A stretch of 33,967 nucleotides of DNA from Betaproteobacteria bacterium (GTDB taxonomy: Bacteria > Pseudomonadota > Gammaproteobacteria > Burkholderiales > SG8-39): the NCBI GenBank assembly GCA_005881595.1, contig VBBY01000028.1:1-33967 (forward strand), given 5' to 3'. The position numbers were made by a program, and so were the translations under genes. Each line of letters opens with the position of its first letter. Position 1 is the first letter of the stretch. A model generated the notes under the pieces. That model was given only the letters and a program-made list of their open reading frames with translations, was not told the DNA's origin and did not search any database. This document shows positions 1-33,967 of the stretch, piece after piece.

Positions 1-208
1 CGAGCAGCGCGCTGCGCTCGCCGGTCGAGGACTCGAGCTTGCCAAGGCGATCTTCGAGCGCCTTCTGGCTCGCCTCGACCTGCTGGCGCAGCAGCTCGAT
101 GCGGCGACGCGCTTCGTTATCGTCGAAAAGCCCCTGCGAGAGCGCAGGCCAGGCGAGCGCGCAGCCGAGCGCGAAGGCGGCAGCCTGGCGTATCCCTGGC
201 CGGCGCAT
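1..208 (-). CDS. cpoB: Cell division coordinator CpoB (YbgF), N-terminal part, cut by window edge
   Basis: Only the first 69 codons are in the window; the gene runs off the left edge. The protein begins MRRPGIRQ, followed by a hydrophobic stretch ending near ALSQ (residue 25), which looks like a Sec signal peptide. A charged heptad-like helix follows (DDNEARRRIELLRQQVE, then QKALEDRLGKLES), matching the N-terminal trimerising coiled coil of periplasmic CpoB. In this family the missing C-terminal part carries TPR repeats, and the protein links peptidoglycan synthesis to Tol-Pal constriction. The ATG shares one base with the pal stop codon (TGATG), so translation is probably coupled. Identity rests on the coiled coil and on its place directly after pal. 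Confidence 0.85.
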   Translation of the reverse strand, partial: MRRPGIRQAAAFALGCALAWPALSQGLFDDNEARRRIELLRQQVEASQKALEDRLGKLESSTGERSALL

Positions 209-744
209 CAATATTCGCCGCTATAGAGCATGTCGCCGCGGCGGTTCTTCGCCCAGCAGTCTTCCGCGTGCTCGGTGCAGACCGGTTTCTCCTCGCCCAG
301 GCTTACCGACTCGATCTGATTGTCCTTGGCGCCGAGGATCGCCAACGCCCGCTTGACGCTGTCGGAGCGGCGCTGCCCGAGACCGATGTTGTACTCGCGG
401 CTGCCGCGCTCGTCGGCATTGCCCTGGATCAGCATCTTGGCGCCCGGGTTTTCGCGCAGGTACTTCGCGTGCGCCTCGACCAGCGGGCGGAACTCGTCCT
501 TGATGTCGAACTTGTCGTAGTCGTAGTAGATCGAGCGCCTGGACAGGATGTTGTTCGGGTCCTTGAGCGGACTCGCCGCCGCCGGCTTGCTGGTCAGGTC
601 GACGCGCGCGATCGGCTTGGTCTCGACGGGGGCGGGTTTGGCGGCCCGCTCCTCCACGCGCGCGGGCGCCTGCTCCTCGGGCGTGGTCGCGCAACCCGCG
701 GCCACTGCGGCCGCGGCAAGAGTGGCGATGATGGCTAGGCGCAT
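208..744 (-). CDS. pal: Peptidoglycan-associated lipoprotein Pal
   Basis: 178 residues. The N-terminus MRLAIIATLAAAAVAAGC is a lipoprotein signal with lipobox AAGC (Cys18). A Pro/Ala/Lys-rich tether follows, then an OmpA-like peptidoglycan-binding domain from about residue 65, with YYDYDKFDIK, the conserved NADERGSREYN segment and GQRRSDSVKRAL. Pal sits in the inner leaflet of the outer membrane, binds diaminopimelate in peptidoglycan and is the partner of TolB and TolA. The C-terminal segment holds a Cys pair (VCTEHAEDCW) that I recall from other betaproteobacterial Pal proteins. The ATG at 744 is preferred over an upstream in-frame start at 795 because it begins a clean lipoprotein signal and has AGGAGAAGG just upstream. 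The gene lies 19 nt after tolB and overlaps cpoB by one base. Confidence 0.97.
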   Translation of the reverse strand: MRLAIIATLAAAAVAAGCATTPEEQAPARVEERAAKPAPVETKPIARVDLTSKPAAASPLKDPNNILSRRSIYYDYDKFDIKDEFRPLVEAHAKYLRENPGAKMLIQGNADERGSREYNIGLGQRRSDSVKRALAILGAKDNQIESVSLGEEKPVCTEHAEDCWAKNRRGDMLYSGEY

Positions 745-763
745 GGCATCCTTCTCCTTCCTT

Positions 764-2050
764 TCATTCTGTGAATGGTCCCCAGGCCGGCTCACGCACG
801 TCGCCCGCCGTCACGCTCAGACGCTGCTTGACGCGGCCGTCCGAAGACACCGCCGAGAGCACGCCGCGTCCGTCGATCACGGTGGCGAGCAGGATCATCC
901 GACCGTTGGGAGCAAAGCTCGGCGACTCGTCGCGATCGCTGTCGGTGATGATCTGCACCTGGCGGTTGGAGAGATCTAGCAGCGCCACCTGGAACTTGCC
1001 TTCGTTGAGCGTGATATAGGCGAGGGTCTTGCCGTCTGGACTCAGGCGCGGGGTCACATTATAGCTTCCCTCGAAGGTGACGCGCTGCGGCTCGCCGCCG
1101 GCGGCCGGCATGCGGTAGATCTGCGGGCTGCCGCCGCGATCGGAGGTGAAGTAGATCCACTGGCCGTCGCCCGAGAAGCGCGGCTCGGTATCGATCGCCG
1201 CCGAGCTGGTGAGGCGGCGCAGGCCGCTGCCGTCGGCGTTGAGGAGGAAGATCTGCGAGCCGCCCTCGCGCGACAGCGTGACGGCCAGCCTGCGGCCGTC
1301 GGGCGACCAGGCGGGCGCCGAGTTCGATCCCCTGAAGTTGGCGATGACGTTGCGCTTGCCGTCGACCAGCGAGTGGACATAGACCACCGGCTTCTTGTTC
1401 TCGAACGAGACATAGGCGAGCTTGCGGCCGTCGGGCGACCAGGCCGGCGAGATGATCGGCTCGAACGAGACGAGCGCGGCTTCCTCGCCTGCGCCGTCGG
1501 CGTCGGCGATCTGCAGCTCGAAGCGGCTGCCCCGCTTCACCACGTAGGCGATGCGGGTGGAGAACACGCCCTTCTCGCCGGTGAGCTTCTCGTAGACGAA
1601 GTCGGCGATGCGGTGGGCGCTGGCGCGCACCTGCTCCTTGCTCAAGGTGTAGGCGATACCGCCGAGCGAGGCCTGCTTCACCACGTCGTAGAGGCGAAAC
1701 CGCACTTCGTAGCGGCCGTCGGGCCGCGCCGCCACCGAGCCGAGCACCAGCGCGTCGGCCAGGCGCGAGCGCCATTCCGCATAGTTGACCGTCGACGCCT
1801 CGGTCGGCGCAGGCGACAGCGGCGGGACTTCGAGGCCGCGGAACAGCCCGCTCCTTTCCAGATCGGCGCGCACGATCGAGGTGATGCCGGACCCAAGGGC
1901 CGCCTCGCCGGGGAAAGGAGCGATGGCGATCGGCATGCGCGGGGCGCCGGCGCCGGTGATTTCGATCGAAAGCTGCGCCGCGGCGAGCGGCGTGACCAGT
2001 AGAAGCACGGCACCGAGGAAAGCGCGCAAACGCGTCAGCAAGGCCTGCAT
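764..2050 (-). CDS. tolB: Tol-Pal system protein TolB
   Basis: 428 residues from the ATG at 2050. It has a signal peptide (LLTRLRAFLGAVLLLVTPLAAA) and an N-terminal alpha/beta domain (about 24-165). A six-bladed beta-propeller follows, with repeated blade motifs PAWSPDGRKLAYVSF, PAWSPDGRRLAVTLS, PRFSGDGQWIYFTSD, PRLSPDGKTLAYI and PSFAPNGRMILLATV. TolB is periplasmic and binds Pal through the propeller and TolA through its N-terminus. Start choice is uncertain: GGAGG directly abuts the ATG, whereas the TTG at 2041 (codon 4) has GGAGG nine bases upstream and keeps the whole signal peptide. The open frame continues upstream inside tolA, but that part is tolA read out of frame. Confidence 0.96.
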   Translation of the reverse strand: MQALLTRLRAFLGAVLLLVTPLAAAQLSIEITGAGAPRMPIAIAPFPGEAALGSGITSIVRADLERSGLFRGLEVPPLSPAPTEASTVNYAEWRSRLADALVLGSVAARPDGRYEVRFRLYDVVKQASLGGIAYTLSKEQVRASAHRIADFVYEKLTGEKGVFSTRIAYVVKRGSRFELQIADADGAGEEAALVSFEPIISPAWSPDGRKLAYVSFENKKPVVYVHSLVDGKRNVIANFRGSNSAPAWSPDGRRLAVTLSREGGSQIFLLNADGSGLRRLTSSAAIDTEPRFSGDGQWIYFTSDRGGSPQIYRMPAAGGEPQRVTFEGSYNVTPRLSPDGKTLAYITLNEGKFQVALLDLSNRQVQIITDSDRDESPSFAPNGRMILLATVIDGRGVLSAVSSDGRVKQRLSVTAGDVREPAWGPFTE

Positions 2051-2097
2051 CCTCCGGGCGTTCTTTGCAAAACGGCGATTATAGGCATCCGCCGCTT

Positions 2098-2816
2098 TTA
2101 TTTGTCCTGCGGCCGGAAGCGGAGTTCCAGCTGCCGCTCGAAGAGGTTGAGCTGGTCCGGCTTGGGCAGCGGCGACGCCTTCAGAATGGCGCGTTCTACT
2201 GCGTCGTCGTAGCCCCTGTGCCCGCTGGACTTGCGCAGGCGGATGCTGATCACCTCGCCGGTCGGCAGCTGGGTCACATCGAAGATCGCCTCCGGATTGC
2301 CGCTCATGTCGCCCGGCAGGCGGATGTTGCCGCGGATCTTCGCGCGGATCTTGTCCACCCAGGTGGCGAGCGCCCGGTCGCGCGCCGCGGCGGCGATCGC
2401 CTGCTGGCGCGCTGCAGCCTCGCGCCGCTGGGCCTCGCGGAGCTGCTCGTCGATGGCGCGCTGCTCCTGCGCCACCTCCTCGTTCAGCCGCTTCTTGAAG
2501 TCGACGTCCTTTTTCGGCGCCGGCTTCGGCTCGGGTTTGGGTTTCGGCTTCGGCGCCTTGACGGCGATGTCGGGCTTTTGCACCGGAACGGGCTCCGGCT
2601 CCAGCTTCGGCGGTGGCGGCTTGGGAGCCTCCTCCACCGGAGCCGGAGCCGGCGGGGCTTCCCACAGCTCGACTACCACCGTCTCGGGGGGATGGCTTTG
2701 CCAGCGCACGCCGAGAAACATCACCGCGGCGAGAAACAGGTGCACCAGCGCCGCGAGAACAAACGCAGGCAGGAGCGCCGGCTCGCGGCGCTCCCCGAAG
2801 GCAAGAGCCTCTGCGC

Positions 2817-2820
<4 letters not shown>
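2098..2820 (-). CDS. tolA: Tol-Pal inner-membrane spanning protein TolA
   Basis: 240 residues with a GTG start. One N-terminal transmembrane helix (about 18-38, [20 protein letters not shown]) contains the conserved small/His pattern that contacts TolQR. A periplasmic Pro/Lys-rich arm (about 52-108, many KPKPEPK-like units) and a charged helical stretch (about 108-150, [18 protein letters not shown]) follow. The C-terminal TonB/TolA-type domain (about 155-240) carries [20 protein letters not shown] and the end ELRFRPQDK. It transmits proton-motive-force-driven motion from TolQR to TolB and Pal. The start forms a GTGA overlap with the tolR stop. The arm is shorter than in enterobacterial TolA. 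Proline/lysine repetition here is normal for the family. Confidence 0.95.
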
Positions 2821-3143
<323 letters not shown>

Positions 3144-3147
3144 GGCG

Positions 3148-3831
3148 CTACTTCACCGCCTGGCGATGGAGGATGTTGGAGAACTCCTCCATGAAGCTCT
3201 CGAAGCGGTTGCCCAGGCGCTCGATGTCGTGCGAGTAGCGGTTGTACGCCACCACCGCCGGGATGGCGGCGAACAGGCCGATCGCCGTGGCGACGAGCGC
3301 CTCGGCGATGCCGGGCGCCACCTGCGCGAGCGTCGCCTGCTGAACGTTCGCGAGGCTGCGAAAGGCGTGCATGATGCCCCATACCGTGCCGAACAGGCCG
3401 ACGTAGGGACTCACCGATCCCGTCGAGGCGAGAAAGGCCAGATGGCGCTCGAGGAAATCCATCTCGCGCTGGAAGGTGGCGCGCATCGCGCGCCGCGCCC
3501 CGTTCACCATGTCGCTCGGGTCGCTGCCGCCGCGCTGCCCGCGCAGCTTGGCGAACTCGCGGAAGCCGGCCTCGAAGACGCGCTCCAGGCTGCCGATGGT
3601 GTGGCGGTTGGTGACCGCGCCCTGGTAGAGCGCGGTGAGCTCGTTGCCGCTCCAGAACTCGCGCTCGAACTGCTCGGTCTGGCGGCGCGCGCGCCGGATC
3701 GCGAACCACTTCTGGAAGATGAACATCCACGACAGGAAGGACACCGCGATCAGCAGCACCAGCACCACCTTGACGACGACGCTGGCGTTGACGACCAGGG
3801 TCCAGATATCGATGTCCTGGGTCACGGTCAT
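3148..3831 (-). CDS. tolQ: Tol-Pal proton-channel subunit TolQ
   Basis: 227 residues, the expected length for TolQ of the MotA/TolQ/ExbB family. The first transmembrane helix is about 15-37 ([20 protein letters not shown]). A cytoplasmic region with basic residues ([16 protein letters not shown]) follows. Two C-terminal helices contain the conserved [16 protein letters not shown] and [24 protein letters not shown], including the Thr/Ser that line the proton path. With TolR it forms the inner-membrane motor that energises TolA. The start overlaps the ybgC stop by 4 nt (ATGA), and tolR follows after 4 nt, so ybgC-tolQ-tolR-tolA are almost certainly translated from one message. Confidence 0.97.
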
Positions 3832-4226
3832 TTGAGCGCCTGTTCGAGTTCTTGGGGCAAGCGCGCCGGCCTCATCCGGTCGCGGTTCACCAGCGCGAGC
3901 GTAATGTCGGCTTCGACAAGGAGCTCGCCGCCGCGTTCCACGCGCTGGCGGAAGACCAGGCTCGCGCGGCCCATTTTAACCACTTCGGCACTCACCGCCA
4001 GCAGCTCGTTGAGGTGCGCGGGCTGGTGGTACTTCACGACGATCTGGTAGACGAGGAACAGCACGCCATGCTCCCCGAGCAGGCGCGCGAGGTCGATGCC
4101 GGCCGCATTGAGAAGCTCGCTGCGCGCGCGCTCCATGAACGCGAGGTACTGGGCGTGGAACACGACACCGCCGGCGTCGGTGTCCTGGAAGTACACCCGG
4201 ACCGGAATCCGGAATGGACTCTTCAA
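3828..4226 (-). CDS. ybgC: Tol-Pal-associated acyl-CoA thioesterase YbgC
   Basis: 132 residues, hot-dog fold 4-hydroxybenzoyl-CoA thioesterase family. The signature [24 protein letters not shown] is at residues 14-37, with the predicted catalytic Asp17 and the neighbouring His24. YbgC hydrolyses short or acyl-ACP/CoA thioesters and is the usual first gene of the tol-pal cluster. Its link to Tol function is not well understood. The only reasonable start is TTG at 4226, which overlaps the ruvB stop (TTGA); I see no ATG or GTG in frame near the expected N-terminus. It therefore sits in the same transcript as ruvB and the tol genes. Confidence 0.95.
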
Positions 4227-5260
4227 TGGTCGGACAGCAGATCGCGCGCCGCCGCCGGCGCGACGATGCCGAAGTGGCGGTAAGCGGAGAGCGTGGCGAT
4301 GCGCCCGCGCAGCGTCCTCTGCAGGTAGCCTTGCTGGATGAGGAAGGGCTCGAGCACGTCCTCGATGGTTTCGGCGTCCTCGCCGATGGCATGCGCGAGG
4401 TTGTCGAGGCCGACCGGGCCGCCGGAGAACTTCTCGATCACCGCGAGCAGCAGCTTGCGGTCCATGAGGTCGAGCCCGAGCACGTCGACGTCGAGCATCT
4501 TGAGCGCGGCCTCGGCGACCGGCTTGGACACGGTGCCGTCCGCCTTCACCTGCGCGTAGTCGCGCACGCGGCGCAGGATCCGGTTGGCGACGCGCGGCGT
4601 GCCGCGCGAGCGGCAGGCGATCTCGACCGCGCCGTCGTCATTGAGAGACACCTGCAGCAGGCGCGCCGAGCGGCGCACGATCGTCGCCAGCTCGTCCTGG
4701 CTGTAGAACTCCAGGCGCGCGACGATGCCGAAGCGGTCGCGCAGCGGGTTGGTCAGCATGCCGGCGCGCGTGGTGGCGCCGGCAAGCGTGAACGGCGGCA
4801 GATCGAGCTTGATCGAGCGCGCCGCCGGGCCCTCGCCGATCATGATGTCGATCTGGAAGTCCTCGAGCGCGGGGTAGAGGATCTCCTCGACTACCGGCGA
4901 CAGGCGGTGAATCTCGTCGATGAACAGCACGTCCCTGGGTTCCAGATTCGTCAGCAGGGCGGCGAGATCTCCCGGGCGCTCGAGAACCGGCCCCGAGGTC
5001 TGGCGCAGGTTGACCCCCATCTCGCGCGCGATGATGTGCGCGAGCGTGGTCTTGCCCAGCCCCGGCGGGCCGAACAGCAGCACGTGGTCCAGCGCCTCGC
5101 CGCGCGCGCGCGCCGCCTGGATGAAGATCTCCAGCTGGCCGCGGATCTTCTCCTGGCCGACATACTCGGCGAGGGTGGCGGGACGCAGCGAGCGCTCGAA
5201 CTGCTCCTCCTGGGCGGAGGTCGGCTTGCCCGAGATCAGCCGGTCGGTTTCAACGCTCAC
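4223..5260 (-). CDS. ruvB: Holliday junction branch-migration ATPase RuvB
   Basis: 345 residues with a GTG start. AAA+ ATPase: Walker A GPPGLGKT at 64-71, Walker B LFIDEIH at about 112-118, sensor region [12 protein letters not shown], then the C-terminal winged-helix domain ([20 protein letters not shown]). RuvB hexamers drive branch migration on RuvA-bound Holliday junctions. In most relatives ruvB follows ruvA directly; here two outer-membrane protein genes and a terminator lie between them, so ruvB probably has its own promoter or depends on read-through. Its upstream region is only about 20 bases after the terminator stem. It overlaps ybgC by 4 nt. Confidence 0.98.
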
Positions 5261-5278
5261 ACCGGCATTCTGCCCCAG

Positions 5279-5307
5279 AAAAAAAAGGGCGGCAGAGCCG
5301 CCCTTTT
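5279..5307 (-). terminator. Rho-independent terminator after the outer-membrane protein gene
   Basis: Perfect inverted repeat: arm 5283-5293 (AAAAGGGCGGC), loop AGA, arm 5297-5307. Read on the minus strand it is a GC-rich hairpin followed by eight T residues (A run at 5279-5286 on the plus strand). It lies 22 bases after the stop of the barrel gene at 5330 and just before the ruvB start, so it should end transcription of the barrel genes and insulate ruvB. Confidence 0.9.
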
Positions 5308-5329
5308 CCCTGAGCGAAGTTTCCTCTAT

Positions 5330-5926
5330 CTAGCGGAAGTTCCAGACCACGCCGACGCTGATGACATCGACGTCGGACTTACCGATGTCGCCGCCACCGA
5401 CCTTGCTGTAGCGCTGCCATTCGCCCCGCACGCCGACCTCTCTTGAAAAGTCATACCGAACGCCAAAACCGTATGTGAGATCGTTGTTCGTGTGCTTGAA
5501 ATTGCCGACGAAGTTCGTGTTTTCCTTCGCATCGGCAAAGTACAAACCCAGTCTGCCGAACACCGAAAACTGATTGGCAACCGGATACGATCCAATACCG
5601 GAAAGCTCCCACGCGGTGGCTTTGAACTCATCGGTCAAGCCAAGACCGCTGGCCTTGGCCTTGCCGAAGTCCGTGTAGCCGAGTTCAGCCGCGAAGTTGC
5701 GATTGATGTTATAGCCGCCGAGGATCTTGAAAGCGGTGTCTTTGTCATCGCACGAAATTCCCGTGCCTCCGAGGCCGCTACAGCCATCTTTCACCTTCGA
5801 TTGACCAATGTTGCCGCCGAGGTACCAGCCGGTCTCGCCGCGCGCTTGCGCCATGCTTACCGCCGGAGCCGCCATTACGGTGGCGCCCAGCATTGCTGCC
5901 AGAAGAACTTTCTTGTCCCCTCTCAT
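5330..5926 (-). CDS. Outer membrane beta-barrel protein (OmpA-like barrel), copy 1
   Basis: 198 residues. Signal peptide about 1-26 (KKVLLAAMLGATVMAAPAVSMA, cleaved before QARGE). The mature part alternates short amphipathic strands typical of an eight-stranded OmpA-like barrel: WYLGGNIGQSKV, FKILGGYNINRNFAAELGYTDFG, FSVFGRLGLYFA, YGFGVRYDFSREVGVRGEWQRYS, ending VISVGVVWNFR. Two cysteines (Cys49, Cys59) lie in the predicted first external loop and could form a disulfide. The next gene upstream is a paralogue with the same layout. It has a good ribosome site (AAAGGAG) and a strong terminator, so it is probably well expressed. The precise function is unknown; there is no OmpA peptidoglycan-binding domain. 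The last residue is Arg after Phe, slightly unlike the usual terminal Phe. Confidence 0.85.
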   Translation of the reverse strand: MRGDKKVLLAAMLGATVMAAPAVSMAQARGETGWYLGGNIGQSKVKDGCSGLGGTGISCDDKDTAFKILGGYNINRNFAAELGYTDFGKAKASGLGLTDEFKATAWELSGIGSYPVANQFSVFGRLGLYFADAKENTNFVGNFKHTNNDLTYGFGVRYDFSREVGVRGEWQRYSKVGGGDIGKSDVDVISVGVVWNFR

Positions 5927-6095
5927 TGCGTTGCTCCTTTCGTCTTCGTATTGATGGAAAATCCCGCTCGAACCGCGGGCAGTAAGACTAGCGGAATTGA
6001 CAGAAAAACAACGTGGCGAAGGATAATTCGGCCAAAATTGGGCCGAATTTGCGGGCTACTGTTGTGCCGACGCTACAGCGGAGCCCGGTGGAAGC
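5927..6095. other. Spacer between the two barrel genes with an inverted repeat
   Basis: The 169-base gap, AT-richer than its surroundings, holds a perfect inverted repeat: arms 6025-6033 (AATTCGGCC) and 6041-6049 (GGCCGAATT) around a 7-base loop. Read on the minus strand the stem is followed by AATTATCC, not a T run, so it is a poor classical terminator. It could be a weak terminator for copy 2, an mRNA stabiliser or a protein-binding operator. A promoter for copy 1 probably lies between the repeat and 5940, but I cannot point to convincing -35/-10 boxes. Confidence 0.5.
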
Positions 6096-6683
6096 TCAGT
6101 ACCGGTACTGGATCCCGAGCGAGAAGAAGTCGATCTTGGAGTCCCTGATCCGCTCGAATTCCGCGCGCACATCCCACTCCCGGGTCAGGCGGTAAGCGAG
6201 TCCTAGCCCGACGTGCGCCTCGTTGTCGTTCTTGCCAAGCTTGATAGTGGTTCCTGCAAGGCTGGCCTCGTGGCTCTCCGCCTTGACCTTCGCGATCCCG
6301 AGTTTGCCGAACACCTCGAGGTCCCACAGTGGAATGGTCGCGACCGCGGCGGCACTCAATGCGCTTGCCCTGGCGCGCACCGTGGCCGATTCGGCGCCCG
6401 AGGTCGCCGTGAGCGAGGCCTTGTCGTAATCGATGAACGAGCCCTCGAAACCGAAAACCCGGTTGATCCTGTAGCCGGCGAACATCTTCCAGCCCTTGCC
6501 CCGGGGATCGCACGCTGCGAGCGCCGCGCCGGGCGGCAGCTCGCTGCCGCACCAGTGTTTTGCCTTGGATGGCCCGATGCTGAGGCCGAAATACCCGCTG
6601 CCATCCTGCGCCAGCGCCAGCGCCGGCAGTGTCAATGCGGCCGCCGCGATCACGGCCACGAACACGTGCTTCTCCCTTCTCAT
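6096..6683 (-). CDS. Outer membrane beta-barrel protein (OmpA-like barrel), copy 2
   Basis: 195 residues from the ATG at 6683, which has GAAAGGAGA at proper spacing; longer in-frame starts run into ruvA sequence. Signal peptide about 1-25 (HVFVAVIAAAALTLPALALA). Barrel-like strands: GYFGLSIGPSKAK, WKMFAGYRINRVFGFEGSFIDYDKA, DLEVFGKLGIAKVK, AHVGLGLAYRLTREWDVRAEFERI, ending FSLGIQYRY with a terminal aromatic. It shares with copy 1 the pattern YxGxxIGxSK, a Cys pair in the first loop (Cys45, Cys58), GYxINRxF and the RxxREWDVRxEXXR strand, so the two arose by tandem duplication and have diverged strongly. It starts 55 bases after ruvA. Function unknown. Confidence 0.85.
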   Translation of the reverse strand: MRREKHVFVAVIAAAALTLPALALAQDGSGYFGLSIGPSKAKHWCGSELPPGAALAACDPRGKGWKMFAGYRINRVFGFEGSFIDYDKASLTATSGAESATVRARASALSAAAVATIPLWDLEVFGKLGIAKVKAESHEASLAGTTIKLGKNDNEAHVGLGLAYRLTREWDVRAEFERIRDSKIDFFSLGIQYRY

Positions 6684-6738
6684 CGAGCGTCTCCTTTCTT
6701 CGTTTTTTGACCGGTACGGCACTAGCTTACGGACAAGC

Positions 6739-7305
6739 TCAAGACTTCGCCAGAGTTTTGAGCGCGGCACGGATGCCGTCGGCCACCGCGATGCCTGCCG
6801 GCAGCCCCTTGACGGCGGCGAGCGCTTCCTTCTCGCTGTAGCCGAGCCCGACCAGCGCATGGACCACGTCGGAGGCGGATTCGCGCGCCGGCGCGGCGCT
6901 CGCCTCGACGAGCTTGCCCTTCAGCTCGAGCAGCAGCCGCTCGGCGGTTTTCTTGCCGATACCGGGCACTTTGACCAAGCGGCCCGCTTCCTGCATCGCC
7001 ACCGCCTCGGCCAGGTCGGCGACCGACAGCCCGGACAGCACCGAGAGCGCGGTGCGCGCACCGATGCCCGAGATGCGGATCAGCTGGCGGAACGCCGCGC
7101 GCTCCTCGGGCGTCGCGAAGCCGTACAGCGTGTGCGCGTCCTCGCGCACCACGAGATGCGTGAGCAGGCTCACGGCCTCGCCGGTCGGCGGCAGCTGGTA
7201 GAAGGTGCTCATCGGCACGTCGAGCTCGTAGGCGACGCCGCCGACGTCCACCAGCACCTGCGGCGGGTGCTTCGCCGCGAGCCGCCCGGTCAGCCGGCCG
7301 ATCAG
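6739..7305 (-). CDS. ruvA: Holliday junction DNA-binding protein RuvA (CTG start)
   Basis: 188 residues. The conserved N-terminus reads (M)[20 protein letters not shown]. The first in-frame ATG/GTG/TTG would be the GTG at 7257 (codon 17), which would delete this conserved strand. The codon at the family start position is CTG (7305-7303), and a TAA at 7338-7336 closes the frame upstream with no standard start in between. CTG overlaps the ruvC stop as CTGA. Helix-hairpin-helix motifs [15 protein letters not shown] and [16 protein letters not shown] bind the junction; the C-terminal domain III ([20 protein letters not shown]) contacts RuvB. It works with RuvB in branch migration and with RuvC in resolution. 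Identity is certain; the start codon is inferred. Confidence 0.95.
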
Positions 7306-7817
7306 ACGAGCCTGCCTTTGCGCACGCGAAAGCCCTTAGTCGAGAGCGCGCCGAGCTTGCCGCCATGGGCATGGCAGATCGCGCAAGCGAGCGCATCGGC
7401 GGCGTCGGGCGCCGGGTCGCCGGGCAGGGCGAGCAGGCGCCGCACCATGTGCTGCACCTGCCGTTTTCTGGCGTGGCCGTTGCCGACCACCGACTGCTTG
7501 ACCTGGAGCGCGGTGTACTCCGCGACCGGCAGGCCGGCGAGCACCGCTGCGCAGATCGCCGTGCCGCGCGCCTGCCCGAGCGCGAGCGTCGATTGCGGAT
7601 TGGCGTTGACGAACACTATCTCGACCGCGACCTCGCCCGGGGCGTGCGCCGCGATGATGCCGTTCAGCCCCTCGAGGATCGCTTTCAGCCTGGCCGCCAG
7701 GTCGCCGGCGCCGGATTTGACGCAGCCGCTCGTCACGTAGCGCAACCGCGCGCCGCTCGACTCGATCACTCCGAAGCCGGTGATCCGCAGCCCGGGATCG
7801 ATGCCGAGGATTCTCAG
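7302..7817 (-). CDS. ruvC: Holliday junction resolvase RuvC (CTG start)
   Basis: 171 residues. The N-terminus reads (M)[18 protein letters not shown] and contains the catalytic Asp7 of the RNase-H-like fold. Other active-site acids are Glu66 (VEIVFV) and the pair in PDAADALA near the C-terminus. The first standard in-frame start, GTG at 7769 (codon 17), lies after Asp7 and would give a dead enzyme. The codon at the expected start is CTG (7817-7815), overlapping the yebC stop as CTGA. RuvC cuts Holliday junctions symmetrically within the RuvABC complex. The gene sits between yebC and ruvA, the usual order. I see no clear ribosome site, so translation is presumably coupled to yebC. Confidence 0.95.
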
Positions 7818-8536
7818 TCGATCACCGCGGTGGTGTACACGTCCTGCACGTCGTCGAGACTCTCGAGCGCCTCGAGCAGCCGGCGCAGGCTCGCGGCCTC
7901 GCCGCCCGCGAGCGAGCTCTCGGCGTTCGGCTGCATCGTGATTTCGGCGAGCTCGGGCTTGAGGCCCGCCTTTTGCAGCGCCGCCTTCACCGTCGCGAAA
8001 TCGGCCGGCGCGCAGATCAGCTCGACCGAGCCGTCGTCGTTCTTGAGCACGTCCTCGGCGCCCGCGTCGAGCGCAGCCTCCATGACGCGGTCTTCGCTGG
8101 TGCCGGGCGCGAATACGAACTGGCCGACCTGGCGGAACAGGTAAGCGACCGAGCCGTCCGAGCCGAGGTTGCCGCCGTTCTTGGTGAACGCGTGGCGCAC
8201 TTCGGCCACGGTGCGCGTGCGGTTGTCGGTCAGGCAGTCGACCATGATCGCGGCGCCGCCGGGCCCATAGCCTTCATAGCGCGCCTCGTCGTAGGTCACG
8301 CCGTCGAGCTGACCCGCGCCGCGCTTGATCGCGTTCTGCACGCTGTCCTTGGCCATGTTGGCCTCGCGCGCCTTGTCCATCGCCAGGCGCAGGCGCGGGT
8401 TGGTATCCGGGTCGCCGCCGCCGAGCCTCGCCGCGACCGTAATCTCCTTGATGAGTCGCGTGAAGACCTTGCCCTTCTTCGCGTCCGCGGCGGCCTTGCG
8501 GTGCTTGATGTTCGCCCATTTGCTGTGTCCCGACAT
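7814..8536 (-). CDS. yebC: YebC/PmpR family protein (TACO1-like translation/regulatory factor)
   Basis: 240 residues, full length. The family start [23 protein letters not shown] is followed by [13 protein letters not shown], the [19 protein letters not shown] segment, and the conserved [39 protein letters not shown]. Members were described as DNA-binding regulators (PmpR). Newer work on bacterial YebC and mitochondrial TACO1 ties them to translation of difficult proline-rich stretches; which role applies here cannot be told. It heads the ruv cluster and is divergent from the EamA gene, with about 50 bases between the starts. Confidence 0.96.
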
Positions 8537-8587
8537 AGTATGATTTTACGTCATGGCCTCGCCTTTGCTCATAGCGAAGAACCGCCG

Positions 8588-9490
8588 TTGAGCGAGGCGT
8601 CGTACCGGGCCTGGGGCGTGGCTTTCGCGTTGATCGGGGTGCTCGCATTCTCGTTTCGCCCGATCCTCATCAAGCTGTCCTACGCCGCCCACCCGGTCAC
8701 GCCGACCACGCTGCTCTTTCTGCGCATGATGCTGGCGCTGCCGTTCTTCGCTGCGATCGCATGGTGGCTGCGCGGGCAGCAGCCGCGGCTCGGCGCGCGC
8801 GACTGGGCGGGTGTCGTGGCGCTCGGCTTCATCGGCTACTATGCCGCGAGCTTTCTCGATTTCATCGGCCTGCAGTACGTCGGCGCCGGGGTCGGCCGGC
8901 TGGTCCTGTTCCTCTATCCCACGCTGGTGCTGCTGCTGTCGTTCCTGTTCCTCGCCAAGCCGGCCAGCCGCCGGGAAGTGCTCGCGCTCGTGCTGAGCTA
9001 TGCCGGAATTGCCCTCGTGCTGTCGAGCCAGGTCGACACGACGCCGGAGGGCAGGTTGTTCGTCCTCGGCGTGCTGCTGGTGTTCGCCTCCGCGCTTTGC
9101 TACGCGGTCTACCTCGTCGCCGGCAGCCAGATGGTGAAACGGGTGGGCTCCATGCGCTTCACCGCGTTTACCATGGTCGTTGCCACCGTGCCGGCCGCAG
9201 CGCAGTTCCTCGTGCTTGAGCCGGTTTTCGCCCTCGAGCTGCCCGCCGCGGTATGGTGGTACGCGGCCATCATGGCGACCTTCAGCACGGTGCTGCCGGT
9301 GTTCCTGCAGGCCGAGGCGCTCAAGCGCATCGGCGCCAACCGCTTCGCCCTGATCGGTGCGGTCGGGCCGGTGAGCGTCGCGCTGACGAGCGCGCTCGGG
9401 CTCGATGAGCCGTTCACGTGGCGGCAGGCGGCAGGCGGGCTGCTGGTGATCGCCGGGGTGCTTCTCGCCACGCTCAGGTCACGCTCATGA
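8588..9490 (+). CDS. EamA/DMT-family permease
   Basis: 300 residues, ten predicted transmembrane helices in two EamA repeats (about 8-145 and 155-298). Examples are GVAFALIGVLAFSFRPILIKL, GVVALGFIGYYAASFLDFIGLQYVGA, VLGVLLVFASALCYAVYLVAG and AAGGLLVIAGVLLATL. DMT-superfamily members move small metabolites such as amino acids or other organic acids; the substrate cannot be predicted. I chose TTG at 8588 because the protein then starts SEASYRAWGVAFAL as family members do and has GAAGAA upstream. An in-frame ATG at 8540 adds 16 hydrophilic residues and lies only 3 bases from the yebC start, leaving no promoter space. It leads a run with the SDR gene (25-base gap). Confidence 0.85.
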   Translation: MSEASYRAWGVAFALIGVLAFSFRPILIKLSYAAHPVTPTTLLFLRMMLALPFFAAIAWWLRGQQPRLGARDWAGVVALGFIGYYAASFLDFIGLQYVGAGVGRLVLFLYPTLVLLLSFLFLAKPASRREVLALVLSYAGIALVLSSQVDTTPEGRLFVLGVLLVFASALCYAVYLVAGSQMVKRVGSMRFTAFTMVVATVPAAAQFLVLEPVFALELPAAVWWYAAIMATFSTVLPVFLQAEALKRIGANRFALIGAVGPVSVALTSALGLDEPFTWRQAAGGLLVIAGVLLATLRSRS

Positions 9491-9515
9491 ACATCTTCAA
9501 ACCCTAGGAACAATC

Positions 9516-10295
9516 ATGGACCTCGGAATTCGCGGCAAGACCGCCCTCGTCTGCGCGGCGTCGAAAGGTCTCGGCAAGGGCTGCGCCGCGTCGCTCGCAG
9601 CCGAAGGCGTGAATCTCGTCATCACCGCGCGCGGGCGCGAGGCGCTCGAGGCGACGGCCGCGGCGCTGCGCGAGCGCTTCGGCATCCAGGTGACGGCGGT
9701 GCCGGGCGACATCAGCACGGAAGAGGGCCGGCAGGCGGCGCTGCGCGCCTGCGCCTCGCCCGACATCCTGGTCAACAACGCCGGCGGCCCGCCGCCTGGC
9801 GACTTTCGCGACTGGGACCGCGAGACCTGGATCAAGGCGCTCGAGACCAACATGCTCGCGCCGATCCTGATGATCCGCGCGGTGGTCGACGGCATGATGG
9901 CGAAGAGCTTCGGGCGCATCGTCAACATCACCTCGGGCGCGGTGAAGTACCCGATCCCCGAGCTCGGCCTGTCGAACGGCGCGCGCACCGGCCTCACCGG
10001 CTTCATCGCCGGGCTGTCGCGCAAGACCGTGCGCCACAACGTGACCATCAACAACCTGCTGCCCGGCCCTTTCGACACCGACCGGCTGCGCTCGAACTTC
10101 CAGTTCAACGCCAAGGCGAGCGGCAAGAGCTACGAGGAGCTGCGCAAGGCCCGCGCCGAGGCGAACCCTGCGGGCCGCTTCGGCAGCATCGAGGAATTCG
10201 GCGATGCCTGCGCCTACCTGTGCAGCGCGCAGGCGGGTTACATTACCGGCCAGAACCTGCTGCTGGACGGCGGCGCCTATCCGGGGACGTTCTGA
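9516..10295 (+). CDS. SDR-family protein lacking the catalytic Tyr/Lys
   Basis: 259 residues, Rossmann fold of short-chain dehydrogenases/reductases. The nucleotide-binding turn is ASKGLGKG (about 15-22), and NNAG is at 87-90. The strand IVNITS gives the usual Ser140. By spacing, the catalytic Tyr (+13) and Lys (+17) fall in SNGAR and are Ser153 and Arg157. The rest (NNLLPGPFDTDRLR, ITGQNLLLDGGAYPG) is typical of FabG-like SDRs. A subgroup of FabG-like annotated proteins shares this SNGAR pattern as I recall, so it may be a real subfamily with altered chemistry rather than a damaged enzyme. The ribosome site is AGGAACA. The Bug receptor gene starts 1 base after the stop. Substrate unknown. 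Confidence 0.85.
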   Translation: MDLGIRGKTALVCAASKGLGKGCAASLAAEGVNLVITARGREALEATAAALRERFGIQVTAVPGDISTEEGRQAALRACASPDILVNNAGGPPPGDFRDWDRETWIKALETNMLAPILMIRAVVDGMMAKSFGRIVNITSGAVKYPIPELGLSNGARTGLTGFIAGLSRKTVRHNVTINNLLPGPFDTDRLRSNFQFNAKASGKSYEELRKARAEANPAGRFGSIEEFGDACAYLCSAQAGYITGQNLLLDGGAYPGTF

Positions 10296-10296
10296 C

Positions 10297-11256
10297 ATGA
10301 AGCGAATTTCTTTCCTCATTGCATCGCTGCTCTGCGCAGAAATCGCCTGCGCGCAGAGCTACCCGAATCGCGCGGTCAAGGTCATCGTTCCCTGGACGCC
10401 CGGCCAGGCGACCGATATCGCGGCGCGCGTCGTGGCGCAAAAGCTCCAGGAAGCGCTCGGCCAGGCTTTCGTGATCGACAACAAGCCCGGGGCCGGCGGC
10501 GCGATCGGCACCGACGCGGTCGCAAAGAGCCCGCCCGATGGCTACACGCTGCTCGCGGCTTCGAGCGGCCCGCTCTCGATCATGCCGAACCTGCAGAAAA
10601 CCCCTTACGAGCCGCTCAACGACTTGGCGCCGATCAGCCTGGTCGCGGCGACGCCTTTTGCGCTCGTCACGCATCCGGCGTTTCCTGCGAACAACGCGAA
10701 GGAGTTCATCGCGCTGGTGAAGGCGAATCCTGGCAAGTACACCTTTTCCTCGTCGGGGACCGGCGCCACCGCGCACCTGTTCACCGAGCTCTTCAATTCG
10801 ATGGCGCAGATCCAGGCGCGTCACGTGCCGTACAAGGGCAGCGCGCCGGCGATCACCGACATCATCAACGGCCAGATCACCTATACGATCGAGACGGTGG
10901 CGGCGACGGTCGGCCATATCAAGGCCGGGCGGCTCAAGACCTTCGGCGTTTCGACCGCGCGGCGCACCGCCGCGATGCCCGATGTGCCGCCACTTGCCGA
11001 GACCGCGGAATTGCCGGGCTACGACGCCGCCGCCTGGATCGGCTACGCCGCGCCGGCGGGAACGCCGCGCGAGGTCCTGGTGCGTCTGTCCGCCGAGATC
11101 CAGAAAGCCCTGCAGTCCGGCGACCTGAAGGATCGCATGGTCAACATCGGGCTCGACCCGGTCTCCAGCACGCCCGACGAGATGGCCGCCTTCATGCGGC
11201 GCGAGCAGGAGCGCTACGCCGCGATCATCAAGGCGGCGAATATCAGGCTCGAGTGA
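10297..11256 (+). CDS. Bug-family (TctC-like) periplasmic substrate-binding receptor
   Basis: 319 residues. Signal peptide about 1-19 (MKRISFLIASLLCAEIACA, cleaved before QSYPNR). Bug-family landmarks: YPNRAVKVIVPWTPGQATDIAARVV, the loop NKPGAGGAIGTDAVAKSPPDGYTLL, FSSSGTGATAHL, HVPYKGSAPAITDIINGQI and GRLKTFGVSTARR. These proteins fold as a two-lobed binding protein and capture organic acids or amides for tripartite tricarboxylate transporters or for signalling. Betaproteobacteria have many orphan copies. No tctAB partner lies in the same operon, although a complete tctCBA set is encoded nearby on the other strand. The ATG is 1 base after the SDR stop, and the stop overlaps the dioxygenase gene (GTGA). 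Confidence 0.93.
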   Translation: MKRISFLIASLLCAEIACAQSYPNRAVKVIVPWTPGQATDIAARVVAQKLQEALGQAFVIDNKPGAGGAIGTDAVAKSPPDGYTLLAASSGPLSIMPNLQKTPYEPLNDLAPISLVAATPFALVTHPAFPANNAKEFIALVKANPGKYTFSSSGTGATAHLFTELFNSMAQIQARHVPYKGSAPAITDIINGQITYTIETVAATVGHIKAGRLKTFGVSTARRTAAMPDVPPLAETAELPGYDAAAWIGYAAPAGTPREVLVRLSAEIQKALQSGDLKDRMVNIGLDPVSSTPDEMAAFMRREQERYAAIIKAANIRLE

Positions 11257-12074
11257 AACCGGAGGTCAGGCGCATCGCCGGCGCGCTGGGCGCCGAGATC
11301 CTCGGCGTTGATCTGACGCAGCTTTCGAGCGAGACCGTCGCGGCGATCCGGCGCGCCTTCCTCGAGCACCAGGTGATCTTCTTCCACGACCAGCCGCTCA
11401 CGCCGGCGCAATTCATGGGGTTCGCGCGGCACATGGGAAGGCCGATCGAGTATCCGTTCGTGAAGGGCATCGAGGGCTTTCCCGAGATCATCGAGGTGAA
11501 GAAGCTCGAGCACGAGCGCCAGAACTTCGGCGGCATCTGGCATTCGGACACCACTTATCTCGAAGAGCCGCCGATGGGCTCGATGCTGCTCGCGCGCGAG
11601 GTGCCGCCTTACGGCGGCGACACCGAGTTCGCCAGCCAGTACCTCGCCTACGAGACGCTGTCCGCGGGGATGCAGCGCTTGCTGGAGGGCCTCACCGCAG
11701 TCAATGCCTCCGCAAAAGCGGATGTGACCAGGACGCGTGAAGATCGCGTCAAGGAAAAAGGCGGTGGCGGCAGGGTTTATGCGGCGGAGCATCGCGTCGT
11801 CCGCACCCATCCGGAAACGGGCCGCAAGGCCCTTTACGTGAACATCGCGCATACAGTGCGCTTCAGCGGCATGACCGAGGAGGAAAGCGCGCCCTTGCTC
11901 GCGTTTCTTTTCCGCCACCAGGTCAAGCCCGAGTTCACCTGCCGCTTCAAGTGGCGCGCGGGCTCGCTGGCGTTCTGGGATAACCGCTGCACGCAGCACA
12001 ACCCGGTGAACGACTATCACGGGCACCGGCGCGTGATGCATCGGATTACCCTGGCAGGAGACAGACCCCGCTAA
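11253..12074 (+). CDS. TauD/TfdA-family Fe(II)/2-oxoglutarate dioxygenase
   Basis: 273 residues with a GTG start overlapping the Bug gene by 4 nt. The facial triad is visible: His97 and Asp99 in WHSDTTY, and His249 in WDNRCTQHN. The 2-oxoglutarate-binding Arg264 lies 15 residues later in RRVMHRITLAGD, the same spacing as in TauD. The family hydroxylates sulfonates, phenoxyacids, sulfate esters, carnitine-like compounds and others, releasing succinate and CO2. The substrate here is not predictable. Residues 155-175 form a charged Gly/Lys-rich insert in the lid region. Neighbouring SDR and Bug genes suggest uptake and breakdown of one organic acid. The stop overlaps the convergent tctA stop by 4 nt. 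Confidence 0.92.
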   Translation: MKPEVRRIAGALGAEILGVDLTQLSSETVAAIRRAFLEHQVIFFHDQPLTPAQFMGFARHMGRPIEYPFVKGIEGFPEIIEVKKLEHERQNFGGIWHSDTTYLEEPPMGSMLLAREVPPYGGDTEFASQYLAYETLSAGMQRLLEGLTAVNASAKADVTRTREDRVKEKGGGGRVYAAEHRVVRTHPETGRKALYVNIAHTVRFSGMTEEESAPLLAFLFRHQVKPEFTCRFKWRAGSLAFWDNRCTQHNPVNDYHGHRRVMHRITLAGDRPR

Positions 12075-13552
12075 TACCGAAGCGCGCGCCGAATCAACGG
12101 AAAGCACAGCACGGCGAGCGCGAGCGCACCCAGGCCGCCGGCGATCGGCCGCTCGAAAAATGCGAGCAGCCGGCCGTCCGCCTTGATCATCGAGCTGATG
12201 AAGTTCTCCTCCAGCATGCCGCCCAGCACCATGCCGAGGATCGCCGGCGCGATGGGAAAGCCGTTCTCTTCCATCACGTAGCCGATCACCCCGAAAACCA
12301 GCATCAGCGTGACGCCGAAGATGGAATTGTTGATGGCGAACGAGCCGACCACGCAGAACAGCAGGATCGCCGGCATCAGCACGCAGCGCGGCGCGCGCAG
12401 CATCTGCTTTGCGCCCTTGATGGCCGCCCAGCCGAGCGGCAGCATGAGCAGGTTGGCGAGGATGAACACCATGAAGATGGCGTAGATCGCCACTGCGTTG
12501 TTCATGAAGATGGTCGGGCCGGGATTGAGACCCTTGATGTAGAGCACGCCGATCACGATCGCGGTGATCGAGTCGCCCGGGATGCCGAACACCAGCGCCG
12601 GAATCCAGGCGCCGGCGAGCGCGCTGTTGTTCGAGGCGCCCGCTTCGATGATGCCCTCGACGTGGCCGGTGCCGAATTTCTGCGGCTCCTTGGAGAATCG
12701 CTTCGACATCGCGTACGACATCCAGGCGGCGATGTCTGCACCCGCGCCGGGCAGCGCGCCGATTGCGGTGCCGAGCGCGCTGCCGCGGAGGATGGACAGC
12801 CAGTAGCGGCGCGTGAGCTGCCACATGCCGTTGAACACGTTGCCGATGCGCGTCTGGGCCATCTCCCAGGGCTGGTCGATGGTGGCGACGTTGCGGATGA
12901 TTTCCGACACCGCGAACATCCCGATCATGATCGGGATCAGCGTGAGGCCTCCGGCAAGCTCCGCATTGCCGAAGGTGAAGCGCGGAAATCCCGCCGGGTT
13001 GTCGAGCCCTACCGAGGCGACCAGCAGGCCGGCGAGCAGCGAGACGATGCCCTTCAGCGGATTCGCCAGCGCGAGGAACACCGCGCTCGCCAGGCCGAGC
13101 ACCACCAGCCAGAAATATTCGAAGGACGAAAACCTGAGCGCGATCTCGGCCAGCGCCGGCGCCGCGGCGATCAGCACCGCGGTGCCGAACAGCCCGCCGA
13201 TGACGGAGAACACGAGCCCGGCGCCGAGCGCGAGCTCGCCCTGGCCCTTCTTCGTCATCGCATAGGCTTCATCGGTGTAGGCCGCCGAAGCCGGCGTTCC
13301 CGGCATGCGCAGCAGGCAGCTCGGAATGTCGCCCGCGAAGATCGCCATCGCAGTAGCCGTCACGATGGAAGCAATGGCCGGCACCGGCGGCATGAAGAAG
13401 GTCACCGGCACGAGCAGTGCCGTGGCCATGGTGGCAGTGAGCCCGGGCACCGCGCCGACGAACAGTCCGAACACCGCCGAGCCGAGGATCACCCAGAGCA
13501 CGTAGGCATCGAACAACTGCGACAGCGCCTGGGCGAGGACAGTGCCGGTCAC
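12071..13552 (-). CDS. tctA: Tripartite tricarboxylate transporter large membrane subunit TctA
   Basis: 493 residues with a GTG start. A polytopic protein of about 11-12 helices with TctA landmarks: GLFVGAVPGLTATMATALLVPVTF near the N-terminus, AGDIPSCLLRMPGTPASAAYTDEAYAMTKKG, GALPGAGADIAAWMSYAMSKRFSK, and EGIIEAGASNNSALAGAWIPALVFGIPGDSITA. It is the sodium- or proton-coupled transport subunit, working with TctB and with the periplasmic receptor TctC. It begins one base after the tctB stop. Substrates in this family include citrate, tartrate and aromatic acids such as terephthalate, so the substrate is open. Confidence 0.95.
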   Translation of the reverse strand: MTGTVLAQALSQLFDAYVLWVILGSAVFGLFVGAVPGLTATMATALLVPVTFFMPPVPAIASIVTATAMAIFAGDIPSCLLRMPGTPASAAYTDEAYAMTKKGQGELALGAGLVFSVIGGLFGTAVLIAAAPALAEIALRFSSFEYFWLVVLGLASAVFLALANPLKGIVSLLAGLLVASVGLDNPAGFPRFTFGNAELAGGLTLIPIMIGMFAVSEIIRNVATIDQPWEMAQTRIGNVFNGMWQLTRRYWLSILRGSALGTAIGALPGAGADIAAWMSYAMSKRFSKEPQKFGTGHVEGIIEAGASNNSALAGAWIPALVFGIPGDSITAIVIGVLYIKGLNPGPTIFMNNAVAIYAIFMVFILANLLMLPLGWAAIKGAKQMLRAPRCVLMPAILLFCVVGSFAINNSIFGVTLMLVFGVIGYVMEENGFPIAPAILGMVLGGMLEENFISSMIKADGRLLAFFERPIAGGLGALALAVLCFPLIRRALRY

Positions 13553-13553
13553 G

Positions 13554-14021
13554 TCAGAACGCGAAGCGCTCGAGCACGCCCCAGGGCAGCGGGATGCGCA
13601 GCAGCTTGTAGAACGCGAGGTGGATCACTATAGGCGCCAGCACGGCGACCGGGACGACGATGCGCCAGGACGCTCCCATCAAACGCGTCCAAAGAGCCAT
13701 CAGCATGAGCGCGGTGAAATGAAACCCGAGCGTATCGGCGGCGATGATGTAAAAGCCCAGCCCGCCCAGGACCGAGGCGACGGCGGCCAGCGGCCGCCCG
13801 CCGTGCGCCCACTCCGGCAGGGTCATCCAGGGACCGCGGCGCCGCGCGCCCGCGTAAACCAGCCGCGCGCCGCAAACCCCGAGGCCGATCGCGATCAGCC
13901 CCGGAAACCATGCCGGCCCGAACTTCTGCCCCGGCATCTCCGGAAATCCCTGGATATGCCAGAGCAGCACCGCCGCGAGCGCGAGCAGGGCCACGCCCGT
14001 GACGGCGTCATTGACTTTCAA
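13554..14021 (-). CDS. tctB: Tripartite tricarboxylate transporter small membrane subunit TctB
   Basis: 155 residues from the TTG at 14021, which follows the tctC stop (TAG) by a single base. A GTG at 14057 would add 12 residues and overlap tctC by 35 bases, so I prefer the TTG. Four predicted transmembrane helices: AVTGVALLALAAVLLWHI, AWFPGLIAIGLGVCGARLVY, LAAVASVLGGLGFYIIAA with LGFHFTALMLMALW, and IVVPVAVLAPIVIHLAFYKLL. The motif GPAWFPGLIAIGL near residue 35 is typical of TctB. It is the poorly conserved small subunit required by TctA. Identity rests on this pattern and on its position between tctC and tctA. Confidence 0.9.
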   Translation of the reverse strand: MKVNDAVTGVALLALAAVLLWHIQGFPEMPGQKFGPAWFPGLIAIGLGVCGARLVYAGARRRGPWMTLPEWAHGGRPLAAVASVLGGLGFYIIAADTLGFHFTALMLMALWTRLMGASWRIVVPVAVLAPIVIHLAFYKLLRIPLPWGVLERFAF

Positions 14022-14022
14022 G

Positions 14023-14973
14023 CTACTTGGCGAGGCCGACGGCTTTGAGGGCGGCACCCAGATCGCTGTCCGACTTCGCCATGAACTTCGCTGTCCCCTC
14101 GGGATCGGCCCACAGCACGCCGAAGCCGCGGCTCGCCATGAAATCCTTGTAGTCCTTGGAGTCGTAGACCTTCTTCAGCGCGTTGACGAGCGTCTTGTGC
14201 ACGTCGGCCGGAATCCCCTTCGGCGCGGCAATCACGCGCCAGGCGGCGATGGCCCAATCGGTGCCGAGCTCCTTCCTGAGGGTCGGCACGCCCGGATAGA
14301 GCGCCGGCGGGTTGGCATCCATGATGGCGAGCGCCCGCACCTTGCCCGCATCGATCATCGAGCGCGCCTCGGGAATCGAGCAGGGCACTACGTCCACGCC
14401 GCCGGCGACGAGGTCCTGCAGCCCGGGCGCCGCGCCGTTCGAGGGTACCCATGGCAGCGCGGTGGGCTCGACGCCCTGGTCCTTGAGCAGTCCGGCGATC
14501 GCCAGATGCCAGATCCCGCCCTGCCCGGTGCCGGAGGCTTTCATCTTTCCCGGCGTCGCCTTGATCGCGGCGATCAGGTCCTTCGTGCTCTTGTAGGGCG
14601 AGTCCACCCTGACGTGGATTCCCGCCGGGTCGGCGTTCACCAGGCCGACTGGCGTGTAGTCCTTGTAGGTGAGCGGTGTGAGCCCGACCCAATGCATCAT
14701 GGTGATCTCGACGGTGATCATGCCGAGGGTGTAGCCGTCGGCCGGCGACGACGCGATCGCCTGGTGCCCGACGACCCCGGAGCCGCCGGTGCGATTGACG
14801 ACGTTGATAGGCTGCTTCAGCTCCCTCTCGAGGAGGCTGGCGATGATGCGGGCGGTGGCGTCGGTACCGCCGCCCGCGCCCCAGGGCACGATCAGTTGAA
14901 CCGGACGCTGCGGATACTGCGCGTGCGCGGCGGCCGCCGCGAAGAACAGCAAAGCTGCGACGAGTCTTTTCAT
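14023..14973 (-). CDS. tctC: Tripartite tricarboxylate transporter periplasmic receptor TctC (Bug family)
   Basis: 316 residues. Signal peptide about 1-18 (LVAALLFFAAAAAHA, cleaved before QYPQRP). Bug landmarks: YPQRPVQLIVPWGAGGGTDATARIIA, NRTGGSGVVGHQAIASSPADGYTLG, GKMKASGTGQGGIWHLA, PWVPSNGAAPGLQDLVAGGVD. The order tctC-tctB-tctA in one tight run makes it the dedicated receptor of this transporter. The ribosome site GGAGGAGG is very strong, fitting the usual excess of binding protein over membrane subunits. It differs clearly from the Bug protein at 10297, so the two probably bind different acids. Confidence 0.95.
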   Translation of the reverse strand: MKRLVAALLFFAAAAAHAQYPQRPVQLIVPWGAGGGTDATARIIASLLERELKQPINVVNRTGGSGVVGHQAIASSPADGYTLGMITVEITMMHWVGLTPLTYKDYTPVGLVNADPAGIHVRVDSPYKSTKDLIAAIKATPGKMKASGTGQGGIWHLAIAGLLKDQGVEPTALPWVPSNGAAPGLQDLVAGGVDVVPCSIPEARSMIDAGKVRALAIMDANPPALYPGVPTLRKELGTDWAIAAWRVIAAPKGIPADVHKTLVNALKKVYDSKDYKDFMASRGFGVLWADPEGTAKFMAKSDSDLGAALKAVGLAK

Positions 14974-15043
14974 GGCTTCCTCCTCCGGGTGACGCAGTCA
15001 TTGTAACCATCCCGAGAGTAGAATTTTCCTTTTGGAGAACGCC
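14974..15043. promoter_or_regulatory. Divergent promoter region between tctC and the aldehyde dehydrogenase gene
   Basis: This 70-base gap separates divergent starts. It carries both ribosome sites (GGAGGAGG for tctC on the minus strand, TTTGGAGAA for the dehydrogenase). It also has two -10-like boxes: TACAAT on the minus strand (15000-15005) and TAGAAT on the plus strand (15019-15024). Neither has a good -35 box at 16-18 bases, so activators may be involved. The boxes are suggestive only. Confidence 0.35.
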
Positions 15044-16534
15044 ATGAACGCACCCGCGCAAGCCGGCCTGCCGGCGCTGCCTCTCAAGGATCCAAAGCTG
15101 TTCCGCGAGCAGTGCTATATCGACGGCCAGTGGGTCAGCGCGGACGCGAAGAAAACGCTGGCCGTGATCGACCCCGCCAGCGGACAAACGCTCGGCACGG
15201 TTCCAGACATGGGCGCCGCCGAGACGCGGCGCGCGATCCAGGCCGCGGAGCGCGCCTGGCCGGCGTGGCGCGCGAGGACGGCGAAGGAACGCGCCGTCAT
15301 CCTGCGCAAGTGGTTCGACCTGATGATGGCGAGCCAGGATGACCTCGCGCAGCTGCTCACTGCGGAGCAGGGCAAGCCGCTCGCTGAAGCGCGCGGCGAG
15401 ATCGCCTACGGCGCTTCGTTCATCGAGTGGTTCGCCGAGGAAGGCAAGCGCGCCTACGGCGACACCATCCCCTCGCCGTGGACAGACAAGCGGGTCCTCG
15501 TGATCAAGCAGCCGATCGGCGTCGCGGCGCTGATCACGCCGTGGAACTTCCCGAACGCGATGATCACGCGCAAGGCCGGGCCAGCGCTCGCCGCCGGCTG
15601 CACCGTGGTGCTCAAGCCCGCCGGCAAGACGCCCTACTCGGCGCTCGCCATGGCCGAGCTCGGCGAGCGCGCCGGCATCCCGAAAGGCGTGTTCAACGTC
15701 ATCACCGGAAATTCGCGCGCTATCGGCGGCGAGCTGTGCGCCAACCCCGCGGTGCGCAAGCTCTCCTTTACCGGCTCAACGGAGACCGGGCGCACGCTCA
15801 TGAAGCAGTCCGCCGACACGATCAAGAAGCTCTCGCTCGAGCTCGGCGGCAACGCGCCGTTCATCGTGTTCGACGATGCCGACCTCGATGCCGCGGTCGA
15901 AGGCTCGATCGCTTCCAAATACCGCAACGCCGGCCAGACCTGCGTCTGCGCCAATCGCATCTATGTCCAGGACGGCGTCTATGACGCCTTCGCCGCCAGG
16001 CTCGCGGAGAAGGTGAAGGGATTCAAGGTCGGCCCCGGCACCGAGCCCGGGGTCGTGATCGGCCCGCTGATCGACCAGCAGGGCCTGGAGAAGGTGGAGA
16101 AGCACGTCGCGGACGCGCTCGGCAAAGGCGCCAGAGCGATCGTCGGCGGCAAGCGCCATGAGCGCGGCGGCCTGTTCTTCCAGCCCACCGTGCTCGCGAA
16201 CGTCACCCCCGCCATGCTGGTCTCGCGCGAGGAGACCTTCGGACCGGTGGCGCCCTTGATCCGCTTCAAGACCGAGGCGGAGGTGATCCGCCTCGCGAAC
16301 GACACCGAGTTCGGGCTGTCGGGCTACTTCTACAGCCGCGACGTCGGCCGCATCTTCAGGGTCGCCGAGGAGATGGAGACCGGCATCGTCGGCGCCAACG
16401 TCGGCATCATCTCTACCGAGGTTGCGCCGTTCGGCGGGGTGAAGCAGTCGGGCCTCGGCCGCGAAGGCTCCAGGTACGGGCTCGAGGAATTCCTGGAAGT
16501 CAAGTACATCCTGCTGGGCGGCATCGACAAGTGA
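15044..16534 (+). CDS. gabD: NAD(P)-dependent succinate-semialdehyde dehydrogenase-like aldehyde dehydrogenase
   Basis: 496 residues. Start ATG at 15044 with GGAG 6 bases upstream; an in-frame TTG at 15032 lies within that ribosome site and is rejected. Aldehyde dehydrogenase fold with catalytic Cys300 in NAGQTCVCANR, general-base Glu266 in LELGGNAPF, Asn168 in TPWNFP and Lys191 in LKPAGKTP. The GQTCVCAN motif with a second Cys two residues on, plus the N-terminal FREQCYIDGQW, are typical of GabD-type enzymes that oxidise succinate semialdehyde to succinate. Glutarate semialdehyde or another short semialdehyde is possible. No GABA aminotransferase is nearby. The downstream desaturase gene overlaps by 4 nt (GTGA). 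Confidence 0.9.
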   Translation: MNAPAQAGLPALPLKDPKLFREQCYIDGQWVSADAKKTLAVIDPASGQTLGTVPDMGAAETRRAIQAAERAWPAWRARTAKERAVILRKWFDLMMASQDDLAQLLTAEQGKPLAEARGEIAYGASFIEWFAEEGKRAYGDTIPSPWTDKRVLVIKQPIGVAALITPWNFPNAMITRKAGPALAAGCTVVLKPAGKTPYSALAMAELGERAGIPKGVFNVITGNSRAIGGELCANPAVRKLSFTGSTETGRTLMKQSADTIKKLSLELGGNAPFIVFDDADLDAAVEGSIASKYRNAGQTCVCANRIYVQDGVYDAFAARLAEKVKGFKVGPGTEPGVVIGPLIDQQGLEKVEKHVADALGKGARAIVGGKRHERGGLFFQPTVLANVTPAMLVSREETFGPVAPLIRFKTEAEVIRLANDTEFGLSGYFYSRDVGRIFRVAEEMETGIVGANVGIISTEVAPFGGVKQSGLGREGSRYGLEEFLEVKYILLGGIDK

Positions 16535-17532
16535 GCGAGCCGGTCCAAGGCGAAGAATTCAAGGACGACTTTCGCAAGGCGCTGCCGAAAGAGCTGGTGC
16601 AGCGCCTCACCCGCCGCTCGGCGTGGCGCTCAAGCGCCGCGCTTCTGCAGGACATATTTGTACTGATTGTTTCCGTTTCGGTGGCGCTCGCCTTCTGGCC
16701 GAATCCGCTCATCGTCGGCTTGGCGGTCATCATCATCGGCACTCGCCAGCACGCGCTCTTCGTCATGGCGCACGACGCAGCGCACTATCTGCTCTACGAC
16801 TCGCGCTGGCTCAACGACGCCGTGGGCCGCGCCTGCTCGACGGTGCAGGGGCTCTCGATGCGCACCTACCGCGTGATCCATCGCCTGCACCACAACCACC
16901 TGTACGGCGAGCTCGATCCGGACACCGCGCTGCATGGCGGTTATCCGCGCGGCCGCGCCTACCTCGTCAAGAAGCTTCTCAAGGACCTTGCAGGGCTGAC
17001 GGCGTGGAAAACGTACACTTATTTCCTCGGCGGGGCGCCGGCGCTGAACACCGCGACCAATAAAGCGCTCCGGCCGCTCGACGATACTTCATCCAAACTG
17101 CGCGACGAAGCGCGTGCTGACCGAAATGCCGTGATTGCTTTTCACGTAATAGCCTTAGGCCTGTTCGCGCTCAGCGGCTACCTTGTCCGATACCTCGTGC
17201 TGTGGATCCTGCCGCTCGTGACGGTGGTGCAGGCTATTCTCAGGCTGCGCGCGATCGCCGAGCACGGCGCGACCACCGATTTTTCCTCGCCGCTCACCGC
17301 GGCACGCACCAACGTCGCGCCGGCCTGGCTCGAGTGGCTGATCTTTCCGCACCAGGTGAACTACCACATCGAGCACCATCTCTACGCCTCGGTGCCGCAC
17401 TACAACCTGCGCTCGCTGCACCGCGAGATGCTCGAGCGGGGCGTCCTCGACGGCGCCGAGGTCGTGCCTTTCGCGGTCACGCTGGGGAAGATTTTCGCAG
17501 CTTCAGCCGCATCGCCTGCATCGACGAATTGA
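16531..17532 (+). CDS. Membrane fatty-acid desaturase family protein
   Basis: 333 residues with a GTG start. All three histidine boxes of membrane di-iron desaturases are present: HDAAH at 81-85, HRLHHNH at 117-123, and YHIEHHLY at about 278-285, plus a further conserved His in AEHG (245). Hydrophobic helices at about 40-75 and 200-235 form the membrane core. The third box HxxHH resembles FADS-like and carotenoid/hydroxylase-type enzymes as well as acyl-lipid desaturases, so the substrate is uncertain. Translational overlap with the aldehyde dehydrogenase suggests a shared message. The 3' end overlaps the convergent acetyltransferase gene by 56 bases. Confidence 0.9.
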   Translation: MSEPVQGEEFKDDFRKALPKELVQRLTRRSAWRSSAALLQDIFVLIVSVSVALAFWPNPLIVGLAVIIIGTRQHALFVMAHDAAHYLLYDSRWLNDAVGRACSTVQGLSMRTYRVIHRLHHNHLYGELDPDTALHGGYPRGRAYLVKKLLKDLAGLTAWKTYTYFLGGAPALNTATNKALRPLDDTSSKLRDEARADRNAVIAFHVIALGLFALSGYLVRYLVLWILPLVTVVQAILRLRAIAEHGATTDFSSPLTAARTNVAPAWLEWLIFPHQVNYHIEHHLYASVPHYNLRSLHREMLERGVLDGAEVVPFAVTLGKIFAASAASPASTN

Positions 17533-17947
17533 CGAACCCCAGCTTGCGGTACAGATCCTGCGCGTTGTCGTTCTGCAGGTCGGTGAGCAGCGTGATGCGC
17601 AGGACTCCTTCGGCGCGCGCCTGCTGGATCACGTACTCGAGCAGCCGCGTGCCGATTCCCTGGCGGCGGTATTCCGGCTGCACGATGAAATCCTCGAACA
17701 AGGCCGCCTTGCCGCCCTCGGCGGTGCTGATGGTGTAAAGCAGGCTCGCCATCCCCACCACCTTGCCGGCTTCGCGGGCGACGAAAATGCGCCCGCGCGA
17801 GCGATCGTGGAGGATCGCGTCGAGCGCTTCGCTTTGCTTCTCGGCGTTCGGCGAGAACTCGGGTTCCTGGGTGAACAGCAGCCCGAGCAGGCGGACCAGG
17901 TGGGGAATGTCCGAGGGCGCGGCGGAGCCGAAGCTGGTCTGCAGCAT
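17477..17947 (-). CDS. GNAT-family N-acetyltransferase
   Basis: 156 residues. GNAT fold with the acetyl-CoA pyrophosphate-binding motif RRQGIGTRLLEYVIQQA (about 95-111), preceded by the strand ALFEDFIVQPEYR and followed by LLTDLQNDNAQDLYRKLGF, the usual motif B. The acceptor substrate is unknown. The ATG shares one base with the ychF stop (TGATG), so it is the last gene of the lolB-prs-ychF run. Its last 18 codons overlap the 3' end of the convergent desaturase gene. Confidence 0.9.
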   Translation of the reverse strand: MLQTSFGSAAPSDIPHLVRLLGLLFTQEPEFSPNAEKQSEALDAILHDRSRGRIFVAREAGKVVGMASLLYTISTAEGGKAALFEDFIVQPEYRRQGIGTRLLEYVIQQARAEGVLRITLLTDLQNDNAQDLYRKLGFVNSSMQAMRLKLRKSSPA

Positions 17948-19035
17948 CAGACGTTGAAGCGGAAGTGGATCACGTCGCCGTCGCGCACAGTGTAGTCCTT
18001 GCCCTCCAGGCGCAGCTTGCCAGACTCCTTGGCGCCCTGCTCGCCGCCGCAGGCGACGAAGTCGTCGTACGACGCGACCTCGGCCCGGATGAAGCCGCGC
18101 TCGAAGTCGGTGTGGATCGCCCCGGCCGCCTGCGGCGCGGTGGCCCCCGCCGGAATGGTCCAGGCGCGCACCTCCTTCGGACCGGCGGTGAAGTAGGTGT
18201 GCAGCCCGAGCAGCTGGTACGCGGCGCGGATCACGCGGTTGAGCCCCGGCTCGTCCATCCCCATGTCCTCGAGGAACAGCTTCTTGTCCTCCTCCGGCAT
18301 GCCGGCGATCTGCGCTTCGATCGAAGCGCTGATCGGGACCACCGGTGCGCCCTCCTTGGCCGCGTACGCCTCGACTTGTTCGAGGAGCTTTTGGGATCCC
18401 TGTTCGCCGATGTTGGCGACATACATGACGGGCTTCATGGTGAGGAGAAAGAGCGGCCTCAGCAGCGCGCGCTCCTCCTTCGAAAGTTCGGCGCTGCGCG
18501 CCGGCAGCCCCGCATCCAGAGCTTGCCCGACTTTTTTCAAGGCGGAAACGAGGCGTTGCGCCTCCTTGTCGCCGCCAGTCTGCGCCAGCTTCTCGTGCTT
18601 GGCGAGCTGCCTTTCCACCGCCTCCAGGTCGGCGAGCGCCAGCTCGGTGTTGATGGTCCCGATGTCCGACAGCGGATCGATCCTGCCCGCGACGTGGATC
18701 ACGTTCGGGTCGTCGAAGCAGCGCACCACGTGCGCGATGGCGTCGGTCTCGCGGATGCTGGCGAGGAACTGGTTGCCGAGCCCTTCGCCCCTGGAGGCGC
18801 CGGCGACGAGGCCCGCGATGTCGACGAACTCGACCACCGCCGGCACCACCTTCTGCGGCTGGGCGATCTCGGCGATGACCTCGAGCCGCAGATCGGGCAC
18901 CTGCACGATGCCGACGTTGGGCTCGATAGTGCAGAACGGATAGTTATCCGCCGCGATGCCTGCTCTGGTGAGGGCATTGAAGAGGGTCGACTTGCCGACG
19001 TTCGGCAAGCCGACGATCCCGCACTTCAGGTTCAT
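17947..19035 (-). CDS. ychF: Redox-regulated ribosome-binding ATPase YchF (OLA1-like)
   Basis: 362 residues, the family length. P-loop GLPNVGKST at about 9-17, switch/Walker [18 protein letters not shown], and a guanine-specificity position reading NIGEQ, not NKxD, which is why YchF prefers ATP. A coiled-coil domain lies around 130-200, and the C-terminal TGS domain reads [16 protein letters not shown] to [11 protein letters not shown]. Start ATG at 19035 gives [16 protein letters not shown]. Longer in-frame starts reach into pth. It overlaps pth by 4 nt (ATGA). The pth-ychF pair is widely conserved. Confidence 0.97.
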
Positions 19036-19682
19036 TTCCTGCCGAACAGGGACTTCAGCGAAGACCTGAGGCCGCCTTCCTTCACAGGCTCTTTTTTCTC
19101 CGGCTCTTTTTTCGGTTCCGGTTCCGTGTGCAGCTTCTGCATGGCACTCTGGATGTCGCCCGACAGGCATTGCGGCAGCACGGCCAGGGACCTGTCGATG
19201 GCCGCATCGATCGCCGCACGCTCCTCGGCCGGGGGTTTTTGCAGCACGTAGTCGGCGCCTTCCATTCCGGCCGGGGGCTTGCCGACCCCCAGGCGCAGGC
19301 GCCAATAGTCGTGCGTGGCGAGGCGCTGCGAGATGTCCTTCAGGCCGTTGTGGCCGGCGATGCCGCCGCCCTGCTTGATCCTGGCGGTGCCGGGCGGGAA
19401 ATCGAGCTCGTCGTGCACCACCAGGATTTCCTCGGGCTTGATCTTGAAGAACCCGGCGAGCATCTGCACCGCGCGGCCGCTCGCGTTCATGAAGCTCTGC
19501 GGCATGAGCAGCCAGGCGCCGCTCGGCTCGTGCCGGCCGACCAGCGCCTGGAACTTGTTGTCCTTGCGCAGCACGATGCCGTTGGCCGAGGCGAAGCGCT
19601 CGACGAGCCAGAACCCCGCGTTGTGGCGCGTGCGTTCGTGCTCCTTGCCCGGGTTGCCCAGGCCGACGACGAGACGGATCAA
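19032..19682 (-). CDS. pth: Peptidyl-tRNA hydrolase, with a charged C-terminal tail
   Basis: 216 residues from a TTG start (family start [12 protein letters not shown]; no ATG or GTG fits). Catalytic residues are at the expected places: Asn10, His20 (RTRHNAGF), Asn66 (QSFMN), Asp91 (VVHDELD) and Asn112 ([12 protein letters not shown]). It frees peptides from peptidyl-tRNA after drop-off. The core ends near residue 188; the remaining about 28 residues are rich in Lys, Glu and Pro ([17 protein letters not shown]) and end in [10 protein letters not shown], an extension absent from the E. coli enzyme (194 residues). The gene follows rplY by 6 bases and overlaps ychF by 4. Confidence 0.96.
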
Positions 19683-19688
19683 GGTAGG

Positions 19689-20456
19689 TTACTTTTTCTC
19701 TTTTTTCTCGGGTTTTTCCGGCTTTTCGGGCTTCTCGGCGGCCTTCGGAGCAGCCTTGGGAGCAGCCTTCGGAGCGGCCTTCTCACCCTCCGCAGGCGCC
19801 TCGCCTTCCTTCGCCGGAGCGGCCTGCTCGGTCGTCGGCACTTCGGACGGCGCCACCGCCTCTGCGGCCGCTTCCTCTTCCTCGGTGATCAATGCCGGCA
19901 CGATCACGGTCGCGACGACCGGGTTCTCGTTCTTGTGCAGCGCCAGCTCGACGCCCTTGGGCAGCGCCAGCTCGCGCACGTGCATCGAGTGGCCGACCGC
20001 GAGGTTGCCGAGGTCGACCTCGATATATTCAGGCAGATCATCCGGCAGGCAGATGACGTCGAGCTCGTTCAGCACGTGGCTGACGACGCCGCCCTGCTCC
20101 TTGACGCCGGGCGACTTCTCGGCGTTCACGAAGTGCAGCGGCACCTTCATGTGGATCTTCTTGTCCTTGACGACGCGCTGGAAGTCGACGTGCTGCACCT
20201 GCAGCTTGAACGGGTGCATGTTGACCGCGCGCAGCAGCACCTGCTCCTTGGTCCCGGCCAGCTCGAGGGTCAGGATCGAGGCGTGAAACCTCTCGTTCTT
20301 CAGCTTGATGAACAGGTCCTTGTGGTCGAGCTCGATGTTGACCGGGGCCTGGTCGCCGCCGTAGAGAATGCCCGGCACCTTGCCGGCGATGCGCAGGCGG
20401 CGGCTCGGACCCGTGCCCTGCGCTTCGCGCTTGCGCGCCGTGATTTCAATTGCCAT
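19689..20456 (-). CDS. rplY: Large ribosomal subunit protein bL25, long CTC form
   Basis: 255 residues. The L25 domain (about 1-95) binds 5S r[65 protein letters not shown]. The TL5/CTC C-terminal beta domain is about 100-190 ([32 protein letters not shown]). After about residue 190 comes a low-complexity tail of Glu/Ala, then three APKA units and three EKP units, ending EKKEKK. The tail is longer than in typical members and is encoded by short tandem DNA repeats. A GGAGCAACGCG ribosome site precedes the ATG. It lies between prs and pth, as in most betaproteobacteria. Confidence 0.97.
19742..19777 (-). repeat. Three tandem 12-bp repeats in the bL25 tail
   Basis: Units at 19742-19753, 19754-19765 and 19766-19777 read CCTTCGGAGCAG, CCTTGGGAGCAG and CCTTCGGAGCGG on the plus strand, encoding repeated Ala-Pro-Lys-Ala. 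A less perfect 9-bp repeat encoding Glu-Lys-Pro follows at about 19709-19738. Such in-frame repeats can change copy number without a frameshift. Confidence 0.8.
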
Positions 20457-20479
20457 CGCGTTGCTCCTGGATTGGGAAT

Positions 20480-21439
20480 CTATTCAATGAACAGGGAGCT
20501 CACCGATTCCTCGGTGTAGATCCGCAAAATCGTCTCGGCGAGCAGGCCGGCCACCGACAGCTGCCGGATTTTCTTGCACTGGCGGGCCTCGTCGCGCAGC
20601 GGGATGGTGTCGGTCACCACCAGCTCGTCGAGAGGCGAGCCGGCGATGCGCTCCACCGCGCCGCCCGAGAGCACCGGGTGCGTGCAGTAGGCGACCACCT
20701 TGGTCGCGCCCTCGTCCTTCAGGACCTGCGCCGCCTTTACCAGGGTGCCGGCGGTGTCCACCATGTCGTCCATGATGACGCAGGTCCGCCCGCTCACCTC
20801 GCCGATCACGTTCATCACCTCGGCTACGTTCGCCTTCGGCCGCCGCTTGTCGATGATCGCCAGGTCGGACTCCAGCCGCTTCGCCAGCGCCCTCGCCCGC
20901 ACCACCCCGCCGACGTCCGGCGAGACGACGATCAAGTCCTCGTAGCGCTGCTTCCACACGTCACCCAGCAGCACCGGCGCGGCGTAGATGTTGTCCACCG
21001 GGATGTCGAAGAACCCCTGGATCTGGTCGGCGTGCAGGTCCATCGTCAGCACGCGCGCCACGCCGACCGACGCCAGCATGTTCGCCACCACCTTGGCGCT
21101 GATCGCCACGCGCGCCGAGCGCGGCCTGCGGTCCTGGCGCGCGTAGCCGAAATACGGGATCGCCGCGGTGACGCGCGCCGCCGAGGAGCGCTTCAACGCG
21201 TCGATCATCACCAGCAGCTCCATCAGGTTGTCGTTGGTCGGCGCGCACGTCGACTGCAGCACGAACGCATCCTTGCCGCGCACGTTCTCGATCAGCTCGA
21301 CCAGCACCTCGCCGTCCGAGAACTTGCCGACGATCGCGCGTCCGATGGGCAGATTGAGGTGCTTCGCCACGTCCTGCGCAAGGCGCGGATTGGCGTTGCC
21401 CGTAAATACCATCAGGCGGTCTAGCGGCGCGCTGTTCAT
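20480..21439 (-). CDS. prs: Ribose-phosphate pyrophosphokinase (PRPP synthetase)
   Basis: 319 residues from the ATG at 21439. In-frame starts ATG 21451 and GTG 21460 add 4-7 residues. I chose 21439 because it places [13 protein letters not shown] near residue 8 as in relatives, but no start has a clear ribosome site. Motifs: ATP loop [44 protein letters not shown], and the PRPP-binding loop [17 protein letters not shown]. It makes PRPP from ribose 5-phosphate and ATP for purine, pyrimidine, His, Trp and NAD synthesis. The start is only about 27 bases from the mature 3' end of tRNA-Gln, so tRNA processing probably creates the 5' end of the prs message. Confidence 0.97.
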
Positions 21440-21466
21440 CCCAGTGGTCATCGCGGTCACTGTATA

Positions 21467-21543
21467 TGGCTGGGGAGGAAGGATTCGAACCCTCGTATGC
21501 CGGAATCAAAATCCGGTGCCTTAACCAGCTTGGCGACTCCCCA
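21467..21543 (-). tRNA. tRNA-Gln (anticodon UUG)
   Basis: 77 bases including an encoded CCA (plus-strand TGG at 21467-21469). The acceptor stem pairs TGGGGAG (21543-21537) with CTCCCCA (21477-21471), followed by discriminator G. The anticodon stem CCGGA/TCCGG encloses a 7-base loop TTTTGAT with anticodon TTG. The T arm has the GGTTCGAATCC pattern. It is placed between ispE and prs, a frequent arrangement in beta- and gammaproteobacteria. Confidence 0.97.
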
Positions 21544-21548
21544 GTTGT

Positions 21549-22367
21549 TCAATCTGCCCGGTCATGGAGCGGGTGACGCTCGAGCCCCTGCGCCACGAAC
21601 CCGCTCATCCCCCCCGGCAACTGGGATTGAACCACGTCCGCCAGCACCCTCGTCTCGAACTCGGCGAACACGCAAGCCCCGGAGCCCGTCATGCGCGCCT
21701 GCGGGCATCGGCTCTTGAGCCACGCCAGCTGCGCCGCAATTTCGGGAAAGCGAGCGGTCACGACCGGCTCGAAATCGTTGCGCCCCTGTCCCGAGAAAAA
21801 GGGCGGTATTTTGAGTCGTTTCGTATCCGCTGTCAACGCCGAAGCGAACATTTCCTTCGTCGAAACCGAGACTTGCGGCGTGAGCACGAGGTACCAGGCC
21901 GCCGGCAGCTCGAGCGCTCGCAGGCGCTCGCCGACGCCTTCTCCGACAGCGTTGCGCCCAAAGATGAAAAACGGCACGTCGGCCCCGAGCTGCAGGCCGA
22001 TCTCGCGCAGCCTCGCCCGGCCGAGATTGACTTCCCAGAGGCGATTCAGGACCAGCAAGACCGTCGCCGCATCCGACGAGCCCCCGCCTAGCCCGCCGCC
22101 GACGGGGAGGTGCTTTTCGAGGCGCAACTCGGCCCCGCGCCTGGAGCCCGTTTCACGTTGCAGAAGCCGCGCCGCCCGGACGCAGAGATTTTCTTCGCCG
22201 AACGGCCCCTCGAAGCGCACTTCGCCGTCCGAGCGTGGAGCGATGCCTACGCGGTCGCAGAGGTCGATCAGGCGAAAGACGGTCTGCAGCTCGTGGTAGC
22301 CGTCCGCTCGCAGGCCGAGCACGTGCAGGAAAAGATTCAGCTTTCCCGGCGCCGGGTACCAGGTCAT
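21549..22367 (-). CDS. ispE: 4-diphosphocytidyl-2-C-methyl-D-erythritol kinase
   Basis: 272 residues from the ATG at 22367, which overlaps the lolB stop as ATGA; a GTG two codons upstream is less likely. GHMP kinase: substrate-binding PAPGKLNLFLHV with Lys9, ATP loop PVGGGLGGGSSDAA (88-101), catalytic Asp130 in LGADVPFF, and motif 3 MTGSGACVFAEF. It phosphorylates CDP-methylerythritol in the MEP isoprenoid pathway. It is encoded between lolB and tRNA-Gln as in many proteobacteria, ending 5 bases before the tRNA. Confidence 0.97.
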   Translation of the reverse strand: MTWYPAPGKLNLFLHVLGLRADGYHELQTVFRLIDLCDRVGIAPRSDGEVRFEGPFGEENLCVRAARLLQRETGSRRGAELRLEKHLPVGGGLGGGSSDAATVLLVLNRLWEVNLGRARLREIGLQLGADVPFFIFGRNAVGEGVGERLRALELPAAWYLVLTPQVSVSTKEMFASALTADTKRLKIPPFFSGQGRNDFEPVVTARFPEIAAQLAWLKSRCPQARMTGSGACVFAEFETRVLADVVQSQLPGGMSGFVAQGLERHPLHDRAD

Positions 22368-22861
22368 TGCCACCGCGAGATGATGAGCCGCAGCTCGATT
22401 CCCGGGTAGAGCAGCCGCAGCCGCGACGGCAATTCGCCGGCGTACTCCTGGTACTCAATCTTCCAGCCGCGCCGCTCGAGGTCGGGGGAAGGCCGGCCGC
22501 GCACCCAGTCGGCGAGCCCGTCGAGCGGCAGCCGGAAGCCGAGCACCTGCTGGGTGAGCGACTCGACGTCTGCAGCGTGGTACTCGCGCGGCTCGGCGGT
22601 GGTGAGCGTCACCTGGTCGCCCTCGCGCACGATGCGCGCCACGCCCTGGCCGAGCGGGGTGGTGATGAGCATCTCGTCGAAATCCTTGGCGTGGCGCCAG
22701 GCGATATTGCCGGTGAACGATTCCTCGCCGTAGCGCGCCGCCAGGCGGCCGGCGAGATCGACTTCCGCCTCCCGGGCCGGGCGCGTCTCGAGCTGCGCGC
22801 AGCCCCCCAGCAGAAGGCTGGCGAGCGCATAGGCGGCCGCCCGCCGCAGCGCGATCGCCAT
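22364..22861 (-). CDS. lolB: Outer-membrane lipoprotein insertion factor LolB
   Basis: 165 residues. Lipoprotein signal with lipobox LLGGC (Cys21). The mature domain has the LolB pattern: VDLAGRLAARYGEESFTGNIAWRH, DEMLITTPLGQGVARIVREGDQVTL, LPLDGLADWVRGRPSPD, GWKIEYQEY, ending PGIELRLIISRW. LolB receives lipoproteins from LolA and inserts them in the outer membrane. It is shorter than E. coli LolB (207) but keeps the core. The ATG shares one base with the TPR gene's stop (TAATG), and the stop overlaps ispE by 4 nt. Confidence 0.94.
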   Translation of the reverse strand: MAIALRRAAAYALASLLLGGCAQLETRPAREAEVDLAGRLAARYGEESFTGNIAWRHAKDFDEMLITTPLGQGVARIVREGDQVTLTTAEPREYHAADVESLTQQVLGFRLPLDGLADWVRGRPSPDLERRGWKIEYQEYAGELPSRLRLLYPGIELRLIISRWQ

Positions 22862-24516
22862 TACCGCTTGAAGCGCTTGATCGTCTTCTGCAGCGTGTCG
22901 TTTTCCGGCGCTGACTTGATCGACTCCTGCCAGATGCGCTCGGCCTCGTCGCGCCGGCCCATCACCCACAGCACTTCGCCGAGGTGCGCGCCGATCTCGG
23001 CGTCGGGCCGCCCGCTGTAGGCGCGGCGCAGCTGCTCCGCCGCGCCCTTCAGATTGCCCTCGCGGTACAGCACCCAGCCCAGGCTGTCGATGATGAAATA
23101 ATCCTCCGGCGAGAGCTCGAGCGCTTTTTCGATCAGCTTTCTCGCCTCGGCCAGCCGCGTGTTGCGCTCGGCGAACGAGTAGCCGAGCGCGTTGTAGGCG
23201 TGCGCGTGCTCGGGCTGCACCTCGATCAGCTTGCGCAGGTTCGATTCCATCTGCTCGTAGCGCTCGAGCTTCTCGGCGGTCAGCGCCATGTCGTAGAGCA
23301 GGTCGGGCTGCTCGGGATCCTTCTTGAGCGCCTGGCCGAGCAGCTCGAAGGCGTCGCGGCTGTGGTTCGCCTCGCGCAGCAGCTGCGCCTCGGCCACGAC
23401 CAGCTGCACTTCCTGGTCGGGGTTGTCCTCGGCCGCGCGCTTCAGGTAGGCGCGCGCCTCGTCGAGCTTTCCCTGCTTGGCGATCGCGCTCGCGGCGCGC
23501 AGGCGCGCGGGGACCACGTGCTCGCCGCTGACGATCTGCTCGTACCATTCGATGGCGCGCGGCCAGGCCTTCTGCTCCTCGGCGATCTGGCCCAGCAGGT
23601 AGCGCACGCCGTTCGCGTCGCGATAGCCCAGGCCGAGCAGCCGCTTCATGTTCTCCTCGGCGACCGGGTAGTCCTTGAGCTGGTAGGCGAGCAGGCCGAC
23701 CGCGTAGATGACGTCGGTGTTCCCGGGATTCGCCGCGAGCAGCGCTTCGAACTGCTTGCGCGCCTCGGGAAACCGCTTGTCGAGCACCAGCGCGCGCGCG
23801 TAGTTCAGCCTGCCTTCGCGCGAGCCGGGGTTCTTCGCGACGAAAGCCTCGAGGCGCTCGGCCGCCGCGGCGGGCGAGCGCTTCTGCAGCACCTGCGCCT
23901 CGAGCACCGCGGGCGGCTCCCATTCGGGGCGCAGCGCGGCGGCGCTGCGCGACGCGGCGAGCGCCGCGTCGTCGTCGCCCGCGACGAGCGCCGCCTGCGC
24001 GATGGCGAATTGCGCCGGCGCAAGCTTCGGATGCTTGGCCGCGAGCTGCCGCACGACGCGCAAGTTGGCGCTCTTGTCCGGGTTGCCGGCGAGCAGCCGG
24101 CTGAGCTGCATGAAACCGTTCTCGAGATTGACGCCGTCGGCCGCGAGCAGCCTCTCGAGATACGGCTCGGCTTGCTCGACGCGCTTCGAGCCGATGAGCA
24201 GCGCCGCCGTCACCTGCAATGCCTGCGGCGACGACGGCTCGATGTCGAGCCAGGTCTTCGCCGCCTCGATCGCCAGGTCCGGCAGGCGCGCGAGATTCGC
24301 CACCTCGACTGCGCGGCGCGCGACGCGCGGATCGCGCGTGTGTTTTGCAAGCTCCAGGTAAGTTTTCGCCGCGAGGGTGACGTCGCCGCGCTGCAGGGCG
24401 ATCTCGCCCAGCAGGAAGTCGTACAGCGTCGGCTCGCTCAGCTCCTCGGGCGCGGGCTGAGGGGTTGCGGCGCACGCCGCGAGGGACAGCACAGCGGCAA
24501 AAATATATTTTGGCAT
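22861..24516 (-). CDS. Tetratricopeptide-repeat lipoprotein upstream of lolB
   Basis: 551 residues from the ATG at 24516. Lipoprotein-type N-terminus MPKYIFAAVLSLAAC with lipobox LAAC (Cys15). The rest is a helical solenoid with many TPR units across residues about 30-540, for example LLGEIALQRGDVTLAAKTYL, YAVGLLAYQLKDYPVAEENM, YNALGYSFAERNTRLAEARK and IDSLGWVLYREGNLKGAAEQ. Such proteins commonly precede lolB in betaproteobacteria, but their exact role is not known. A scaffolding role in envelope assembly is an inference. In-frame starts at 24531 (ATG) and 24558 (TTG) add hydrophilic residues ahead of the signal; the latter lies on the predicted -35 box. Confidence 0.88.
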   Translation of the reverse strand: MPKYIFAAVLSLAACAATPQPAPEELSEPTLYDFLLGEIALQRGDVTLAAKTYLELAKHTRDPRVARRAVEVANLARLPDLAIEAAKTWLDIEPSSPQALQVTAALLIGSKRVEQAEPYLERLLAADGVNLENGFMQLSRLLAGNPDKSANLRVVRQLAAKHPKLAPAQFAIAQAALVAGDDDAALAASRSAAALRPEWEPPAVLEAQVLQKRSPAAAAERLEAFVAKNPGSREGRLNYARALVLDKRFPEARKQFEALLAANPGNTDVIYAVGLLAYQLKDYPVAEENMKRLLGLGYRDANGVRYLLGQIAEEQKAWPRAIEWYEQIVSGEHVVPARLRAASAIAKQGKLDEARAYLKRAAEDNPDQEVQLVVAEAQLLREANHSRDAFELLGQALKKDPEQPDLLYDMALTAEKLERYEQMESNLRKLIEVQPEHAHAYNALGYSFAERNTRLAEARKLIEKALELSPEDYFIIDSLGWVLYREGNLKGAAEQLRRAYSGRPDAEIGAHLGEVLWVMGRRDEAERIWQESIKSAPENDTLQKTIKRFKR

Positions 24517-24529
24517 TTGGCTTCGACCC

Positions 24530-24558
24530 ATCTTAGGTATATTTGGTGCCCTGCACAA
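24530..24558 (-). promoter_or_regulatory. Predicted sigma-70 promoter for the TPR-lolB-ispE-prs run
   Basis: On the minus strand TTGTGC (24558-24553) and TAAGAT (24535-24530) are separated by exactly 17 bases. Transcription would start about 7 bases later, leaving a leader of under 10 bases before the ATG at 24516. This fits the absence of a good ribosome site there. The same 55-base gap must also hold the mutM promoter, for which TATATT at 24538-24543 is a weak candidate. Confidence 0.45.
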
Positions 24559-24571
24559 GCTTGCCGATTAA

Positions 24572-26400
<1,829 letters not shown>

Positions 26401-26406
26401 CGATCC

Positions 26407-27312
26407 ATGGTAGCAGCGCTTTCCTGGGCGGCGCGCCTCAAGGCTGGCCTTGCGCGCACGCGGGAGGTGCTCAACACCCCCGTCCCCGTGCTGCTCGCGC
26501 GCCGGCGCGTCGACGAGTCGCTCTACGAGGAGCTAGAGGCCGCGCTGCTGCAGGCCGACTGCGGCGTAGCTGCGACGCAGGCGATCGTTTCTTCTCTTCG
26601 AAGGAAAAAGCTAGAAGACGGGGAGGCCTTGAGACGCGCGCTGAAGGACGCGCTCGCGGAATTGCTCCTGCCGCTGGAAAGGAAACTGGAGATTACGGGA
26701 GCAAGGCCGTTTGTCATCATGCTCGCCGGCGTGAACGGCTCGGGAAAGACGACTTCGATCGGCAAGCTTGCGCACTGGCTGCAGTTGCAGGGGCGCAGCG
26801 TGCTGCTTGCTGCAGGCGACACGTTCCGCGCGGCGGCTCGCGAGCAGCTGGTGGCCTGGGGCGAGCGCAACGCCGTGCCGGTGATCGCGCAGCCATCCGG
26901 CGACCCGGGCGCGGTGCTGTTCGACGCGCTCGGCGCGGCCCGGGCGCGCGGTGCCGAGGTGGTCATCGCCGACACGGCCGGGCGGCTGCCGACGCAGCTG
27001 CACCTCATGGAGGAGATTCGCAAGGTGAAGCGCGTCGCCGCGAAAGCGCAGGCAGGCGCGCCGCACGAAGTGCTCCTCGTGCTCGACGCCAACACCGGGC
27101 AGAACGCGCTCGCGCAGGTCAAGGCCTTCGACGACGCGCTCGGCCTCACCGGCCTGGTCCTCACCAAGCTCGATGGCACCGCCAAGGGCGGGGTGGTTTG
27201 CGCGATCGCGAGGGAGCGGCCGGTTCCGCTTCTCTTCGTCGGCGTAGGCGAAGACATCGACGACCTGCGCCCGTTCGTCGCGCGCGATTTCGCCGAGGCG
27301 CTGGTTGGTTAG
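26407..27312 (+). CDS. ftsY: Signal recognition particle receptor FtsY
   Basis: 301 residues from the ATG at 26407; open sequence farther upstream is antisense to rsmD. NG domain: the N four-helix bundle (about 5-95), then the G domain with GVNGSGKTTS (108-117), DTFRAAAREQL, DTAGRLPTQ (189-197) and TKLDGTAKGGVV. It lacks the long acidic A domain of E. coli FtsY, like many betaproteobacterial forms. It docks SRP-ribosome complexes at the membrane. A TAGAAT box at 26391-26396 would place a start site at about 26403, implying a nearly leaderless message, but there is no matching -35 box. ftsE overlaps its end by 8 bases. Confidence 0.96.
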   Translation: MVAALSWAARLKAGLARTREVLNTPVPVLLARRRVDESLYEELEAALLQADCGVAATQAIVSSLRRKKLEDGEALRRALKDALAELLLPLERKLEITGARPFVIMLAGVNGSGKTTSIGKLAHWLQLQGRSVLLAAGDTFRAAAREQLVAWGERNAVPVIAQPSGDPGAVLFDALGAARARGAEVVIADTAGRLPTQLHLMEEIRKVKRVAAKAQAGAPHEVLLVLDANTGQNALAQVKAFDDALGLTGLVLTKLDGTAKGGVVCAIARERPVPLLFVGVGEDIDDLRPFVARDFAEALVG

Positions 27313-27955
27313 CTTTTCCTCGGTCGCGAAGCGCTATCCCGGCGGCCAGGAGGCGCTGAGGGACGTGAGCTTCGCGATCGGCGAAGGCGAGCTCGCCTTC
27401 ATCACCGGGCGCTCCGGCGCCGGCAAATCGACCCTCCTCAAGCTGATCCCGGCGATCGAGCGGCCGACTTCGGGCTCGGTGATCGTCAAAGGGCAGAATA
27501 TCAGCGCGCTCAAGCGCGCGGCGATCCCTTACCTGCGGCGCAACCTCGGCCTCGTGTTCCAGGACCAGAAGCTGCTTTACGACCGCAGCGTCTACGACAA
27601 CGCGATGCTGCCGCTCGCCTTCTCGGGTCACGCGCCGAAGGAAGCGGCGCGGCGCGTGCGCGCGGCGCTCGACAAGGTCGGGCTGCTTGGGCGCGAGCGC
27701 TCGAACCCGATCCAGCTCTCCGGTGGCGAGCAGCAACGCCTCGCGATCGCGCGCGCGGTGGTCAACCGGCCCTCGCTCCTGATCGCCGACGAGCCGACCG
27801 CCAATCTCGACGTCGAATCGGCCGCCCGCATCCTCGAGATCTTCGTCGCCTTCAACCAGGTCGGCGTCACCGTGCTCATCGCCACCCATGACCAGGGCCT
27901 GGTCGCACGCTACGGCAAGCGCGTCCTGCATCTCGAGAAGGGACGCGTCGCATGA
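27305..27955 (+). CDS. ftsE: Cell division ABC transporter ATPase FtsE
   Basis: 216 residues with a TTG start overlapping the ftsY stop by 8 bases. ABC ATPase: Walker A GRSGAGKST (35-43), Q-loop VFQDQKLL, signature LSGGEQQR (138-145), Walker B LLIADEPT (158-165), and switch His in IATHDQ. With FtsX it forms the complex that controls periplasmic murein hydrolases through EnvC-type activators at the septum. Length and the conserved ftsY-ftsE-ftsX order make the call safe. Confidence 0.97.
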   Translation: MVSFSSVAKRYPGGQEALRDVSFAIGEGELAFITGRSGAGKSTLLKLIPAIERPTSGSVIVKGQNISALKRAAIPYLRRNLGLVFQDQKLLYDRSVYDNAMLPLAFSGHAPKEAARRVRAALDKVGLLGRERSNPIQLSGGEQQRLAIARAVVNRPSLLIADEPTANLDVESAARILEIFVAFNQVGVTVLIATHDQGLVARYGKRVLHLEKGRVA

Positions 27956-28845
27956 GCGCCTGGTTGCGGCAGCATCGCCGCGCATTCGGCCAGGCGCTGC
28001 GCCGGCTTACGAAGGCGACGGGTCTTGCCAGCGCGCTGGTCATCGGCATCGCCCTGTCGCTTCCGGCCGGCGGCTATACGCTGCTCGAGAGCCTGCGGGC
28101 AATCGCGGCGCGCCTGACGCTCGAGCCGCAGATCTCGCTGTTCCTGCAGCCCGAGGCAAAGCGCGCCGAGGCCGAGGCGCTCGGCAAGAGGCTGCGCACC
28201 GACCCCCGCGTGGCGACCCTGCGCTTCGTGCCGCGCGAGGATGCGCTGCGCGAGCTGCAGGCAGTGGAGGGATTTCCCGAGCTCATCGCCGCCCTGGGGC
28301 GCAATCCCCTGCCCGATGCCTTCGTCCTCAGCACTAACGCGGCCGCAGTGGACGCGCTCGCCGCCGACCTGGCGAAACTCCCGGGAGTGGCCCACGTGCA
28401 AGCGGATGCTGTCTGGGCGCGCCGCCTCGCCGCCCTCGCCGGCATCGCACGGCTGGGGCTGTGGCTGCTCGCCGGCTTGCTCGGCACCGGCCTCGTGGCG
28501 GTGACGTTCAATACCATCCGGCTGCAGATCCTCACGCAGCGCGACGAGATCGAAGTGTCGAAGCTGATCGGCGCGACCGATGCGTTCATCCGCCGGCCGT
28601 TCTACTACCTGGGCTTGCTGCAGGGTCTGGCCGGCGGTGCCATGGCGGTCGGCATCGTTGCTGCCGCGCTCGCGCTGCTCAACCGCGAGGTGGGCGTGCT
28701 CGCCGAGTCCTACGGCTCGAGTTTTCGCTTTGCTTTTCTGCCGGCCGGCGATGCCCTGGCGGTGGTGCTGTTCGCCGGCCTGCTCGGCTGGCTCGGCGCC
28801 CACCTCTCGGTGAGCCGGCACCTGCGCGATATCGAGCCTGGGTGA
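27952..28845 (+). CDS. ftsX: Cell division ABC transporter permease FtsX
   Basis: 297 residues. Four transmembrane helices: one at about 25-46 (LASALVIGIALSLPAGGYTLL), then a periplasmic domain (about 50-155, QISLFLQPEAKRAEAEAL to VQADAVW), and three at about 163-185, 215-245 and 262-285. The cytoplasmic NTIRLQILTQRDEIEVSKLIGATDAFIRRPF segment is the FtsX signature that couples to FtsE. It overlaps ftsE by 4 nt (ATGA). About 100 bases separate it from rpoH. Confidence 0.96.
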   Translation: MSAWLRQHRRAFGQALRRLTKATGLASALVIGIALSLPAGGYTLLESLRAIAARLTLEPQISLFLQPEAKRAEAEALGKRLRTDPRVATLRFVPREDALRELQAVEGFPELIAALGRNPLPDAFVLSTNAAAVDALAADLAKLPGVAHVQADAVWARRLAALAGIARLGLWLLAGLLGTGLVAVTFNTIRLQILTQRDEIEVSKLIGATDAFIRRPFYYLGLLQGLAGGAMAVGIVAAALALLNREVGVLAESYGSSFRFAFLPAGDALAVVLFAGLLGWLGAHLSVSRHLRDIEPG

Positions 28846-28893
28846 GCGCATGCTTACGTTGAGACATCCTTAGACAGGGAACAAAGGAGAGGA

Positions 28894-28920
28894 TTAGCAC
28901 TCTAACGACAAGAGTGCTAA
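28894..28920 (+). promoter_or_regulatory. CIRCE element (HrcA operator) upstream of rpoH
   Basis: Perfect CIRCE: left arm TTAGCACTC (28894-28902), 9-base spacer, right arm GAGTGCTAA (28912-28920). This is an exact match to the known HrcA-binding consensus with the canonical 9-9-9 geometry. A -10-like TAAGAT lies at 28918-28923, and TTAGCA at 28894-28899 sits 18 bases before it. The operator would then cover the whole core promoter and block polymerase when HrcA is bound. The mapping of the promoter boxes is an inference; the operator itself is read directly. Confidence 0.93.
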
Positions 28921-28946
28921 GATAAACCGCCAAGGAGGTTTGAGGA

Positions 28947-29849
28947 ATGCAAACGCAAGCGACGACGATGCCCCTCGGTTCGATGCCCGTACCGATGCCC
29001 ACGGGCAGCCTCGAGGCCTACGTCCACACGGTCAACCGGTTTCCGATTCTCTCCGCGGAAGAAGAGCGCGCCCTTGCGCAGCGCTTCCGCGCGGAAGGCG
29101 ACCTGGAAGCCGCCCGCTCGCTGGTGCTGTCGCACCTGCGGCTGGTGGTGGCGGTCGCCCGCGGCTACCTCGGCTATGGGCTGCCGCACGCGGACCTGAT
29201 CCAGGAAGGCAATATCGGCTTGATGAAGGCCGTGAAGCGCTTCGACCCGGAGCGCGGCGTGCGCCTAGTGTCGTTCGCGATCCACTGGATCAAGGCCGAG
29301 ATCCACGAGTACATCCTGCGCAACTGGCGCATGGTCAAGCTCGCCACGACCAAGGCGCAAAGGAAGCTGTTCTTCAACCTGCGCTCGATGAAGAGCGGCC
29401 TCGCCCCGCTGACCCGCGCCGACATCAAGCGCGTGGCCGCCGAGCTGCGCGTCAAGCCCGAGGAAGTGGTCGAGATGGAGAAGCGGCTCTCCGGGCAGGA
29501 AATCGCGTTCGAAGCCGACGACGACGACGAGGACAGCTACGCCCCGGCGCAATACCTCGCCGACCACGAAAGCGAGCCGTACCGCGTGCTGGAGGCCGAA
29601 GAGTCGGCGCGCGTGCAGGCCGCCGGCCTGCAGAAGGCGCTCGCCAGCCTCGACCCGCGCAGCCGCCGCATCATCGAGGCGCGCTGGCTGAAGGAAAAAG
29701 ACGGCGCGACGCTGCACGAGCTCGCCGCCGAGTTCAACGTCTCGGCCGAGCGCATCCGCCAGATCGAGACCAAGGCGCTGGAGAAGATGCGCAAGGCGAT
29801 CGGCAATCCTGACGCGCTGCGCGCACTGCCAGCGCCGGCAGCCGCCTAA
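28947..29849 (+). CDS. rpoH: Heat-shock sigma factor RpoH (sigma-32)
   Basis: 300 residues. Region 2 contains HLRLVVAVARGYLGYGLPHADLIQEGNIGLMKAVKRFDPERG and FAIHWIKAEIHEYILRNWRMVK. The RpoH box QRKLFFNLR (138-146), which marks sigma-32, is intact. Region 4.2 ends with the helix-turn-helix LHELAAEFNVSAERIRQIETKALEKMR. An acidic DDDDED patch lies at about 191-196. An unusually strong ribosome site (AAGGAGG at 28932-28938) precedes the ATG by 8 bases, unlike the occluded site of E. coli rpoH. A CIRCE operator lies 26 bases upstream of the start. The gene follows ftsX as is common, and ends 7 bases from the convergent EAL gene stop. Confidence 0.98.
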   Translation: MQTQATTMPLGSMPVPMPTGSLEAYVHTVNRFPILSAEEERALAQRFRAEGDLEAARSLVLSHLRLVVAVARGYLGYGLPHADLIQEGNIGLMKAVKRFDPERGVRLVSFAIHWIKAEIHEYILRNWRMVKLATTKAQRKLFFNLRSMKSGLAPLTRADIKRVAAELRVKPEEVVEMEKRLSGQEIAFEADDDDEDSYAPAQYLADHESEPYRVLEAEESARVQAAGLQKALASLDPRSRRIIEARWLKEKDGATLHELAAEFNVSAERIRQIETKALEKMRKAIGNPDALRALPAPAAA

Positions 29850-29856
29850 GTCCTCC

Positions 29857-32800
29857 TTAAGAACTCTTTCGTAAGAGCTCGGCCAGGGCCGCCATCGGCA
29901 GCGGCTTGCTGAAAAGATAGCCCTGCATCTCGTCGCACCTCAGCAGGCGCAGAGAGTTCGCCTGCTCTTCGGTCTCGACGCCCTCGGCGACCACCTTGAG
30001 TTGGAGCGAGTGCGCCAGCGAGACGATCGTGGAGACGAGCGTCATCGCGTTGGCATCCTTGTGCATTGCGGTGATAAACGAGCGGTCGATCTTGAGCGAC
30101 TGCACCGGCAGCTTCGCCAAGTAGCCGAGCGAGGAATAGCCGGTGCCGAAGTCGTCGATTGCGATATTGACGCCGAGCGCGCGCACCGCATCGAGCTTCT
30201 GGATGTTCCCCTGGATGTCCTCCATGATCAGGCTCTCGGTGATCTCCAGGTCGATCGCTGTCGGCGCCAGCCCCTCCATGATCGCGTGTTCGATAACCTC
30301 GACGAAGATGCGCTGCCGCAACTGGATAGGCGACACGTTAACGGCCACGCGCGGCGCCTTGATGCCCTGTTCTACCCAGCCGCGGTGATCAAGCGATGCC
30401 CGCTTTAGCGCCCAGGAACCGACCTGCTGGATCAGACCGATCTCTTCCAGCAGCGGAATGAACTGCAGCGGCGGCACCAAGCCTAGTTCGGGGCTTTGCC
30501 AGCGGATCAGCGCCTCGACTCCGACGATGCTTCGACGCTCAAGATCCACTTTCGGCTGGTAGTGCAGGATGAACTCGTCTCTCTCCAGCGCCCGCCGCAG
30601 CTTGTTCTCGAGCGCCAGCTTCTCCGCGACGCGCTCGGTCATCTGCGCGGTATAGAACAAATAACGTTCGCCCTGCGATTTCGCCCTCTTAAGGGCAGAC
30701 TCCGCGTTCCGGAAGAGCGTATCGGGGTCCGAGCCGTCATTCGGAAAGAGCGCGATCCCCGCTTTGGCGTTAATCCTGAGTTCGGTGTCCCCGATGCGAA
30801 ACGGCGGGCCGAAAACCCTTTGCATCCGCCGCTCAAGGCGGCGCGCGACCTCGTCTTCGGACTGCGCGCCGCGACCTACGACAGCAAAGTGGTCCGCACT
30901 GATTCGAGCAATGCGCAACGAACCGTCATCGTTCTGCGACATCCGCTCTGCGATCTGCTTCAACAGCGCGTCGCCCTCTTGACGTCCAAGCGAGTCGTTG
31001 ATGGTCTTGAATCGCTCTACATCGAGAATAACGAGCGCGATCTTGCGCTCCTCTCGCGCCGCCGCCGTCAAGAGTTGCTCGACGCGCTCGTAGAACAGCG
31101 TGCGGTTTGCAAGGCCAGTGAGCTGGTCGTAGTAGGCAAGGTAGTCGAGCTTCTCCGCCTTATCGATGTGCTCGAGCGCGAACGATATATCGCCCGCGAG
31201 CTCGAGCAGCAGACGCATTTCCTCGTCGTCGAAAGTGCCCGTCTCTGCGGCATACAGGGCAAGCACGCCGATCGCTTCGCCACCGACCATCAGTGGGATG
31301 ATCGCCAGCGATTTGATTCCCCGCTCGTCGAGCTCCTTTCTCATCAGTCTCTGCGGATCATTCGTGACGTCGTTCGAGATCATGGGCTTCATGTCCCTGA
31401 CTGCCCGTCCCGCGAGACCGTGCCCGCCTGGCTTGTTTTCAATTACCGTCAGGGGCGCAGACTCGAAGAAGTCCCCCACCTCGCCGGCGGAGGCAACCGG
31501 CTTGACCAGCCCGGCCGCGCGATCCACGAATCCGACCCACGCCATGCGGAATTTTCCATGCTCGATGGCGATGCGGCAGGCTTCGTGGAACAGCTCCTGC
31601 CGATCGCGGATGCGCACGATCGCGGCGTTGATTCCGCTCAACACAGCGTGCACGCGCGTCAATCTCTCGACCCTCTCCTCTTTATCGATGTGATCGAGCG
31701 CGAATGCAATGTTGCCCGCCAGTTCGTTGAGGACCTTCATTTCCTCTTCGACGAAGAAGCCCGCCTCGTCCGAATGCAGGCCGAAGCTGCCCACTGCCCT
31801 TCCCGCCACGATCAAGGGCAGGATTGCAGCCGAGCGAACGCCCCGCTCATCGAGCCCCTTCTTGTGCCGGATACGCGGGTCGCTTTGCATGTCGCTCACG
31901 ACCAGCGCCCGCCTCTCTCTCACCGCTACGGCGCTGATGCCATGGCCTTCGGGCGCTGCATCGCGCAGCGAAAGACCGCTCTCGATCATCTTCAGAAACC
32001 CTTCGTCAGCCCCCGCCGAGGCGACCGGCTTCAGGCTCATCTCTTTCTCATCCACGATGCACAGCCAGGCAAATCGAAGACCTCCCGTATCGACCGCAAT
32101 GCGACAGGCCTCCTGGAACAGCTCGCGGCGATCCCGGACGCGCGCGATGACCCCGTTAATACCACTGAGCATCGCGTTCACGCGGGTTAGCCGCCTCAGC
32201 CGCTCCTCCTTCTGCATGTGCTCAAGGGCGAACGCAATGTCGCCCGCCAGCTCGCGCAGCAGCTTCATCTCTTCTTCATCGAAGAATCCGACTTCGCCGG
32301 CGTACAGCGCCAGTACACCCACCGACTCCTCCGCGATCATGAGCGGAAGCATGATCAGAGAGCGGAACCCGCGCTCGAGAGCTTCCTTCCTCAACAGGAT
32401 GCGCGGATCCTGCGTCATATCGTCGACGGTGATCGCCGTGCGTTCCCTCACCGCCTGACCCGCCAAGCCGCGCCCGTGGGCTTCGGTGTCGACCAGCCCC
32501 AACGGCATCAGGTGGATGTACTCCGCATCGGTTCCATGCCAGGCGACAGGCTTCACTAACATCGCTTCGCGGTCCACGAGCCCGATCCAGGCCATGCGGA
32601 ATTTCCCGGCCTCGACGGCGAGCCCGCAGGCTTCCCTCAACAACTCCTCCCGATCTCGTGCGCGGACGATGAGCGCGTTGATGCCGCTCAGCACGGCGTA
32701 CACCCGGTTGAGGCGGCGTATTTTCTCTTCCGCCTCCTTGCGATTGGTGATGTCGCGAATGAAACCCGTGAACAACGGTGCCGCTCCTGTATTGGTCACC

Positions 32801-33930
32801 GTGATTGCCAGCTCGATCGGAAACTCCGTCCCGTCGGCTCGCATGGCTTGCAGTTCGAGCCGCTTGCCCAGGATGGGACCCTCGCCCGTCGTCAGGTAAT
32901 GCGCAAAGCCGCGGTTATGCGCCTCGCGCAGACGGGGCGGGATTATTAGCTCCGCCATGACTTTGCCGAGCGCTTGCTGGCGTGAGATGCCAAAGCTCGC
33001 TTCCGCCGCCGGGTTGAACTCTACGATGTTGCCCTGACGGTCGATCGTTATCAGCGCATCGAGCGAGGATTCGAGGACAGCGCCTTTGAGGCTCTCGCTC
33101 TCGCGCAATTCCTCCTCGGCCCGCTTCTGCTCGGTCACGTCCTGCAACGTGCTGAACCAGCGTTCCGGTTCGGCCGTACCTGATTGCCCTGGCATCGGCT
33201 CGACGACCTGCCGGATATGCATCCATGCGCCGTCGGGCCGCTGCAGCCGGAATTCGATGTCGACACGGGCTCCCTTGACGCCCGCTTCGATGCTCGCGCT
33301 GCGAAATCGCTGTCGATCGTCTGGATGGAGCAGGTTGAGCCACTCACGCGTGCTGCGCGGCACTCGCGAGGGCTCGACGCCGATCAACGAAGGCAGCGTC
33401 TCCGACCAGCTCTCAAAGACGCCGTCGGCGCCGGTAATCACATGGCCGAGCTTTGCCATGACTTGCGCGCGGCGCAGGCCCGCCTCGCGTTCACGCAGGC
33501 GCTCGCGCGCAACGTCGAGCTCGGCTTCAGCGCGCCGCCGCTCGCCGCGCTCCTTTGCCTCGTCGAGCGCGCGGGTGACTGCGACGGGGAGGCGCACGAG
33601 ATTGCCCTTGAGCACATAGTCGGTGGCGCCGCCCTTCAGCGCCCGGATCGCGTACTCTTCGCCGATCGTGCCGGAGACGAAGACGAACGGGGTGTCCGGC
33701 GAGATTTCCTGGGCGAGCGCGAGCGCCTCCATGCCATCGAAGCCCGGCATCGAAAAATCCGAAAGGATCACGTGAGGCGTGAACTCGCGCAGCGCGGCCA
33801 CAAAGTCGTCGGGACGATCGACGATCCGAGGCGTCACGCGCAGTCCCGCACGCTTCAGCTCGCGGATCTCGAGCTCGGCGTCTGCGGCGACGTCCTCCGC
33901 GATCAGAACCCGGATTGTCGGCGCGATCAT
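29857..33930 (-). CDS. Receiver-PAS-PAS-(GAF)x3-GGDEF(degenerate)-EAL signalling protein
   Basis: 1357 residues, soluble, no transmembrane helix. The receiver domain (6-120) has acid pocket Glu12/Asp13, phospho-acceptor Asp58 (LSDFSMPG), Ser86 and Lys108 (YVLKGN). A coiled coil (120-155) and two PAS domains follow: about 155-270, ending TLQDVTEQKRAEEEL, and about 280-400, ending FIRDITNRKEAEEK. Three tandem GAF units are at 407-580, 581-756 and 757-928. The GGDEF domain (930-1095) has SADHF (1011-1015) where GGDEF should be, so no cyclase activity is expected. The EAL domain (1105-1350) has Gln1125, EAL 1139-1141, Asn1198, Glu1229, DDFGTGYSS from 1259, Lys1280 and Glu1316, so c-di-GMP phosphodiesterase activity is predicted. 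Ligands are unknown. The ribosome site is weak, and the frame stays open to the window edge. Confidence 0.92.
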   Translation of the reverse strand: MIAPTIRVLIAEDVAADAELEIRELKRAGLRVTPRIVDRPDDFVAALREFTPHVILSDFSMPGFDGMEALALAQEISPDTPFVFVSGTIGEEYAIRALKGGATDYVLKGNLVRLPVAVTRALDEAKERGERRRAEAELDVARERLREREAGLRRAQVMAKLGHVITGADGVFESWSETLPSLIGVEPSRVPRSTREWLNLLHPDDRQRFRSASIEAGVKGARVDIEFRLQRPDGAWMHIRQVVEPMPGQSGTAEPERWFSTLQDVTEQKRAEEELRESESLKGAVLESSLDALITIDRQGNIVEFNPAAEASFGISRQQALGKVMAELIIPPRLREAHNRGFAHYLTTGEGPILGKRLELQAMRADGTEFPIELAITVTNTGAAPLFTGFIRDITNRKEAEEKIRRLNRVYAVLSGINALIVRARDREELLREACGLAVEAGKFRMAWIGLVDREAMLVKPVAWHGTDAEYIHLMPLGLVDTEAHGRGLAGQAVRERTAITVDDMTQDPRILLRKEALERGFRSLIMLPLMIAEESVGVLALYAGEVGFFDEEEMKLLRELAGDIAFALEHMQKEERLRRLTRVNAMLSGINGVIARVRDRRELFQEACRIAVDTGGLRFAWLCIVDEKEMSLKPVASAGADEGFLKMIESGLSLRDAAPEGHGISAVAVRERRALVVSDMQSDPRIRHKKGLDERGVRSAAILPLIVAGRAVGSFGLHSDEAGFFVEEEMKVLNELAGNIAFALDHIDKEERVERLTRVHAVLSGINAAIVRIRDRQELFHEACRIAIEHGKFRMAWVGFVDRAAGLVKPVASAGEVGDFFESAPLTVIENKPGGHGLAGRAVRDMKPMISNDVTNDPQRLMRKELDERGIKSLAIIPLMVGGEAIGVLALYAAETGTFDDEEMRLLLELAGDISFALEHIDKAEKLDYLAYYDQLTGLANRTLFYERVEQLLTAAAREERKIALVILDVERFKTINDSLGRQEGDALLKQIAERMSQNDDGSLRIARISADHFAVVGRGAQSEDEVARRLERRMQRVFGPPFRIGDTELRINAKAGIALFPNDGSDPDTLFRNAESALKRAKSQGERYLFYTAQMTERVAEKLALENKLRRALERDEFILHYQPKVDLERRSIVGVEALIRWQSPELGLVPPLQFIPLLEEIGLIQQVGSWALKRASLDHRGWVEQGIKAPRVAVNVSPIQLRQRIFVEVIEHAIMEGLAPTAIDLEITESLIMEDIQGNIQKLDAVRALGVNIAIDDFGTGYSSLGYLAKLPVQSLKIDRSFITAMHKDANAMTLVSTIVSLAHSLQLKVVAEGVETEEQANSLRLLRCDEMQGYLFSKPLPMAALAELLRKSS
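31147..32712 (-). repeat. Three tandem GAF-domain repeats of about 174 codons
   Basis: Units at about 32712-32191, 32190-31663 and 31662-31147 each open with LxRVxAxLSGIN and RxRDRxEL(F/L)xEAC, then KPVAxxG, HGxxxxAVR, DPRxxxxKExxERGxxS and FxxEEMKxLxELAGxIAFAL. The last part is a helix ending in EERxxRL, so the repeat includes the linker helix. DNA similarity is visible too: CCATGCGGAATTT recurs near 31543 and 32593. The pattern indicates internal duplication inside one gene. Confidence 0.85.
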
Positions 33931-33967
33931 GTTCTTGGTATGGCCAGCAATGTCGAACTTACTCTTA
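33927..33967 (-). CDS. Possible 3' end of an upstream gene
   Basis: In the frame that ends with TGA at 33929-33927, the last codons read SSTLLAIPRT, and this stop would overlap the ATG of the EAL gene as ATGA, the junction type used throughout this window. Only about 13 codons are visible, so the product cannot be named. The alternative is that the EAL gene starts farther upstream, since its own frame is also open to the edge. Confidence 0.25.
   Translation of the reverse strand, partial: RVSSTLLAIPRT

Follow-up and report, generated by a model that had tools for sequence, protein, structure and literature searches.

Textbooks usually present heat-shock control as two separate plans. One, typified by E. 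coli, pairs sigma-32 with an RNA thermosensor; the other, typified by Bacillus, pairs HrcA with its operator CIRCE. In the window (the whole 33,967-nucleotide stretch of Betaproteobacteria bacterium DNA that was analysed), a predicted HrcA operator lies upstream of rpoH, the gene of sigma-32. This locus raises the question of whether HrcA controls sigma-32 synthesis and, if so, through which promoter.

CIRCE and promoter elements upstream of rpoH

The features of the locus are as follows.

27305-27955: ftsE, upstream of ftsX
27952-28845, plus strand: ftsX, the gene upstream of rpoH, bounding the 101-nt ftsX-rpoH interval that holds CIRCE
28878-28884, plus strand: sigma-E (RpoE) type -35, GGAACAA, 5/7 of GGAACTT, at -16 from CIRCE, the peak position in rpoH loci
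28894-28920, plus strand: CIRCE, predicted HrcA operator, exact TTAGCACTC-TAACGACAA-GAGTGCTAA, kept before rpoH in 79/80 relatives
28894-28899, plus strand: candidate sigma-70 -35, TTAGCA, within the CIRCE left arm, 4/6 of TTGACA
28901-28905, plus strand: sigma-E type -10, TCTAA, in which TC is CIRCE bases 8-9 and TAA is N9 bases 1-3
28918-28923, plus strand: candidate sigma-70 -10, TAAGAT, made of the last three CIRCE bases and GAT
28932-28938, plus strand: Shine-Dalgarno sequence AAGGAGG, 8 nt before the rpoH start codon
28947-29849, plus strand: rpoH (sigma-32), 300 aa, TIGR02392

The profile search identified the rpoH product with 404.9 bits against the TIGR02392 cut-off of 323.1. A 9-9-9 pattern search found the inverted repeat TTAGCACTC-N9-GAGTGCTAA with no mismatch in either arm. 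It was the sole CIRCE in the window with up to three mismatches allowed, and 100 shuffles of the window gave no match at this threshold. The first-pass annotation had described an exact 9-9-9 operator 26 bases before the rpoH start, and the search confirmed both the match and the distance (26 nt from the end of CIRCE to the ATG at 28947). That annotation gave its span as 28894-28923; the start is correct, and the operator itself ends at 28920, the additional GAT being the bases that complete TAAGAT.

The annotation had also placed CIRCE over the -35 to -10 region of the rpoH promoter. The overlap was found, but the implied pair, TTAGCA-N18-TAAGAT, is weak in its -35, and a candidate sigma-E promoter had been missed. 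The pair matches TTGACA-N16-18-TATAAT at 8 of 12 positions, and a simple sigma-70 scan of 28400-29100 returned no match, the pair included. Its predicted start would leave an rpoH leader of only ~17 nt. The sigma-E match, GGAACAA-N16-TCTAA, fits the ECF02/RpoE pattern GGAACTT-N16/17-TCNNA in the -10 and the spacing, with 5/7 in the -35; a stricter pattern, requiring GGAAC to be followed by T or C, does not match the window itself. CIRCE apparently overlaps two rpoH promoters, not one. Because the sigma-70 -35 matches at only 4/6 positions and the leader would be so short, the sigma-70 promoter would be the weaker part of the mechanism proposed below.

On the minus strand, a 1357-aa protein is encoded at 29857-33930 and ends 8 nt after rpoH. 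By eye, it has a response-regulator, PAS, repeated GAF, GGDEF and EAL layout.

Conservation of the operator and of its flanking elements

The first comparison set consisted of the 80 closest rpoH loci from named genomes, nearly all of which have betaproteobacterial titles. A scan of related rpoH upstream regions for CIRCE, which the first-pass annotation had proposed, gave a match with two mismatches or fewer in 79 of the 80. The lone exception, L070 (a Nitrosospira MAG), has kept its groESL CIRCE (L105) and reads as a case of local operator loss. Because the rpoH flanks are otherwise unalignable among relatives, the comparison indicates that the operator is under selection.

In many of these loci, GGAACTT or a similar sequence begins 16 nt upstream of CIRCE; A then occupies position 3 of N9. 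The interleaved layout reads GGAACTT-N16-TCNNA, which is an RpoE promoter whose TC is supplied by CIRCE bases 8-9. A was present at N9 position 3 in 38/45 loci with the -35 vs 6/35 without it (p 1e-9, which ignores kinship and therefore overstates the significance). When N9 was shuffled among loci, the count of 40 fell to 22 (sd 2.5; none of 5000 shuffles exceeded 33). In L041, L055 and L072 the -35 is shifted by two, and TC recurs two bases further in. The close relatives L004-L009 have kept GAAC with TCNNA. The interleaved form is absent from about half of the betaproteobacterial loci. Some of the loci without it have a sigma-E promoter just upstream of CIRCE, as in Burkholderiaceae and Alcaligenaceae relatives, where the -10 is not overlapped; others have no recognisable one.

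Six Oxalobacteraceae-type loci (L036, L047, L054, L059, L060 and L065) lack a sigma-E match and share ATAGNNTTTTTACTAT-like repeats ~20-40 nt upstream of CIRCE; these loci may use a different promoter or regulator.

NAT directly follows CIRCE, giving TAANAT, in 72/80 rpoH loci vs 2/22 groESL CIRCEs. The latter comprised 22 oriented sites, 21 from genomes of the 80-locus set and one from the window's own genome; TTGAAA-type sigma-32 promoters preceded 19 of the 22, and the sigma-E pattern preceded none. NAT was rejected as part of HrcA recognition, since groESL CIRCEs mostly have none. It is also unlikely to be a translation-start feature: L059 and L060 keep it beside a CIRCE that precedes the rpoH match by more than 250 nt. 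TAANAT, begun by the CIRCE right arm, is likely a sigma-70 -10. Across relatives, the sigma-E promoter is clearer than the sigma-70 promoter at the rpoH CIRCE.

The next search covered 369 genomes drawn from across the GTDB class Gammaproteobacteria, which includes the betaproteobacteria. A loose right-arm pattern also hit its control, and the full operator followed by NAT was used instead. CIRCE-NAT was found in 153/369 genomes, and the reversed-pattern control gave none. We fetched 130 loci, which yielded 132 oriented sites: 118 before rpoH, 5 before groES, 2 before hrcA and 7 elsewhere. This set was selected on NAT and hence adds nothing new on NAT, but the upstream region and N9 were not selected on. 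A -35 of the form [GA]AAC starts at exactly -16 from CIRCE in 69/118 rpoH loci, against 0-8 at other positions. A stood at N9 position 3 in 72/80 loci with a -35 vs 13/38 without (p 9e-10 over the 118 rpoH loci, again overstated as kinship is ignored), and the -35/-10 spacing was 16 nt in 65/80 and 17 nt in 8.

hrcA was present in 144/153 CIRCE-NAT genomes vs 124/216 others (Fisher 1.8e-16, a value that overstates because kinship is ignored). Seven of the nine CIRCE-NAT genomes without hrcA are less than 90% complete. In a sample of the phylum, class members included, only 7/150 genomes had CIRCE-NAT. An rpoH-like gene is preceded by it in two genomes that do not belong to the class.

At three loci (L217, L230 and L238), NAT flanks CIRCE both ways, as ATN-TTAGCACTC...GAGTGCTAA-NAT, so that a candidate -10 points outward on both strands; one of the two sides faces rpoH. 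In L249, the full rpoH operator is immediately preceded by a further CIRCE half, GAGTGCTAAAAT, perhaps a duplicated operator.

Proposed HrcA control of rpoH and alternative explanations

The host genome (3.8 Mb, 257 contigs, 97% complete) was searched for the other parts of such a circuit. The profile search found hrcA (PF01628, 2.7e-66, 224.4 bits), the presence of which the first-pass annotation had wanted confirmed, on a contig other than that of rpoH; RpoE was also found (TIGR02939, 321.8 bits vs a cut-off of 236.15). The genome has two CIRCEs with three mismatches or fewer, at rpoH and at groESL; this genome-wide search showed none at hrcA itself. The groESL operator (L002) is exact and lies 80 nt before groES, and groESL also has a sigma-32-type promoter. 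On the hrcA contig, grpE is preceded by a sigma-32-type promoter, CTTGAAA...CCCCAAT, and further downstream, beyond the start of grpE, is another, CTTGAAA-N13-CCCCATAT, at the place expected for dnaK. Neither promoter of the grpE locus has a CIRCE. Because the operator occurs only at rpoH and groESL, the DnaK side of the heat-shock response is predicted, from operator positions, to be open to HrcA only via rpoH.

These findings strongly suggest that the rpoH CIRCE is a working HrcA operator inside the rpoH promoter region. We consider it likely, too, that HrcA bound there would block both rpoH promoters and so gate the sigma-32 regulon. In the unstressed cell, HrcA bound at 28894-28920 would mask the sigma-E -10 together with the predicted start (~28911), as well as the candidate sigma-70 TTAGCA and TAAGAT, and rpoH expression would be low. 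HrcA would be released when GroEL is occupied by misfolded protein, or by the effect of heat on HrcA itself, and rpoH would then be transcribed by sigma-70 polymerase. Envelope stress would free RpoE, and RpoE polymerase would transcribe rpoH more strongly once HrcA is off. Sigma-32 would in turn switch on grpE and dnaK, neither of which carries a CIRCE in this genome, as well as groESL, through its sigma-32 promoter and subject to its own CIRCE. New GroEL would restore HrcA, and rpoH and groESL would be shut together. The overall circuit would be a feed-forward layout closed by negative feedback. The cascade from HrcA to sigma-32 put forward in the first-pass annotation is still the best reading, given the presence of hrcA, the conservation of the site in the closest loci and widely in the class, and the promoter elements that it covers.

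HrcA might instead act on rpoH through the sigma-70 promoter only, the sigma-E match of the window being a decayed relic without envelope-stress input. The imperfect -35, GGAACAA, would fit this reading, as would the lack of interleaving in about half of the betaproteobacterial loci and the retention of NAT in nearly all rpoH loci whatever their sigma-E arrangement. However, the window retains both TCTAA and the 16-nt spacing, L004-L009 maintain the paired elements, and the genome encodes RpoE; we regard a sigma-70-only route as rather unlikely.

In E. coli, an RNA thermosensor located in the leader and the first part of the coding region governs rpoH. A similar thermosensor could be the chief control here, with CIRCE secondary; the rpoH leader is short, and the Shine-Dalgarno sequence is partly paired in predicted folds. 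This pairing does not bear out the first-pass description of the ribosome site as exposed. Leader folding nevertheless resembled that of shuffled sequence (z-scores of 0.61 and 0.38), no structure emerged when 19 relatives were folded to a consensus, and there was no Rfam match; thus no stable or conserved structure of the rpoH or ROSE type masking the ribosome-binding site was found by these three approaches. The earlier preference for transcription over a thermosensor stands because conserved or significant structure is absent, not because the ribosome-binding site is shown to be exposed. A thermosensor as chief control seems quite improbable.

CIRCE stem-loop effects on mRNA are known for groESL leaders, and the rpoH CIRCE is likewise able to form a stem-loop that could alter stability or translation at the 5' end of the transcript. 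For this to be its main action is very improbable: starts from the interleaved promoters are predicted inside or after CIRCE, which would give a transcript without the full stem, and the leader structure is neither significant nor conserved. Although HrcA binding at the site is a prediction, a vestige without a present role is hardly credible for an operator that has two perfect arms amid unalignable flanks and whose presence tracks hrcA.

Relation to known systems

CIRCE before rpoH is already known as a prediction: Table 8 of a Geobacter sulfurreducens study lists one at -51 (PMC545781). The operator and its position before rpoH are the same as here, in a different phylum. The table is a one-species site list and does not describe promoter overlap. 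The first-pass annotation had mentioned comparative-genomic reports of HrcA sites before rpoH in some betaproteobacteria; the Geobacter entry bears this out only in part, and the same paper cites a 2003 study on beta-, gamma- and epsilonproteobacteria (Permina and Gelfand 2003). The literature searched, outside which most subscription journals lie, contained no report of the shared-base RpoE/HrcA layout at rpoH or of how widely it occurs.

The rpoH site resembles the HrcA/CIRCE system of Bacillus groESL in its 9-9-9 operator, its repressor gene and the adjacent promoter, but its target is a sigma factor gene. It also differs from the groESL CIRCE of the host and related genomes, which follows a sigma-32 promoter and has neither NAT nor sigma-E elements.

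E. coli K-12 has TGAACTT-N16-TCTGA in its ftsX-rpoH interval, with the same gene order as in the window. Its sigma-E-dependent rpoH promoter P3 resembles the sigma-E match of the window but has no CIRCE (best match, 8 mismatches), and the profile search of the E. coli control genome found no HrcA. Across much of the class, the rpoH loci may carry an ancient composite element in which an HrcA operator and an RpoE promoter share bases and RpoE fires only with HrcA off, E. coli with its RpoE promoter and no CIRCE being a derived exception; we give this broader reading about an even chance.

One stretch of DNA seems to join the HrcA and envelope-stress RpoE signals at the master heat-shock gene. 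Here the two textbook plans would be joined in series, by a link that occurs widely in the class to which E. coli belongs. Sharing bases between operator and RpoE promoter would make a simple logic gate, which is directly testable. If the composite element is real, envelope stress and cytoplasmic protein-folding stress would be joined at rpoH by a built-in gate, and the layout suggests that E. coli may be the one that departs from the plan of its relatives.

RpoE-type control of rpoH has been described in two related genera. In vitro, SigE of Bordetella bronchiseptica drives transcription from the rpoH (fam) promoter (PMC3490749), in a report that leaves HrcA and CIRCE unmentioned, and B. pseudomallei has a heat-inducible rpoH promoter under RpoE control (PMC5994319). 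In L071 (Achromobacter), a relative, CIRCE directly follows the sigma-E promoter, and the -10 is not overlapped. Judging from the Burkholderiaceae and Alcaligenaceae relatives, the known Bordetella and Burkholderia pseudomallei promoters probably also face a CIRCE.
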